Below, one piece after another: positions 1 through 64,000 of a DNA stretch of 64,000 nucleotides. The notes below the pieces were generated by a model. The model saw nothing but the letters and a program-made list of their open reading frames with translations. It had not been told where the DNA came from and did not search any database. A program made the position numbers and the translations under genes. Positions within the stretch are counted from its first letter, which is position 1, and each line of letters starts with the position of its first letter. Source of the stretch: Bdellovibrio sp. BCCA (GTDB lineage: Bacteria > Bdellovibrionota > Bdellovibrionia > Bdellovibrionales > Bdellovibrionaceae); assembly GCF_037996825.1 (NCBI RefSeq), contig NZ_JBBNAC010000001.1, positions 186,001-250,000 on the forward strand, in the 5' to 3' direction.

Positions 1-3
1 GTT

Positions 4-399
4 GTGACGAACTACAATATGGAAAAGGAAGTCGAGACGGTGTGTCTTTCTGACAAGTCGTTCAAAAAACCGAAAGTCGACTTGAGTCGTGTGCGCTGTA
101 CCTACCGCTTGGGTGACATGAGCGATCGCAACCCTTCCAAAGAAGAGATTTTTGCTTGGGATACTCGTCACGAAATTCAAAAAGAAATTTTCCGCAGTCG
201 TCAGAGAGAATCCATTGTCGTTCGTCTGAAACCCGCTTCCCAAGGGCAAGAGGAGCGAGTGGAGATTGAAGCAATTGAGGTGGATTTAGATAAAACTTTG
301 AAAGCGGAAAGTACTTTGAACGAAGGCCTGCAAGTTCGCTATCAAGGTCGTCAGTCCAGGACTGATCTTGTGGTCTCTTGTGCACCCGCGTCAAAATAA
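4..399 (+). CDS. hypothetical protein, possibly 5' partial
   Basis: An open frame begins at a GTG at position 4 and could extend beyond the window edge, so the true start is unknown; an in-frame ATG lies at 19. The product is a charged soluble protein of about 130 residues with no signal peptide or membrane segment. The C-terminal half is rich in Val, Arg and Glu and looks like alternating beta strands. I do not recognise a family. It lies just upstream of mreB in the same direction, but a promoter-like sequence sits between them, so co-transcription is not required. Confidence 0.6.
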   Translation: MTNYNMEKEVETVCLSDKSFKKPKVDLSRVRCTYRLGDMSDRNPSKEEIFAWDTRHEIQKEIFRSRQRESIVVRLKPASQGQEERVEIEAIEVDLDKTLKAESTLNEGLQVRYQGRQSRTDLVVSCAPASK

Positions 400-424
400 C
401 TGAAATTAGGTCTAAATATCTGCA

Positions 425-453
425 TTGACTCTGCTTTTCATCGCTCCTAGACT
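425..453 (+). promoter_or_regulatory. candidate sigma70-type promoter of mreB
   Basis: TTGACT at 425-430 and TAGACT at 448-453 are separated by 17 bp. Transcription would begin near 460, only about 17 nt before the ATG at 477. This would leave almost no leader for the alternative GTG at 465 and so favours the ATG start. Confidence 0.5.
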
Positions 454-461
454 TGGAATGA

Positions 462-1520
<1,059 letters not shown>

Positions 1521-1574
1521 TATTAAGAAGTTGCTTCCAATTTTTGAACAGCTTCTCTTGTAAAAAAGGTGTCA

Positions 1575-2045
1575 ATGACTGAGGCCGACGTACAATCTAT
1601 CGCTTTGTTTTTCTACTTTGCTTTGCTCGATGATCAAAAAGCGATAGAGGCTTCATCTCAGGCTCTGGCCCTTGGTCGAGCTCGCAAACAAAGAAATCCT
1701 GACTTAAAAAATTCTGTCGCAATTGTGGCTGCCACCAAATCAGTGTGGGACCGCTACAAAGCGCGTGTAGCTCGCGGTCGTCCGAACACATCTGTTGAAT
1801 CCGGTTGGTTGATTCCCGAAGGCTTAGATCTAGGCCCTTGGCGCGAATTTCAGAAATCGGCTTCCGAGGACGAGCTTTTAACTGTGATCTGGTCTAAAAT
1901 TTTAAGAATTGAAGATGATGATATTTCAGAAGGCTTGGGGATTACTCAAGGTACGATTCGCTATCGTTTAGGAAGAGCGCTTCGTAAATTGGGAAGCATG
2001 ACTCAAGGTGTGAGTAAGTTAAAGCATGGCTCAGCAGGAAAATAA
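1575..2045 (+). CDS. sigma-70 region 4-like HTH regulator
   Basis: The C-terminal third (about residues 110-145) has a sigma-70 region 4-type helix-turn-helix: an acidic lead-in, then GITQGTIRYRLGRALRKLG, the recognition-helix pattern of ECF sigma factors. The N-terminal part is helical, but I cannot see a convincing region 2 (the -10 and core-binding part), so this may be a degenerate sigma factor or a DNA-binding partner. The ATG at 1575 has AAGG five bases upstream; a GTG at 1569 is in frame. Its 3' end overlaps the next gene by 20 bp, the typical arrangement of an ECF sigma factor with its anti-sigma factor. Pairing is inferred from position. Confidence 0.7.
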   Translation: MTEADVQSIALFFYFALLDDQKAIEASSQALALGRARKQRNPDLKNSVAIVAATKSVWDRYKARVARGRPNTSVESGWLIPEGLDLGPWREFQKSASEDELLTVIWSKILRIEDDDISEGLGITQGTIRYRLGRALRKLGSMTQGVSKLKHGSAGK

Positions 2046-3012
2046 AATTCCACTTTCCAAAAAAGGCAAAAGGGAGATTTCTCCTTTTATTGGTCATGAA
2101 CTTCTTTATGACTATCTTTCTGGAAGTCTAGATAAAGAACGTCGCGCGGCCGTTGAAGATCACGTGAAATTTTCGCGAGACGCTCAATTGGACCTAACGA
2201 AAATTCAGAATGGTCAAACCTATGCGGAGCGATTGGCCGACACAGTGGTGTCTCAACCGATCATTGCGCAAATCAGTGCTCCTTCAAGTTATCTTTCAGT
2301 TCTTATGCAAAAATCCAACTTCGATAAATGGCCGCAAGGCTTGAAGTGGGGATTGGAAGCTCTTGTTGTCGTTGTCGCTATCGTGACTCTGCTCACTGTG
2401 ACTCCATGGCAAAAAGTCATGCAGTTGGGCGTAGGAACGGGATCTAAAGAAGTTGTTTTGGCGGAAGTTTCTAAAAATACTTCATCAGAGCCCTCTCCGG
2501 CGATTGAAGAAAAACCTGAATTCGTCGATGAAGGCGTAAGCAAGGAAACTTCGAAAGAACACGGAAAAGAAACAGCGAAAGAAACAACCGTTGCTAAAAC
2601 GACTGAAACTCCAAAAGCTTCACCGACGGCAGCAGCAACTGTTGCAGCGACAACCGCAGTTCCTAAAAAAGAAGAAAAAACAGCAGCGCCAGAGACAGCT
2701 CCAGCCGCAGCCTCTGGCGGATTTCTTTATCGTGGTGAAATTGCGGTGACTAATATTGATGTCATCGGTCCGAAGATCACTGAAAAAATCAATGAACTTG
2801 GCGGTCGTAAAGCCGGTTCGGTGGAACTTGGTTGGAAAAAAACTCCAGGCTCTATGTACTATCACTTCACAATTCCTGAAGCAAAATATCAGGATCTACT
2901 GACGTTCTTAGGAACTTATGGAAAACCTAAGATCGGTAAAGAAAAACATCCGCGCGTTATGCCTGACGGGATCGTGCGTATGATTATCACAGTGGATGAA
3001 GCTAAAAAGTGA
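2026..3012 (+). CDS. anti-sigma factor-like single-pass membrane protein
   Basis: A cytoplasmic N-terminal region of about 105 residues resembles the anti-sigma fold, with the pattern LLYDYLSGSLDKERRAAVEDHV. The CxxC expected after the histidine is absent (HVKFSRDAQ), so it would be a zinc-less version. One membrane helix follows at about residues 110-128, then a low-complexity Lys/Glu/Thr/Ala/Pro linker of about 90 residues. The periplasmic C-terminal domain (about 230-328) weakly recalls DUF4349-type domains. It overlaps the sigma-like gene by 20 bp and the sensor kinase by 4 bp, implying translational coupling of all three. Function is inferred: membrane sequestration of the upstream protein in response to an envelope signal. 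Confidence 0.65.
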   Translation: MAQQENKIPLSKKGKREISPFIGHELLYDYLSGSLDKERRAAVEDHVKFSRDAQLDLTKIQNGQTYAERLADTVVSQPIIAQISAPSSYLSVLMQKSNFDKWPQGLKWGLEALVVVVAIVTLLTVTPWQKVMQLGVGTGSKEVVLAEVSKNTSSEPSPAIEEKPEFVDEGVSKETSKEHGKETAKETTVAKTTETPKASPTAAATVAATTAVPKKEEKTAAPETAPAAASGGFLYRGEIAVTNIDVIGPKITEKINELGGRKAGSVELGWKKTPGSMYYHFTIPEAKYQDLLTFLGTYGKPKIGKEKHPRVMPDGIVRMIITVDEAKK

Positions 3013-4976
3013 AAACCCTAAGGAAGAAACCTAAAAGATCATTGCGTACGATCTTGATCGTTTGGTTTGTTCTTTTCTCTGTCGTTCCTCTGGCCTTCGT
3101 TACAATTTATTCGATGGTGAAGTATGAAAAAGCCATCGACCATGAGTTATCCCAACGTTTAAGTGGCAACGCCCGTGAAATCGAGTTGGTTCTTTCAGAT
3201 TTACGCGCAAGCCTTCAACAAAAACGCGATAAGTACATTCGTGATCCAAGTTTGATTTATCACGTGACCGTTGGAGACGGCGCGACGATTCGTTCCCTGA
3301 CTTCACAGTGGATTAAGACGGATAATATTTCTAGTCTCACGTTCTTTGATCGCGAAGGCCGCATGCTCGCTTCTGTTTTTAAGGATGACAAAGACAATGT
3401 GCGCAGTTTCGTGCCTGTTCAAGACGCCGTATTTTTATCCGCGAAATACATGGCGCAAGTGAAAGATGAAAAAGAAATCGCACTTGCAGAGTTCGGCGAA
3501 AATCAAAAACTCAATCTCATCCTCATTTCCAAGATCACAGGAGCCGGGGGACGCTCTGTCGGTTATGTGGAACAGATTGTGGATTTAGATAAAGCCTTTG
3601 CTAACAAAATGAAGAACCGCCTGAAATTGGAGCTGATCGTGTTTAAGGAAGGCGGTCAGGTTGTGGTGGCAAGCCATCCGGATTTTTATCTCTATAAAAA
3701 AGATTTCTTTAAGCCTTATTTCCGTCCTGGTGCAGAGCCCTTCTTTGATTTGAATGTGCGCACAACTCCTTATGGATTTTTAATTTATCCGATTGATTGG
3801 GGTATCACTAAATTCTACGTGGCACTCGGAGCTTCAAAAAGTGAAGCGAAAGCCGTTCTTAAGAACGTAAACTATGCGTTTATTACGGTCGTCGGTGCCG
3901 TCATTCTACTTTTGATTCTAACAATTCTTGTGACTTCAAGCTGGGTGTTGAAGCCGCTCTATGATTTGGTAGAAGCCCTGCAATCTTTCGAGTCACAAGA
4001 ACAGTTAGTCACCATTCCCGTAAAAAACGATACAGAGATTGGCCTTCTTACTGAATCTTTCAATGAGATGAGTAAAAAAATCTGGCAAGCGCGTTCGGAT
4101 CTTCGTAAAAAAATCACGGAACTAGAAGCTGCCAATAAAGAACTCAAAGATACGCAAACAAAACTCGTTCACTCAGCAAAAATGGTCAGCTTGGGTCAAC
4201 TTGTGGCAGGTGTTGCGCATGAGTTGAATAATCCGATTGGATTTATTTACAGCAATATGACTCATCTTAAAGAGTATTCAGAAAAATTGATTGAGCTTGC
4301 GGAAGTCGCTGAAAAAGATCCTCCGAAGCTACATGCTCTTAAAGAGGAATACGAATTTGATTACATCGTTAAGGATCTTCCGAAACTGGTAGCGTCTTGC
4401 CAAGACGGTGCACGCCGCACGCGTGACATTGTTTTGGGCTTAAGAAATTTCTCTCGTTTGGAAGAGGCAAAACTGCAAGAAATCGACGTTCATCAAAGTC
4501 TCGATACAACGCTCAATCTTTTGCAGGGGGAAATCAAAAACCGTATTGAGATTCACAGACAGTATGAACCAACTCCATTGATTCACTGTTATGCAAGTCA
4601 GATCAATCAGGTCTTCATGAACATTCTGTCGAATGCAGTTCAGGCCATTGAAGGCACGGGACATATTTGGATTTCAACGACAGCTTTGAAAGACTACAAA
4701 GGCTCCAAAGATCGTCGCGGTTGGGTGCAAGTCTCAATTCAAGACAGCGGCAAAGGCATGTCAGCAGAGACTTTGGAGAAAATTTTCGATCCATTCTTCA
4801 CCACTAAAGGTGTGGGGCAGGGAACGGGTCTTGGACTGAGTATTTCTTACGGTATCGTGCAAAATCACGGGGGAGAAATTCAAGCGCGCTCGGAAGTGGG
4901 CGTGGGCACTGAGTTTATCGTGATTATCCCTGTTTATCCGCCCATCCAAGAAAAGAATCCTCAACCTTTGGCCTAA
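3009..4976 (+). CDS. membrane sensor histidine kinase
   Basis: GTG start overlaps the previous stop by 4 bp. Order of parts: TM1 (about 15-37), a periplasmic Cache-like sensor of about 240 residues, TM2 (about 288-312), HAMP (about 313-366), coiled coil, and a HisKA segment with phospho-acceptor His in [12 protein letters not shown]. The ATPase domain shows the N box ([10 protein letters not shown]), G1 (DSGKGM) and G2 ([15 protein letters not shown]). The HELNNP type of HisKA is common in kinases with detached partners. No response regulator is adjacent, so it is an orphan whose partner lies elsewhere. Co-expression with the sigma-like/anti-sigma-like pair suggests one envelope-sensing unit (inference). 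Confidence 0.93.
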
Positions 4977-5008
4977 AGCTTTCGTCTAGATTCTCCGAGA
5001 AGTTTGAT

Positions 5009-5230
5009 ATGAAGCTTCTGGGATGCGTTCTTATTACTCTCGGTTCCTCAACAGTCTTTGCTAAAAGCAAAAGTCTTTATCTTGCAGGAACAGTTCCCCT
5101 CCGTGCAGAAGTCAGCATTGAGACTTCTAAAGAGGGCTCTGCCAAAGTTGTTTCGAAAAGTTCTCCAGAGCTCAAAGTAAAAATTCAAAAACGCTCGCCA
5201 GCTTCCATCGTTGAGGTCTCTGCACCTTAA
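5009..5230 (+). CDS. small secreted protein, pilin-like N-terminus
   Basis: A 73-aa protein with a Sec signal peptide ending near TVFA. The mature part begins SKSLYLAGTVPLRAEVSIE, recalling the first strands of the pilin at 9440-9925 (GTLLLQGTVNAINDVVV), and ends in short strands. At about 55 mature residues it is far smaller than a pilin domain. It stands just upstream of the chaperone gene in the same direction. It could be a minor fibre component, a terminator/cap, or a decayed pilin copy. The resemblance is visual and short, so the role is tentative. Confidence 0.5.
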   Translation: MKLLGCVLITLGSSTVFAKSKSLYLAGTVPLRAEVSIETSKEGSAKVVSKSSPELKVKIQKRSPASIVEVSAP

Positions 5231-5319
5231 GAATCGTACCTATTGCCTAAAGGCTAGTTGTTCATATTCACCCAAAATGGCGATATTCGCGTCGTCATTC
5301 TTCGCATAACCTAAATTAT

Positions 5320-6051
5320 ATGATCAAAAATCTGTTAAGAGGCTTAGTTCCTCTGGCTTTTATTCTTCCGAGCGTTTCATTCGCGTTTCGTCTTTCTCCC
5401 ATGGTCATCCGCTTTTCCCCGACCGGTTCCGGAGCTACACAGGTTCTGACTTTGGAAAATCCCGGTGGAGAAAAAACGCCCATTCAAATAGAAGCTTTCA
5501 CGCGTACTGAAAATGAAAAGGGTGAAGAGGTTCGAAAAAAAACGGATGACTTCACGATTTATCCAGAACAAGTCGTCCTTCTTCCTAATGAAAAAAGAAA
5601 CGTGCGTGTGACTTGGTCGGGCGACATCAATGCCACTGAAAAATCGTATCGCATTATTGCTTCGCAACTTCCGGTGGAATTCCGGGACAGAAATTTCAAA
5701 CCCAAAAAAGCGGGCGTAAATCTAAATTTTCTTCTTCAGTATGTTGCTTCGGCGTATGTGACGCCCGAAGGAGCTGTGGCGAAAATAAAAGTGAAAGATG
5801 TAAAACATATCGATGCAAAAAAGATTTCCGTCACAGTGGTGAACGAAGGAACAGCACACAAAGTTTTAAAAGTAAAAAAACTTAAACTCTTTGCCGGAGA
5901 CAAACTCGTTTCTGAAATCGAAAATCCTAAAGAGTTCGATAGCATAAATTTACTTCCAGGTTCGCAAAAAAATATTACCGTTGTTTCGTCAAAAGAAGTC
6001 ACAGGTTCTCCTTCGCGTGGAGAGCTGGAGCTTGCGGAGATCGGTGATTGA
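5320..6051 (+). CDS. periplasmic pilus assembly chaperone
   Basis: Signal peptide (about 1-22), then a PapD-like chaperone. The first strand FRLSPMVIRFSP is followed by a hydrophobic alternating segment, a charged loop and the segment NEKRNVRVTWSGD. The second domain (about 140-243) has the expected beta pattern. At 243 residues it is the usual size. Such chaperones donate a beta strand to fold pilus subunits in the periplasm and pass them to the usher. The stop codon overlaps the TTG start of the usher gene (TTGA), so the two are translationally coupled. The non-classical sequence and SCPU-type partner suggest the archaic or related Csu-like class. Confidence 0.88.
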   Translation: MIKNLLRGLVPLAFILPSVSFAFRLSPMVIRFSPTGSGATQVLTLENPGGEKTPIQIEAFTRTENEKGEEVRKKTDDFTIYPEQVVLLPNEKRNVRVTWSGDINATEKSYRIIASQLPVEFRDRNFKPKKAGVNLNFLLQYVASAYVTPEGAVAKIKVKDVKHIDAKKISVTVVNEGTAHKVLKVKKLKLFAGDKLVSEIENPKEFDSINLLPGSQKNITVVSSKEVTGSPSRGELELAEIGD

Positions 6052-8465
6052 GATATTTTCTAAGTCTCATCTTAGCGATGTTGCTTCCGTTCATTTCGGC
6101 ATTTGCTCAAGGGCCTCGTCCGGCTTTGGCGAAGCCTTATTTGGTGGCACCGTTATTATTGGATGGAACTCTTCTTGGAGAGGCTTGGATTTTTCCACGT
6201 GACGAAAAGAAATCTTTTTCAATTGAAGCAAGGCCTCTCTTAGAAGGTTTGCGCCCCACACTCAAAGAAGATCTTTTTAAAAATCTTGAAAAAAGAGTCA
6301 ACCCCGAAGGCGTTCTGAGTCTTTACGATCTGGAATCTTCAGGTTTAAGTGTGCGTTTTGATGAAAACTCTTTAGAAATGCATTTGGACTTGCCGCTCAA
6401 ATATCGTAAAGGCAGTGACTTGAATTTGAATTATATGGAAGGAACGGAGCAAACGTTTCTTCGGCCGACGGCGCAAAGTGGTTATATTAACTTACGCGCG
6501 CAGCAGTCTTATCAATATGGTAATGCCGTTGAAGATCAAAAACTTCCTGCGACAGGACACGTGGATTTTGTAGAAAACGTGCATGGTGTTGTTTTGGAAT
6601 CTATGGCGGATTATTTAGAACACGCCGATCATCCATGGAAACGCCAAGACACACGTCTTCGCTATGACGATGAAGAAAGCATGATTCGTTATACTTTGGG
6701 TGATTTGACCTTGGGATCTCGTGGATTTCAGGTGTCTCCGAATATCGCGGGTCTTTCGGTTGTTAAAGAATTTTCGATTCAGCCTTACAAGACTCTTCGT
6801 CCTCTAAGCAATACGGAGATCGTGATCAAGCGTCCTTCACTTGTTGAGATTTACGTGAATGGATTTTTATTCAGCCAAATTCGTCTGGCCCCAGGAATTT
6901 TTAACATCCGTGATTTTCCTCTGGCATCAGGTCAGAACAACGTCAAAGTCAAAATTCGCGACGACCTTGGACAAGAAGAGACATTTGATTTTTCCGTTCT
7001 GTTTGAAAATACGCTTTTAGGTAAAGGTGTGCATGAATTTTCATACGCCATCGGTTTGCCTTGGACCGAGTCGGGTGCCGACCGAGCTTATGATAACAAG
7101 GCAGCTCTAGGAACTGTGTTTCATCGGATGGGGCTGAGTGACCAAGTGACTTTTGGTTTAAACTACCAAAATTATTTATCTCAGGCTCTCACGGGAGTTG
7201 AATTCTCTGGAATTGCAAACTGGGGATATCTGTCTGTTGAAGGGGCTTACTCTACTCAATCTTCGCAAGTGGAAGGTTATGCCGAACGGCTGCGCTATCG
7301 CAGTTTAGATCGTATGTTTGGTCAAGACGTTCCGGTGGTGTTGACGTTAGAAGCGGAAAATCGCGATAAACAATTCTCCCCAGTATCAGTTCTGAACTTG
7401 GGAATCATCAATTATCTGCGTCGCTATGATGGACAATTGAACTTCCGCATTGGCGGAGCCTCGGTGTTTGGTATTGGAGCTGGTTCCCTTGAAATACCTT
7501 CAGGCGAAGATCAAAGAGTTTATCGAGCGAATTTTATTACGCCATTGAACCTGCAGACGCGTTTGGAGTTGAGTTACAATAAAACAGTTGCAACCACGGG
7601 CGACGAAAGGTTTTTTGTTTCAATTTACTGGAATGAAAGCCAAGGAAAGTACAGTGCGAGTGCTTACTACGATTCTCTTCAAAAAAGTTCGAATGTGGCA
7701 TTTAACCGCAATAACCTTTACAAGTATGACGACTTTCGCGCCACGGCCTCTGTTTCAAATACAGAACAAAATACCTCGGGAAATCTTTCAGCAGAGTATT
7801 TGGCACAACCTTTCAGTGTCCGCTTAGAACACTACACTCTCCACCAAAACGGAGAAGACACAAACACTACAGGTCTGGGAGTCAACACTGGCTTTGCATG
7901 GGTAGGCTCGCGTGGAGCATTCACGCAACCGATCAACGATAGCTTTGTTCTTTTGTATTCTGAAAATCTTCCACCGGGACAAGAACTCGTTGTTAATCCG
8001 CGAGGCAAGCGTGGCGATGCGCAACTTGGCCCGCGTCACACGACCGTTCTGTGGGATCAATCAGCTTATTATAAGAATACAGTGAATGTTGATTCTACTT
8101 CATTGCCTGTCGGCTACTTGTTGAGCAAAGAGTACTATGGCACTCAACCAACATATCGTAGCGGTATTCTTATTGATTTGAATTTAAAGAAAAAAGTGAT
8201 GGTCAAAGGAAGAATGAAAAATGCCAGGGGTGAAGCTTTAGCTTTCTTTGCCGGTGACGTTGTGAACTCTCAAGGACAGTTGGTCGACAATAATTTCTTC
8301 ACAAATAAAAACGGTGGCTTCCTCATTGAGGGCCTTGAGCCGGGCGAATACAAAATCATGACAGATCACGCTGAATATGGTCCGATCACTTTCAAAGTTC
8401 TCGATACGGCGATAAACCAGCAAGATCTTGGTGAGGTGATTGTAAAAGAGGAAGGAAATCCATGA
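6048..8465 (+). CDS. outer membrane usher of a chaperone-usher pilus
   Basis: TTG start overlapping the chaperone stop; the product begins with a signal peptide (RYFLSLILAMLLPFISAFAQ). The 805-residue length fits an usher: N-terminal chaperone-binding domain, 24-strand beta barrel with plug, and C-terminal domains. Visible hallmarks are the plug/barrel segment VEIYVNGFLFSQIRLAPGIF, the following DFPLASGQNNVKVKIRDDLG, and a C-terminal carboxypeptidase-regulatory-like domain with GGFLIEGLEPGEYKI. It secretes and orders the subunits through the outer membrane. Overlaps the adhesin gene by 4 bp (ATGA). Confidence 0.93.
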   Translation: MRYFLSLILAMLLPFISAFAQGPRPALAKPYLVAPLLLDGTLLGEAWIFPRDEKKSFSIEARPLLEGLRPTLKEDLFKNLEKRVNPEGVLSLYDLESSGLSVRFDENSLEMHLDLPLKYRKGSDLNLNYMEGTEQTFLRPTAQSGYINLRAQQSYQYGNAVEDQKLPATGHVDFVENVHGVVLESMADYLEHADHPWKRQDTRLRYDDEESMIRYTLGDLTLGSRGFQVSPNIAGLSVVKEFSIQPYKTLRPLSNTEIVIKRPSLVEIYVNGFLFSQIRLAPGIFNIRDFPLASGQNNVKVKIRDDLGQEETFDFSVLFENTLLGKGVHEFSYAIGLPWTESGADRAYDNKAALGTVFHRMGLSDQVTFGLNYQNYLSQALTGVEFSGIANWGYLSVEGAYSTQSSQVEGYAERLRYRSLDRMFGQDVPVVLTLEAENRDKQFSPVSVLNLGIINYLRRYDGQLNFRIGGASVFGIGAGSLEIPSGEDQRVYRANFITPLNLQTRLELSYNKTVATTGDERFFVSIYWNESQGKYSASAYYDSLQKSSNVAFNRNNLYKYDDFRATASVSNTEQNTSGNLSAEYLAQPFSVRLEHYTLHQNGEDTNTTGLGVNTGFAWVGSRGAFTQPINDSFVLLYSENLPPGQELVVNPRGKRGDAQLGPRHTTVLWDQSAYYKNTVNVDSTSLPVGYLLSKEYYGTQPTYRSGILIDLNLKKKVMVKGRMKNARGEALAFFAGDVVNSQGQLVDNNFFTNKNGGFLIEGLEPGEYKIMTDHAEYGPITFKVLDTAINQQDLGEVIVKEEGNP

Positions 8466-9385
8466 GACATTTTGCCTTCGTCCTTCTTTTAATTTTAGTA
8501 AAACAAACTTCGATGGCAGCGGAATGCACGAATATGCAATTTCAGACGGCGCAGACGAATATTGATTTTACGACGTCTTTAACAGTACAGCCCACAATAA
8601 CCGTGAAGGCAAACACCCATCCGGGGCCTTGTGACTTCTTTATAACTTTTGATTATGGTACTTCCACATCAGCGACAGGCCGAAGCTTGAAAGCCGGAAG
8701 CAGTCAGTGGCCTTTTCAACTCTATAAAAATTCTTCAGCGACACAAATTTTAAAGAGGTTTCCGAATGTCTCCAGCAATAGCGATGTCGTCACTGGATAT
8801 TTAGCGGACGGAAGCAGTGATCGGCAGGTGAATGTTTCTTATTGGGCGATTTTAAATACCACAAATCCCTGGCTGCGTTTCGGAAACTACACCGAAACAA
8901 TCACGGCGAATCTTTATCGTGGAACGATTTCAAGTTATACCTTCGTGGAATCTAGAAGTATCTCATTCAATTACAATGCTCCGAAACGTGTGGATATATC
9001 CTTGGTCGCGACAGGTGCGGCTTTCAATATTAACGACACGACCGAGACTATGAACTTCGGAACTATTTCTTCGGGAGCAAGCCGTAGTGCAGACGTCATT
9101 GTAAAATACAACGCGGGTTACACTCTTTACGCTTCGTCGGCGAATAACGGAAGACTTAAGCACCAAACGCAAAATCAATATATTCCATACTCGATCACGT
9201 TCAGAGGAACTTCCGTAAATCTCAATACTTCTTCATCATCCCCCGTGCAGGTATTTAGAGAGTTTGGAACTTCTCCAGCCAGCGGTTTGGTGATTCCGGT
9301 CACGGCAACGATTGGGACAGTTTCAGTTTCGCAAACAGGAACCTATCAGGATACGATCACCCTCACGGTGCAGTCCTCAGAATAA
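8462..9385 (+). CDS. spore coat U-type tip adhesin/minor pilin
   Basis: Signal peptide (about 1-20), then two beta-rich domains of about 140 residues each, the arrangement of CsuE-like tip subunits with two SCPU domains. The mature N-terminus has a Cys (AAECTNMQF) and another in PGPCDFF that could form a disulphide. The C-terminus ends TGTYQDTITLTV, closely matching the end of the pilin on the opposite strand (AGTYQDTLTVAIV), which links the two to one fibre. Translationally coupled to the usher. Placement at the tip is inferred from the two-domain build, not shown directly. Confidence 0.82.
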   Translation: MRHFAFVLLLILVKQTSMAAECTNMQFQTAQTNIDFTTSLTVQPTITVKANTHPGPCDFFITFDYGTSTSATGRSLKAGSSQWPFQLYKNSSATQILKRFPNVSSNSDVVTGYLADGSSDRQVNVSYWAILNTTNPWLRFGNYTETITANLYRGTISSYTFVESRSISFNYNAPKRVDISLVATGAAFNINDTTETMNFGTISSGASRSADVIVKYNAGYTLYASSANNGRLKHQTQNQYIPYSITFRGTSVNLNTSSSSPVQVFREFGTSPASGLVIPVTATIGTVSVSQTGTYQDTITLTVQSSE

Positions 9386-9387
9386 AA

Positions 9388-9414
9388 GAAGACCCGCTTT
9401 TTTAGCAGGCCTTC
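9388..9414. terminator. imperfect hairpin between convergent pilus genes
   Basis: GAAG-A-CC-C-GCT pairs with AGC-A-GG-C-CTTC around a T-rich loop, between the converging adhesin and pilin genes. It may end transcription from both sides. Confidence 0.5.
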
Positions 9415-9439
9415 TAAAATACCCTATTGATAATTTCAA

Positions 9440-9925
9440 TTAGTTAGCAACGATAGCAACAGTCAATGTATCTTGGTAAGTACCCGCTGGAGCTGTAGAG
9501 TATGCAGTCACTTCAGCAACAACGTCTGAAGTATCGTTCGTTAAACCAGTCAATGAAGTCACGTTTTTAACCATAACGCCTGCCACTGTTGGTGTTACAG
9601 CTGTTGCACCGTCATAACCAATTTTGTAACTTGTTTTCTTAGTAGCATCAGCTGTGTTTCTCAATTCGCCACCCGTTGCTGAAGAGATATAGATTTTATA
9701 ACCAGCCAAGTTATTAGAAGTTTCAGCAACTGAAGCAACGTTTTTACCCGTTTCGCCAGCTACGATATTCAAAGTCGTGTTGTTTGTGCCATTCGCAGTA
9801 ACCACAACGTCATTGATGGCGTTGACAGTACCTTGAAGTAAAAGAGTGCCTGAGCTTGCAGCCATAGCTGTGCTTCCAAGGGCTAGAGTGGTCATAACTG
9901 CGGTTGCAAGTTTTGTGATATTCAT
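9440..9925 (-). CDS. major pilin subunit
   Basis: 161-aa protein with a signal peptide (MNITKLATAVMTTLALGSTAMAA) and an Ala/Thr/Val/Asn/Gly-rich mature domain predicted all-beta, without cysteines. It ends AGTYQDTLTVAIVAN, the subunit C-terminal strand shared with the adhesin at 8462-9385. The ATG at 9925 has AGGA eight bases upstream; the upstream in-frame start at 9946 would place that site inside the coding region. It lies on the strand opposite the chaperone-usher operon with its own upstream region, which would allow subunit supply to be set separately from assembly proteins. Confidence 0.82.
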   Translation of the reverse strand: MNITKLATAVMTTLALGSTAMAASSGTLLLQGTVNAINDVVVTANGTNNTTLNIVAGETGKNVASVAETSNNLAGYKIYISSATGGELRNTADATKKTSYKIGYDGATAVTPTVAGVMVKNVTSLTGLTNDTSDVVAEVTAYSTAPAGTYQDTLTVAIVAN

Positions 9926-10178
9926 TTTGGGGATCCTTTCGATCATTGCAATTGGTTAATCCATTTTTCACCGAATCTTTACTTCACGAGGTATGCCACG
10001 TATTAAATCGTTTATATTTAAGACGGAGGCGCAGAGGTCTGATCAGGATTTTTACAAACTTGCAAAAAAGGCTTAACATCACCCGTCCGGAGTATGTTCT
10101 TTCGATCAAAATGTCTCAACAGGATACGAGAAGACCTCTTTTTCTTAAGAATGTCTCGGAAACGCCGATAAGGCCTTT

Positions 10179-10793
10179 ATGACGTCCCAGAAGTCTAATA
10201 AGGAAAGATCCATGTTCTTCGCCTTGCTGCTCTTTATTGGAGCGGCAGGATTGATCTTTGCTTATCTGGGAGCTGAAGATCCAAAGCCTAAGGTGGTTGG
10301 ACCTGCGCCGACGGCGAAATCAGAAAAGTATGAAAAGTCCGTGAACAGACACCTGATGTTCACAAATGAAAAGATGGAGTTGGAACGCCAGCGCATGCAA
10401 GTGGAAAACGCTCGCTTACTCAATACCGATTTCAATTCTACTCAACCGCAAAGAGCTTATCAAAACGAAAACCATTTGGATCTTTCCTCGGATACTCGCG
10501 CTCAAGAGTTGGCCAATGAATTAGGGCGTGGAGAAAAACAAGAAGAATATGCAACTCCTCACGATGTCGTTCAGAGAGAGCTTTTCAATGCTCAGCAAAT
10601 GCGTGAATATTCGCAAGCCTACAAAGAAGAATACGCACGCCAGTTTGTAGAAAACGCACGCCGTGGCGGTTACAAAGTTATATTAAGTGAAGATCTCACT
10701 CGTGTGATTTCTGTGACTCCACTTCGTAATCCAAGCCAATCAGTGAATACGAACATGCAGTTGTTCGGTTCTGGCAGTGAAGCTCTTCAGTAA
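10179..10793 (+). CDS. membrane-anchored hypothetical protein
   Basis: A cytoplasmic N-terminus of about 11 residues, one membrane helix (about 12-31, MFFALLLFIGAAGLIFAYLG), then about 170 residues rich in charged and Gln/Asn residues with a coiled-coil-like stretch (EKMELERQRMQVENARLL). The C-terminal part (about 140-185) has the pattern REYSQAYKEEYARQFVENA then GGYKVILSEDLTRVISV. No family recognised. Start ATG at 10179 is preceded by AAGG. It converges with the RadC-like gene, overlapping by 7 bp. Probably periplasmic and anchored in the inner membrane (inference from topology). Confidence 0.7.
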   Translation: MTSQKSNKERSMFFALLLFIGAAGLIFAYLGAEDPKPKVVGPAPTAKSEKYEKSVNRHLMFTNEKMELERQRMQVENARLLNTDFNSTQPQRAYQNENHLDLSSDTRAQELANELGRGEKQEEYATPHDVVQRELFNAQQMREYSQAYKEEYARQFVENARRGGYKVILSEDLTRVISVTPLRNPSQSVNTNMQLFGSGSEALQ

Positions 10794-11197
10794 AGATACA
10801 GATCCTTATTCTTCTTCCATTTTTTAAAATGCCCGTGATCAGCCATGCTGTAGTACTGCGTTTTTGTCATGACGATGTGATCGTTGAGAGGAATTTGTAG
10901 AAGTACTGAAGCCTGATGAATTTTTCGAGTAAGAATAAGATCTTGTTCCGAGGGGAGCACTTGGTCACTGGGATGGTTGTGCGCCATGATAAAAGAACTC
11001 GCGTTGCACAATATGAGAATTCTAAAAATATCTCGCGGATGTACCAGGCAGTGATCTGCCGTGCCACGAAAAACCATTTCAATTTTAATAGCTTCCATTT
11101 GTGAGTTGAGTGCAATCAGCCACACTTCCTCGGCATAAGGATTGATTTGTGCGCGGAGACATTCAAAAGCTTGGAGACTTGAGGACACTTCAGACAT
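10787..11197 (-). CDS. RadC-like JAB/MPN domain protein
   Basis: The 136-aa protein is essentially one JAB (JAMM) metalloprotease-fold domain of the RadC family. Metal-binding pattern HNHPSDQVLPSEQD is at residues 73-86 (His73, His75, Asp86). It lacks the N-terminal helix-hairpin-helix region of full-length RadC (about 220 aa), so it is the short form. The biochemical role of RadC proteins is not settled: they were named for DNA repair, and short forms are frequent on mobile elements. It stands alone between a membrane protein and the LpoB gene. Confidence 0.85.
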   Translation of the reverse strand: MSEVSSSLQAFECLRAQINPYAEEVWLIALNSQMEAIKIEMVFRGTADHCLVHPRDIFRILILCNASSFIMAHNHPSDQVLPSEQDLILTRKIHQASVLLQIPLNDHIVMTKTQYYSMADHGHFKKWKKNKDLYLY

Positions 11198-11331
11198 GTT
11201 TTTTTCAAGTGCAAATTAAACGTGTTTCCAGAGACGAAATAAAGCGTTTCTAGAGGTCGGTTTGGGACTTGCGTGTCCGAAAACATCGACATAGACTTTG
11301 GGGGTATGTCCCTTAGGGGTAGGAAGGTATT

Positions 11332-11931
11332 ATGAAAAAGAATCTTACATTGGCAGCTCTTTCTCTTTCTTTTTTAGCGGTAACAAGTTGCGGTCCTAAA
11401 GCGTTTGTTAAGGGTCAGTACGATGACGTGAATCGTGAAAACTTGATGAACGACCAGTGGTCTGAGACTGATATGCAAAAAGCAGTTGCCGATCTTGTCG
11501 CAAGCTTGATGCAATCTCCAGCGATCAACCAAGCTAAAAAAATGCCAGTAGTGATGGTGACGGGTTTGCAAAACAAAACAAGCGAACACATCGACACTCA
11601 AAGCATCATGGACATGGTTCGTGTTGAACTTATGAAATCAGGTAAAGTCGGTTTCATCGATAAAGAGGCTCGTCAAGATATCGCTGATGAATACAACTAT
11701 CAAAACTCAGGCATGGTGGCAGACGAATCTAAAAAAGGCCCAGGTGGCCAAGTTGGAGCTGACTTCATCATCAACGGACGTTTGGATTCCATCGTTCAAG
11801 AAGTTGGAAAAGACAAGTCTGTATACTACAAACTGACTTTGAATTTGACGAATCTAAAAAGCAGCATGATCACTTGGTCTGATCAAAAACAAATTCGTAA
11901 AACATTTAAGAAAAAATCTATTGGTCTTTAA
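11332..11931 (+). CDS. lpoB: LpoB-like lipoprotein, penicillin-binding protein activator
   Basis: Signal peptide with lipobox (AVTSC, Cys at about residue 20) and one LpoB/COG3417-type domain: PVVMVTGLQNKTSEHID, later KVGFIDKEARQDIADEYNYQ and GADFIINGRLDSIVQ. LpoB proteins are anchored in the outer membrane and reach through peptidoglycan to stimulate class A penicillin-binding proteins (family knowledge). Length of 199 aa is typical. The COG3014 lipoprotein gene follows after 4 bp, a pairing seen in many proteobacteria, which supports the assignment. Confidence 0.88.
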   Translation: MKKNLTLAALSLSFLAVTSCGPKAFVKGQYDDVNRENLMNDQWSETDMQKAVADLVASLMQSPAINQAKKMPVVMVTGLQNKTSEHIDTQSIMDMVRVELMKSGKVGFIDKEARQDIADEYNYQNSGMVADESKKGPGGQVGADFIINGRLDSIVQEVGKDKSVYYKLTLNLTNLKSSMITWSDQKQIRKTFKKKSIGL

Positions 11932-11935
11932 TTAA

Positions 11936-13177
11936 ATGAAACGTTTTTCACAAAGACTCACGCCTGTCGTGGGTCTTTTTTTTCTTCTAAATCTCTTAGG
12001 GTGTGCGACTTACCAAAGCAAAGTTCAAAGCGCACGCGAGGCCCTGTCTCGTCGTGATTTTGATAAAGCTCTGACGGAGCTAAAACCCTTGGCGGAGAAG
12101 GAAAATGACGACCAACTGGTCTATCTTTTGGATTACGGAGTGGCTTTGCAAGTCGCCGGAAAACTCAAAGAAAGTAATGAGATTTTTTTAAAAGCCGACC
12201 GCTTGGCTGAAATGGTGGACTACCAGTCTGTCTCTCGTATTGCGGGTTCTTTAGCCTTGAATGAAGAAATGGTTCAGTACAAGGGCGACACTTTTGAAAA
12301 GATCTTTATTAACGCGTATCTTGCGATGAATTTTTTAGAGATGGGCCAATTAGATGATGCCCTCGTAGAGGCCCGTCGTATCAATGAAAAATATCTTAAA
12401 TACCGTGCAGATGAAAAGAAGGCTTTTGAACTCAATTCGTTCAGCAAATATTTGTCAGCGGTGATTTGGGAAGCCAGCCGCAATTACGATGATGCTTACA
12501 TCGCTTACAATGAAGCATATAAAATTGATCCAACGATTTCGACCATTCACGAAGACTTGATTCGGTCGGCAAAACTTGCGCGTCGTATGGATACCTATCA
12601 GAGTTGGAAAAAACAGTTTCCTGAAGTGAAGGAACAATCTTCTTGGTATGAAAAAAACCTGGGCGAGCTTGTCGTGATTTATCAGCAGGGGTGGGGACCA
12701 AGAAAGGTCGCGAGCCCCAATGAATATCGTTTTCCCACGTTGATGCCGACGTACAGTGAAACTCAGCAAGCGCGCGTAGATATCGAACAAAAATCTTATT
12801 TAAGTCGCGAAGTCTATGACGTGCAAAAAGCGGCTATCGAAACTTTGCGTGATGACCAGGGGATCCTGATTGCAAAACGCATTGGCGGTATCGCTACAAA
12901 AGCGGTTCTTTCGGATCAAGTACGACAAAAGAACGAACTCTTGGGAAGTCTTACTTGGATCGCTTTAAATGTCGCCGATCGCGCGGATGTACGTCAGTGG
13001 TCGACGTTGCCACAGACAATTCAAATGATTCGCATCCCACTTGCGGCGGGAAAATATAAATTCAATATCGAAGGATTAAACTCTTCCGGCGGATACACGA
13101 CGGAGAGTCTTGAGAATCAGGAAGTCGAAATCAAAGCCGGACAAAAGAAATTCATCGTCTGGCGCTCGTTAAAGTAA
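11936..13177 (+). CDS. COG3014-family TPR lipoprotein
   Basis: Signal peptide with lipobox (NLLGC) and about 390 mature residues. The first half is built of TPR-like helical pairs (AREALSRRDFDKALTEL, LVYLLDYGVALQVAGKLKESNEIF, DDALVEARRINEKYLKY, YDDAYIAYNEAYKIDP). The second half carries the part of COG3014 proteins with VYQQGWGPRKVASPNEYRFP. It follows the LpoB gene by 4 bp, so both lipoproteins are likely made together and may act in the same envelope complex. Its exact biochemical role is unknown in the family. Confidence 0.85.
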   Translation: MKRFSQRLTPVVGLFFLLNLLGCATYQSKVQSAREALSRRDFDKALTELKPLAEKENDDQLVYLLDYGVALQVAGKLKESNEIFLKADRLAEMVDYQSVSRIAGSLALNEEMVQYKGDTFEKIFINAYLAMNFLEMGQLDDALVEARRINEKYLKYRADEKKAFELNSFSKYLSAVIWEASRNYDDAYIAYNEAYKIDPTISTIHEDLIRSAKLARRMDTYQSWKKQFPEVKEQSSWYEKNLGELVVIYQQGWGPRKVASPNEYRFPTLMPTYSETQQARVDIEQKSYLSREVYDVQKAAIETLRDDQGILIAKRIGGIATKAVLSDQVRQKNELLGSLTWIALNVADRADVRQWSTLPQTIQMIRIPLAAGKYKFNIEGLNSSGGYTTESLENQEVEIKAGQKKFIVWRSLK

Positions 13178-14032
13178 TTATTTTTGTATTCGAATCTTGG
13201 TGCCCTCGTGTATTTGGTCACCAGGAAAAAGAATGACCTCTTCGCCTTCCTGCAATCCACTTTGAACCAAAGCATCAGTTTCATTCTTTTTTGCAATAGA
13301 CAAGGTTTTTAATCGTGCGCGTTTGTCTTTGACGACATAAACGGCCCAATTGTTTTCTTGCTTGAATAAGGCCCCTAGTGGAACTGTTAAAACATTGTTG
13401 GACGTGTATAGAGTGATGAAAAGTTCCACGTGAAAGTTATCGCCAATGCGGGCGTTGGGCCGATTGATGAATTGAACGTAAACTTCTGTTTTTTCTTCTT
13501 CAATTCCTAAGGCAGAGAGTTTCATAAACCCTGCACGACTGATCCGGCTGACTTTGGCCTCCACAGCTTCTTCATTGCCAATGCCGGTAACTTTTGTTTC
13601 TGCCCCTTCGGGAATTCTTACGGCATCTGTGGTTAAAACCTCAGCGACAATCTCCAGGTTGTCTGGATCGATAACATCAACAATGGGCTCACCTCTTAAA
13701 ATGGGCCCTGCAGATTCACGATAGACCTTAGAGATAACGCCGGTCATGGGGCTGACGACATCTTTTCTGATATCCCAGAATAAAGTTGTGATTCGTTGTC
13801 CTTTTTCAACATTGTCTCCGACTTGAAGATCCACGCGTTCTAAGTCGCCAGTGGCGTATGCTACGACGGTCATTTTTGTTTTGGATTTGATGGTACCATC
13901 GACGCGAAGATGTTCTTCAAAAGATCCCCGCTTTACCAAGGAGGTTTGCACAGATACAGGTTGCTCTCGAAATAAGATCCAGAGACTTACCAGCAAAAGT
14001 ATACACAAAGCTCCGTACACGAATTTTTTCAT
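13178..14032 (-). CDS. HlyD/MacA-like periplasmic adaptor subunit
   Basis: 284-aa membrane fusion protein. One N-terminal membrane anchor (YGALCILLLVSLWILF), a barrel-sandwich domain split in two halves (TVVAYATGDLERVDLQVGD and SPMTGVISKVYRESAGPILRG), and a beta-barrel domain with TKVTGIGNEEAVEAKVSRIS, ending with a membrane-proximal domain (TDALVQSGLQEGEEVILFP). There is almost no alpha-hairpin between the lipoyl halves, so it resembles short adaptors of ABC exporters. Last gene of a minus-strand operon with permease and ATPase; the gap to the permease is 4 bp. Confidence 0.88.
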   Translation of the reverse strand: MKKFVYGALCILLLVSLWILFREQPVSVQTSLVKRGSFEEHLRVDGTIKSKTKMTVVAYATGDLERVDLQVGDNVEKGQRITTLFWDIRKDVVSPMTGVISKVYRESAGPILRGEPIVDVIDPDNLEIVAEVLTTDAVRIPEGAETKVTGIGNEEAVEAKVSRISRAGFMKLSALGIEEEKTEVYVQFINRPNARIGDNFHVELFITLYTSNNVLTVPLGALFKQENNWAVYVVKDKRARLKTLSIAKKNETDALVQSGLQEGEEVILFPGDQIHEGTKIRIQK

Positions 14033-14036
14033 GTGT

Positions 14037-16397
14037 TTACTCCCGAGCTTTCAGAGCTTCTGTCATGCTGAGGGATCGAACTTTGGTAAGTAAAAACCAA
14101 CCCGTTAGAAAATAAGTTAACACAATAACGGTAACGGCGAGAGCGTAAGTTTTAATGTCAATTACCAGTGGAAAATTAAACGTGTCAGTGTGGATCCACT
14201 TAGTACTGAGGTAAGACAAACCATAACCCAGGAAAAGTCCCGGTGGTAAAGCAAGACACACTTGGATGCCCATTTCCAAATAGAGAATCCGAAAAACTTC
14301 CGGCGTTTTAAAGCCCATAATTCTCATGCTGGCCAACTCCCAGGCCTTTTCGGAAAGATTGATGCGAGACATGTTAAATAAAACGGCTCCCGAGATTGTG
14401 ATGGCAAATGCCACAAGGATCATGGTGAATGTCAATATCATTCCTGAAAGAGTGGCGTTGAAACTTTCAAATAGAAGTCTTTTTACGGTCACGGAGGCCA
14501 CTTCAGGAAATTGTTTAAGCCGGATGTAGATCTGTTCCGCCATGCCTGGGTCCATGCGTGCATAGACGGAACTGATGCTGGGGGTTTCTGAAATCCAGTG
14601 ATGTAGATCAGTCCTTGTCGCGTAAATAGAGGAACCTACAATGTCATCAACAAATCCTCCAACAACGGCGGAAAAATCGGGATGACTTTTGTCGGCCAGC
14701 TCAAAGGTTACGGTATCACCTTCTTGAAGACCGAACTTCTTTTGAAAGTAGGCGCTTAACAGCACCTGACCATCTTTGAATTTTATGGGTTCTCCCTGAC
14801 GATTAAGAATACGCCGCAATGTTGAAACTCCATCGGGCGAAGCAATCACGGAATCTTTTTTAAAATTTTTAAAATGCAGTCTGACTGGAATGGACCGGAC
14901 ACCTTCGACCATGAAAATTCCAGGAATTCTTTCGATTTCAGAAAGAACGTCCAGCTTCCGGGGATGATTAAAATTGATTTCTAAATCCTCGCGTTGGCTT
15001 TCTTGAAACTGTCTTTGGATGACAAAATCGATGATGTCGGACCAAAAACTTCCGTTTACCAAAATCGCGGTGGAAGCACAAATGCCAAGAATAGAAAGAA
15101 AGGATCGCCAGGGACGCGAAAGAATATTCCTCAGAATTATTTTAACCTGAGTTTTTCTGGAGGCAATCAAACCTTCTTTTTCTAAAAAGCTGCGATGAAA
15201 CCTTGATGGTGTTGGGGGACGCATGGCTTCGGCGGGATTTAGGGCAAAAACCTCTAGCAGAGAAAAAGAAGAAGCGAGCCAACCTGGAACTAAGCCTGCG
15301 ACGATGCCAAGAAGAATAGCCTGGCGCGAAAGTGAGAAGCTGATCTGAGGAAATCTGAAATAACGTTCGTATAAAACCGCATACCATTCTCCAATACCTT
15401 GTGCAAAAAGGATGGAAGGCAGAATGCCCAGAAGTAAAATAATGGTGACCAGTTTCCAATAATAAATAATTAGTTCCCTAGAAGAATACCCCAAGGATTT
15501 AAGTGCCGCGATCTGTGTGCGTTGAAGTCCGATCAACCGACTCATGACCGTGTGAAGTATAAAGGCCGCGACGACAATAAAAATTCCGGGAACAACTGAA
15601 GACATGGATTTTTGTTGTCGAATTTCATCTTGAACAAAAAGATGACTGATCTGGCGACTGCGATCGTAAGATCCGACACTGCCATAGGGTGCAAGCAGAA
15701 TGTCGAGACTCTTTTGCGACCTCTCAAGACTGGCTCCAGGCGTGACTTTGACGACAAGACTGTTAAAAGCGCCTTGCATATCAGACAATCTTTCAAGGTC
15801 TTCGTGAAGCATCCAAAGAACTCCGAAGTGCAAGTCGTCAGGGAAAAGTGCCACCGGGCTGAGGGCGTAAACGTATTCAGGAGACAAACCAATACCGGAC
15901 ACTTGCAGACGTCGTTTTTGTCCTTTCAAAGAAACAAAAAAGGAATTCCCAGGATTTAGATGATGGGCCTTAGCAAAACTTTCGTGAACCAAGACTTCAA
16001 TAGTGCTGCTTTTCTCAGGCCAACGGCCTTGGCGAAGATATATTTTGTTAATCAAAGAGTTTGGTGAGTATGAAATGAAACGCCCTAAGGCGGGTTCTTT
16101 TTGACCGGGAATATCTAGCAGAGCATCTTCGACCAGACGTCCCTCGGCGATGTCGACCCCGTCGATATTCCGGATGGATTTTATCAGACTTTGCGGAGCA
16201 CGGACCACATCTGCAAAGAGATCTGCAAATTGATATTGTTCATAATAAGAGTGTTGGGTTTCACGCAAAGAAGTATAAGCGCTCCACGAAGCAACTAGGA
16301 CAGTGACCCCGCAAGCGACAAGAATCGCCATCGTGATAATTTGGATGCGAAGAGTTTTAAGATCGCGAAGAAGTTTTCTGGAGAGGGCCTTCACCAA
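14037..16397 (-). CDS. ABC transporter permease with two FtsX domains
   Basis: 786 residues with an N-terminal membrane helix (about 17-38), a periplasmic domain of about 220 residues, a three-helix FtsX block (about 270-385), a second helix and periplasmic domain (about 430-640), and a final three-helix block (about 655-775). This is the double-FtsX layout of long MacB/LolE-superfamily permeases. The start overlaps the end of the ATPase gene by 7 bp. Together with the ATPase and adaptor it likely forms a mechanotransmission-type exporter; the substrate is unknown and no outer membrane channel gene is adjacent. Confidence 0.9.
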
Positions 16398-17104
16398 AAA
16401 ACCTCATCAATATGAACTTTCTGAGAGTTTATCTGTTGTTTGATAATCTTGCCGTCCCCAAGATATAGAACGCGATCTGCAAGTCCTGCGATGGCAGAGT
16501 TGTGGGTGATAACAACAACCAAAGTTCCCAACTCCCGGTGGACTTTGTCGATGGCTTGCAAAACAAGTTTCCCAGTCTGTAAATCCAATGCGCCGGTAGG
16601 CTCATCACAAAGAAGAATTTCAGGACGTTTTGCGATGGCGCGAGCGATGGCTACGCGCTGCTGTTCACCTCCCGAAAGTTGGGATGGAAAAAAGTCTTTT
16701 CGTGGTTCAAGACCCACTAAGCTTAGTGCTTCCACGGCACGGAGAGGATTGATGGAAATATCTGTGACTAACTCTACATTTTCTTGCGCGGATAAGTTGG
16801 GAATGAGGTTATAGAACTGAAAGACGAATCCAACATGGTCTCTTCTGTATACTGTCAGATCTTTGTCCGAGGCTCCTGTCAAAATATGATCTTTATAGCG
16901 GACATCACCAGAGGAAGGAGTATCCAGTCCTCCGAGAATATTAAGCAAAGTGGATTTTCCGCTTCCTGAAGCACCTAAGAGGACAACGAATTCCCCAGCG
17001 AAGAGTTCAAGATCAACGCCACGAAGAGCTTCAATTCTGACTTCGCCCATCAGATATTCTTTTTTTAAATCATGACTAATAAGAACAGGTACGGAGGAGG
17101 CCAT
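16391..17104 (-). CDS. ABC transporter ATP-binding protein (LolD/MacB type)
   Basis: Complete ATPase: Walker [11 protein letters not shown]-loop in [20 protein letters not shown], signature [15 protein letters not shown], Walker [13 protein letters not shown], and switch His in VVVITHN. The sequence is of the LolD/MacB class. Start ATG at 17104 is chosen because GGAG lies six bases upstream; an ATG at 17116 is in frame. First gene of the ATPase-permease-adaptor operon; energises transport by the FtsX permease. Confidence 0.94.
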
Positions 17105-17207
17105 GTCTGTCTCCATTCTGCTTCTTGAAATAGTAATTCATGCGTGGCTAAGCGCACTTTAAATAGAAGCAATGTCTGGAGATAAGAGGTGGAGGGGAGA
17201 TGAAAAT

Positions 17208-17234
17208 AAAAAAGGCTCCTTGCGGAGCCTTTTT
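17208..17234 (-). terminator. rho-independent terminator of the phaR-like gene
   Basis: GGCTCC-TTGC-GGAGCC stem flanked by A and T tracts; read on the minus strand it is followed by TTTTTTATTTT, directly behind the gene ending at 17258. Confidence 0.85.
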
Positions 17235-17257
17235 ACGTTTGAAACTGTCAAACTATC

Positions 17258-17803
17258 TTAGTTGTTCAACAAAGAAGTTCCAGGAAGGTTTGGAGTTTCG
17301 TCGTCTTGTTGAAGACCTGGAAGAACAGTCGCTTTTTCAGCAGCTACTTTTGCAGTAGTGTCTGTGTTGTAGCGAGTAGCAGCAGTTGCTACGCGGTTTT
17401 CCAAGTTTTGTTTTACGCTGTCAGTAGAAGCGTTTTCAACAACTGTGTTTACTTGTTGCTTAGTCATGTAGTCCTGAGGGAACGCGCCAAGCTTAGCCAA
17501 GTAACCAGAGATGCTTCCGTTACCGTTCTGGATGATTTCGCGAAGTGTGAAAAGAGGAGCGTATTGAGATGCTTTCTTTTCTGCTTCGAAAATGATCTGA
17601 GTCAAAGTAGCAGCAGTGATATCGTTTTTAGATTTATTATCGATAACCATTACTTCTTCATTTGTACGGATCATTTTAGCGATATCGTCCAAAGTCACAT
17701 AGCAGCTTTGTTGAGTGTCGTAGAGTTTGCGGTTCTGATAGCGCTTGATGATTTTAACTTTAGAATTTGGCTTCGATGTCATTGTTTCGTTTTGGTTGAT
17801 CAA
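17258..17803 (-). CDS. phaR: PhaR-type polyhydroxyalkanoate synthesis regulator
   Basis: The N-terminal DNA-binding domain of PHA accumulation regulators is clear: VKIIKRYQNRKLYDTQQSCY, then VTLDDIAKMIRTNEEVMVID and an adjacent LTQIIFEAEKK stretch. In characterised systems PhaR represses phasin and related genes and is released by PHA granules. The C-terminal third is Ala/Thr-rich and variable. TTG at 17803 has a GGGAGG four bases upstream; an ATG at 17782 also fits the family but has no visible ribosome site. No PHA synthase or phasin gene is in the window, so the regulated genes lie elsewhere or the role has changed. Confidence 0.85.
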   Translation of the reverse strand: MINQNETMTSKPNSKVKIIKRYQNRKLYDTQQSCYVTLDDIAKMIRTNEEVMVIDNKSKNDITAATLTQIIFEAEKKASQYAPLFTLREIIQNGNGSISGYLAKLGAFPQDYMTKQQVNTVVENASTDSVKQNLENRVATAATRYNTDTTAKVAAEKATVLPGLQQDDETPNLPGTSLLNN

Positions 17804-18066
17804 AGTGCCTCCCAATTTGAAATTTCCCCAAAGTCTCAAGGAGATATAAGTGCCTTATGATTCAGCGTCCCCTTGCAGATGGGCGCAACCTATCCCTGCC
17901 GCCACCCCTTGTCAAGGGGTCCTCAAATCAAAAGAAAAGACTCCAGGCGTCAACGATTACGCAAATAAGCATTCGTTTTCCGAACTTTTACAGACCTTTG
18001 TCTAAAGTTTTCTCGAAATTAGGCCGAAATGTACTTAAATGGCCTTTCTTTGCGGGAAGAAATTTA

Positions 18067-18561
18067 ATGAAAAATGAAGAAAAACAAGAGTTTAAGTCAT
18101 CAGGTGTCCTGGCGCTGTTAGGATTGGTTGGCTTTTCGACGGCGATCATTGCGACCCCTTGGAACCGTCAAATGCAGGACTCTCGTATAGAAACTGCCCG
18201 CCAAAAGGCCGAAGTTGTGGGTTACCAGGTTGTGCAAATATATCGCGAGGCATCAAAATCACACCTGCATTCTAACAAGGTCACTGGCCGCAATCCCGCG
18301 TCTGTTGAGGAAAGTAAGGGAATTAACCCCGAAAATCTCCGTAGTACCGGAACTATGGGAATAGACCCCTGGGGGCAACCCTACCATTACAGAATTCTAT
18401 CCACGGATTCTTTAGGCAGAGTGCGCATTCTTGTTTGGTCAGCTGGCCCGAATCAAAAAATCGAAACGGCTGACTTGGACAACGAAGACGCCGCTGTTAA
18501 AGAGCAACCTGTTTATTCTGGGGATGATATGGGGGTCCTTTTGAGCATGGCTCAGAATTAG
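18067..18561 (+). CDS. GspG-like C-terminal domain protein without prepilin motif
   Basis: A 164-aa protein with a membrane helix at about 13-30 (SGVLALLGLVGFSTAII) and a periplasmic region. It contains MGIDPWGQPYHYRILS followed by GRVRILVWSAGPN, the conserved C-terminal pattern of GspG pseudopilins (DPWGxPY and SxGxDG). The N-terminus lacks the GFTLIE prepilin-peptidase site, so it is not a standard pseudopilin. ATG at 18067 is chosen; the open frame continues 70 codons upstream to 17857 through sequence without protein-like character. No other secretion genes are near. Confidence 0.65.
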   Translation: MKNEEKQEFKSSGVLALLGLVGFSTAIIATPWNRQMQDSRIETARQKAEVVGYQVVQIYREASKSHLHSNKVTGRNPASVEESKGINPENLRSTGTMGIDPWGQPYHYRILSTDSLGRVRILVWSAGPNQKIETADLDNEDAAVKEQPVYSGDDMGVLLSMAQN

Positions 18562-18665
18562 GCAGTCCTTATCACGATTTAAGTCGCGATGAGGTCCTGT
18601 CTCAGCATTGTCTCATCAAGAAATTCTCAAAAAAAACCGATCAGCCTAGTGACCAAGGAGATTAA

Positions 18666-20543
18666 ATGTTTCCATACACTAGGGCCGCGATATTACTCCC
18701 GCTTCTAACAACTCTCACAGCTTGTGCGACTTTCACGTCGAATGACTCGGACAAAGCTCCTTATTACGAAGCTTCTTTTGATGATAAAAATAGAGCGCCC
18801 GCTTCTTTTGCTCCTTCGGTCGTTGCACAAGATGGAAGTGGCACTTTGGATCCTCTCTACATGCGCACTCAAGCGGATTACTACTTCGCGATGGGTGAAG
18901 CCTACAGTCTTGATGGCAATTCGGCAAAAGCGGTTGAGTCTTTTAAGATGACCTTGGTTTACGATCAGGAATCTCCAGCGGTGAACATGCGTTTGGCGGC
19001 GGAGTACTTAAAGCAGGGTTTGATTTCTGAGTCTTTGGCGCAAGCTGAAGAAGCCGTGAAGAAAGATCCGAAGAGTGTTGACGCTCACTTGTTGGTGGGT
19101 GGTTTGTACTCTTCATTGAAGCTTTATCCAAAAGCATTGGCGGAATACAACACTGTGATGAAGTTGCAGCCAACGAACACAGAGGCGCCACTTTACATTG
19201 GTGCTTTGTATTCAGAGCAAAAGCAATCCGACACAGCAGTAAAGTATTTTGAATCCTTGGCGAAAAATCCGGATTATACGACACCGTATCTTGCTCACTA
19301 CTACATCGGTCGTGTGCGTGCGGAACAACCAGAGGCAAAATATCAAAAGGCTGCAGAAGAGTCTTTCAAAAAGGCTTTGCAGTTAAAACCTGATTTTGTC
19401 GACGCGGTTCTTTCTTTGGGAATGCTTTACACAAAGCAAAAGAAAGAAGACAGAGCGATTGCAATGTATCGTGAGTATCAAAAAGAAAATACTCCAAGCC
19501 CTAAGATCGCAGAAATCTTGGCGCAAACTTTCATTGAGCGTGGCGACTACGAAAAAGCCTATGAGCAATTGGAAGTGGTGGAGAATGAATCTGATGAGCC
19601 GCTCAATGTTCGCATGAAGATGGCTTTGATTTTGATTGAACAAAAAAAATACGACCTTGCAGCGAAGAAATTGGAAGATGTTCTTAAAGACGCTCCGGAT
19701 TCTGACAAAGTTCGTTTTTACTTGGCAGCAGTTTACGAGGAAACTCATCAGCACGAAAAAGCGGTGAAGGAATATCGTAAGATTCCAGTATCAAGCACTT
19801 ACTACGGTGAGTCCGTTGTGCATGCAGCTTACTTGCTTAAGGGTTTGAATAAACTTGATGAAGCATTGGAAGTGGCAGCGAAAGGTTTGAAAGACCGTCA
19901 AGATCAGCCACAAGTGTATGCAATGTATGCTTCTTTGTTGGATGAAAAGGATGACTTCAAAGGTGCTGCGAAAGTTTTAGAGCAAGGCCTTGAGAAGTTT
20001 GCTGACAACGCCCAACTTCGTTTCTACTACGGTACTATCAATGATCGTCTTGGTAACAAAGATGTGGTTGTGACTGAAATGCAAAAAGTTTTGGAACTTG
20101 ATCCAAACCACGTGCAAGGTATGAACTACTTGGCCTTCACTTGGGCTGAGATGAATGTGCATCTGCCGGATGCGGAGAAGCTTGCTCGTCGCGCTTTGGA
20201 GTTGGAACCTAAAGATGGTTACGTACTAGATACTTTGGGATGGATTCTTTTTAAGCAAGCGAAGTTCACAGAGTCGATCAAGTTTTTAGAGGCCGCTCAC
20301 AAGTACCAATCAACGGTGAGCATTATCGCTGAACACTTGGGTGACGCTTACTATAAGCAAGCGATGGTAGATAAAGCGAAGAAGATGTATCGTAAAGCCG
20401 CTGATCTCGAGACTGACAAAAAGAAAGTCGAAGAGATCCGCAACAAGATCTTCGCGATCGAAAAACAAGAGCTGACAAATCCACGTTTGCCAGCTTCAAC
20501 GACCGATGTTCCGATTGCGGAACACGCGACTCAAGATAAATAA
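18666..20543 (+). CDS. TPR-repeat lipoprotein
   Basis: Signal peptide with lipobox (LTTLTAC, Cys about 19), then about 600 residues made almost wholly of tetratricopeptide repeats: for example ADYYFAMGEAYSLDGNSAKA, AHLLVGGLYSSLKLYPKAL and AVLSLGMLYTKQKKEDRAI. At least 13 repeats can be counted by eye. Such lipoproteins are scaffolds for envelope assemblies; no catalytic domain is visible. A strong terminator follows, and the gene appears to be a single-gene unit. Confidence 0.85.
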   Translation: MFPYTRAAILLPLLTTLTACATFTSNDSDKAPYYEASFDDKNRAPASFAPSVVAQDGSGTLDPLYMRTQADYYFAMGEAYSLDGNSAKAVESFKMTLVYDQESPAVNMRLAAEYLKQGLISESLAQAEEAVKKDPKSVDAHLLVGGLYSSLKLYPKALAEYNTVMKLQPTNTEAPLYIGALYSEQKQSDTAVKYFESLAKNPDYTTPYLAHYYIGRVRAEQPEAKYQKAAEESFKKALQLKPDFVDAVLSLGMLYTKQKKEDRAIAMYREYQKENTPSPKIAEILAQTFIERGDYEKAYEQLEVVENESDEPLNVRMKMALILIEQKKYDLAAKKLEDVLKDAPDSDKVRFYLAAVYEETHQHEKAVKEYRKIPVSSTYYGESVVHAAYLLKGLNKLDEALEVAAKGLKDRQDQPQVYAMYASLLDEKDDFKGAAKVLEQGLEKFADNAQLRFYYGTINDRLGNKDVVVTEMQKVLELDPNHVQGMNYLAFTWAEMNVHLPDAEKLARRALELEPKDGYVLDTLGWILFKQAKFTESIKFLEAAHKYQSTVSIIAEHLGDAYYKQAMVDKAKKMYRKAADLETDKKKVEEIRNKIFAIEKQELTNPRLPASTTDVPIAEHATQDK

Positions 20544-20554
20544 TAATTAAAACC

Positions 20555-20587
20555 AAAAGACCCCTCGGAAACGAGGGGTCTTTTTTA
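20555..20587 (+). terminator. rho-independent terminator of the TPR lipoprotein gene
   Basis: Stem AAAAGACCCCTCG / CGAGGGGTCTTTT with a GAAA tetraloop, followed by a T run. Confidence 0.92.
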
Positions 20588-20692
20588 TTTAAAGTGACTA
20601 TTCTCAAGTTCTGCTGGGACCTTCAGTGAGTTAAAGCCTAGCTTTCATTTTTGTGTGAATTCTTTTTGAAAATTTCCTGCAAACCTTGGTGC

Positions 20693-21421
20693 ATGAAAAA
20701 ATATATTGTGTCCTCAATGCTTCTTTTGATTTTCGCAGGCTGCAGTTATCCGCAAAGTTTAGTGGGATTGGACGCTGGCGATTCTTCTAACAGTTCGTCC
20801 CCTTCGGACCAAAACTCTCAAACCCTGGACCCGGGAATAGAAAGTGCTTCTCTGAAGATTCTTTCTAATAAATGTTCTTCCTGTCACGCGCAGAGCAGTG
20901 GTCCGGCCGGTGTGTATGGCCTGCAAAGTGTTCAGCACATGGTGGCTGCGGGTTTGATTTTGCCTGGGAATGCAAATGCTTCTCCCTTGTTTGTAGAAAT
21001 TCTGAATAATTCGATGCCACCGGGACAACCGTTGGCTGCCGCAGATAAAGAAACTTTGCGGGCATGGATTAATCGAGGCTCTTCAAATGTAGAGCCAACG
21101 CCGCCAACACCACCGCCGCCTGCTCCAGGTCCTGTGCCTCCGGTGGTGAGTGGGCCTGAGCCGACATTTAGTTATTTGAAATCAAATGTAATTGGTCCAA
21201 AATGCGCGAGTTGCCATTACACCGGTCACACGCGGGGTGGATATGCATTTGATACTTATAAAAATGTTTTAAAGGCTGTGAGTAAATCCAAGCCTGAAAG
21301 CAGTGTGCTTTACACGATTTCGCGCAGTGGGCAGATGCCTCCACGCTCTAATCCGCAGTTAAGTTCTGAAGAGTTGAACTTGATTTTGGATTGGATCAAA
21401 AAAGGTGCATTAAATAATTAA
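20693..21421 (+). CDS. di-haem cytochrome c lipoprotein
   Basis: Signal peptide with lipobox (IFAGC), a Ser/Asn-rich linker, then two haem-binding domains separated by a Pro-rich linker of about 20 residues. The first has CSSCH and a distal-ligand candidate Met in NNSMPPGQPL; the second has CASCH and GQMPPRSNPQL. The MPPG/MPP motif after each CxxCH and the closing LRAWINRG / ILDWIKKG resemble planctomycete-type or DUF1549-adjacent cytochrome c domains (PSCyt-like). ATG at 20693 is used since the 14 codons before it would disrupt the signal peptide. Likely a periplasmic electron carrier tethered to a membrane; partner unknown. Confidence 0.85.
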   Translation: MKKYIVSSMLLLIFAGCSYPQSLVGLDAGDSSNSSSPSDQNSQTLDPGIESASLKILSNKCSSCHAQSSGPAGVYGLQSVQHMVAAGLILPGNANASPLFVEILNNSMPPGQPLAAADKETLRAWINRGSSNVEPTPPTPPPPAPGPVPPVVSGPEPTFSYLKSNVIGPKCASCHYTGHTRGGYAFDTYKNVLKAVSKSKPESSVLYTISRSGQMPPRSNPQLSSEELNLILDWIKKGALNN

Positions 21422-22038
21422 TTCGGCACTTGCAGCAGCCCTGTCTTTTTCATCTCGATGAAAGAAAAATGGCTGCTGAAGAAAAGTAAGGGCAGTATTA
21501 CGAGAAGACCGATATTCCATGCAAAACCTGAAAGTACTAAAAAAAGGCTTAAGTAGAAACTCAGAATAAAATACAGCTTAAAGTTTTTGAGCGAAGCCAT
21601 GCCTGCAATATCGATGGCTTTGGCAATGCCCACGTTATCTTCAAAGCGCAGGCGCAGGGAGTGGCTTAAGACTAAGTAAAAATAAACGGCGATCATCAAA
21701 AGTCCCCATGCTGTGGGAACGGCGACGAAAAAGCCTTGGGAGCTTTGTATAATTCCCATTGAAGATCCCACAAGAACACTGGTGGGGAACAAAATAACAC
21801 TGACAATAATAAAAGCGGGAAGGGCTTTTTTTAAAAAAGAAATGTCCTTCCAGTTTTTTCCGGCAAGCCATTGCTCTGTGGCGTGTTGGAAAATTAAAAG
21901 AATCAAAGAAATAAAGAAGGCACCTACATAAGGAAGATAGCGGGTTAAAAGCAGGAGCACACTGGCCGCAGCTCCCAGCGCAAGGCTTTGTTGCCAATGG
22001 CTTTTTAGGTGATTCAAGGCTTGTTTAAAAGAATTCAT
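21418..22038 (-). CDS. multi-pass membrane protein, unknown function
   Basis: 206 residues with about five to six hydrophobic helices (approximately 17-35, 37-53, 75-95, 105-125, 155-175, 178-195). The build resembles DUF975/DUF4013-like cytosolic membrane proteins, with paired helices and amphipathic stretches (FEDNVGIAKAIDIAGMASLKNFK), but I cannot assign a family. Converges with the cytochrome gene, overlapping by 4 bp; divergently placed to the LolB-like gene with only 17 bp between starts. Confidence 0.7.
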   Translation of the reverse strand: MNSFKQALNHLKSHWQQSLALGAAASVLLLLTRYLPYVGAFFISLILLIFQHATEQWLAGKNWKDISFLKKALPAFIIVSVILFPTSVLVGSSMGIIQSSQGFFVAVPTAWGLLMIAVYFYLVLSHSLRLRFEDNVGIAKAIDIAGMASLKNFKLYFILSFYLSLFLVLSGFAWNIGLLVILPLLFFSSHFSFIEMKKTGLLQVPN

Positions 22039-22055
22039 TTCTCTATGCTAAGGCA

Positions 22056-22685
22056 ATGAACACAAGGATCAATCACTTTCTCTTCGGAATTCTACTAACC
22101 GCTTTTGTTTCTGGCTGTGTCACTAAGACAGTGAAGGAAGGAGCCTATCAGAAGGCTCAATGGGAAACCAAAGCACTGATTAAGGATCAAAGAGAAAATA
22201 AAACTCAGTCACTCAGTATAGATATTTATGCGATTAAGAATGAACGAGCACGTTTGGAGATAACGGCGTTATTGGGATTTCAAGTTGCGAGTCTTGTGAT
22301 GAGCCCTTCAGAAATCTCTTATGTCATTTATCCCCAAAAAACTTTTTTTTATGGAAGAAACTCAGATCGCGCTTTCACACGAATGATCGATCTTCAGTTA
22401 CATCCGATGAATCTGACAAATATCGCATTTGACGAACCGGTGCGTGGACCCGGATGGAAATGTAGTTTGGACCACACAGGTTTCATCTCTCAATGTGAGA
22501 ATTCACAGAGAGGAATTCGCGTGAATTGGTTAGATCGAAAAGAAGGTCAAAAGAAAGTCGTTATTACGGCCCCGCAATTCGAAATGCAGTGGCATTTCTC
22601 TGCACCCCAGACGGAGGTCCAGTTCAAAACAGACCTTTTCACTTTGAAACAACCGACAGGATTCAAAGCAATACAAATAAATTAA
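22056..22685 (+). CDS. LolB-like outer membrane lipoprotein
   Basis: Signal peptide with lipobox (FVSGC, Cys about 22) and a 190-residue domain of alternating strands: [33 protein letters not shown] then [12 protein letters not shown]. This is the pattern of the LolB/LppX/DUF4292-type half-barrel that binds lipids or lipoproteins. A typical LolB receives lipoproteins from LolA and inserts them in the outer membrane. Residue-level identity to LolB is weak by eye, so only the fold class is proposed. Confidence 0.6.
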
Positions 22686-22764
22686 ATTCCTCGTTAACCG
22701 TCTAGGATTGAGGCATAATCTAAAGAATGTGGGTGTGTGTCACCAAGCACCCCGAGGAGAGATT

Positions 22765-24840
22765 ATGGCCTCTAAGATTGATCTTCATTCGTTGGTCACC
22801 AATTGGCAGAACTCAAGCACTCAAGCTAAAGAGCATTGGAGTGGCTCCTTCGAAGAGTATCTTGATCTTGTAAAACAAAATCCAAAAATTACGCGAAATG
22901 CTTACCAACGCATGTATGACATGATCGTTGAAGAAGGCACAGAGACGTATATCGATTTCAAAAAAGAAGTCGTTCGCTATAAATTTTTCGACGACATCCA
23001 CAACAACGGTAAAGACGCGGTCTTCGGACTTGATGTTCAACTGATGAAGTTGGTGAATGTTTTAAAAGCGGCGGCTCTTGGTTACGGAACCGAGAAACGT
23101 GTGATTCTTCTTCACGGCCCGGTGGGAAGTGCGAAGTCCACAATCTGCCGTATGTTGAAAAAAGGCCTTGAGCGCTATTCGCACTCGAAAGAAGGCGCGG
23201 TTTACACATTTGAATGGATCGATGAAAAACTGGAACTTGATGGAATTCTTGGCAAGGGAGTGAAAGCTTTCCCATCGCCGATGAATGAGGAACCTCTTCT
23301 TCTGATTCCAGAAGAACTGCGTCCTCAGGTGTTCGAGTCCATCAATAAAGGACAAGAAGGTTCATACCGCGTGCAATTAGAAGGAGAGCTTAGCCCTCCT
23401 TCTCGTTTTATCTTTAAGTCTTTGATGGAAAGATACCAAGGCGATCTGATGAAAGTTCTTTCGCACGTGCGTGTGAAGCGTCTGTTCATCTCCGAAGCTG
23501 ACCGTATCGGTATTGGTACTTTCCAACCGAAAGATGAAAAGAACCAAGACTCAACAGAGTTAACTGGTGATATCAACTATCGTAAGATTGCTGAATACGG
23601 ATCTGATTCAGATCCTCGCGCATTTAACTTTGACGGGGAGTTCAACGTTGCCAATCGTGGAATGATTGAATTCGTCGAGGTTTTGAAACTTGATGTCGCA
23701 TTCTTGTATGACCTTTTGGGTGCATCTCAAGAACACAGAGTTAAACCTAAGAAGTTTGCGCAAACTCATATCGATGAAGTGATCATCGGTCACACGAATG
23801 AACCAGAGTACCGTCGTCTTCAAGACAACGAATTCATGGAAGCCCTTCGTGACCGTACTGTGAAAATTGATATTCCTTACATCACTCGTTGGAGAGATGA
23901 GATTAATATTTATAAGCGTGATTTCAATTCGCAAAAAGTGCGTGGCATCAGTATCGCGCCTCACACGGTTGAAATGGCGGCGATGTGGGCGATCCTCACT
24001 CGTTTGGAAAAACCTAAGAAAGCAAACCTCACTCGTTTGCAAAAACTAAAACTTTATAACGGTAAAACTTTGCCGAATTATACAGAAGACAACGTGCGCG
24101 AGCTTCGTAAAGAAGCCAATCGCGAGGGTCTTGAAGGTATTTCGGCTCGTTATATCCAAGATAAACTTTCAAATGCCTTGGTGGCGGCCCAGCAGTCCAA
24201 CAAAGGTTCTGTGAATCCGTTCATGGTGTTTAAAGAACTTGAATCGGGTCTCAAAAATCACTCGCTCATTTCGAGTGAGGAGTTAAAGACCGAGTACAAG
24301 GAACTCTTGGGCGTTGTGATGCAAGAGTACGAAGAGATCATCAAAGCTGAAGTGCAAAGAGCGATCAGCGCCGATGAAGGTGCAATGCAACGTTTGACTG
24401 CGAATTACATTGATAACGTCAAAGCGTACACTCAACGCGAAAAGGTTCGTAACCAGTTTACTGGTAACGATGAAGAGCCAGATGAGCGTTTGATGCGTTC
24501 TATTGAAGAGAAGATTGAAATTCCTGAATCTCGCAAAGACGATTTCCGTCGCGAGATTATGAACTACATCGGTGCTTTGGCTTTGGAAGGCAAGAAGTTC
24601 AATTACAAAATGAACGAACGTCTTCATAAAGCAATCGAACTAAAACTCTTTGAAGATCAAAAAGACAGCATCAAGTTGACAACTCTTGTGAGCAATGTGG
24701 CTGACAAAGATACTCAAGAAAAAATTGATATTGTTAAAACCCGTCTCATCAAGGACTTCGGGTACGATGAGATCTCTGCGACAGACGTTTTACACTATGT
24801 TGCAAGTATCTTCGCTCGAGGGGACGTAAAGAATAAATAA
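22765..24840 (+). CDS. prkA: PrkA family serine protein kinase
   Basis: 691-aa AAA-type kinase (YeaG/PrkA family). Walker A is in [17 protein letters not shown] (about 117-133), with the later AAA core containing [22 protein letters not shown] and the C-terminal PrkA kinase domain with [17 protein letters not shown]. The ATG at 22765 follows GAGGAGA. First gene of a tight operon with the DUF444 and SpoVR genes (1-bp overlaps), the same trio as E. coli yeaG-yeaH-ycgB, which acts in the response to sustained nitrogen starvation and stationary phase. The family is linked to sporulation in Bacillus, but there is no sporulation here. Confidence 0.95.
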
Positions 24841-25937
24841 TGTCGATACGTGAAGACCACAACAGATTTAGAGAGATCGTTAAGGGCAAGGTCAAAGAAG
24901 ACTTACGCAAATACGTCTCTCAAGGTGAGATGATCGGGAAGCGTGAAGACGAATTCGTAAAAATTCCGCTTCCTCGTATCGATATTCCAAACTTCCGCTA
25001 CGGTCCCAAACAACAAGGTGGGGTCGGTCAAGGCGAGGGTCAACCCGGTCAAGACGTGGGTGACCCAGGTGAAGGTGGACAAGGTCAGGCTGGTGAAGCT
25101 CCGGGGGAGCATCTTCTTGAAGTCGAACTGACGATGGAAGAACTGGCTGACATCTTGGGCGAAAAACTTCAGCTTCCGCGCATTGAACCTAAAGGTTCCA
25201 AAAACATTGATTCGATGAAGACGAAATTCACGGGACTTGCTCCGGTGGGACCTGAAGGTCTTCGTCACTTTAAGTCTTCTTATAAAAGAGCTTTAAAACG
25301 CATGGTGGGTTCAGGAACTTACAATCCTGAAGAGCCGCTCGTTCTGCCGATCCGCCGTGATATGCAGTACAAATCGTTTAAAAAAGTTCAGCAACCGCAA
25401 ACACAAGCGGTTGTGATTTATATGATGGACGTTTCTGGAAGTATGGGTGACGAGCAAAAAGAAATCGTTCGTCTTGAAAGCTTCTGGATCAATACGTGGT
25501 TGAAAAAACATTATAAGGGTCTTGAGACAAGATTCATTATTCACGATGCCGCTGCAAAAGAAGTAGATGAAGACACTTTCTTTAGAACCAGTGAATCGGG
25601 CGGTACATTGATCAGCTCGGCTTATAAACTTTGCCAAGAGATCATCGAAAAAGATTATCCGGTGGCCGATTGGAATATTTATCCCTTCCATTTTAGTGAC
25701 GGTGATAACTGGTCTGGCGAAGACACTCGTCTTTGCGTAAAGATGCTGACAGAGTTCTTCCTTCCTAACTGCAACGTCTTCAGTTACGGGCAGGTAGAAA
25801 GTAAATACGGAAGCGGTCAGTTCTTAAAAGACCTGCAAAAAGAATTTGGTTCTGACGAAAGACTCACTCTGAGCCAAATTGAAAGCCGCGATAAGATTCT
25901 CGATTCAATTAAGGATTTCCTCGGCAAGGGGCGCTAA
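24840..25937 (+). CDS. yeaH: YeaH/YhbH family (DUF444) protein with vWA-like MIDAS
   Basis: 365 residues. The N-terminal third starts [24 protein letters not shown] and contains a Gly/Gln-rich low-complexity linker (about 60-85). From about residue 190 there is a von Willebrand A-like domain with the metal site DVSGSMG (Asp197) and later [11 protein letters not shown] and [14 protein letters not shown]. This is the diagnostic composition of DUF444. It overlaps prkA by one base (TAATG) and spoVR by one base, so the three proteins are produced together. Probably a partner or substrate of PrkA (inference from conservation of the pair). Confidence 0.95.
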
Positions 25938-27466
25938 TGGCTAACTTAACTCCCGAATTAGAAGCAGAAAGAAAAAGAATCTGGCAAATCGCAAAAGATG
26001 CGGGGCTGGATTGCTTTGAAACGATTTTTGAATTGATCACTTACGATCAAATCAATCAGTTCGCGGCTTACGGTGGATTCCCTGTGCGCTATCCGCATTG
26101 GAAATTCGGGATGGAGTACGAGCATCTTTCTAAGAGTTACGAGTATGGCCTTTCAAAAATTTACGAAATGGTGATCAATACAGATCCTTGTTACGCGTAC
26201 CTGATGGAAGGAAACGCGATGATGGATCAAAAACTCGTGATGGCTCACGTTTATGGTCACTGTGATTTCTTTAAGAACAATATTTGGTTCTCAAAAACAA
26301 ATCGCAAGATGATGGATCAAATGGCGAACCATGCGACACGTATTCGTCGTTACATGGATCGCCATGGGCAAGATGTTGTCGAAAATTTTATCGACGTGTG
26401 CTTGAGTCTTGAAAACTTGATCGATCGCTACAGTCCTTATGTGGAAAAGTCTGTGGCTAAACCTGAAGAGCCGCGCGCAGCTCAAGAACCGAATTATTTG
26501 CTAAGAGTCGACCGCTCTTACATGCGGGACTACATTAATCCCCCTTCATTTGTTGAAGAACAACGTCGTAAGGCGGAACAAGAAGCGCAAGAAAAAGCGC
26601 AGCGTTTTCCAAGTGAGCCTGAAAAAGATATTTTAAATTTCTTTATTCACTATGCGCCACTCACTGATTGGCAGCAGGATGTGCTTTCGATCATTCGGGA
26701 TGAGGCTTATTACTTCTCTCCTCAAGGTATGACAAAAACCATGAATGAGGGATGGGCTTCTTACTGGCACTCCAAACTCATGACGACAAAGATTTTAAAT
26801 GATTCAGAGATCATCGACTTTGCGGACCACCACAGCGGTACGATGGCGATGGCTCCGAATGGATATAATCCTTATAAAGTCGGTATTGAACTTTTCCGCG
26901 ATATTGAAGAGCGCTGGAACAAGGGTCAATTCGGCCGTGAGTGGGAGCAGTGTGACGACGTTCGCGAAAGAAAACACTGGGATAAAAAATTAAATCTTGG
27001 TCGCGATAAGATCTTTGAAGTTCGTAAAGTGTGCAACGATGTGACTTTCATCGATCAGTTCCTCACAGAAGACTTCTGTGTGCGGAACAAATTGTTCGTT
27101 TACAAGTTTAATAAGAAAACGGGCAAGTTTGAAGTTGATACCAAAGACTTTAAAGCTATCAAAGCGCAGTTGTTGTTCCACATGACGAACTTCGGTCAGC
27201 CGATCATTCGCATTGAAGACGCCAACTTTGAAAATCGTGGAGAGCTTTTGTTAACTCATCTCCATGAAGGCATTGATATGCAGCCGGATTTTATGAGTGA
27301 AACTTTGAAGAACGTTTTCAAAATCTGGAAACGACCGGTGAACATAGCGACTGTGATGGATGAAACCCCGCAGCTTTTTAGATTCGACGGAAAGGAGTAT
27401 ACACAGCACAAGCTGGGTGAAGGCCCAAGCCCGAATCCTTCGAATCAAGAAAGCTCAGGATCATGA
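25937..27466 (+). CDS. spoVR: SpoVR family protein
   Basis: 509 residues with the SpoVR/YcgB hallmarks: ARKDAGLDCFETIFELI-like N-terminus (here IAKDAGLDCFETIFELI), the segment GGFPVRYPHWKFGMEYEHL, HVYGHCDFFKNNIWF, and EGWASYWHSKLM. Histidine- and glutamate-rich motifs (HVYGHCDFF, NEGWASYWH) resemble metal sites. Third gene of the prkA operon, overlapping the SUI1 gene by 4 bp. Function is unknown beyond the conserved association with PrkA and DUF444 proteins and stress or stationary-phase roles. Confidence 0.95.
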   Translation: MANLTPELEAERKRIWQIAKDAGLDCFETIFELITYDQINQFAAYGGFPVRYPHWKFGMEYEHLSKSYEYGLSKIYEMVINTDPCYAYLMEGNAMMDQKLVMAHVYGHCDFFKNNIWFSKTNRKMMDQMANHATRIRRYMDRHGQDVVENFIDVCLSLENLIDRYSPYVEKSVAKPEEPRAAQEPNYLLRVDRSYMRDYINPPSFVEEQRRKAEQEAQEKAQRFPSEPEKDILNFFIHYAPLTDWQQDVLSIIRDEAYYFSPQGMTKTMNEGWASYWHSKLMTTKILNDSEIIDFADHHSGTMAMAPNGYNPYKVGIELFRDIEERWNKGQFGREWEQCDDVRERKHWDKKLNLGRDKIFEVRKVCNDVTFIDQFLTEDFCVRNKLFVYKFNKKTGKFEVDTKDFKAIKAQLLFHMTNFGQPIIRIEDANFENRGELLLTHLHEGIDMQPDFMSETLKNVFKIWKRPVNIATVMDETPQLFRFDGKEYTQHKLGEGPSPNPSNQESSGS

Positions 27467-27825
27467 AGAATACTCGCTTAGTTTTTAGTACCGATCCCAA
27501 AGACAATATTAAATGTCATCAGTGCAAAGAATTGATGGCGGAATGTCGCTGTCGTCCTGAGGATTCTGTTAAAGAAGGACAATTCACTGTTATCTTCCGC
27601 CTTGAAAAGGGCGGCAGAGGCGGGAAAACGGTCACTGTCATGGATGGCTTTCCTCGCAACGAGGATTATCTCAAAACGCTCGCTAAGGAACTTAAAGCGA
27701 AATGCGGTGTTGGTGGTACTCACATTTTGTCGGAAAAAAGTGGCATCATCGAAATTCAAGGTGATAAAAGGGATCAGCTGAAGAAGATCCTTGACGGAAA
27801 GCATATCAAATATAAGGGTGTTTAA
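27463..27825 (+). CDS. yciH: SUI1/eIF1-like protein (YciH family)
   Basis: 120 residues. The SUI1 core is clear: FTVIFRLEKGGRGGKTVTVMDGF, then LAKELKAKCGVGGTHI and IEIQGDKRDQLKKIL. The N-terminal part contains CHQC and CRC, which could form a small zinc knuckle. YciH resembles eukaryotic eIF1 and affects start-codon fidelity in E. coli in vitro. The start overlaps the spoVR stop by 4 bp, so it is the fourth gene of the prkA operon, an uncommon partner that may link stress kinase signalling to translation initiation (inference). Confidence 0.93.
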   Translation: MKNTRLVFSTDPKDNIKCHQCKELMAECRCRPEDSVKEGQFTVIFRLEKGGRGGKTVTVMDGFPRNEDYLKTLAKELKAKCGVGGTHILSEKSGIIEIQGDKRDQLKKILDGKHIKYKGV

Positions 27826-27878
27826 AACTGGACCCCGTACTGCTTGTTTTTTTAACCTGATCGGGTGATGCTTCAAAT

Positions 27879-28592
27879 ATGAACATGTTTACGGCTAATC
27901 CAAGAGGTGCAGACTTGGCTGCTAAAAAGATTGTAATCGTAGATGACTATGAAGAGAGCTGTAAGCTTCTTGCAGAAATTTTGAGCTCTACCTACGAGTG
28001 CTCGTACACTTCGGATAGTACATCTGCAGTAAAGCTTATTAATGAAAAAAGACCTGATCTAATTCTCCTAGATTATAAAATGCCTGGCGTGATGGGCGTT
28101 GATGTTTGTCGTATGGTTCGCGAAACAGAATCGACGAAAAACACACCGATCATTTTTGTTTCTGGAGCAGCAACGATTGATGAAAGAATCAAAGCTTTCG
28201 AAACAGGCGCTGATGATTTCATCTCTAAACCTTTCCACGTGAAAGAGTTGATTCTTAGAATTAAAGCGCGCTTGTCAGAAAAAGAACCAGAAATGGCTTC
28301 GGAACTTGTGGCTGCAAACTTGCGTATGAATCTTTTGTCTCGCCAAGTTTTCGTCGATGGAGATGAAGTGAGTCTCACACCTAAGCAATTTGATATTTTA
28401 AAATTGCTTGTCGCTGGCAAAAACAATCTTGTCACTCGTGACAAGTGTTTGTCCGAGATTTGGGGAGACACGGAAGTAACTTCACGTAACGTGGATTCTC
28501 AGATCAACTACTTGAAACGTAAAATTGCAAAATTCAACGGCCGCATCGTGGCTGTCCCTTCTTTGGGTTACAGATTGGAAGCGCAAGAATAG
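27879..28592 (+). CDS. OmpR-family response regulator
   Basis: 237 residues. Receiver domain (about 17-130): acidic pocket in IVIVDDYEE, phospho-acceptor Asp in LILLDYKMPG, Thr/Ser position in IIFVSGAA and Lys in FISKPFHV. C-terminal winged helix (about 145-235): VSLTPKQFDILKLLVAGKNNLVTRDKC and VDSQINYLKRKI, ending SLGYRLE. It is 53 bp behind the SUI1 gene, so it may be read with the prkA operon. No sensor kinase is adjacent. Confidence 0.93.
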   Translation: MNMFTANPRGADLAAKKIVIVDDYEESCKLLAEILSSTYECSYTSDSTSAVKLINEKRPDLILLDYKMPGVMGVDVCRMVRETESTKNTPIIFVSGAATIDERIKAFETGADDFISKPFHVKELILRIKARLSEKEPEMASELVAANLRMNLLSRQVFVDGDEVSLTPKQFDILKLLVAGKNNLVTRDKCLSEIWGDTEVTSRNVDSQINYLKRKIAKFNGRIVAVPSLGYRLEAQE

Positions 28593-28610
28593 TCTTGCGC
28601 TGTCCTTTTA
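28580..28610 (+). terminator. terminator overlapping the response regulator stop
   Basis: AGCGCAAGA-ATAG-TCTTGCGCT hairpin in which the stop codon is in the loop, followed by GTCCTTTTAA. The U-tract is short. Confidence 0.7.
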
Positions 28611-28672
28611 ATAAGCCCGACTCAAGTCCAGCTCTCATTTAGCGAATCCATGAAAATCCGATAAGAAAGCCT

Positions 28673-29617
28673 ATGCAGCTACGTCGGTTTTTACTCTTAA
28701 TTCTATTTCTTTTTACTCTTCCTGTTTGGGCGATCAGTCCCGAGCTGTTGTGTGATCAAGCGAAGATCGAAGAGCTGACGCCGTCTGAAAAAGCCAACAT
28801 GGAAGAGGTCTGCATGTATGCAGGCCAGTACCAAGAGTCTTCCCTTCCGGATGCGAATGCTACATTTTCTAAAAAATTTCGCGATGGAAAAGCCAATGTC
28901 TATGACTATTCGGATTTTTTCAATAGCTTCACGAAATCCTTAAACTCAGTCAATCGAGCTGAGAAGTGTGACCCGAAGAAAGACAATCCTCGTGTTGCCT
29001 ATCCTAGTGTGAACATCGAAAAAACAGCGGCGGGCACAATTCCCGTATCCGTTGTAAAAGAAGAAGAGCTTAATAAAATCTTCTCTGAAATTTCCAAAGA
29101 TCCAAAATACGCTTTTGACGTTGTTGAAAATGGCTGTTGGGCAAGAGCGCACATCATGGCGCGCGAATTAGAAAAACGCGGCATTCGTGTGGCGAAAATT
29201 TTTGCCGAAGGTGCTTTGGCTGTTGAAACTAAGAAGGCGCTCAACGGTGAAGGAGTGATGTGGACTTATCATGTGGCTCCGGTAATTGCCGTTGAAACGA
29301 AGAACGGTGTTGAGCTGCGGGTGATTGATCCTGCGATGTTTGATCGTGCGGTTCCTGTGAAAACGTGGACTGATAGAATGCTTCCGAACAAACAATTTAA
29401 AGACAATGTTGAGCTTTACATGACAGATCGTTTTGTTTTAGATCCTCTGCGCGGTGGAAGCCTTAAATCCATTCATGAGGACCCAAGCCGTGGACGATGG
29501 CATATGGCTGAAACGGTGATGGCAGAACAAGAACTAGAAATGCGTCGCCGTGATTTGGAAGATCGCGAAATTCAAAAAGCTTATTTTAAGAAACTTCAAC
29601 AAGAAGGAAAGTTATGA
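28673..29617 (+). CDS. secreted protein-glutaminase-like (protein deamidase) enzyme
   Basis: Signal peptide (about 1-20, ending VWA). The mature region includes a papain-like deamidase core: Cys in ENGCWARAHIMARELEKRG (Cys about 160), His in MWTYHVAPVIAVET (about 200) and Asp in LRVIDPAMFDRAVPVKTW (about 222). The spacing and flanking residues match bacterial protein-glutaminase (Cys-His-Asp triad), which converts glutamine side chains of proteins to glutamate. The enzyme has a long N-terminal pro-like region (about 21-140) and a charged helical C-terminus. The next gene overlaps it by 4 bp. In a predator a secreted deamidase could modify prey proteins (inference). Confidence 0.8.
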   Translation: MQLRRFLLLILFLFTLPVWAISPELLCDQAKIEELTPSEKANMEEVCMYAGQYQESSLPDANATFSKKFRDGKANVYDYSDFFNSFTKSLNSVNRAEKCDPKKDNPRVAYPSVNIEKTAAGTIPVSVVKEEELNKIFSEISKDPKYAFDVVENGCWARAHIMARELEKRGIRVAKIFAEGALAVETKKALNGEGVMWTYHVAPVIAVETKNGVELRVIDPAMFDRAVPVKTWTDRMLPNKQFKDNVELYMTDRFVLDPLRGGSLKSIHEDPSRGRWHMAETVMAEQELEMRRRDLEDREIQKAYFKKLQQEGKL

Positions 29618-29892
29618 AGTATTTGATTGCGACACTTTTTCTTTTTGTGGGTTTTTCAAGCTTTGCAGAAACTCCGACTTTAAAAACACAAAACTTCATT
29701 GATCGCGTTTACAAAATCAAAACGATCAAAGAAAAGTCGTTCATCACTTTTCATCGTGAACCCGTGCTTTATGAAGTCGAACAGAATAAAACGGTTTTGG
29801 GTAAGCTTGAAAAAAGTCAGAAGGCCCAAAAACCTGTCGCCGTGACGGTCGATCCTCTGACTAGAAAAATCTTAGAAGTCAAAGGCCCCTAG
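29614..29892 (+). CDS. small secreted protein paired with the deamidase
   Basis: 92 residues with a signal peptide (MKYLIATLFLFVGFSSFA), then a charged domain of about 73 residues with strands FITFHREPVLYEVEQN and PVAVTVDPLTRKILEV. No family recognised. Its ATG overlaps the deamidase stop (ATGA), so the two are translationally coupled; it could be an inhibitor, chaperone or cofactor for the deamidase. That role is inference from coupling alone. Confidence 0.72.
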   Translation: MKYLIATLFLFVGFSSFAETPTLKTQNFIDRVYKIKTIKEKSFITFHREPVLYEVEQNKTVLGKLEKSQKAQKPVAVTVDPLTRKILEVKGP

Positions 29893-29909
29893 TTGCGGGG
29901 ACCTTTTTT
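29881..29909. terminator. bidirectional terminator between small secreted protein and rhlE
   Basis: AAAGG-CCCC / GGGG-A-CCTTTTTT hairpin spanning both converging stop codons. Confidence 0.7.
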
Positions 29910-31247
29910 GCCAGAAAACTTTTTGTGAGAACCGCCGCTTTTAGATGCGCCACCACCGTGACCGCCACCTTTTGAAGGATGGCCTCCGCCTTTATTTCCA
30001 AAAGGTCTTTTCTTTGCGTAATTGCGTTGCTTGTTTTCTTTTTTCTGACCTTCAAGCATTGCCTTCGCTTTACCAGGACTCATCACAGCCGCTTTTTCAA
30101 TCGCCTCTGAATGGAAAGGTTGATCTTTATCCAAAGGAATCGGCTGACGCGTGATCTTTTCAATCGCAAAGATGAAAGATCTTTCTTCCGCTGTCGCAAA
30201 AGAAATCGATTGTCCGGAAGCACCTGCGCGCGCTGTTCTTCCGATACGGTGAACATAGCTTTCAGGAATGTGCGGGATTTCAAGATTGATCACATGAGTA
30301 ATGCCTTCAATATCAATACCACGTGCCGCGATTTCAGTAGCTACCAAGACGCGAATTTTACCCGTGCGGAAATCCTCAAGCGCTCTTTGACGAGCGGATT
30401 GGGATTTATCACCGTGAATGCCAGCAGCTTCCACTCCTGCTTTCACGAGTTTATCGACAACGCGGTTGGCCCCGTACTTCATTTGCACGAAAACCAAAAC
30501 TTTAAAAAGACTGTTGTCTTTAAGAAGATGTAAAAGAAGATCCAGTTTGTCTTTTTTCTCAACGTACATCACACGCTGTTCAACTTTTTCAGCCGTCGAT
30601 GATGTTGGAGTCACTTCTACTTTTTTAGGATTCACCAAAATGCTGTGAGCCAGTTTTTGAATCTCTGGCGGCATCGTTGCGGAGAAAAACAAGTTGTGAC
30701 GTTTCTTTGGAAGAAGCGGCACAATTTTTTTAATATCTTGCATGAAGCCCATATCGAGCATGCGATCGGCTTCATCTAAAACAAAAATCTCAACACGGTC
30801 TAAGTGTAAAAACTTTTGTTGATACAAATCCATCAAGCGACCCGGAGTCGCAATCAGGATGTCTACGCCTTCTTGCAATGCCTTCACTTGCGGAGCTTGC
30901 CCGACGCCACCAAAGATCACGGCGTGTTTGAGTTTTAAGTGATTGCTATAAGCCACGATGTTTTCGTGGATTTGAATCGCAAGTTCGCGAGTCGGAGTCA
31001 AAATCAAAGCGCGAGGGCGTTTGGATTCACGGCGCGTTTGATGTTTAGAAAGATTTTGCAACATCGGCAAAGAAAACGCCGCTGTTTTTCCAGTTCCAGT
31101 TTGTGCGATCCCTAAAAGGTCGTGTCCTTCAAGAATAACAGGAATTGCCGCCAATTGAATTGGGGTTGGGTGTTCGTAACCTGCTTCTTTTAAAGAAAAT
31201 TGAAGAGGAGCAATTAAAGGGAGATCAGTAAATTTTGTCGTTGTCAT
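29889..31247 (-). CDS. rhlE: DEAD-box ATP-dependent RNA helicase RhlE
   Basis: 453 residues with all DEAD-box motifs: Q motif (FSLKEAGYEHPTPIQ), motif I (AQTGTGKTAAF), Ia (PTRELAIQI), II (VLDEADRMLD), III (FFSATMP), IV-VI (VATEIAARGIDIEG, HRIGRTARAG). The C-terminus is Lys/Gly-rich with KGGGHPSKGGGHGGG-like repeats for RNA contact. ATG at 31247 precedes the MTTTKFTDLPL start typical of the family; an upstream ATG at 31274 adds nine non-conserved residues. RNA remodelling and cold adaptation are usual roles. Confidence 0.95.
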   Translation of the reverse strand: MTTTKFTDLPLIAPLQFSLKEAGYEHPTPIQLAAIPVILEGHDLLGIAQTGTGKTAAFSLPMLQNLSKHQTRRESKRPRALILTPTRELAIQIHENIVAYSNHLKLKHAVIFGGVGQAPQVKALQEGVDILIATPGRLMDLYQQKFLHLDRVEIFVLDEADRMLDMGFMQDIKKIVPLLPKKRHNLFFSATMPPEIQKLAHSILVNPKKVEVTPTSSTAEKVEQRVMYVEKKDKLDLLLHLLKDNSLFKVLVFVQMKYGANRVVDKLVKAGVEAAGIHGDKSQSARQRALEDFRTGKIRVLVATEIAARGIDIEGITHVINLEIPHIPESYVHRIGRTARAGASGQSISFATAEERSFIFAIEKITRQPIPLDKDQPFHSEAIEKAAVMSPGKAKAMLEGQKKENKQRNYAKKRPFGNKGGGHPSKGGGHGGGASKSGGSHKKFSGKKGPRN

Positions 31248-31276
31248 GAAAGGCCACTTGTAACAGCCCCCCAAGA

Positions 31277-32206
31277 TTAGCGCAAGACCGATTTCTTTAA
31301 GGCCGTTTTAACGAGCTTCTGTACAGCCCAAAGGATGTCTTTATTATACGCAAACACCTCAGGAACGCGTTTAACGTCAATCCACTCCACTCCTTTGTGG
31401 TAATCAGCATCGTCGACTTTATGAGGCGGAGTCCATTCCTGATCTAAAATGCCGACGTAAAAAACCGTGCGACAGGCGTGAATATTCCCATTCCAAAGAA
31501 AGTCATATTTGCGCTCAAAAGCAGTTTCTTTAAGAATACGAACTTTATATCCGGTTTCCTCTAAGCATTCACGGGCTGCGGACTGCACAGAAGTTTCACC
31601 AACTTCAATCGCACCACCAGGAACAAAAAAATATTTTTCCTGTGAAGTCGGATCAACCGCATGAAAGCCGAGAATTTTATTTTTATGAACAACAATCACT
31701 GACGAGCGATCACGGAAAATTTTTTGCGCTTTTTCCGTTTTCTTTTCATCACGACGCTCTTGAAAAAAACCTTGAAGAAGATCCGCACATTCAGAAGCTA
31801 AAACTCCTGAAGTCACTTCCACCTGATGATTCAAACGAGAGTCATTTAAGATCTCATAAAGACTTTCAACAGCACCACCCTTAGGATCAGAAGCGCCATA
31901 GACCACTCGTTTAAGACGAGCTTGTTGAATAGCACCCGCGCACATCACACAAGGCTCTAACGTCACGTACAAAGTGCATTCACTAAGACGCCAGCTTTGT
32001 TTTTTTTGAGAAGCTTTATGAAGAGCAAAAAGTTCTGCATGTCCTAAAGGAGTTTGTTGTCTTTCGCGCGTATTAATCGCCCACGAAATCAACCCCTCAG
32101 GACCGACAAGCAAAGCCGCAATAGGCACTTCGCCTTTCTCTGCGGCTTTCTTGGCAAGGCTTAACGCCTTTTTCATCCATTTGATGTCTTCAGAGGAAGA
32201 ATTCAC
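31277..32206 (-). CDS. fusion of TadA-like tRNA adenosine deaminase and NUDIX hydrolase
   Basis: 309 residues in two domains. Residues about 1-155: cytidine/adenosine deaminase with zinc motifs HAE (TPLGHAELFALHKA) and PCVMC (TLEPCVMCAGAIQQAR), as in TadA, which edits A34 to inosine in tRNA-Arg. Residues about 165-300: NUDIX domain with a full Nudix box (GGAIEVGETSVQSAARE followed by CLEETGY). The two are continuous in one frame, with no sign of a frameshift. Fusion of a tRNA editing deaminase with a NUDIX hydrolase is unusual. Only the TadA half is likely essential. Its start overlaps the terC stop. Confidence 0.92.
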   Translation of the reverse strand: MNSSSEDIKWMKKALSLAKKAAEKGEVPIAALLVGPEGLISWAINTRERQQTPLGHAELFALHKASQKKQSWRLSECTLYVTLEPCVMCAGAIQQARLKRVVYGASDPKGGAVESLYEILNDSRLNHQVEVTSGVLASECADLLQGFFQERRDEKKTEKAQKIFRDRSSVIVVHKNKILGFHAVDPTSQEKYFFVPGGAIEVGETSVQSAARECLEETGYKVRILKETAFERKYDFLWNGNIHACRTVFYVGILDQEWTPPHKVDDADYHKGVEWIDVKRVPEVFAYNKDILWAVQKLVKTALKKSVLR

Positions 32207-32955
32207 TATTTTTCCTCAGCGATTCTTTCACGAAGTTTAACAGGCTCTTTTGGTTGCTTCTTGCGCATACGAATATTGAGCATTTCAACACCCACGGAAA
32301 ATGCCATGGCGAAGTACACATATCCTTTTGGAATATGAACTTCCAAAGATTCGACGATCAATGTGAAACCGATCATCAATAGGAAACTCAATGCAAGAAT
32401 TTTCAAAGACGGATGGGCATCCACAAAATTACTAATTGGTTTTGCCGCAAACATCATCACAAGTGTTGAAGCGATAACTGCTGCGATCATCACAGAAAGT
32501 TCGCTCACCATGCCAACAGCTGTGATCACAGAATCTAAAGAAAATACGATATCAAGCAAAAGAATCTGCACAATCACCGCATTAAAAGAAGCGGCGACAT
32601 GGCCTGACTGACTTCCTTCAACACCTTCCAACTTGTGATTGATCTCCATCGTACTTTTCACGATCAAGAAAAGACCACCCAAAAGAAGAATCAAATCACG
32701 TCCGGAAATTTCTTGGCCAAACACAGCAAAAAGCGGAGCCGTCAGGCCAATAATCCAAGATAAAGAAAGAAGCAAAAGAATGCGCGTTCCGACAGCAAGG
32801 CCCAAGCCCGTGATGCGAGCCTTGTCTTGTTGTTCTTTAGGAAGTTTTCCAGCGAGGATCGAAATAAAAATAATATTGTCGATCCCCAGAACTAGTTCTA
32901 GGGCGAAAAGTGTAAAGAAGGCGATCCAAAGTTGCGGGTTCGTTAAAAGTTCCAT
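32206..32955 (-). CDS. TerC family membrane protein
   Basis: 249 residues and about seven membrane helices. TerC hallmarks are FALELVLGIDNIIFIS near the start and LLDIVFSLDSVITAVGM in the middle; both contain the conserved acidic residues in membrane helices. It ends with a basic and charged tail. TerC proteins are linked to metal (manganese) efflux to exported proteins and tellurite resistance. Its stop overlaps the start of the TadA-NUDIX gene by one base, so they may be co-expressed. Confidence 0.94.
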   Translation of the reverse strand: MELLTNPQLWIAFFTLFALELVLGIDNIIFISILAGKLPKEQQDKARITGLGLAVGTRILLLLSLSWIIGLTAPLFAVFGQEISGRDLILLLGGLFLIVKSTMEINHKLEGVEGSQSGHVAASFNAVIVQILLLDIVFSLDSVITAVGMVSELSVMIAAVIASTLVMMFAAKPISNFVDAHPSLKILALSFLLMIGFTLIVESLEVHIPKGYVYFAMAFSVGVEMLNIRMRKKQPKEPVKLRERIAEEK

Positions 32956-32992
32956 TAAAGGCTTAACTCCTCGTATTTGGATCTTTTATAAA

Positions 32993-34054
32993 CTAATTTG
33001 AAGGTGTTGGGTATCGCAGATCTTGGTTGTAGAAACTTTCCATCCAAGATTTTTTATCCCAGGTGTTCTTCCACTTTTGATCGAGCGAATATGCCGTTTG
33101 CGGAGTTTGAATTTGATAACTCCAATCACCTTGCAGGCTAAGTACGTGGAAAGTAAAACTCTCTGCAAAGTCCTCAAAAGGAGACACGGCTGCGTAAGTC
33201 GTTACGAAGTTTGTAGGTGCAAGCTCTTGATAGAATTGCTCAACGTCGGCAACAGATAAACTTTTGTTACAACCGTAAAAACACAAACTATCCCAAAGAG
33301 GAAAGTGATAGCCGTCTTTCGGAGTCACCGCATTTTTCCAACTTAAAGCACCCCAAGAATTTGGCACCGGAACAAGTTTTTGATATTCAGCCATATCACC
33401 GGTTTCAAGCTTGCACGTTTCTCCAGCGGGACAAACAAAGTCGTTGGCTTTATTGCTAAAATCAATGATGTGACCGAACTCATGAATCATCACGTATTGA
33501 AGAGCAGATAAAGATCCTGGCAGTGCGACTTCAACGCGGGGACCTTCTGGCATGTGAATAAAGGGAGCGGCTTTGATGCCGAACGCTTTTTGTTCTTTCC
33601 AACCGAAAACAGAGGTCGCATCGTAAGCTTGCTCTAAAAGAATTTTGCGAATTCCCATGAAAGAACCGACAACACCTTTTGTCGGTTCTTGGCGAACAAT
33701 ACCTGCGTAAGCCAAAGCCTCCATGTCTTCTTCGACATAAATTACGTCTAAACCGCAGAAGGCTTTTTGGATTTTTTCAGGAAGAATGTCATAGATTTTT
33801 TCAACCGGGTCCGCAAAGGACTCGCTGCCAGGAAGACATTGGCGGGTGCCCACAGGATTTTGAGTGGATTTTACCAAACACATGATCTGACGGATGCGAT
33901 CGCGGCAGGTTGTTTGAGTCATCGGGGAGAACTGCTGCCCAGGAGTGCGAATAAACTTCAGTTCTCCGGGCTTTAAGATAAAGAAATCTTCGCTGGGACT
34001 TGCTTTGGCAGTTAATGATAAGCCTAATAATATCAGACAGATAAGAAATCTCAT
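32993..34054 (-). CDS. secreted zinc metalloprotease-like protein (HExxH)
   Basis: 353 residues with signal peptide (MRFLICLILLGLSLTAKA). The zincin signature HEFGH is in LQYVMIHEFGHIIDFSNKA (His about 206, 210), with a downstream acidic pair in FEDFAESFTFHVL that could supply the third ligand or support the site. Several cysteines (TCRDRIRQIMCLV, CPAGETC, CFYGC) suggest disulphides. ATG at 34054 is chosen: GAGGGGTG lies just upstream and the 20 residues before it are not signal-like. No known peptidase family recognised beyond the motif. Confidence 0.82.
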   Translation of the reverse strand: MRFLICLILLGLSLTAKASPSEDFFILKPGELKFIRTPGQQFSPMTQTTCRDRIRQIMCLVKSTQNPVGTRQCLPGSESFADPVEKIYDILPEKIQKAFCGLDVIYVEEDMEALAYAGIVRQEPTKGVVGSFMGIRKILLEQAYDATSVFGWKEQKAFGIKAAPFIHMPEGPRVEVALPGSLSALQYVMIHEFGHIIDFSNKANDFVCPAGETCKLETGDMAEYQKLVPVPNSWGALSWKNAVTPKDGYHFPLWDSLCFYGCNKSLSVADVEQFYQELAPTNFVTTYAAVSPFEDFAESFTFHVLSLQGDWSYQIQTPQTAYSLDQKWKNTWDKKSWMESFYNQDLRYPTPSN

Positions 34055-34150
34055 AAACACCCCTCGATGAATTTTTCCCATTCCTTGAGGACAGTGCCAA
34101 TAAAAAAAGCACATGGAGAATAATAATTCATCGCGTCAGGACCCCAAGGC

Positions 34151-34179
34151 TTGCCCCTTTTATGCTGCTTTGTTATACA
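34151..34179 (+). promoter_or_regulatory. candidate promoter of the rpsU-yqeY-dnaG-rpoD operon
   Basis: TTGCCC at 34151 and TATACA at 34174 are separated by 17 bp; transcription would begin near 34186, 35 nt before the rpsU start. Confidence 0.45.
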
Positions 34180-34220
34180 CTCTGGTTCTTATTTCCACAT
34201 CAGAAGGGCAGGTGATTGTC

Positions 34221-34421
34221 GTGGCAATGGTAAAGATCAAAGACGGTGAGTCTTTCGAATCTGCATTCAGAAAATTTAAAAAATCTTGCGAAAAAGCAGG
34301 TATTCTTTCTGAAGTTAAAAAACGTGAACACTTTGAAAAGCCTTCTGTAAGACTTAAAAAGAAATCTCTAGCGGCTCGTAAACGCGCTGTTAAGAAATCT
34401 AGAAAAGGTTGGAACGACTAA
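34221..34421 (+). CDS. rpsU: 30S ribosomal protein S21
   Basis: 66 residues if read from GTG 34221 ([18 protein letters not shown]); an ATG two codons later at 34227 is also possible. AGGTGAT lies about five bases before the GTG. The basic C-terminus with [17 protein letters not shown] is typical of S21, which contacts the 3' end of 16S rRNA and aids initiation. First gene of the classic macromolecular synthesis arrangement with yqeY, dnaG and rpoD. Confidence 0.96.
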
Positions 34422-34449
34422 TTCCTTTAGTGGACATTGGTTTTTTCAA

Positions 34450-34471
34450 GGAGGCGACCTAGTGTCGCCTC
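34450..34471 (+). terminator. hairpin between rpsU and yqeY
   Basis: GAGGCGAC-CTAGT-GTCGCCTC stem-loop without a clean T-run. It could partly terminate rpsU transcripts or protect their 3' ends, giving more S21 than DnaG and RpoD. Function is inference. Confidence 0.5.
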
Positions 34472-34517
34472 TGTTCTATCTACGCTTCAACATGTGAAGC
34501 AACCATGGAGGTCCTTA

Positions 34518-34964
34518 ATGGAAATCAGAGATAAACTCGCTGCGGATGTTAAAGCCGCGATGATCGCAAAAGACTCCGCAAAATTGGGAGCTCTTCGTAT
34601 GCTCCAAGCTGCGATCAAAAACCGCGAAATCGATATGCGTCCCGATCCAATCACTCCTGATGAAGTGTTGGGCGTTATCAAAAAATTAGTTAAACAAAGA
34701 AAAGAATCTATCGAGCAATTCTCTCAAGCAGGTCGCCAAGATCTTGTTGATCAAGAGACTGCGGAATTGAAAGTTCTTGAAGTTTATTTGCCAGCGCAAA
34801 TGAGCCGTGAACAAATCGAAGCTCTCGTAACTCAAGTGATTGCAGCATTGGGTGCTAAGACAGTGAAGGACATGGGTCCTGTGATGAAAGAAGTCATCGC
34901 AAAATCTGGCGGCGCCGCAGACAACAAAGTAGTAAGCGAAGTTATCAAATCAAAGCTCGCGTAG
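34518..34964 (+). CDS. yqeY: GatB/YqeY domain protein
   Basis: 148 residues from the ATG at 34518, which follows GGAGG by seven bases. Single GatB/YqeY domain: MEIRDKLAADVKAAMIAKD, LRMLQAAIKNREIDMR, QEYLPAQMSREQIEALV-like (here EVYLPAQMSREQIEALV) and GPVMKEVIAKSGGAADNK. The tail domain of GatB contacts tRNA; free YqeY has no settled function. It sits in the operon between rpsU and dnaG, as in many bacteria. Confidence 0.95.
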   Translation: MEIRDKLAADVKAAMIAKDSAKLGALRMLQAAIKNREIDMRPDPITPDEVLGVIKKLVKQRKESIEQFSQAGRQDLVDQETAELKVLEVYLPAQMSREQIEALVTQVIAALGAKTVKDMGPVMKEVIAKSGGAADNKVVSEVIKSKLA

Positions 34965-34966
34965 TC

Positions 34967-34991
34967 GAAAAAGGTACCTGGTACCTTTTTC
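34967..34991 (+). terminator. terminator or attenuator between yqeY and dnaG
   Basis: Symmetric hairpin AAAAAGGTACC / GGTACCTTTTT ending in five Ts, 25 bp before dnaG. Read-through would be needed for dnaG unless a second promoter lies here. Confidence 0.75.
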
Positions 34992-35015
34992 CTGAACTAA
35001 TTTGTTGGAAGGTGC

Positions 35016-36875
35016 ATGAGATTTAGCCAAGACTTTATCGAGAGAGTTTCCGAGGCCAATAACCTTGTCGATATTATCTCTCAATACACGCAGCTAAAAC
35101 AAAGTGGTAGCGGCCTTATGGGCCGCTGTCCGTTTCCCGATCACGTTGAAAAAACAGCGTCATTCTCGGTTTCGGAGACAAAGCAGGTCTATCACTGCTT
35201 TGGTTGCCACAAAAGCGGAAACGTTTTTTCGTTTCTTCGCGATTATCAGGGCATGGGCTTTCCTGAGGCTGTCGAATATCTTGCAAATCGCGCCAGCATT
35301 CCGATGCCAGCTCCCGAAAAAGAAGACGAGGCCCGTGATCAGGCTGCTGACAAAAAGAAGTTGTTGTTAAAAGTAAATAAGCTCGCTGCTCATTATTTTT
35401 CAGAGCAACTTAAACGTGTTCCTCACGATCATCCTGTTCGTAAATACATCGCTAGCCGTGGCCTTTCTGACGAAGTTATTGAAACTTTCGGAGTGGGTTA
35501 CGCGGTGGCGGAATGGGATGGCTTAGAAAAATATCTTGGCGGCAAACAAGTGCCTATGGCTTTGGCTGAAGAAGCGCGCTTAGTAAAGGCTCGCAACAAT
35601 AAGTCCGGCTACTTTGATATTTTCCGTGACCGCCTCATGTTTCCGATTTTTTCTCCAATGGGAGAACCCATCGCATTTGGGGGGCGCTACCTTGAGAAAA
35701 AAGAAAATGAGCCGAAATATCTAAATTCCCCTGAGACTCCGGTCTTTATTAAGGGAAAAGTGCTCTACGGATTGTCACAAACAGCTCGTTACATCCGTAG
35801 TGACGATATGGCTTTGATTGTTGAAGGCTACATGGACCTAGTTTCTTTGTACCAGGCTGGCATCCGCAACGTGGTGGCGACCATGGGAACCGCTTTGACT
35901 CCAGATCACGGGAAAATGCTGAAGCGTATGACGAAGAACGTAGTGGCGCTATTTGACGGCGACTCTGCGGGAATGGAAGCGGCGGAAAGAAGTTTGCCGA
36001 TCTTGCTTGCGGCGGACTTGTATCCGAAGGGTTTGACTCTTCCGAACAACATGGACCCTGATGATTATGTGAAAAAATACGGAGCTGACGCTTTGAAAGT
36101 GGAACTTGAGCGTGCTCCAGATTTGTTCGTGATGATTTTAGCTCGATGGATGGAAGGTTATCGTGGCGAAGCTTCAGAAAAAGTGAAGCTTGCTGATAAA
36201 TTGAAACCGTTATTTGAGACTATTCCGGATTTGCGATTACGGGACTTGTATTTGGCGGAATCTGCGCAGAAGATGGGCGTAACTCTTCCCTGGCTGCGTC
36301 AAGCTGTGGGCTTGCAAAGCAGTGGCCCTGTATATTCACAAAATCGCCCTGCAATGACTAGAACGGTGCAGCCAAGTGCTCCGGCTAACCAAAAAGCCCC
36401 CGAAGCGGTGTCACAACCTGTAGAGGGAGGCAAAATCAGCCTCAAAGGAGCCTCTAAAGCAGAGATTCTGCTATTAGGATTGGTACTCAAAAGTCGTGCC
36501 AATTTCGAGCATTTTGAGAGTGAAAAATTGATTGAGAACGTTGCGCATGAGGGAGTGAAAAAGATCCTTGAAAAGGCGACGGATGTGTATAGACAAGATC
36601 TTAATAAGTTTGATAAATTGACCAGTCTGCTTGTCTCTTACGTTGATCAGCCTGAATATCTATTTCAAGTTGGGCCCACTCCCGAGGCTGAACCAGGGTT
36701 CGACGAAGAGGCAGAGACGAAGCTCTTGCGTGATTGCTTTAAGCGCGTGAAAGAAAACTTCCTAAGAGAGCAAGCAAAGCAATTGGCGAGAGATCTTAAA
36801 AACGAACCTAGTTCGGAAAAGTTGGAACAGATTATGAATATTCAGAGAAATCGAATCTCTCTGAATAAAGGGTAA
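35016..36875 (+). CDS. dnaG: DNA primase
   Basis: 619-aa primase. N-terminal CHC2 zinc finger (GRCPFPDH, then [16 protein letters not shown], about residues 36-72), the RNA polymerase/Toprim domain with [12 protein letters not shown] and [15 protein letters not shown], and a C-terminal DnaB-interacting helical region. Makes RNA primers on the lagging strand with DnaB helicase. Start ATG follows GGAAGG. In an operon with rpoD 11 bp downstream. Confidence 0.97.
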
Positions 36876-36886
36876 AAGGCGGGGTA

Positions 36887-38719
36887 TTGATGAAACCGAA
36901 CCTACCAAACAAACAAGAGAAAGAGCCAGTAAAGGTTCTTTCTTTGCAGGAACAAGAAACGTTGATTAAAGAAGAAATTCAACGGTTTCTGAAGCTTGCA
37001 AAGGAAAAAGGCGCGTTGACGATTGAAGAAATCAACGACCTTCTTCCACCTGAAATTATCGCTCCTTCAGTGCTCGATGCATTCATGCACGCGCTTGAGG
37101 GTGGTGGTGTAGTAATTTCAGACTTGTCTGAAACTTCGAAAGAAGAAGAGGGCGAAGGATCTTTCCTTGAAAGCCCGGATTCTGAAGACGAAGAAGTAGA
37201 TGATGAAGAAAAAGCAGAAAGCGAAGACGTTAAGGGCAACGACCCTGTTCGTCTTTACTTGCGTAAAATGGGAAGCGTGTCACTTCTTACTCGTGAGGGT
37301 GAAGTTGAGATCGCTCGTCGTATCGAAAAAGGGGAGCGCGAAATCGTTCGTGCGATCCTTTTGTCTCCACTAGGAACATACGAGATCATTCAACTTGGTA
37401 AGCGTCTTGATGAAGGACGTATCAAAGTTAAATCGATCTTCCGTGGTCTTGAGGACGAAGATACTCAATACGATGAGAAGGAATACATCGATAAGATTCA
37501 TGAACTTATCGGTAAAGTGACTGAGTACCAAAAAGCGGCTGAGAAACATTTCTTGGTTCTTCGTAAAGAAGAAACGAATACTCCAGCTCGTCAAGCGGCT
37601 ATGAAAGAACTTGTTGCGATGAACGACAAGCTCATGGCGAACTTCGAGTCTGTGAATTTCAACCGTAAGACAATCAATCGTATCGTGATCAAGTTCAAAA
37701 ACTTGGTGAACCGTATCGGAACTCTTCGTCGTCGTATCAAAGACGGTGTGGAGCGTACGTTCTCTAAAGACGTTGCTGCAATGACAGAGCGTATGAAGCT
37801 GATCGATGCGAACGAAAAAGAATTAACAAGAATGACTCGCGATACGGGTTTGAATTACCAAAAATTCAAATCCTACGTATTGCAAGCTCAAGAGGCTGAG
37901 AAACGTATCGGCCGTCTTGATTCTGAAACAGAGATGAACCACAACTGGGTTAAGGAAACTTACACAGCGATTTGGAAAGGTGAGCGCGAAGCCGATGCAG
38001 CGAAGTCAGAACTCGTTGAAGCGAACTTGCGTCTCGTTGTTTCTATCGCGAAGAAGTACACAAACCGCGGTCTTCAATTCTTGGATTTGATCCAGGAAGG
38101 TAACATCGGTTTGATGAAAGCCGTTGATAAGTTCGAATACCGTCGTGGTTACAAGTTCTCGACTTATGCGACATGGTGGATCCGTCAAGCGATCACTCGC
38201 GCGATTGCCGACCAAGCTCGTACAATTCGTATCCCTGTTCACATGATCGAGACTATTAACAAGCTTGTTCGTACATCTCGCTATCTGATCCAGGAACTAG
38301 GCCGTGAGCCGACCCCTGAAGAGATCGCAGATAAAATGGACATGCCAGTTGATAAAGTTCGTAAAGTTTTGAAAATCGCAAAAGAGCCAATCTCTTTGGA
38401 AACTCCAGTGGGTGAAGAAGAAGATTCGCACTTAGGGGACTTTATCGAAGACAAAAAGGTTATCAATCCTGCAGAAGCGATTGTGAACCTGAACTTGGCA
38501 GAACAAACTCGCCGTGTTCTTTCGACATTGACTCCAAGAGAAGAAAAAGTTCTTCGTATGCGTTTCGGTATCGGTGAAGAATCTGACCATACTCTTGAAG
38601 AGGTGGGACAAGACTTCAACGTGACTCGTGAACGTATCCGTCAGATCGAGGCGAAAGCTCTTCGTAAGCTTCGTCATCCTTCTCGCAGCAACAAACTTAA
38701 GGCGTTTGTTGATAGCTAG
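36887..38719 (+). CDS. rpoD: primary sigma factor RpoD
   Basis: 610 residues. Region 1.1-like start ([30 protein letters not shown]), an acidic stretch at about residues 85-115, region 1.2 ([21 protein letters not shown]), non-conserved region, region 2 ([40 protein letters not shown]), region 3 ([13 protein letters not shown]) and region 4 ([20 protein letters not shown]). This is the housekeeping sigma factor. A strong terminator follows, closing the operon. A second in-frame ATG is one codon later. Confidence 0.97.
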
Positions 38720-38751
38720 TGCTCTCCAAGTGAGCTGATTTAAGCTTTTTG

Positions 38752-38782
38752 AAAGGGACTTTCTTCGGAAAGTCCCTTTTTT
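38752..38782 (+). terminator. rho-independent terminator of rpoD operon
   Basis: AAAGGGACTTTC-TTCG-GAAAGTCCCTTTTTT, a strong stem with a UUCG loop. Confidence 0.95.
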
Positions 38783-38871
38783 ATTAGAATCTTTTCATCA
38801 CTTTCAATCCTGACAAATCATTCTGAAATTTTCCTGTATGATTCCTCCAATTTTAAAACTGGAGGTTAAAA

Positions 38872-39333
38872 ATGAAATCAGTTTTCTTCACGGCTGCTTT
38901 GCTTTTGTCTCACTCCGCTTTCGCTATTGATGCTGCCGATAAAGTTATTAAATCCGTTGAATGTTCTGCCGAAAAAACCCCTGACTTGGTTCAGTACACA
39001 GGCAACGACACGGTCGCGACTGTTTACTTAAGGGCAGAACGCACGACGCCTGATGAGCCGTTACTTATCAATTATACGGAAGAGTTTTGGGCGACGACAG
39101 GAAACGGTCTTCAGCACCGTATGATCACGATCCGTGATGTTGCGTGCACGACACAATGGTATCGCACTCGGGCTTCTTCGTTTGTAGGACGTGCTCACTT
39201 CGAATTGACTTGCTATGATGGCGGCTCTCTTGTGCGACTGGATTTGGATTCTAAAGCTAAAAATGGAGTTTACTTGGGAATTGCAGGACAAACAGGTCGG
39301 TTTGCTTTAGCTTGTTCGTATACGAAGTTTTGA
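38872..39333 (+). CDS. secreted hypothetical protein
   Basis: 153 residues with a signal peptide (MKSVFFTAALLLSHSAFA) and a beta-rich mature domain with five cysteines (for example VECSAEK, DVACTTQ, ELTCYDGG, LACSYTK). GGAGG lies eight bases before the ATG. No family recognised; probably a periplasmic protein with disulphides. Confidence 0.75.
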   Translation: MKSVFFTAALLLSHSAFAIDAADKVIKSVECSAEKTPDLVQYTGNDTVATVYLRAERTTPDEPLLINYTEEFWATTGNGLQHRMITIRDVACTTQWYRTRASSFVGRAHFELTCYDGGSLVRLDLDSKAKNGVYLGIAGQTGRFALACSYTKF

Positions 39334-39393
39334 TCCGCCACTCCGCGGTTGATCGTGTTCGCTATGTTTGATACCTTAAAGCCTCTCGGTAGT

Positions 39394-39470
39394 GGGGGGC
39401 TAGCTTAGTTGGTTAAAGCACGGTGCTCATAACACTGGGATCGGGGGTTCAAGTCCCTCGCCCCCTACCA
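39394..39470 (+). tRNA. tRNA with CAU anticodon, probably tRNA-Met
   Basis: 77 nt including an encoded CCA. Acceptor GGGGGGC pairs with GCCCCCT; D stem GCTT/AAGC; anticodon stem CGGTG/CACTG around loop CTCATAA with anticodon CAT at 39428-39430; T stem GGGGG/CCCTC around TTCAAGT. CAU tRNAs can be elongator Met, initiator Met or Ile2 (lysidine-modified). A G1-U72 pair argues against the initiator, which has a mismatch there. Proteobacterial elongator Met has a very similar T arm. The 3' end is the attachment site of the following element. Confidence 0.96.
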
Positions 39471-39474
39471 TTTT
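39463..39474. other. attL core of the integrative element (tRNA 3' end)
   Basis: CCCTACCATTTT here is repeated exactly at 47526-47537, 8063 bp away. The surrounding 23 nt (T loop to CCA) match at 16 of 23 positions, as expected for a tRNA-targeted integration in which the tRNA remains whole. Confidence 0.75.
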
Positions 39475-39800
39475 CCGCTGTACTAAATTCGATCTGAAGC
39501 GAATCAATCAAAAGAAAAATCAAAACAATAATTTAGTAGGAGCAACGTATACTTGCAGCCACTCGGCCAAATCATTCGACATCATCGGAAATAATTCGAG
39601 TTGTAAGAAGTGTGTTAGTAAGCGCTGTTGGATTTTTAAAATTCTAACAGGATGTCTGATGTGTGAGTGTGGCGTCGAAAAAAAGTGACCCCCCGGGGGT
39701 CTTCTTTTTGTTTCGGGAGGGGGTACACCCCCCAAAAACTTTCAAATATGGGACCCGTTTTTAAAGGTCCCTTTTCTAACCGGGATAAAAATTTCTGATA
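39475..39800. other. non-coding segment with three GC-rich hairpins
   Basis: This 326-bp gap shows no supported gene. It holds a near-perfect palindrome GACCCCC-C-GGGGGTC (39687-39701), a GGGGG-TACAC-CCCCC hairpin (39719-39733) and GGGACC/GGTCCC (39750-39771) followed by TTTTC. These could be terminators of converging transcripts or structural parts of the attachment region. Confidence 0.55.
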
Positions 39801-40259
39801 TTACTTTGCGGATCGTTTATCAAGGATTTCTAGTGCAGGTCCACCAGTAGAAACTAGATCTTTAATGATCTCATAAGTGTTAACTGGCGGAAGTAGTAGT
39901 AGCATATGATTATTAGAAAAATAGTAATTAACTTTTTCTCTAATGAATGGGTAAAGCAAGGCAAGCATATTTGGCAGCAGAGGAACTTGATTAAGATCAG
40001 TAAGTGGATTTACCAAGGGATTAGATAAATCAATATCTGCCATAATTTCAATTACACAGCCAGCAAGAGGAGAATCTCCTTCTTTTAAATGAGAGGAGAT
40101 CGACATTCCAAACAGCAATTTAATTTTATTATCGGATTCAACTACAAGTGCGATGCGGAAAGCCTGATTATACTCAGCATCTTTTCCGGGATCTTTTATA
40201 TAGATGCCCTCAATTCGAGGAAAATATAATCTTTGTAGAGTGAAACTGTTATTTGTCAT
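39801..40259 (-). CDS. SecB-like chaperone of a TAC module
   Basis: 152 residues with the SecB fold pattern: beta strands FTLQRLYFPRIEGIYIKD, NQAFRIALVVESDNKIKLLFGMSIS, then the helix and ending PNMLALLYPFIREKVNYYF and LLLLPPVNTYEII. SecB proteins are tetrameric chaperones with a bottom-hydrophobic groove. Its start overlaps the antitoxin stop (TAATG). In toxin-antitoxin-chaperone systems the chaperone protects the unstable antitoxin by binding its C-terminal addiction segment (ChAD). Position and coupling, not sequence alone, indicate a dedicated TAC chaperone rather than the house export SecB. Confidence 0.82.
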   Translation of the reverse strand: MTNNSFTLQRLYFPRIEGIYIKDPGKDAEYNQAFRIALVVESDNKIKLLFGMSISSHLKEGDSPLAGCVIEIMADIDLSNPLVNPLTDLNQVPLLPNMLALLYPFIREKVNYYFSNNHMLLLLPPVNTYEIIKDLVSTGGPALEILDKRSAK

Positions 40260-40888
40260 TATGCTGCCAGTGCGTAGTCAGAACCCGCTTGGGGCAGAGT
40301 AGTCTCATTACTTCCGCCGCCAATAAGCTTCTTGATGGGTTGAAATTCTTTGGTGTGTGCAGTTGTGCTATGATCTGGAAAGTTTCGGGTGTTCGTAATA
40401 GTGGGTTGTCTATATCTCCACTCCAGTCCAAATTTATCGCAGAGAAGCTCATAGTCTTCTACTTCAAACTTGAATTTCTTCTCGTGCAATTTCTGAATAA
40501 ACTCATAATTTTGTCTGCTAAAAATTGAAAGTCTTAGAAGAAGATCATAGGCATCACTAATTGGTGAGTAACCCTTTTCCCACTTCGTAAAAGCTTTTTC
40601 ATTTACATTCAAAAAATGAGCAGCGCTTGATCTCGTTGGGAAATCTAAAGCAGTGCGAATATTTTCAATTAGTTTGGCATTCAAGCGATGTCTCGAGAGA
40701 GACGCGACTAGATTGCTAACACGCTGTTCTTCAGCGTAAGGAATCCACGAGTGTGCACACTCAGTATTCACGCAGTGATTAACATTCACATCTAAGACAA
40801 TTTGGTTGCCAGAAGTATCCGTCGTATAGCTATCGTATTTTTCAGATCGGACCTCAACAGCGGAACCACACATTGGGCACTTAGACAT
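40259..40888 (-). CDS. MqsA-like antitoxin with C-terminal extension
   Basis: 209 residues. The N-terminal zinc-ribbon half carries CPMC (4-7) and CVNTEC (39-44), close to the YgiT/MqsA pattern but with CX4C in place of CX2C. The HTH (about 75-120, with RSSAAHFLNVNEKAFTKWEKGYSP) is the DNA-binding part. Ordinary MqsA is about 130 aa; here 60-70 residues follow (from about 140), poor in structure and rich in Thr, Gln and Asn. This would be the chaperone-addiction region of a TAC antitoxin. RBS GAGGT sits before the ATG. Overlaps the upstream 147-aa gene by 8 bp. Confidence 0.82.
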   Translation of the reverse strand: MSKCPMCGSAVEVRSEKYDSYTTDTSGNQIVLDVNVNHCVNTECAHSWIPYAEEQRVSNLVASLSRHRLNAKLIENIRTALDFPTRSSAAHFLNVNEKAFTKWEKGYSPISDAYDLLLRLSIFSRQNYEFIQKLHEKKFKFEVEDYELLCDKFGLEWRYRQPTITNTRNFPDHSTTAHTKEFQPIKKLIGGGSNETTLPQAGSDYALAA

Positions 40889-41324
40889 ACTTTACCTCTA
40901 TTGTTTGTGTAGCTTCATGATAGTTAACTGCAACGTGCTTGACGTTCTTAGGTTGTTTTAACAAAGTGGCGCCATCCTTTATCTGCACTTTGAAGTATCT
41001 TACATGAGCAACATCTTTAATGACCACAGGGTACTCGACCGTAAGGTTCTGGGTCTGTTCCAAATGAGTCTTCCATGCTCGTCCATGTTCTTTGAGCTGA
41101 TCAGCCGCAGTTTGCAGCACGTCCCACTTGCCCGTTTTATCTTTACTAAAGCAAGACATCGCCCGTGCACTCATCGGTGCTACCAATGAGTCTCCACCAT
41201 TGCATACGCAATAGTTCATCAGCTCAATTAGGTCTTTGATTAGATCCTTATCTGTGATCTCTTGCGCCCCACCTGATGGGGTCCACTGATCAAATATAGG
41301 TTTCCAATCAACACCAGAACTCAA
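40881..41324 (-). CDS. unknown 147-aa protein, candidate toxin of the TAC module
   Basis: Starts at TTG (41324) with AGGGG six bases upstream; no earlier in-frame ATG is sensible. The N-terminal half is helical (DKDLIKDLIELMNYC, TAADQLKEHGRAWKTHLEQ); the C-terminal half is a strand series (VEYPVVIKDVAHVRYFKVQIKDGATL, KHVAVNYHEATQTIEVKYV). It is not MqsR-like (98 aa, different motifs), nor recognisably HigB, RelE or HEPN. Its place as first gene of a coupled antitoxin-chaperone operon is exactly where TAC toxins stand, so a toxin role is inferred by position alone. Confidence 0.6.
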   Translation of the reverse strand: MSSGVDWKPIFDQWTPSGGAQEITDKDLIKDLIELMNYCVCNGGDSLVAPMSARAMSCFSKDKTGKWDVLQTAADQLKEHGRAWKTHLEQTQNLTVEYPVVIKDVAHVRYFKVQIKDGATLLKQPKNVKHVAVNYHEATQTIEVKYV

Positions 41325-41325
41325 A

Positions 41326-41341
41326 TTAACCCCTTAGGCTT
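41326..41341. promoter_or_regulatory. imperfect palindrome before the TAC operon
   Basis: TAACCC-CTTA-GGCTTA, one mismatch, directly ahead of the TTG start at 41324. It could be an autoregulatory operator for the antitoxin; the first gene's ribosome-binding sequence lies inside it. Confidence 0.35.
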
Positions 41342-41518
41342 AAAAGTGCAATATTGAACTTTAACACTTGGACTTTGCGCCGTAAACCCTATATTTATTT
41401 CTAAAAGGGATTTCTTACTGTCTGATAATGAGACACACAGTGATTCAAATAAATTAAATCTAATTTGAGCAAACAACAATATGTGTTGTTTTTTTAGACT
41501 CCTGTCTAGGTGATCCGG

Positions 41519-41533
41519 CGCGTAATTTACGCG
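41519..41533. promoter_or_regulatory. CGCGTAA/TTACGCG palindrome before the small terminase gene
   Basis: Perfect 7-bp arms around one central T. The same motif occurs as CGCGTAAAA at 43227 and TTTTACGCG at 43581, ahead of the primase gene. Suggests one regulator acting on both packaging and replication genes (inference). Confidence 0.45.
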
Positions 41534-41559
41534 AGCAATTTTCCTGATATTAACTAGTT

Positions 41560-42063
41560 ATGGGCGAAGCAGAGGGGCGGCTTATTAATCAATTTCCATA
41601 TGAAGTGCACCAGGTGCGCAGTCCGAATGGTGACTTAGTTTGGGTTCAAAAAGGCATTAACCCCGACAACATTTTTGGGGATAAGCGTCGTAGTGATTGG
41701 CCTTTCTCGCAGATCATCGCGGATCTAATTTGCCAAAAGATTATGGAAGGAGAATCACTCTCTGCTATTTGTAAGCAGGAGGGCTTTCCTTCATATAGTG
41801 TTGTTTGCCGCTGGCGTAACGAGCAGCCTCGTTTTAAAGATGACCTAGAACAAGCCTATAAAGATAGAGCCGAATACTATCTCGAGAAGGTCCTTGAGAT
41901 TGCTGGAGCTATAGAACCCAACGAGAGTGCTCGTAAGGCCCGCATCAAACTTGATGCATATAAATGGTGTGCTGGTATCGCCGCACCAGAAGAGAAACCT
42001 TCAAGGCAGCAAGGCCCACTACTTGAGATTGTGGTGTCTACTGCTGATTCCAATTCGATTTAG
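41560..42063 (+). CDS. Sf6-like phage terminase small subunit
   Basis: 167 residues with the small-terminase pattern: HTH segment MEGESLSAICKQEGFPSYSVVCRWRNEQPRFKDDLEQA, then RAEYYLEKVLEIAGA and ARKARIKLDAYKWCAGIAAPEE, corresponding to the Sf6/terminase-small-subunit consensus (SLxxICxxxGFPSxSTVxRW ... DARKWxAxKLxP). Small terminase recognises phage DNA for packaging; the large-subunit ATPase/nuclease is absent here. An orphan small terminase inside a satellite can redirect the helper phage to package the satellite (known for SaPIs). No clear Shine-Dalgarno before the ATG. Overlaps the XRE gene end by 4 bp. Confidence 0.83.
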   Translation: MGEAEGRLINQFPYEVHQVRSPNGDLVWVQKGINPDNIFGDKRRSDWPFSQIIADLICQKIMEGESLSAICKQEGFPSYSVVCRWRNEQPRFKDDLEQAYKDRAEYYLEKVLEIAGAIEPNESARKARIKLDAYKWCAGIAAPEEKPSRQQGPLLEIVVSTADSNSI

Positions 42064-42410
42064 GATTTCTTACCCTTATTTATTCTCACACATTGAGACA
42101 CGATCTTAATGATTCGATCCTGATCATCTTTGGATAGAGGGCGGATCATTTGTGATAGCTGAGCAGCAACTTCTTTATGCTTTCCAGTGCCAGTATTTTC
42201 CTCAAATAGATCGGCTGGAGAAACGTTCAGAACATCGGAGACTGCGGTGATTACTTCAAAGGAAGGGCTGCGTGAACCGCTTTCGACATAAGAAAGGTAC
42301 TGCGCAGTTATCCCCATCTTTTCCGATAGCTCTTCTTGGGTTAAGCCGGAGGCTTTTCGCAATCGCTTGATGTTGTTTCCAAACCATACTAGGTATTTGT
42401 TCTGATCCAT
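42060..42410 (-). CDS. XRE family transcriptional regulator (Cro/CI type)
   Basis: 116 residues from ATG 42410 (an upstream TTG at 42422 is in frame; GGGGGC lies just before the ATG). HTH at about 10-60: FGNNIKRLRKASGLTQEELSEKMG then ITAQYLSYVESGSRSPSFEVI. The C-terminal 45 residues are helical and charged, without a peptidase-type cleavage domain, so induction by RecA-type autocleavage is not expected. It faces away from the secreted-protein gene at 42536 across a palindrome; probably the element's master repressor. Confidence 0.85.
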   Translation of the reverse strand: MDQNKYLVWFGNNIKRLRKASGLTQEELSEKMGITAQYLSYVESGSRSPSFEVITAVSDVLNVSPADLFEENTGTGKHKEVAAQLSQMIRPLSKDDQDRIIKIVSQCVRINKGKKS

Positions 42411-42466
42411 AAACGCCCCCAATAGAAAGTTTATGGAACTTAGACGGTTAATTTAATCGACATACA

Positions 42467-42483
42467 GGCTATTAAATATAGCC
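42467..42483. promoter_or_regulatory. 17-bp palindrome, candidate operator of the XRE regulator
   Basis: GGCTAT-TAAAT-ATAGCC, perfect 6-bp arms, in the divergent region between the XRE repressor and the secreted-protein gene, about 55 bp from the regulator start. Confidence 0.55.
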
Positions 42484-42535
42484 ATTAAATCTAAACTAGA
42501 CTCAAGCTAATGACATCTATACCGAGATGTCTAAT

Positions 42536-43132
42536 ATGAAAAATCTTATACTTACGACAGCAATCATTTTGGTATCGGCATTCACTGCAAATGCAGCTAA
42601 CTCGTCTGGAAAAGACGTTGATGTGGGAAGAGACTTAGCTCTCTCGATATACAAGTCTCACGCAGACAATAAAGACTTTTTAAGCTGCCTAGAAACTGTG
42701 GCATTCTTTCCCATTCGGTCATCTGCCGTTGGTATAGATATTGATGATGATCTTATGAGTACTATAGTTCTTGCGTGTGACTCCGCCGCAACCGAAGGAG
42801 TTCTTTCTGCTCAAGTGGCGGAGAGTCTTGAGGGCGCAGTAAAAAAGAAGACTCTATCAATTGATGGGTTTTTGATTATTATTCACTCGCTCTATTCATC
42901 GACTTTGAGATCTCATGCGAATGCTTTTGCCGTATCCGAAACTTGTGAAGGCCTTAGCAATAAGAAGCAAGTAGACATCTCTACGATAATGAAGAAGCAG
43001 AACTCTAAAGCTTTGGCTAAATTCTTGAATACGGACATTAAAACAGTTCTTAAGGAAGCTCACGTCAGCTCCTCATATCAGCCGCTACTAAAGAAAAGGT
43101 ACGAAGAAATTCAGAAAGAAATTTCTAAGTAG
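42536..43132 (+). CDS. secreted protein encoded on the element
   Basis: 198 residues with a signal peptide (MKNLILTTAIILVSAFTANAA). The mature region is helical with three cysteines (LSCLETV, LACDSAA, SETCEGL), and the ending is basic and charged. No family recognised. It is divergent from the XRE repressor, so it should be controlled by it. In satellites, exported proteins near the repressor can act in superinfection exclusion or lysogenic conversion, but nothing in this sequence proves either. An ATG at 42527 is also in frame. Confidence 0.75.
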   Translation: MKNLILTTAIILVSAFTANAANSSGKDVDVGRDLALSIYKSHADNKDFLSCLETVAFFPIRSSAVGIDIDDDLMSTIVLACDSAATEGVLSAQVAESLEGAVKKKTLSIDGFLIIIHSLYSSTLRSHANAFAVSETCEGLSNKKQVDISTIMKKQNSKALAKFLNTDIKTVLKEAHVSSSYQPLLKKRYEEIQKEISK

Positions 43133-43164
43133 TAATTTTCAATTCGCAATACCAGAAGCAGGCC

Positions 43165-43218
43165 CCTATAGACTTACCTTCCCTATGTCTATAGGCGCGT
43201 ATAGGTATAGCTATAGAC
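43165..43218. repeat. iteron-like CTATAGAC repeats
   Basis: CCTATAGAC at 43165-43173 and its exact reverse complement GTCTATAGG at 43187-43195, then a third CTATAGAC at 43211-43218 next to the palindrome TATAGCTATA. Confidence 0.7.
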
Positions 43219-43288
43219 ATGGACGACGCGTAAAAGAACACAAAATAAAATTATCAAATCACTTCAGTCACTTAGCGAGAAGCGAACC

Positions 43289-43515
43289 TCACGCCTCAAA
43301 TTCCAGATTGACCGATTGTCAGAGCAACAATAAAAAGATCGCAGGGTAGCAGGAAACTGTTCTCCTCGCTGGGTAAGAAATCTTCTTACAGTTCCAGTCA
43401 TAAAAAGAGGCGTGATACATTAGGCGAGAGCCGAGATTCTAAGTGCAGGGAAGCGTTAGCCGAGAGCCATGAGGCGAGCTGCTAGATCTATGATTCAATA
43501 AAATTCGAGGCGTGA
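43289..43515. repeat. GAGGCGTGA repeats
   Basis: Three copies: inverted at 43289-43297, direct at 43407-43415 and 43507-43515. The two direct copies are exactly 100 bp apart. Confidence 0.6.
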
Positions 43516-43620
43516 GTTGATCTCATCGTTCGCTGCATTTCGTAGCGACGTTGTTTTAACTTTTTAATTTGCGTATATAGTTTTACGCGCCGGGCATTGC
43601 TGTGTCCGAAAGGCTCTCAA

Positions 43621-45936
43621 ATGAAAAAGAAGTTGAACTCCAAAGTCACTTCTCGCTTGCAACGACAAGCAGTCACAAAGAAACCCAATACATTTCCAAT
43701 CGACCAGAATGAGGTATGGTCATTTGTCAGTTTGCTAACTGGCTCTGTACGATCAAAGAATATCTTCACCGCTATTAAGAAATCTTCGATGGCAAAACCT
43801 CAAATCAAAACGATTGTTGGTTCTATCGAAGAAGCTTATCAGTCTCTAGTTGCCTGGAATAGAGACGGGTTTGATATTTTCATGGCGGTCAATGAGTGTG
43901 ATGGGGATAGAAAGAATGAAAATGTAAAAGCAATTCGTGCGGTATTCTTCGACAACGATAGTGAGAATACTGTGGAGCCACCACTCGCCCCAACTTTTCA
44001 AGTGAAGTCTGGACGTGGCGGCCACGGCTACTTCCTTGTGAATGATATGCAAGTCGATGAGTTCACGAAGATTCAATCAGCCATTGCCAAATCTTTAGAA
44101 ACAGATCCAACAGTAAAAGATCCAGCACGTTTGATGCGCGTCCCTGGGTTTGCTCATGTTAAAGATCCAAGTAACCCCAAGCCAGTTAGCATCTTTGCAA
44201 GGACTGACTTGGTTTACACAACGGAGCAAATCAAACAAGCCTTCCATGTCGTTGATCAATATGACGGATCTGCCAAATCTAAGAGCTCTCAGGGCGTGGC
44301 AAGTATCACTGATCGCAAGTTTAAAAGCTGGGCAAAAGATCTACCTACGGATGAAGGTAGCGCTAACCCCATGGGTGGCAGAAACAATACTGCACTCAAC
44401 CTGGTGAGGGAGGGGCTTGCATTCGGCATGAAGAGATCAGTAATTGCAGGAGCTCTCGAGGACTACTGTCTACGTTCGGGTCTATCAGAGTCTGAAGTTG
44501 ATGGAATGATTGCGCGTGAGGAAGAGGTTCATAAGAAGAAAATGTTCCAGCCGTACTTCCTAAATCAGAATGATAAGAAGCCCTCAGTTTCAGAATTGAG
44601 TAGTCTATTCATTCAGCATGAGAATTTGACGCCGGATCATATCCGCTTCTGGCGTGGCGAATTCTTTATTTATGATGGATCAAAGTATCAACAAATTAAG
44701 ATGAGTGATCTAAGAGCTAGGGTTGTATCATTCCTTACTACTAGTGTTTACAGTGATAAGTTCCGTCTCCCTTGGGTTGACGAAGCCGTGACTGGTTTGA
44801 CAGGCCTCGGTCATTTGTCTCCGAATATTGAGGCGGGAGCAGACATTCTTGAGCCCAACAAAAAGAAGAATCTTATCTTCCTAAAGAACTGCGTATTGAA
44901 CCTTGACGAATCGAATGCCTGGAAAGTTGAGCAGTTGCCCCATGACCCCCGTTACTTCTCGCAAGTTGCGCTGCCCTACTGCTATGAGCCCAATGCTGAA
45001 TGCAATTCATTCCTAAAGACTCTTAGTGAAATCCTTCCGGATAAAGATACAAGAGACTTCCTACAGGAGTGGTTCGGCTACAATCTGATTCACGATACGA
45101 GCCAAGGAAAGTTTCTTGTTCTTCTTGGTGAAGGTGCTAATGGCAAGACGGTCGTCTTGAGTGTGTTGACTGCGTTGATTGGTAAGCAGAACGTATCTGC
45201 GATTCCTCTTGAGAACTTCACAGCTACAAGAACATTTCCAATCGCCGTAACCATTGGAAAGCTTGCGAATGTTGTCGATGAGATGGGTCAGCTAAAGGGA
45301 GTGGAAGCAACTCTCAAACAATTTGTCAGTGGATCGCTGATGAATGTTGAACGCAAAGGAAAGGATGGCGTGGAGCAGAAGCCAACCGCGCGTCTCACCT
45401 TTGCAACGAACACGCTGCCAACATTCTATGACCGATCTGATGGATTGTGGCGCCGTATGATTGTCATCCCAATGCAAGTACAGATCCTTGATGAGTCGAA
45501 GCAGAATAAAAACCTGTCACGCGTAGAGTACTGGGAAAGATCAGAGGAGCTTGCTGGTATTTTGAATTGGGCTATCGCTGGATTGCAAAGACTCATGGGA
45601 CGTGGGTACTTTGTTGAACCAAAATGTGCCTCTGAATTTAAGGCAGGCTTCCGTCAGGAATCAGATCATGTATCTTCTTTCATCGAAGAGCACCTGACTG
45701 AGAATGCAAAAGGTGAAGTCGGTGCGACGACACTCTACTCTAACTATACTTCTTACTCAAAATTCAACGGACACCCAGTGGTAACTAGTGCCGCATTTGC
45801 AGCGGCGATCCGTAAAGCATTTCCAAAAGCTATCAAATCCGATCAGCCAAAGGTAATGCGAGATAAAAGGCGCGAGCGCGTATGGAGTGGGCTCAGTCTT
45901 GAAAGCTTCGGAGGAACAGAGGGAGGGGCGTGGTAA
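43621..45936 (+). CDS. AEP primase - SF3 helicase replication protein
   Basis: 771 residues from the ATG at 43621 (AAAGG upstream). N-terminal RepB-type archaeo-eukaryotic primase: AVFFDNDSE (metal Asp pair), VKSGRGGHGYFLV, then DPARLMRVPGFAHVKDP. Middle: D5_N-like region with the helix-rich spacer and LPHDPRYFSQVALPYCYEP. C-terminal SF3 helicase: Walker A LLGEGANGKTVVL, Walker B NVVDEMGQLKG, sensor-1 ATNTLPTFYDRSDGLWRR. This is the P4 alpha/poxvirus D5 build, enough to initiate replication of a small element. Ends one base before the next ATG. Confidence 0.93.
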   Translation: MKKKLNSKVTSRLQRQAVTKKPNTFPIDQNEVWSFVSLLTGSVRSKNIFTAIKKSSMAKPQIKTIVGSIEEAYQSLVAWNRDGFDIFMAVNECDGDRKNENVKAIRAVFFDNDSENTVEPPLAPTFQVKSGRGGHGYFLVNDMQVDEFTKIQSAIAKSLETDPTVKDPARLMRVPGFAHVKDPSNPKPVSIFARTDLVYTTEQIKQAFHVVDQYDGSAKSKSSQGVASITDRKFKSWAKDLPTDEGSANPMGGRNNTALNLVREGLAFGMKRSVIAGALEDYCLRSGLSESEVDGMIAREEEVHKKKMFQPYFLNQNDKKPSVSELSSLFIQHENLTPDHIRFWRGEFFIYDGSKYQQIKMSDLRARVVSFLTTSVYSDKFRLPWVDEAVTGLTGLGHLSPNIEAGADILEPNKKKNLIFLKNCVLNLDESNAWKVEQLPHDPRYFSQVALPYCYEPNAECNSFLKTLSEILPDKDTRDFLQEWFGYNLIHDTSQGKFLVLLGEGANGKTVVLSVLTALIGKQNVSAIPLENFTATRTFPIAVTIGKLANVVDEMGQLKGVEATLKQFVSGSLMNVERKGKDGVEQKPTARLTFATNTLPTFYDRSDGLWRRMIVIPMQVQILDESKQNKNLSRVEYWERSEELAGILNWAIAGLQRLMGRGYFVEPKCASEFKAGFRQESDHVSSFIEEHLTENAKGEVGATTLYSNYTSYSKFNGHPVVTSAAFAAAIRKAFPKAIKSDQPKVMRDKRRERVWSGLSLESFGGTEGGAW

Positions 45937-46376
45937 TGGCACAGGCTGCACAACCCTTTATTACTCCTCGGGTAAAATTGAATCAGAGAAAAGAAAGAAA
46001 ATATAAAAGAGAGAATAGCCCCTGTGCAGTTGTGCGACAGGGGAACATCGCTTCAGATTCTGATGATGCGAAAAAGTTCTCAATTAAAAAAGTCGTCATC
46101 TCATCTGTTGACAACGATCAGAAGTTCCAGCATTTAGGCAGACCTAAAAACTCTCCCTCGCTAGAGAGTGAAAGTTCTTTGAAAACTGAAGAGGCTGAGT
46201 GGCTGACAAGTAAAGAGGCTGCTGACTATCTCCGTATCTCTGAGGGCACACTCAGGAATATGGCCAGTAACGGAAGGGTACCCTATGTAAAGTTAGGGAG
46301 ATCGAACCGATATTCACGGAGTCAGTTGAATCAGTTGCTCCTTTCTAACAAGAGAGGAGTACTCAATGGGTATTAA
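45936..46376 (+). CDS. helix-turn-helix excisionase-like protein
   Basis: 146 residues. The C-terminal third has a MerR/excisionase-type (HTH_17) motif: WLTSKEAADYLRISEGTLRNMASNGRVPYVKLGRSNRYSR. The N-terminal 90 residues are basic and low in structure. The start overlaps the primase stop by one base, and the end overlaps integrase by 11 bp. Excisionase-type proteins direct integrase towards excision; a role in DNA binding at the origin is possible too. Confidence 0.82.
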   Translation: MAQAAQPFITPRVKLNQRKERKYKRENSPCAVVRQGNIASDSDDAKKFSIKKVVISSVDNDQKFQHLGRPKNSPSLESESSLKTEEAEWLTSKEAADYLRISEGTLRNMASNGRVPYVKLGRSNRYSRSQLNQLLLSNKRGVLNGY

Positions 46377-47463
46377 GAAAGATCCCAAGACAGATCTTTA
46401 TATTGTCAGCTATGCAAAACGACATCCGATTACACGCAAACCAGTTGGTCTAAAGAGAATTAACGTCAAGACTCTGGCTGAAGCAAAACGTATTCAAGCT
46501 GAGTTGATCGTATCGGTAAATGATAAAATCAAAGAGAAGGTTATGCCTACTTGGGGTACCTTTCTCACTCAATACTTTGAGAGTATGAAGCTGTCAGGAC
46601 TAATGAACTCGACGATATATAATCGAGAGAAAGTACTGCGTTGTCATACGCTGCCCACATGGGGAGAAAAGTATATTGACGAAATTACTACCGAGGAGAT
46701 TCACAAACTGCTGAATGCTAGGCTTGGCAACAATGCTGAGGCTCACAAGAAATTCTTTATCAAGTGCGTTCGCGGAGTATTCCAATATGCACTTGAGCAA
46801 GGGATTCTTGTAAGGAACCCCACGCCGCTATTGAAATTCAAAATCGCTGATAAGATTCACGCGGTATTGAATGAGGAACAGATTGTTCTTCTACTTCGTA
46901 AAGCTCAAGAGTTGAACTGGCCGTGGTATCCACACTATGCAGTAGCGCTGTTCACAGGTATGAGAAACGGAGAGATCTACGCGTTAACCTGGGACAAGGT
47001 GAATCTTGATAAGCGACAGATCTTAGTGAACGTGGCTTGGAATAGCAAGAATGGCTACAAGTCCACGAAGTCCGGTGATGATCGTATTATCGAGATCCCC
47101 ACTCCATTGTTGCCTACGCTTAGACAGCTAAGGCTACAATCGGATGGGAGTGATTTTGTCCTGCCTAGATTAAATAAGTGGGACAAAGGCGATCAGGCCC
47201 GTGAGCTAAGATTTCTTCTTGCTTCATTGGGTTTACCACAGATTCGCTTTCATGATCTGCGAGCGTCCTGGGCTACGCTATTGCTGAGTAAAGGGGTAGC
47301 CCCTAGCAAAGTTATGGCAATGGGCGGATGGAAGGATATGGACACCATGATGATCTATATGCGCAAGGCTGGTATTGATATTAAGAACTCAACCAGTGTC
47401 CTTGATAATATGGAAACACACGGTGTCACCACTGGTAAGGTAGTCAAATTTAAGCCAGTGTAG
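46366..47463 (+). CDS. int: tyrosine integrase
   Basis: 365 residues. N-terminal arm-binding region (SYAKRHPITRKPVGLKRINVKTLAEAKR), SAM-like core-binding domain (about 60-145), and catalytic domain with Arg in LFTGMRNGEIYALTWD, His-X-X-Arg in FHDLRASWATLLLSKG, the second conserved His replaced by Trp/Lys region GGWKDMDTMMIY, and the tyrosine in MMIYMRKAG. Drives integration at the tRNA 3' end; the gene points to attR, 63 bp away. Last gene of the primase-HTH-integrase operon. Confidence 0.95.
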   Translation: MGIKKDPKTDLYIVSYAKRHPITRKPVGLKRINVKTLAEAKRIQAELIVSVNDKIKEKVMPTWGTFLTQYFESMKLSGLMNSTIYNREKVLRCHTLPTWGEKYIDEITTEEIHKLLNARLGNNAEAHKKFFIKCVRGVFQYALEQGILVRNPTPLLKFKIADKIHAVLNEEQIVLLLRKAQELNWPWYPHYAVALFTGMRNGEIYALTWDKVNLDKRQILVNVAWNSKNGYKSTKSGDDRIIEIPTPLLPTLRQLRLQSDGSDFVLPRLNKWDKGDQARELRFLLASLGLPQIRFHDLRASWATLLLSKGVAPSKVMAMGGWKDMDTMMIYMRKAGIDIKNSTSVLDNMETHGVTTGKVVKFKPV

Positions 47464-47492
47464 GAAGTGGTCGGAATGGGAGTAAAGGGCTA

Positions 47493-47515
47493 TTGAAATC
47501 ATTAAACAATTTCAA
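47493..47515. repeat. inverted repeat between int and attR
   Basis: TTGAAAT (47493) and ATTTCAA (47509) with a 9-nt spacer, directly before the attR core; may be integrase arm sites or an int terminator. Confidence 0.4.
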
Positions 47516-47525
47516 CCTCCGCACT

Positions 47526-47537
47526 CCCTACCATTTT
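47526..47537. other. attR core of the integrative element
   Basis: CCCTACCATTTT identical to the tRNA 3' end at 39463-39474. Upstream the sequence still resembles the tRNA T arm (TTCAA at 47511), with mismatches. Confidence 0.72.
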
Positions 47538-47608
47538 GTTGTTTCTTCACACTTGATAATGAGCAAGACCTTATTCTATCTCAACTCTAACCACGTAGAG
47601 ATGGCTGC

Positions 47609-47637
47609 TTATCAAAAATAAAATTATTTGGTTATAT
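47609..47637 (+). promoter_or_regulatory. candidate promoter of the RRM gene
   Basis: TTATCA and TTATAT spaced by 17 bp. Transcription would begin near 47644, at the foot of the leader hairpin at 47645. Confidence 0.4.
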
Positions 47638-47644
47638 CTATTAG

Positions 47645-47676
47645 GACGTGGATCAGGTCTACTGATCCTACACGTC
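47645..47676 (+). promoter_or_regulatory. long leader hairpin before the RRM gene
   Basis: GACGTGGATCAG pairs with CTGATC and CACGTC (3-nt bulge), a 12-bp stem with a 5-nt loop, not followed by a T-run. It would be the very 5' end of the RRM transcript, about 70 nt before the start codon, recalling structured leaders of cold-shock RNA-binding protein genes (inference). Confidence 0.5.
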
Positions 47677-47746
47677 GTTCTCATTATTCAATTGATTCTC
47701 TTTTGTCTTCTGCGAATGGCCCCCGAAAGCTTTTAAGGAGGCAAAT

Positions 47747-48052
47747 ATGGGAAAGAAATTATACGTCGGAAATTTATCATACACAGTTGATTCAAATCAG
47801 CTTGCAAATCTTTTTGCAGAGTTTGGTACTGTTGATTCCGCAAATGTGATCACAGACAGAGAAACAGGCCGCAGTAAAGGTTTTGCATTCATCGAAATGT
47901 CTACAGATGGAGAAGCGCAAACAGCGATTCAAAAATTGAACGGTTCAGAAGTTTCTGGTCGTGCGATGAATATCTCTGAAGCGAAACCGCAAGAAAACCG
48001 TTCTGGTGGCAATCGTCGCAGCGGTGGTTTCAACTCTCGCCGTTCATACTAA
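47747..48052 (+). CDS. RRM RNA-binding protein
   Basis: 101 residues; one RNA recognition motif with RNP2 LYVGNL and RNP1 KGFAFIEM, then a Gly/Arg/Ser-rich tail. AAGGAGG lies seven bases before the ATG. Bacterial RRM proteins of this size act as cold-shock RNA chaperones. The next gene is an IF-1-like protein, hinting at a shared cold or translation theme. Confidence 0.94.
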   Translation: MGKKLYVGNLSYTVDSNQLANLFAEFGTVDSANVITDRETGRSKGFAFIEMSTDGEAQTAIQKLNGSEVSGRAMNISEAKPQENRSGGNRRSGGFNSRRSY

Positions 48053-48091
48053 ATATCGGCGATTTCATTATCAATTAAGCAAAGGATTATG

Positions 48092-48313
48092 ATGGCTAAA
48101 GACGATTTGGTCACCACGGATGGAAAAGTCGTGGATCTTTCCGGTGGAGGAGTTTACTCCATAACTCTTCCTAACGGGGTCTTAATCAAGGCCCGTTTGT
48201 GTGGAAAGATGAAAAAGTTTAATATTAAGGTTGTTGTAGGAGATCGGGTGAGCGTCGGAGTTTCGCCCTACGATCCCACTCACGGTTTGATCTTACATCG
48301 ACATAAAATATAA
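48092..48313 (+). CDS. infA: divergent translation initiation factor IF-1-like protein
   Basis: 73 residues of the S1/OB fold with IF-1 hallmarks: MAKDDLVTTDGKVVDL start, LPNGVLIKARLCGKMKKFNIKVVVGDRVSVGVSPYDPTHGLILHR. The normal IF-1 ends in GRITYRxK-like; here GLILHRHK. Divergent enough to be a second or specialised copy; the chromosome's main infA is probably in the ribosomal cluster. ATG at 48092 has AGGA five bases upstream; a second ATG is one codon earlier. Ends at a strong terminator. Confidence 0.85.
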   Translation: MAKDDLVTTDGKVVDLSGGGVYSITLPNGVLIKARLCGKMKKFNIKVVVGDRVSVGVSPYDPTHGLILHRHKI

Positions 48314-48333
48314 GGGCCGTAAGGCCCTTTTTT
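48312..48333 (+). terminator. rho-independent terminator of the IF-1-like gene
   Basis: AAGGGCC-GTAA-GGCCCTTTTTT. Confidence 0.92.
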
Positions 48334-49036
48334 AATGCGGCGGTTGGGTGCCGTGAACCTGCATCGCTGAAGCACCTTTATAGTTGTGATACTCCTCGAT
48401 TTCTTGAGAGACCGTTGTGAACCAACCCCAACCGTGACCTTGTTCTTTGACGGCGTCCATAAAACCAGTGACAGTTTCATGGCGGGCCCAATCGCGTTGC
48501 AGTTCGCAGGCGATAGAGTTCCAGCCCACCGGTTGCGCTCCCGCGTGAATCATGCGTTGAAGAGCCGCTCGATGCCCCTCGGCGGAATTTGCACCGACGC
48601 AATCAACGACCGGAAATACTTCGTAGCCTTCTTTGATTGCATCCATTGTTGGAAATAACAAACAAGCGTCCGTCCAAAGAGCGGCGATAATAAGTTTCTT
48701 ACGTTTGGTGGCTTTGATCGCCTGATAAAATTCTTCATCTTCCCAAGCGTTGATTGAAGTTCTGTCTATCGAGGGAACTCCAGCAAGCAGTTCTTTAAGT
48801 TGTGGAATGGTGTCAGGATTTCTGCCATTTGTTGTGTTTACAGTGCTTAAAACAATCGGAACATCAAATGCCTTTGCTGTTTTAATTAAGGCGCGCATGT
48901 TGCCGATTAGTGTCTGGCGATCCATCGAAACTGTTGTGATAATTTGTGGTGGTTGGTAATCGATGATGACGAGGACTGCATTTTTCGGTGTGAGCAAATG
49001 ATCTTTGACCTGATCGCGAACGGGGGTGCTTTTCAT
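48332..49036 (-). CDS. isochorismatase-like cysteine hydrolase
   Basis: 234 residues. Isochorismatase-family core: catalytic Asp in AVLVIIDYQP, the middle segment with NAWEDEEFYQAIK, and the catalytic Cys in IIAALWTDACLLFPT. Members hydrolyse amides such as nicotinamide or cleave isochorismate; specificity cannot be told here. AAGGAG lies before the ATG. Single-gene unit. Confidence 0.88.
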   Translation of the reverse strand: MKSTPVRDQVKDHLLTPKNAVLVIIDYQPPQIITTVSMDRQTLIGNMRALIKTAKAFDVPIVLSTVNTTNGRNPDTIPQLKELLAGVPSIDRTSINAWEDEEFYQAIKATKRKKLIIAALWTDACLLFPTMDAIKEGYEVFPVVDCVGANSAEGHRAALQRMIHAGAQPVGWNSIACELQRDWARHETVTGFMDAVKEQGHGWGWFTTVSQEIEEYHNYKGASAMQVHGTQPPH

Positions 49037-49169
49037 AGAGAATCTCCTTAAAAAAGTATTGTTAAAGCAGACTCTTAAACTCTTAGTGAGGCAATTTTCT
49101 CACGGCGTGAATGCTAAAATTCACAAGAAGTTTCTATCGAATTGAATGTGCTTTAACAGGTCGGACTCC

Positions 49170-49925
49170 TTAAGGGCGTTTGTTGGTAATGCCTTTTCTT
49201 TTTAAGATATCATCCCACGATCCATCTTTTACGATGTCGTCGATCAGCTTATTTAAGTCTGCGACTTTGATTGTCGATTGTCCGTTTGAAACAAGAAGAC
49301 CTAGCCGATAAATCTGGTCGAAATTTTTTGAGATGAGCAAAAACTTTTGATCTTGTGGATTTTCTTTCAAATAAATATCCAAGTACTCCTTAGAGACGAT
49401 AGCGATGTCCGTACGCTTGTTCAGTACGGCGCGAATGTTTCCTTCCTGAGTATTGGTAAGCTCTAAATTGAATTCTTTCAGAGCTTTGGGGCCGGTGGAC
49501 AGACCCAAAAATCCATAGTGATAGCCGCGCATGCCTCGAATCTTTTTACTTTTTAGATCTTTAAAATAAGCTTGGGTGCGGGAGGGCTCATTCAGAGCGA
49601 TGAAGACCTCTCCACCTTCTTGAAATATTTTTGTTGAGGTCACAAGATCAGGATTCCAACCCCACGATTTGCATTCAAAGGCGATGATTTGGTATCGCCC
49701 TTCTTTCATATCGTGGTATCTTCTTGAAGGTGAAGTGGGAACAAATCGAAATTCAAACCTTGATTGTTTTTGATTTAAAAGCTGAATCAAATCCAAAGTC
49801 AGACCTTGAAAGCCGTTGTTCTTGCTGATGACATAGGGAGGGAATTCATACCCGCCGATGTCGACAGGAGTGGGCTTGGCGAAGGCCATGCTGGAAAGAA
49901 AAAGAAAAATTAAAGAAAATTTCAC
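49170..49925 (-). CDS. periplasmic solute-binding protein (SBP family 3)
   Basis: 251 residues with signal peptide (MKFSLIFLFLSSMAFA). Family 3 pattern: VDIGGYEFPPYVISKNNGFQGLTLDLIQLLN and the later GNIRAVLNKRTDIAIVSKEYLD plus IRGMRGYHYG. No ABC permease adjacent, so it may be an orphan binding protein, possibly a receptor for a sensor or chemotaxis protein. Confidence 0.82.
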   Translation of the reverse strand: MKFSLIFLFLSSMAFAKPTPVDIGGYEFPPYVISKNNGFQGLTLDLIQLLNQKQSRFEFRFVPTSPSRRYHDMKEGRYQIIAFECKSWGWNPDLVTSTKIFQEGGEVFIALNEPSRTQAYFKDLKSKKIRGMRGYHYGFLGLSTGPKALKEFNLELTNTQEGNIRAVLNKRTDIAIVSKEYLDIYLKENPQDQKFLLISKNFDQIYRLGLLVSNGQSTIKVADLNKLIDDIVKDGSWDDILKRKGITNKRP

Positions 49926-49979
49926 ATTCCGACCTTACGGGAGTGCAAAGCGCTGGGTCAAATTAAATACGGAGGAAAC

Positions 49980-50252
49980 GTGAAAATCAGAGCCAGTCAT
50001 ATATTGGTGCAGCATCAATATGAAGCCGATGATCTTTTACGAGCCTTAAAGAGTGGTAAAAGCTTTGAAGAATTAGCACGTAAACACTCTCGCTGTCCCT
50101 CCTCCTCCGTGGGAGGAGATCTGGGAACATTCTCTGAAGGTCGCATGGATGAGACATTTGAAGAGGCTGCGTTCTCTTTGAAGGTCGGTGAAACGACCGC
50201 AAAACCTGTACGTACGAAGTTTGGTTATCATCTTATAAAGAGAACGGAGTAA
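49980..50252 (+). CDS. ppiC: parvulin-type peptidyl-prolyl isomerase
   Basis: 90 residues from GTG 49980 with GGAGG upstream. Full PpiC domain: ASHILVQHQYEADDLLRAL, FEELARKHSRCPSSSVGGDLG, MDETFEEAAFSLKVGE and TKFGYHLIKR. Cytoplasmic prolyl isomerase. The NhaC gene follows after 6 bp. Confidence 0.95.
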   Translation: MKIRASHILVQHQYEADDLLRALKSGKSFEELARKHSRCPSSSVGGDLGTFSEGRMDETFEEAAFSLKVGETTAKPVRTKFGYHLIKRTE

Positions 50253-50258
50253 TTCTAA

Positions 50259-51569
50259 GTGAGAGCCTTTCTTCCTCTTTTAACGTTCATCGCTTTTTTT
50301 CTTGGCAGCGGAATCTATTATCACTTGCAAGGAGCAGAGTTTGCTTTTTACAAACTGCCCTCTCCTGTCGCAACACTTCCAGCGATCATATTAGCTTTTC
50401 TTTTAATGAAGGGAACCTTTGATAAAAAGGTGAACACGTTCATGGAAGGACTTGCTGATCACAATATTCTTACGATGTGTCTAATCTATCTTTTGGCGGG
50501 TGCATTTGGAAGTGTTGTAAAAGCAATTGGTGGCGTCGATGCGGTGATTTTCTGGGGAATGAAAATCATGCCGGAAAATTTCTTGTTACCAGGATTCTTT
50601 TTATTAGCTGCTTTGATCTCGACATCTATTGGTACATCCATGGGAACGATTTCAGCGTTGGGGCCGATTGCCTTAGGGCTCGCTGAAACGGGTGGTTTGG
50701 AGAAAGCTCTTGTATTCGGCGCTTTAATTGGCGGTGCCATGTTTGGCGATAATCTTTCTTTTATTTCTGACACGACAATTGCGGCAACACGGTCGCAAGG
50801 TTGTTCGATGAAGGATAAATTCCGCGTGAACTTTCGTTTAAGTTTACCAGCGGCATTGCTAACGGCGGTGATTCTCTTTTTGTTGTTCGCTCCGGGCCAC
50901 GCGGTTTCCGTGAAGGAAATGGAAATTTTTAAGGCTCTGCCTTATGCCGTGGTTTTGATATTGGCCTTGTTAGGAGTAAATGTCTTTTTGGTCCTAGTTC
51001 TGGGAATTCTTCTTGCCGGAGGTTTGGGACTTTTTGCGACGGAAGGGTATTCTCTTTTGCAATGGGCCCAGGACATTTATGCAGGCTTTAAGGATATGCA
51101 AGAGATCTTTCTTCTTTCCCTTTTTATGGGTGGCCTGGGGCAGATGATGAAAGTCGAAGGCGGTATTGCGATTTTGCGAGGGCTCTTTAAGAAGATGAAG
51201 TTTCAAAGCGCGCGTTTAGAAAAACTATGGGCGGAATTTAGCATCGCTCTTTCAGTGAGCATCGCGAATCTGGCCGTCGCCAATAACACCGTAGCTATTC
51301 TAATTACTGGCGACTTGGCTAAAGAAATTTCTAAAGCAGAACAGGTGCCCGCGCCACGCAGTGCGAGTCTTTTGGATATTTTTTCTTGCGTGATTCAAGG
51401 TTTGATTCCTTATGGTGCTCAGATTTTACTGGCTAGCCAAATGGCGAAACTGTCTCCTTTGGCTCTGGTCGGAGAAGTCCATTACTGTTACATCCTCGGT
51501 GGAATGACTTTGGTATCGATGTTCTGGCGAGCTTCACGCACAAAGACCAGTCTAAATTATTCAGCGTAG
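50259..51569 (+). CDS. NhaC family Na+/H+ antiporter-like transporter
   Basis: 436 residues, GTG start. About ten to eleven membrane helices. NhaC-type segments: FGSVVKAIGGVDAVIFWGM, LISTSIGTSMGTISALGPIALGLAE, FGDNLSFISDTTIAATRSQG, and SLLDIFSCVIQGLIPYGAQILLA. Probably exchanges sodium for protons across the inner membrane. Co-directional with the parvulin gene. Confidence 0.9.
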   Translation: MRAFLPLLTFIAFFLGSGIYYHLQGAEFAFYKLPSPVATLPAIILAFLLMKGTFDKKVNTFMEGLADHNILTMCLIYLLAGAFGSVVKAIGGVDAVIFWGMKIMPENFLLPGFFLLAALISTSIGTSMGTISALGPIALGLAETGGLEKALVFGALIGGAMFGDNLSFISDTTIAATRSQGCSMKDKFRVNFRLSLPAALLTAVILFLLFAPGHAVSVKEMEIFKALPYAVVLILALLGVNVFLVLVLGILLAGGLGLFATEGYSLLQWAQDIYAGFKDMQEIFLLSLFMGGLGQMMKVEGGIAILRGLFKKMKFQSARLEKLWAEFSIALSVSIANLAVANNTVAILITGDLAKEISKAEQVPAPRSASLLDIFSCVIQGLIPYGAQILLASQMAKLSPLALVGEVHYCYILGGMTLVSMFWRASRTKTSLNYSA

Positions 51570-51628
51570 ATTTTCCTCATAATTTTGGAAAGAATGTTCT
51601 TTTTCTTATTCAAGAAAAGGGGAAATGA

Positions 51629-52444
51629 ATGCGCGTTTTATTGTATGCAGTCGCTTTGGCGTTGTGGGGTGGATTTACGGTGAAAGCGAATGCTGCCGAG
51701 GTTGTAAAGGATAATTCCTTTCTTATTGAGGAAGCATACAACCAGGAACCCGGTGTTGTGCAGTTTATTCAGACTTATCAGTATCTTGATCCCGCACACG
51801 AATGGGGATACTCGTTCACAAACGAAATTCCTATCACAGATGAGACTCATCAATTTTCTTACGTCATTCCTGTTTTAAAAAAGAGTGCCGTCGGTGGTGA
51901 TGGCGACAAAACGCAGCTTGGTGATGTCCTTTTAAATTACCGTTACCAATTGATAAACACAGAGATGATCTCTATGGCTCCGCGTTTTTCAATCATCCTT
52001 CCTACAGGAGATTACAAAAAAGGGTTCGGCAATGGCGTGGCAGGCTTCCAGTTTAATCATGCTGTTTCCATCACGCTTAACGATCGCTGGACCAATCATT
52101 GGAATGCTGGTTTTACATACACACCAGATGCAAAGAATGAATTGGGAGAAACGGCTTCCCTTTTTGGTTTTAACTTTGGAACAAGTGTTGTCTACAATGT
52201 CACACCAAAGACAAATCTTCTCTGCGAATTCGTAATGAATAATAACGAGGTCGTTGCCGGACAAGACACTAAGGCGACAGAGGCGACTTATTATGTTGTT
52301 CCCGGCATTCGTACGGCTTTTCAAGCCGGGCAAGAGACGGAGATTGTTCCCGGAATCGGCGCACTTCTTGGTGTAGGTCCTTCCGCTGCTGAACACGAAC
52401 GCGGTGTCTTTTTATATCTTTCAGTAGAGTCGAAACTTTGGTAA
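51629..52444 (+). CDS. outer membrane beta-barrel protein
   Basis: 271 residues with signal peptide (ending KANAAE) and repeating amphipathic strands: QFIQTYQYLDPAHEWGYSFTN, HQFSYVIPVL, LLNYRYQLI, APRFSIILPTGDYKKGFG, FQFNHAVSITLNDRWTNHWNAGFTYTPD. The terminal residue is Trp preceded by alternating residues (ESKLW), as in barrels. Resembles the phenol_MetA_deg/transporter-like barrel family. Fourteen bases before the chemoreceptor gene. Confidence 0.75.
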   Translation: MRVLLYAVALALWGGFTVKANAAEVVKDNSFLIEEAYNQEPGVVQFIQTYQYLDPAHEWGYSFTNEIPITDETHQFSYVIPVLKKSAVGGDGDKTQLGDVLLNYRYQLINTEMISMAPRFSIILPTGDYKKGFGNGVAGFQFNHAVSITLNDRWTNHWNAGFTYTPDAKNELGETASLFGFNFGTSVVYNVTPKTNLLCEFVMNNNEVVAGQDTKATEATYYVVPGIRTAFQAGQETEIVPGIGALLGVGPSAAEHERGVFLYLSVESKLW

Positions 52445-52457
52445 CAGGGTCGGGTGA

Positions 52458-53879
52458 ATGAGTCTTTCTATTAAAAAACAACTGCTGCTTTTATGCGGAG
52501 GATTTTTACTTGTCTTAATTGGCATTGGAAGTCTTTCTTTTATTAATTCCACGCGGTTGATGACACAATTTGATAACGTCGCCAACGTGCAACTGCCAGC
52601 TGTTCGCAATATGACTCTCGCAGATATGATGCACGATGGACTTCGTTCTGTGGTTTTAGCTTCCTTGCTTTCAGCGGAAAGTGGTGAAGCGTCTGAGCTA
52701 AAAAACATTCAAAAAGAATCTGAAGAAAAATCAGAGGAATTTAAAAAGTATCTTTCAGCTTTAGAAGCATTGCCATTAAATGCCGAAACTAAAAAAGCGA
52801 TTCTAGAAACCAAACCTCAGATGGAACAATATATCGAGCACACAAGAAAAATTGTGAATCTGGCGGCGGCTCAGGGCTATAAAACCGCCTTAGCAGAACT
52901 TCCGAAGTTCAACGATACTTTCAAGGTGCTTGAAGGAAAAATGGAAAATCTGGGAGAGTTGATTGAGAAAGACGCAGAAGTCGCACACGAATCTGGTGGA
53001 GCTTTCCGTGCTATCAACTTGATTATTACTATAGTAGGCGGTCTTTTCTGTTTGCTCGGTGGAGCATGGATCACCTCAAGTTTGATAGGCCGCATGTCGG
53101 TTTTTTCAAATCGCATTGAAAAGACGGGCCATTCTTTAGATGAGACCAGTCACCATCTTAATAAAGCCAGCCAAAATCTCGCAAGCGGAGCGACGGAGTC
53201 GGCGGCATCTTTGCAAGAAACGGTGGCTTCCTTGGAAGAACTTTCCAGCATGGTGAAACTTAATTCGGAAAATGCTAAAAACGCTTCCACATTATCTTCG
53301 GAAAGTTTTGAAGCCTCTAAGGCGGGTGCTGAATCTGTGCAAAAGTTGATTCAAAGCATGGATGCTTTAAAAAGCTCGGCGACAAAAATCGAAGAGGTGA
53401 TTCAGGTCATTGACGATATCGCCTTTCAGACAAATCTTCTTGCTTTAAATGCATCAGTGGAAGCGGCTCGTGCCGGTGAGCAGGGAAAAGGCTTTGCTGT
53501 TGTTGCCGATGCCGTTCGCAGCCTTGCCCAACGAAGTGCTGATTCTGCAAAAGATATTTCTAAAATGATTCAAGAAAGCGTTTCGAGAATTCACGAAGGT
53601 GGCGAAGTCGCTCATCAAAGTGGCGCACTTCTTGGTAAATTTCTTTCTTCCGCACAAAAAGTTTTGGAAATTAACAACGAAATCGCAGGAGCCAGCCAAG
53701 AGCAAGCTCGTGGGTTGGGCCTTATCAGTGAAGCCATGAATAAATTGGATCAAGCATCGCAGCAGAATGCGCAAGTTGCTCAAGAGGTCGCTCAAACCAG
53801 CGATCAGATGTCAGAGCTTTCTCAAGGTATGCAAGGGCTTGTGACCGAACTCAAAGCCATGGTGGGCCGTCAAGGTTGA
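52458..53879 (+). CDS. methyl-accepting chemotaxis protein
   Basis: 473 residues. TM1 (about 8-30), a periplasmic four-helix-bundle sensor, TM2 (about 188-213), a short HAMP-like or linker part, and the MCP signal domain. The hairpin tip contains [23 protein letters not shown]-type sequence, the CheA/CheW contact. No NWETF-like C-terminal pentapeptide. Ligand unknown; it follows the outer membrane protein gene closely. Overlaps the end of the converging lipoprotein gene by 10 bp. Confidence 0.95.
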
Positions 53880-54853
53880 CGGCCTTTCCAGTATTGAAGA
53901 TTTTGTTCAATCAACTGCAAGTCGTATTGTAGACGCTTTTTTTCTTCATTTAAAAGTCGTTGGTCATCGTTGGTGTCAGTTCCGACGCTTCGCTCATCCA
54001 TCCGCATTTGCGACTGGGCTTTTTCATAAATTGATGTCCATAAATTAAAGGCCACATCTTGATTGAGCTTTTCCTGGGGCTGCTGGTCTTCAGGAAGCTG
54101 TCTTCCTTCAAAATCAATTAGACCGTGAGATTTAAATTGAATCTTATCGGCAAAACGCAAGCGGGCGATACTGTCGACTTTTTTAATGTACTTCATCGCT
54201 TCTTCAAGTTTGCCTATGTTGTCGATGGACGTGGATAAAATAGATTCTTTTAAAAGAACGTCACGGATGAACATCGTTCTTAACATTAAAAAGGAATACG
54301 CCGTTTCCTCAAAGCGACGACCACCCTCAAGTTTTTCACCGATAATATTTCGTTGAATAATTTCCTGAACGACTTCTTGCGGAGCAAAACCTGCGATCAC
54401 TTGTAAGGCCGTCAGTTTGGCAAGTTTTTGGGTATTGATTCGCTGAATTTGTTTTTTTGTATAAGGAACTTCTTCTCCGGTGGCCTCATCGATGTCTTTA
54501 TTAGGCAAAGCTTCATCGACTTCTTTAAGCCATAGATAAGTTAAATCAATCAGCTCCTCTGCAGAGGCGGCTTCAGCAAATTTTTTTCCATAGGGCATCA
54601 GCTTAAAGGGCACAGGAGCCAAAGTATCCTGATTTTCTGCCTTAATAAGATTTTCTAACGGAATTAAAAGAGATTGATCGTGAACCCCTTTGTTTGTTGT
54701 CTTCATTTCATCCAACATTTTTCTCATGTTGGCATTGGTTTCGTCCATTTTGCCTGGAACTTTTTTAGTGCCATCCAAAGCCTCCTGCAAATCGCAGGCG
54801 GCTAAGGAAAGTAATAAAATACCAGCTAAGGATACTTTAATTAAAGAATTCAC
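53870..54853 (-). CDS. hypothetical lipoprotein
   Basis: 327 residues with signal peptide and lipobox (LSLAAC, Cys about 20). Mature part is helical and charged ([46 protein letters not shown]). I recognise no family. Downstream of the chalcone-isomerase-like gene by 9 bp, so the pair is probably co-transcribed. Confidence 0.72.
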
Positions 54854-54862
54854 AGCGTCTCC

Positions 54863-55513
54863 TTAAGGAGTTAAAAGGTCGTTTTTCAAAGAGGCGACAC
54901 CGTCATCCGCAGGAATACCCAACCAGATTGAAAAAATCTTTTGGGTCATACCGCGTTCACCGACAAGCACTGTTTGTTTTCCAGCGGTGTCTTCATAAAT
55001 CAAAGTTTCTGAACCATCGGAGTGTTTCTTCACTAGAATAGTGAGATGACCACCAGAAGCCGCGTCGCCACCTTTGCTGACAGCGCCTAGGAATGTTTTA
55101 ATAGATGGAGTTGTCGTATCCACTTTGTTGGCGCTAAGTGCATCGCGGAAAGACGTTTGCACTTTGTCTGCTTCGACGGTTCTTAAGAACGTCATGCGAA
55201 TGGCGACAACGTCACTGTCATCCAATGATTTTAAAGCTTCGCTGCCTTTTTTAACAAAGCGTTGAGGGCTGCTCACCAAAAGCTCGGCAACATAAACTTT
55301 GACCTTAGAAAAAAGAACTTTCTTCCAGCGCAGACCAGCACCGACGGTGCCAAGTTGAGTTTCTGTTTTTTCAATAGTGGCTACGGCTGATTTGGAGATA
55401 TTCACTCCTTCAATGCTGCGCGGGCCCTTTTCCATTTTTAAAACAGAAGCGTGAGCGGAAGAAACTGAGAGAGCCAAAACGGGTGCAACGATAAAACGTG
55501 CAAGTGCTTTCAT
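54863..55513 (-). CDS. chalcone isomerase-like secreted protein
   Basis: 216 residues from ATG 55513 (AAGGAG upstream). Signal peptide, then the chalcone isomerase-like fold: VGAGLRWKKVLFSKVKVYVAELLVSS, VAIRMTFLRTVEADKVQTSFRDAL and TLIYEDTAGKQT, ending KIFSIWLGIPADDG. Bacterial members do not make flavonoids; they likely bind lipids or small molecules. Pairs with the lipoprotein gene behind it. Confidence 0.82.
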   Translation of the reverse strand: MKALARFIVAPVLALSVSSAHASVLKMEKGPRSIEGVNISKSAVATIEKTETQLGTVGAGLRWKKVLFSKVKVYVAELLVSSPQRFVKKGSEALKSLDDSDVVAIRMTFLRTVEADKVQTSFRDALSANKVDTTTPSIKTFLGAVSKGGDAASGGHLTILVKKHSDGSETLIYEDTAGKQTVLVGERGMTQKIFSIWLGIPADDGVASLKNDLLTP

Positions 55514-55763
55514 ATGAACTCCTTTTATGAGTGATACTTGATACGGCAAAGGTGTTCGTTCGTCGCTTTATAAGGTGGCAATCAATATTTCAAAAAAGCA
55601 AAGCAGACGGAATGCGACTGGCCTAAACAAACAGTGAGGCCACGATTTTTATAAATTAGTTTTTCATTCGAGAAAAAAGTCCTGAAAACGATTTGGACAT
55701 TCTTAAAAACATTCAATTTCTAATGTGAGCCGACCGAAGACCCTTTTGAAAGAGAGGTCGTCC

Positions 55764-57020
55764 ATGGTCGGAACCACAAACGTAACAAGAATGATTTTGT
55801 TTCTTTCACTGACGGGATTGATGGCTTGTGCCCGCTCAAACGACTGGCCAAGCCTTGATGAGTCGGGAGATGAAACAGCTTCGGTTGTAGAACCCACTCC
55901 AGGGGTCACGACTCCCTCACCTGAAAAAACTCCCGGAGCGCCGACGACGCAAAAGCTATTGCTAGGTCAAGCTATGACCGTTCGTTATGAAAAAGCAGGG
56001 ATTTTAGAGTCAAAGATCGAACTTCCTGAAGGAACACAAATCGAAGTTCCTTCCAATTACGAAATTAAACATTTGGACTTTCGTAATTCCAGCGGCGCTG
56101 TGGAAAGATCCAGTACGGGCTTCTTATATCCTGTAAAAATTATTTCGGTGGCTTCGCAATATCAGTCTTCATTTCCACAAAGTAAGATTGAAAGTCTTAA
56201 TCAAACTCAAGGTGGACTTTTTATTTTTGCCTCTATTGTGGGGAATCTTGAGGGAACTGAGGGAAATTTTGCCGTTGTAAGTGCAGCAGTACCCGGTGCA
56301 GGTTTTTTGAAATACTACAATCCGACGGGAAAGCCGAAGTTTAAGTATACAACCTCAGTGACAAAGCGTTTCGGTCCTCGTTTGAATAAAGGTGTCGATG
56401 CAAATTCTTTATCACTCCCTGAAAAAGAAAAATGGCAAAGCATTTACAATGAATTAAAAAAAGCCGTGAATCGCACAGTGGAAACTCCGAAATCTTATTT
56501 GATGACGGATAAAACCAAAGCCACACAAGCCTCTATCGATTTTGAGAAAAAAGGAACGATCTCAACAGTGGGAGCGTGGACCATCGCGACTCAAGGCACG
56601 GCAGTTCGTCATGGTTTTTCCAATGTGCCTTGTGCGGAATTTCAGTCAGAACTTTTGCGACAGGCGTACCAACGCGCGGGTTATCGTGTGACAGATGATT
56701 TTAACAATACGAAGGGCAATCCGCTTATTTGGAGCAACAGTGCTGCCGTTGTGAATTTCTCAATGGCTCTTTACAAAGCAGGTTGGGTTGCGTGGGATTC
56801 CACTTTGTATCGTCCTCTTGTCGGCGCGTTTTTGATGAATGGATCAGGCTTAACGCCGGGACATACTTATACGTCAGCAAGTGACGACGGCATGATCATC
56901 GTAGACAACGGCGCTCCACAAGGACGTGATCTTAGAAAAACAACAGAAAAAACGATTTCCATCATGTATCAAACGGGAGTGTTTTTCCTTCCTCCGGGGA
57001 TCAACCCGCCCGTTTGGTAA
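55764..57020 (+). CDS. lipoprotein with possible NlpC/P60-like papain fold
   Basis: 418 residues with signal peptide and lipobox (TGLMAC). A Pro/Thr-rich linker follows. Residues about 285-400 carry a candidate Cys-His pair: SNVPCAEFQSELLRQAYQRAG (Cys290) and TPGHTYTSASDDGMIIVDN (His367), the order and spacing of NlpC/P60 hydrolases (Cys at a helix start, His on a strand). Detection is by eye; there is no strict family match. Could cut peptidoglycan or peptides, useful to a predator, but that is inference. Overlaps the EamA gene end by 20 bp. Confidence 0.62.
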   Translation: MVGTTNVTRMILFLSLTGLMACARSNDWPSLDESGDETASVVEPTPGVTTPSPEKTPGAPTTQKLLLGQAMTVRYEKAGILESKIELPEGTQIEVPSNYEIKHLDFRNSSGAVERSSTGFLYPVKIISVASQYQSSFPQSKIESLNQTQGGLFIFASIVGNLEGTEGNFAVVSAAVPGAGFLKYYNPTGKPKFKYTTSVTKRFGPRLNKGVDANSLSLPEKEKWQSIYNELKKAVNRTVETPKSYLMTDKTKATQASIDFEKKGTISTVGAWTIATQGTAVRHGFSNVPCAEFQSELLRQAYQRAGYRVTDDFNNTKGNPLIWSNSAAVVNFSMALYKAGWVAWDSTLYRPLVGAFLMNGSGLTPGHTYTSASDDGMIIVDNGAPQGRDLRKTTEKTISIMYQTGVFFLPPGINPPVW

Positions 57021-57888
57021 GAGTCAGCACATTACCAAGTAAACACAGCAGGACGCCCACAAGAATGTAGGGCGTCCATTTGAAATTCTCAAAGAAGCTT
57101 GAAAGAACAAGTGCAATGACCGGAGAAATCACACTTGTATAAGCCGCTTTTTCTGCGCCAATTTTTCCCGCCAAGGACAGATAAGCGCCAAAAGCGATCA
57201 CAGATCCGAACAAGGCCAAATATAAAAGTGCTCCTAAGAATTTTCCAGTCAGAGGAATCGCCAGATTATCACCATGAATCAGCGCGATGATAAGTGTGAA
57301 CAGACTTCCGTAAAGCATTCCAAAAGTATTTGTAACTACAACAGGAATTCGTAACTGATAACTTTTTTGCGCCACCATATTTCCAGTGGAAGCGGACAGC
57401 GTCGCAAGGAAGCCGACACAAAGACCCACAATCGTTTGCGAGCTTGGATCAAAATGCAAAATTTCATTCAGGAAGATAAAGACAATTCCAAGGCCACCCA
57501 ATAAAGAACCCAGGATCACATTTTTTGTGATGGGTTTTTTAAAGAAGATCCGCATGCCAAACATATTGTAGTAAACCAAAGCGGTGAAACTTAAAGCCAC
57601 AAGGCCTGAGCTGATCATCGTCTCGGCGATATAAGTCAGCATGTAATTGACCGAGAACATGAAAATTCCCTGAGCCGCAAAAAGAAAATGTTCTCTGCGA
57701 GAGTATTTGAGGTTTTGTTTTTTAAAAAAGCAAAAGGCGAAAAGAATTCCCGCAGCGAGTAGAAATCTCCAGAACACCGAAGTCACAGGCGATGCGGAAT
57801 CAATTTGAAAAGTGATCACCAACCATGTCGAACCCCAGATCAATGTGCAGATAGAATAGAGAATTAGATTTTCAAATCGGGATGTCAT
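57001..57888 (-). CDS. EamA/DMT superfamily transporter
   Basis: 295 residues, ten predicted helices from two EamA halves: start NLILYSICTLIWGSTWLVITFQ, later AYTSVISPVIALVLSSFFE. Drug/metabolite-type exporter of unknown substrate. The gene faces the lipoprotein gene and overlaps its end by 20 bp. Confidence 0.93.
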   Translation of the reverse strand: MTSRFENLILYSICTLIWGSTWLVITFQIDSASPVTSVFWRFLLAAGILFAFCFFKKQNLKYSRREHFLFAAQGIFMFSVNYMLTYIAETMISSGLVALSFTALVYYNMFGMRIFFKKPITKNVILGSLLGGLGIVFIFLNEILHFDPSSQTIVGLCVGFLATLSASTGNMVAQKSYQLRIPVVVTNTFGMLYGSLFTLIIALIHGDNLAIPLTGKFLGALLYLALFGSVIAFGAYLSLAGKIGAEKAAYTSVISPVIALVLSSFFENFKWTPYILVGVLLCLLGNVLTLTKRAG

Positions 57889-58063
57889 TCTGAAGTCCTG
57901 TAAATATCTTGTTTGTAACAGAGGACAATATGAGGGTCACTGTCTAACTGTGAAAGCACAGAATATTCATTGAATCTTATCAAAGAGATCAAAGAATCAT
58001 GCGCTTTTTAGAAGAGCATTGGATAATAATCGTGAACCTTCATTGCAAGAAAGGGGGCCCACC

Positions 58064-58237
58064 ATGTTAAGAGCAGCTATAGTCTTTTTTATTATAGCTA
58101 TCGTCGCCTTTATCTTTGGAGCCACAGGAATTGCAGGGATGTCGATGGAAATCGGCCGATTGCTCTTGTTGGTATTCTTAGCTTTGGCGGTGGTCAGCTT
58201 TCTCATCAATCTTATGGGGCGAAAGGGGCAGCGGTGA
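58064..58237 (+). CDS. DUF1328 small membrane protein
   Basis: 57 residues from ATG 58064 (GGGGG upstream). Two hydrophobic helices: AAIVFFIIAIVAFIFGATGIAG and LLLLVFLALAVVSFLINL. This is the DUF1328 (YtjA) family; function unknown. Followed by a strong bidirectional terminator. Confidence 0.92.
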   Translation: MLRAAIVFFIIAIVAFIFGATGIAGMSMEIGRLLLLVFLALAVVSFLINLMGRKGQR

Positions 58238-58252
58238 CCAGGCCCAGAAAAC

Positions 58253-58282
58253 AAAAAGCCCCGGATGTCCGGGGCTTTTTTT
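58253..58282. terminator. bidirectional terminator
   Basis: AAAAAGCCCCGGA / TCCGGGGCTTTTTTT hairpin between converging DUF1328 and GcvH-like genes. Confidence 0.92.
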
Positions 58283-58284
58283 AA

Positions 58285-58686
58285 TTAATCTTCATCATCT
58301 TCGTAATCGTCTTCATCCTCATCGTCGTCGTCATCATCGTCTTCATCCTCATCGTCGTCGTCCATGTCTTCATCAGCTTCAAGGCGGATGAGCCATCCTT
58401 CTTCGTAAGGATCTTCCATAATAATAGACGGATCTTCGACAACTTGGCTGTTCACTTCAATCACAGTTCCAGAAACAGGAGAGTAAATGTCCAATGGACC
58501 GTCATCTGTTTCTAAAGTACCGATAACGACGTCAGCATCAATTTTTTCCTGTTCAGCAGGAAGCTCAACAGAACTGATCTCTTCAAAGTCCTCAAGTCCA
58601 TCTTCGTTGATACCAATAGTGATGATACCATCTTCCTGGCGGACCCAAAGGTATCCCATAAAATTTCTAACGTCGTCTGATGCCAT
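58285..58686 (-). CDS. GcvH-like protein lacking the lipoyl lysine
   Basis: 133 residues. The first 103 align well with glycine cleavage H protein: YLWVRQEDGIITIGINEDGLEDF, SSVELPAEQEKI, IYSPVSGTVIEVN and DPYEEGWLIRLE. The lipoylated Lys, normally in ESVKAVSD, is missing (here GTLETDDGPL). The C-terminus is an acidic tail of about 30 Asp/Glu. So it cannot be lipoylated and is not the catalytic H protein. Sits 24 bp beyond the end of glnA, read in the same direction. Function unknown; it may be a scaffold or nitrogen-related regulator (inference from place). Confidence 0.8.
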   Translation of the reverse strand: MASDDVRNFMGYLWVRQEDGIITIGINEDGLEDFEEISSVELPAEQEKIDADVVIGTLETDDGPLDIYSPVSGTVIEVNSQVVEDPSIIMEDPYEEGWLIRLEADEDMDDDDEDEDDDDDDDEDEDDYEDDED

Positions 58687-58710
58687 GTCTTATCCTAAGT
58701 TGTAAGTTTT

Positions 58711-60135
58711 TTAACAATCATAATACAAGTGAAACTCGTAGGGAACCGGTCTTTGTTGAACCGGACGAACTTCTTTGTCGATTTTATAGTGAACCCATGT
58801 CTCAATCAAATCTTCACTGAAAACGTCGCCTTTTTTCAAGAAGCTGCAGTTTTCGCGAAGGTGATTCAAACTTTCTTCCAAAGTGCCTGGAACAGAAGGA
58901 ATCGCCGCCGCTTCTTGCGGAGGAAGTCCATAGATGTCCTTATCAAGTGGATCACCTGGGTGAATTTTATTGATAATACCATCAAGACCCGCCATCAAGA
59001 TCGCCGCTTCCGCCAAATAAATGTTGGCACCAGGATCTGGAGTGCGGAATTCAATACGTTTCGCTTTCGGATTTGGACCCGAGTTTGGAATACGCATCGC
59101 CGCCGAACGATTTTTAAAGCTATAAGCCAATTTCGTCGGAGCTTCAAAACCCGGAACCAAACGTTTATAAGAATTTGTCGTTGGATTGATGATACCGCAA
59201 AGAGCCGGAGCGTGTTTCAAAACTCCACCGATATAATAAAGAGCCATCTCAGAAAGACCAGCATATTTATTTCCCGCGAAAAGATTTTTTCCTTCTTTCC
59301 ACAAAGACATATGGATGTGCATTCCAGAGCCGTTGTCACCGAAAAGTGGTTTCGGCATGAACGTCGCTGTTTTTCCATAGCGTTTTGCTACGTTTTTCAC
59401 GATGTATTTGAACCACATCATTTTGTCGCCCATATTTAACGCCGTATCGAAGCGGAAGTTGATCTCGCCTTGACCCGCAGACGCGACTTCATGGTGATGA
59501 CGTTCAACTTGCATACCGCATCTTTCAAGTTCCAAGCAGATTTCACTGCGCAGATCTTGTTGAGAGTCCGTTGGCAAAGCTGGGAAGTAACCTTCCTTCG
59601 AGCGAATTTTATAACCCAAATTTTTTCCGCCCTCGTCGCGTCCTGTGTTCCAGGAAGCTTCATCACTGTCGATCATATAGAAAGCAGAGTTGCTTGTTTG
59701 TTCATAACGAACATCATCAAAGATAAAGAACTCAGCTTCAGGCCCGAAGTAAGCTGTGTCTGCAATCCCTGTTGATTGCATGTAAGCGATCGCTTTTTTA
59801 ACCACTTGACGAGGATCACGATTGTAAGGTTGCAAAGTTTCCGGCAAGCACACGTCGCAGATCACAGAAAGTGTCGGCACTTGCATGAACGGGTCCATCA
59901 TCGCAGTGGAAGGATCTGGCATGATCACCATGTCTGATTCTTCAATCCCTCTCCATCCGCGAATGGAACTGCCGTCAAATCCGAAACCATTTTCAAAAGT
60001 CTCTTCATTGAGCTGATGCAATGGAACTGTTAAGTGTTGCCAAGTTCCGATCATGTCACAGAACTTGAGATCTACCATCTTTGCGCCTTTTTCATTGGCG
60101 AACTTCAGTACGTCTTTTCCTGTCATTTGGGTCAT
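58711..60135 (-). CDS. glnA: type I glutamine synthetase
   Basis: 474 residues from ATG 60135 (GGAGG four bases upstream). Signatures: [17 protein letters not shown], the ATP-binding [15 protein letters not shown] and active-site [16 protein letters not shown], and [21 protein letters not shown]. The adenylylation Tyr is present in [12 protein letters not shown]. Makes glutamine from glutamate and ammonia. Follows glnB, which regulates nitrogen assimilation. Confidence 0.98.
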
Positions 60136-60166
60136 GGGGCCTCCGAGCCTTGCTAAAAACTTAAAT

Positions 60167-60505
<339 letters not shown>

Positions 60506-60549
60506 TTAACTTCTTCGTGCTAAGGAATGTCCTAAAACAACTTTTGAAG

Positions 60550-60577
60550 AGGATAGCAAAGGTCTTGAAGAAAGCAA
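60550..60577 (-). promoter_or_regulatory. candidate promoter of glnB-glnA
   Basis: On the minus strand TTGCTT and TATCCT are spaced by 16 bp, about 40 nt before the glnB ATG. Only a weak match. Confidence 0.35.
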
Positions 60578-60753
60578 AAACTGTTAAAGTCATTTGATTT
60601 TTTTAATTTCCAATAACGCGAAACAGTAAGTGTCACCGTTTTGGAAAAAATGACGAGGCCCCCAGAAAGCGGCTTGCGGTGCCATGTGGTTTTTGGTACA
60701 CACGGGACCTCTTTTTCGGAAAACCTATATTGTTGTCGTGCTCGGGGGGGATA

Positions 60754-61356
60754 ATGACTACAACACGTTTTTTCGTTTACGGATCTTTTTGTGAGGGCAT
60801 GGTTCACTTTTCAAAGATCCAAAATTTCGTGGAATCTTCAATATTTGCGCGCGTGAAAGCCACGGCTTACCGCCTTAAAGTGGGCTTTCCTGCGATGGTC
60901 AAAGGCGGTTCTGACTTGGTTCCGGGGCAGCTTGTTGAACTCAAAGGCTCCGAACTTCTGCTGGGTCTTTTGGATGAGTTTTTTGGCTTTAACCGCCAAG
61001 ATCCGGAGCAGAGCCTTTACTCTAGGGAAGAGATCGAGGTGTTCCCTGAGGGAGCATCGCAGGCTGTGAAAGCTTGGACTTATTTTTTAAATCCGTTAAA
61101 ACTTCCGGTGAATGCGGCGGTGATTCCTGGCGGAGACTGGAAAAAGTCGATCGAGGAGCAACCTGTTTTGACGTCAAAATTGACTGAAAAACAAGTCACG
61201 TACATTCAAAAATTAGGACGCTCGACAGGCCGAGAGATTGTTCCTATTGATCTCACTTTGTATCGTGAGTTGATGAACTTAGAGTTGATCGTCGATAAAG
61301 GTCGTCGTTTGGCTCTCTCAAAATTCGGCCAAGAGGTTTATAAGCATCTTGCCTGA
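60754..61356 (+). CDS. gamma-glutamylcyclotransferase/AIG2-like protein
   Basis: 200 residues from ATG 60754 (GGGGGG upstream). AIG2/GGCT start TRFFVYGSFCEGM, with the catalytic Glu region FFGFNRQDPEQSLYSREEIEV. The family cleaves gamma-glutamyl amines or acts on glutathione-like compounds. The C-terminal 80 residues (about 120-200) form a helical extension not needed for the fold. The trmL gene begins 8 bp before its stop. Confidence 0.82.
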   Translation: MTTTRFFVYGSFCEGMVHFSKIQNFVESSIFARVKATAYRLKVGFPAMVKGGSDLVPGQLVELKGSELLLGLLDEFFGFNRQDPEQSLYSREEIEVFPEGASQAVKAWTYFLNPLKLPVNAAVIPGGDWKKSIEEQPVLTSKLTEKQVTYIQKLGRSTGREIVPIDLTLYRELMNLELIVDKGRRLALSKFGQEVYKHLA

Positions 61357-61828
61357 GACTCAGAAATTATTCCGCATTGTATTGATCGAGCCCGAGATTC
61401 CGCAAAATACAGGAAACATCGGGCGCACGTGTGTGGCCACGAACTGTGAGCTGCACATCGTGGGCAAAATGGGTTTTGAAATCAACGACACGAATCTAAA
61501 ACGCGCGGGTCTTGACTATTGGCCGCATCTGACGTGGCATCGTCATGAAACCTTCGCCGACTGGTGGAAGCACGTCGAAGATCCTTCTCGCATCTGGCTT
61601 TTCACGACAAAAACAAAACGCACTTACTTTGAACCTGATTATCAACCGGGCGATTGGTTTGTTTTCGGAAAAGAGACGAAAGGTCTAGACCCAGATTTGC
61701 TTTTAAAATATCCCAATCAAACGGTGACCATTCCGATGATCGGTGAAGGCGCAAGAAGTTTGAATCTCGCAACAAGTGTCGCCATCGCCGCCTACGAAGG
61801 CGTACGACAGATTAATTTCAAAAAGTAA
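61349..61828 (+). CDS. trmL: tRNA (cytidine/uridine-34 2'-O)-methyltransferase TrmL
   Basis: 159 residues from TTG 61349, overlapping the previous gene. SPOUT-class: FRIVLIEPEIPQNTGNIGRTC, GLDYWPHLTWHRH, WFVFGKETKGLDPDLL and SLNLATSVAIAAYEG; the trefoil knot motifs are intact. 2'-O-methylates the wobble base of tRNA-Leu. Followed by a terminator. Confidence 0.96.
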   Translation: MPETQKLFRIVLIEPEIPQNTGNIGRTCVATNCELHIVGKMGFEINDTNLKRAGLDYWPHLTWHRHETFADWWKHVEDPSRIWLFTTKTKRTYFEPDYQPGDWFVFGKETKGLDPDLLLKYPNQTVTIPMIGEGARSLNLATSVAIAAYEGVRQINFKK

Positions 61829-61860
61829 TAAATAAGATCTTAATGTGGTTCTAAAAATGC

Positions 61861-61894
61861 AAAAGCGAGAATGGCCTTTGCCAGACTCGCTTTT
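61861..61894 (+). terminator. terminator of trmL
   Basis: AAAAGCGAG / CTCGCTTTT with an inner TGGC/GCCA stem. Confidence 0.75.
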
Positions 61895-61901
61895 GGTGGA
61901 T

Positions 61902-61925
61902 CTCCTGTCCGAAAACTTACAGGAG
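61902..61925 (+). promoter_or_regulatory. hairpin sequestering the Shine-Dalgarno of the small membrane peptide
   Basis: CTCCTGT (61902-61908) pairs with ACAGGAG (61919-61925), leaving a 10-nt loop. The right arm contains most of the AGGAGG ribosome site of the gene starting at 61933. A 7-bp stem is enough to hide the site until opened by temperature, protein or ribosome action (inference). Confidence 0.55.
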
Positions 61926-61932
61926 GTGTCCG

Positions 61933-62043
61933 ATGCGTAAACAACAGTACTTACGTATTCGACGTGTTTTGAAGATTACTAAAGGTCTTTTGATCATCAT
62001 TGTTCTAATCTTGACGATGGTCGCAAAGTTCAAGGCTCTTTAA
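61933..62043 (+). CDS. 36-aa single-pass membrane peptide
   Basis: A short gene: ATG 61933, stop TAA 62041-62043. The AGGAGG at 61921-61926 is a perfect ribosome site six bases before the ATG. The product has a basic N-terminus (RKQQYLRIRRVLKITK) and one membrane helix (GLLIIIVLILTMVA), ending KFKAL. No family recognised; resembles small inner-membrane regulators or type I toxin-like peptides. Confidence 0.65.
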   Translation: MRKQQYLRIRRVLKITKGLLIIIVLILTMVAKFKAL

Positions 62044-62323
62044 TTCAAACCTCCAACAAGTAACGAGCACAGTCCAGGGACTGGTGACTGAGATGCGGAC
62101 TGTTTAATCTGGTAGGAGTTGAAACATGGATGAGTCTGGTGAGGGCGCCAATAAATTCAATGCGTAACTTGTATTCGTATTTGAGTTCGTCAAGGTGGGC
62201 TCTGCACGAATTTCGTCTTTGGTCCTGAAATTCATTTTCTCGAATGAAATCGAGTTAATGACGCGACTAGAAATCACCCCTTTGCTTGTCGCTAGCATGT
62301 CTTTCAGTCTATTCTCATAGCCT

Positions 62324-64000
62324 ATGGTTACACAAATTCTCACAAAAATGTTCGGAACGAAGCACGACCGTGAAATGAAAAAGATCCAACCAACGGTGGA
62401 TCGTATCAATGCGCTAGAGCCTAAAATGGCAGCGCTCACGGATGAACAACTCAAAGCCAAGACGCCTGAATTTCAAGAGCGCCTTAGAAAAGGCGAAACA
62501 GTTGATGACATCTTACCAGAAGCATTCGCGGTCTGCCGTGAAGCTGCGAAGCGCGTTTTGGGAATGCGCCACTACGACGTACAGTTGATCGGTGGTATCG
62601 TTCTGAATCGTGGCAACATCGCCGAGATGAGAACCGGTGAAGGTAAAACACTTGTTGCAACTTTGCCTGTGTACTTGAATGCATTGACTGGAAAAGGCGT
62701 TCACCTTGTTACGGTGAATGATTACCTTGTTCGTCGTGATGCCGAATGGATGGGCCGTCTTTACGGATGGTTGGGTCTTACAACAGGAATTATCGTTCAC
62801 GGTTTGAACGACCAGCAACGTAAAGAAATGTACGCTTGCGATATCACGTACTGCACGAACAATGAACTTGGTTTCGACTATCTTCGCGATAACATGAAGT
62901 TTGATTTGGCTGATTACGTTCAGCGCGGTCACTACTTTGCGATCGTGGATGAGTGTGACTCCATCCTTGTCGATGAAGCTCGTACGCCGCTCATCATTTC
63001 GGGTCCTGCGGAATCTTCCACTGATAAATATTACGCTGTGAACGCGATCATTCCGCAATTGAAGCGCGATGTTCACTTCACAATGGAAGAAAAAACGAAG
63101 ACAGCATCTTTGACGGATGAAGGTAACGCGAAGGTGGAAGAACTTATGGGTCTTTCCAACCTTTACGATCCACAAAACATCGAAATTCTTCACCACGTTT
63201 ACCAAGGTTTGAAGGCTTACTATCTTTACCGTCGCGACGTTGAATATATGATCAAAGATGGCGAAATCGTGATCGTGGATGAGTTCACAGGTCGTTTGAT
63301 GCCAGGTCGTCGTTGGAGTGATGGTCTTCACCAAGCTATCGAAGCTAAAGAAGGTGTCGAAGTTAAATCTGAAAACCAAACTTTGGCGACGATCACTTTC
63401 CAAAACTACTTCCGCATGTACGAAAAACTTTCGGGCATGACAGGTACAGCTGACACAGAAGCCGTGGAGTTCCAAAAAATCTACAAGCTTGATGTGAACG
63501 TGATCCCGACAAATAAACCAATCCAACGTAAAGACCAAGAGGACGTGGTTTATAAGTCTGAGAACGCAAAATACAAAGCGATCACAAAAGACATCAAAGA
63601 GCGTATCGCAAAAGGCCAGCCGATTCTCGTCGGTACAGAGTCTATTGAGAAATCAGAAGCTTTGAGCAACTTCCTTCGTAAAGAAGGTATCAAGCACGAA
63701 GTTCTGAACGCAAAACAACACGAACGTGAAGCGGAAATCGTCGCGCAAGCGGGTCGTAAAGGTGCCGTGACAATCGCAACAAATATGGCGGGTCGTGGTA
63801 CGGATATCATGCTGGGTGGTAACGCTGAGATGTTGGCAAAAGCGGCCGTTGGTAATGACGACTCTCCAGAATATCAAGAGATGTATCAAAAACTAAAACC
63901 ACAAGTGGAAGCAGAGCGTGCAGAAGTGCGTAGTCTTGGTGGTTTGTACATCATCGGTACGGAAAGACATGAATCTCGTCGTATCGACAATCAGCTTCGT
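62324..64000 (+). CDS. secA: SecA preprotein translocase ATPase (truncated by window)
   Basis: 559 codons in frame to the window end. N-terminal motor domain: Walker A region [35 protein letters not shown], the Walker [19 protein letters not shown] (DECD in place of the usual DEVD), then [26 protein letters not shown]-like segment and [13 protein letters not shown]. Second motor half begins [12 protein letters not shown] and [16 protein letters not shown]. Drives protein export through SecYEG. Confidence 0.97.

Follow-up and report, generated by a model that had tools for sequence, protein, structure and literature searches.

A 64,000-nucleotide stretch of the genome of Bdellovibrio sp. BCCA (contig NZ_JBBNAC010000001.1; hereafter the window) carries a gene that a first-pass annotation read as an Sf6-like small terminase (TerS) without a large terminase (TerL), kept by selection and acting in packaging in the manner of the SaPI satellites. 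What role, if any, does such a lone packaging subunit have in a bacterial genome?

Sequence searches and structure prediction confirm the product as an Sf6-type small terminase. It matches the Pfam family Sf6_terminase (PF20901) over residues 50-144 with 83.7 bits (cut-off 27; E = 1.1e-23) and PHROG 1482, "terminase small subunit", with 82.5 bits (4.4e-23), while a sequence search against solved structures returns Sf6 gp1 (4dzj, 3hef, 4dyc) at E of about 1e-14 (best 3.6e-14). The residues singled out earlier as conserved, GESLSAICKQEGFPS at 64-78 and DAYKW at 132-136, are indeed intact. In an AlphaFold2 model of the monomer, computed from 49 aligned sequences, residues 51-141 form a confident core of a helix-turn-helix (HTH) and two long helices, with pLDDT of 81-96 across most of it. 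Six PDB matches were obtained with Foldseek at E≤0.001, all of them Sf6 gp1 chains with a probability of 1.00. The global TM-score is modest (0.40 by query, 0.50-0.53 by target), probably owing to the uncertain ends of the model. A plain HTH regulator is ruled out as the identity of the product by the oligomerisation helices and by confident PDB matches to Sf6 gp1 only. Like Sf6 gp1 (Lederbergvirus Sf6; PDB 3hef, 4dyc, 4dzj), to which it is about 33%-37% identical over residues 50-144, the island protein has an HTH and a helical oligomerisation core. R48 of Sf6 gp1, mutated in 4dzp, aligns with R84 of the island TerS, whereas K59 aligns with D95. The island protein also differs in having an extra N-terminal extension of 49 residues and in lacking the PxxYG/C-terminal barrel segment and an adjoining TerL.

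The orphan state of the gene held up as well. When 75 TerL proteins were compared with the window by tblastn, no match was found at E≤0.01, and four TerL models (PF17289, phrog_2, PF03237, and PF04466) gave no TerL match in the whole host genome (4.01 Mb, completeness 100). Several models were applied because phrog_2 is insensitive to some TerL, having missed one at a locus of the comparison set (L012). All four produced matches in several control genomes; they do not cover every TerL, and the case for absence from the host genome is strong but not absolute. Of 80 viral contigs that carry an Sf6-type TerS, 78 extend for 1.2 kb or more downstream of it, and in 71 of these a TerL-sized gene follows TerS directly on its 3′ side. 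In the Bdellovibrionota, PF20901 matches occur in 6 of 148 genomes and are mostly orphans: TerL adjoins TerS in a single one (G017), where both belong to a genuine prophage that also has portal and tail genes. No TerL lies beside TerS in the other five (the window genome, G036, G081, G146, and G092), a count that is approximate, as the G092 and G081 genes come from short contigs and that of G081 has one weak, partial TerL match (L011; E = 0.002).

The TerS gene is part of an element at about 39471-47537, inserted in the 3′ end of a tRNA-Met gene (Table 1). The two att copies are identical at 21 of 27 positions and lie 8,063 bp (8.06 kb) apart; none of 300 shuffles gave a repeat as good. The tRNA, the sole Rfam match, has counterparts in all 24 genomes of the genus. 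A search of the genus genomes for an exact empty site gave no clean one, and the tRNA-Met neighborhood is variable. Integrases 60%-69% identical to that of the island are present in seven genomes (G002, G009, G012, G014, G022, G024, and G025). The motif TTCAACCTCCGCACTCCCTACCA recurs behind the 67%-69% identical ones in four of them (G002, G009, G022, and G024) and in a weaker form in G012 and G030, and this recurrence in other islands supports 47511-47537 as attR. Five of the six islands with the motif were seen at a tRNA-Met gene; in the sixth, that of G024, the left end lay beyond the stretch covered.

The att sites enclose nine ORFs (≥100 aa), none of which matches a capsid, portal, tail, or lysis gene in Pfam or PHROG. 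The primase-helicase additionally matches TIGR01613 (1.7e-51, above its cut-off). A gap of 26 nt separates the palindrome CGCGTAATTTACGCG (CGCGTAA/TTTACGCG) from the terS start codon. For the triplicate GAGGCGTGA before the primase gene, only 2 of 500 shuffles reached such a count for any 9-mer.

Table 1. Features of the TerS-bearing element and its integration site (positions in the window)
Feature	Position	Strand	Evidence and remarks
Host tRNA-Met (CAT), integration target	39394..39470	+	ARAGORN; Rfam RF00005
attL, 3′ end of tRNA-Met, core CCCTACCATTTT	39448..39474	+	27-nt direct repeat with 47511-47537
Probable SecB-like chaperone, 152 aa, third operon gene	39801..40259	-	Foldseek of a low-confidence model
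MqsA-family antitoxin with HTH, 209 aa	40259..40888	-	PF15731 3.2e-8; TIGR03830 7.5e-14, below its cut-off
Putative toxin, 147 aa, first gene of operon	40881..41324	-	No usable family match; conserved with the other two in G048
15-bp palindrome CGCGTAATTTACGCG, candidate shared operator	41519..41533		Upstream of terS; half-sites at 43227 and 43582 upstream of primase
Orphan Sf6-type small terminase (TerS)	41560..42063	+	167 aa, ATG start
TerS residues 1-49, N-terminal extension	41560..41706	+	Absent from phage TerS, conserved in G036 satellite TerS
TerS residues 50-142, HTH and two long helices (predicted oligomerisation core)	41707..41985	+	pLDDT; PF20901 match 50-144
XRE/Cro-CI-type repressor, 120 aa	42060..42422	-	HTH_3 2.9e-18
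201-aa protein, apparent signal peptide, no assigned function	42527..43132	+	ORF list, Pfam, PHROG
Non-coding 467 nt, candidate iteron origin (or packaging site)	43130..43596		GAGGCGTGA ×3, CTATAGAC ×3
P4-family primase-helicase (DUF5906, D5), 779 aa	43597..45936	+	PF19263 1.7e-17; PHROG 864 4.7e-73
AlpA/excisionase-type regulator (HTH_17)	45930..46376	+	PF12728 9.5e-14; TIGR01764
Tyrosine integrase	46366..47463	+	PF00589 4.3e-19
attR, motif TTCAACCTCCGCACTCCCTACCA	47511..47537	+	Direct repeat; same motif behind related integrases elsewhere

This gene content is the core of PICI/PICMI-type satellites and suggests a PICI/PICMI-like phage satellite. Of the features given for PICIs (PMC6092414), the element shows the lack of structural and lysis genes and the presence of an integrase, xis/AlpA, and a primase-replicase module; terS, too, has a published role in PICIs (PMC6092414). 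At 8.06 kb it is smaller than the about 15 kb given there as typical, and the two triplicate repeats at 43130-43596 make up a candidate iteron origin. PICI att sites are described as specific ones that prophages do not use (PMC6092414); in the six islands with a related integrase and the att motif, some of which were partly covered, the sequence read contains no structural genes. With Gram-negative PICIs such as EcCICFT073 the element shares the integrase, AlpA, the primase-replicase, a putative packaging-specificity gene, putative phage-resistance cargo, and the absence of structural genes. It differs from them in its size, its XRE repressor, its integration site, its Bdellovibrio host, and in carrying an Sf6-type TerS in place of Rpp. 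The PICMI of Vibrionaceae are likewise small and have the same three mandatory families (integrase PF00589, AlpA PF12728, and DUF5906 primase PF19263), but they insert beside fis, and the paper that defines them reports no terminase gene (PMC10803314). Its detection model calls for all three genes together and accepts a primase of either the DUF5906 or the DUF3987 type. Since our element sits in tRNA-Met and carries TerS, as well as an operon resembling a toxin-antitoxin-chaperone module, the definition of the PICMI does not cover it. Nor, judged by its genes, is it a SaPI of Staphylococcus: its regulator, primase, and TerS architecture are different, and Pfam and PHROG gave no match to the Stl repressor, Ppi, or cpm capsid-remodelling genes. 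SaPI TerS directs packaging (PMC6739421), and the likeness to SaPIs would consist in the use, proposed here, of a satellite TerS without its own TerL.

The nearest relative of the island TerS, with 55% identity across residues 7-138, was found in a Bdellovibrio sp. CG10 MAG (G036; PEZR01000140.1). When the genome and viral collections were scanned with single proteins and with two sequences, no other close relative emerged; an alignment of eight sequences was too diverse for use as a scan query. A tree built from the core groups the two proteins together with a support of 0.98. The G036 gene has an integrase fragment, a DUF3987 primase, an XRE regulator, and a TIR-like 336-aa protein as neighbors, from which we take its surroundings to be another satellite-like element. 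The two elements have in common an orphan TerS extended in the same way at its N terminus and shortened at its C terminus, set in a satellite-like neighborhood; they differ in the primase type, the TIR-like cargo, and the gene orientation, the G036 contig being incomplete. The 336-aa protein (L009, 6113-7123, minus strand) resembles TIR domains or nucleoside 2-deoxyribosyltransferases in its C-terminal part.

Comparison with G036 yields a dN of 0.40 with saturated dS for the whole of TerS, an overall purifying pattern at the sequence level. The most striking stretch is NPDNIFGDKRRSDWPFSQI (residues 34-52, the end of the extension), which is identical at 19 of 19 residues, more conserved than the HTH, and whose 19 codons differ by 12 synonymous and 0 non-synonymous changes. 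The claim that selection has kept the gene was thus well founded. This bears on the view that TerS is a functionless prophage leftover drifting in a genomic island, which we consider highly improbable. Islands often harbor orphan phage genes, and tblastn found no relative of the island TerS in related tRNA-Met islands with an intact int-alpA pair, so TerS does not belong to the core of these islands. A drifting remnant would, however, hardly be expected to keep a full-length ORF, purifying selection, and a rearranged architecture common to two satellites.

The rearrangement affects both ends of the protein. The extension of about 49 residues is common to the island and G036 proteins and absent from phage TerS. 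A P-x-x-Y-G motif at the entrance of the C-terminal stalk, a common trait outside the curated definition of the PF20901 family, is present in 74 of 80 viral TerS and missing in both satellite proteins, and G036 TerS ends 13 residues past the equivalent of W136. P22 TerS deprived of its C-terminal tail no longer binds DNA or associates with TerL (PMC9611059), and lambda TerS binds TerL by its C-terminal part (PMC6739421). By analogy with P22, the motif would lie next to the TerL-binding region, and the C-terminal part that contacts TerL in P22 and lambda should have been replaced in the island protein. Because this region is gone and the extension holds the most conserved part of the protein, we think that it is now the N terminus that contacts TerL or some other packaging partner. 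That the pair represents a satellite-specific TerS of reversed architecture in a family of Bdellovibrionaceae satellites, with the DNA-binding ring kept and a conserved N-terminal docking segment replacing the C-terminal TerL contact, is a bolder proposal that we rate as quite unlikely; if true, packaging by the phages of a predator would be pirated via a new recruitment route.

A segment of the extension (41653-41706) shares the pattern GINPDNIF...DWP with an HsdM methylase of Runella (L033, 4777-7356). The resemblance is probably due to chance, and homology was rejected, as the match had been selected by that very pattern and the TerS N terminus gives no Pfam signal.

The small terminase selects the DNA to be packaged. 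A TerS without a large-terminase motor or capsid genes suggests hitch-hiking in the particles of another phage, and we regard redirection of packaging by the satellite TerS as likely. In the scheme that we favor, the integrase and AlpA would insert and excise the element at tRNA-Met, and the DUF5906 primase-helicase would replicate it once a helper tailed phage enters. TerS would form a ring via its two long helices and bind a site in the satellite DNA through its HTH, bringing the helper TerL to that DNA, which would then be packed into helper capsids. In favor of redirection we count the att pair seen across islands, the integrase, AlpA, and DUF5906 primase, the lack of structural and lysis genes, the orphan TerS of the G036 element, the mostly orphan state of PF20901 genes in Bdellovibrionota, and purifying selection. 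Against it we count the lost PxxYG region, the lack of a TerL match in the host genome, and the related islands without a TerS relative. The complete reading, a phage satellite whose TerS acts as its own packaging-specificity subunit in a SaPI-like manner with the TerL contact moved to the N terminus, seems to us plausible, if somewhat short of probable. The SaPI-like interpretation of the first-pass annotation is therefore kept in part: TerS is intact, selected, and orphan, and the integrated element in which it resides is built like a satellite. The gene content (AlpA, DUF5906 primase) is nearer to Gram-negative PICI/PICMI than to SaPI, and the C-terminal TerL contact, on the P22 and lambda analogy, appears to have been replaced.

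Loss of the C-terminal contact region from both satellite proteins, with the HTH and oligomerisation helices kept, also fits a serious rival. The island TerS might join the Sf6-type TerS of the helper in a mixed ring, supplying DNA specificity and blocking helper packaging, with TerL held by the C termini of the helper subunits. A PICI packaging protein can join the helper TerS rather than TerL: Rpp of E. coli PICIs acts via such a heterocomplex (PMC6739421). Rpp, however, pairs through a lambda-type winged HTH and not an Sf6-type ring, and a mixed ring leaves the conserved N-terminal block unexplained. We consider it unlikely.

Under the redirection scheme, the minus-strand operon next to terS would be resident cargo, probably anti-phage. 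The order of its three genes (41324-39801) is kept in G048 (L098, 7041-8767) at 42%-51% identity. The 152-aa protein has no HMM match; a poor single-sequence model of it (pLDDT 40) gave SecB for all of its top nine Foldseek matches (E = 0.14-0.38). Neither the SecB-like gene nor the putative toxin gene has a plasmid or Pfam match. Toxin-antitoxin-chaperone modules with SecB-like chaperones are known (PMC5105189), and CmdTAC senses a phage capsid protein (PMC11618068). From sequence and model, the operon is possibly an anti-phage module of this kind, which we treat as a lead only.

Defence-type cargo adjoins TerS both here and in G036 and, together with the loss of the TerL-contact end, could mean that TerS has no part in satellite packaging: it might be a trans-dominant decoy that jams helper packaging, or it might regulate the element by binding DNA. 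We find this distinctly improbable, as the full TerS core and not merely the HTH is retained and the element already has XRE and AlpA regulators.

The best-known phage satellites are those of Vibrio, enterobacteria, and Gram-positive cocci, and the literature that we searched describes none in predatory Bdellovibrionota. The island and G036 proteins reveal which half of a small terminase is retained in a satellite and which half is dispensable, and as a natural variant the pair makes the question of TerS-TerL communication testable.

TerS-TerL pairs were seen in two islands with related integrases, one at the tRNA-Met gene of G002 (L027, 11677-13567) and one in G024 (L078, 8538-10431). Their TerL are 93% identical, and the parts that were read contain no capsid genes. 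More generally, tRNA-Met is a hotspot of int-alpA islands with varied cargo (L079, L081, L083, and L089), an example being the G009 island with an apparent DNA methylase and a GHKL-type ATPase.
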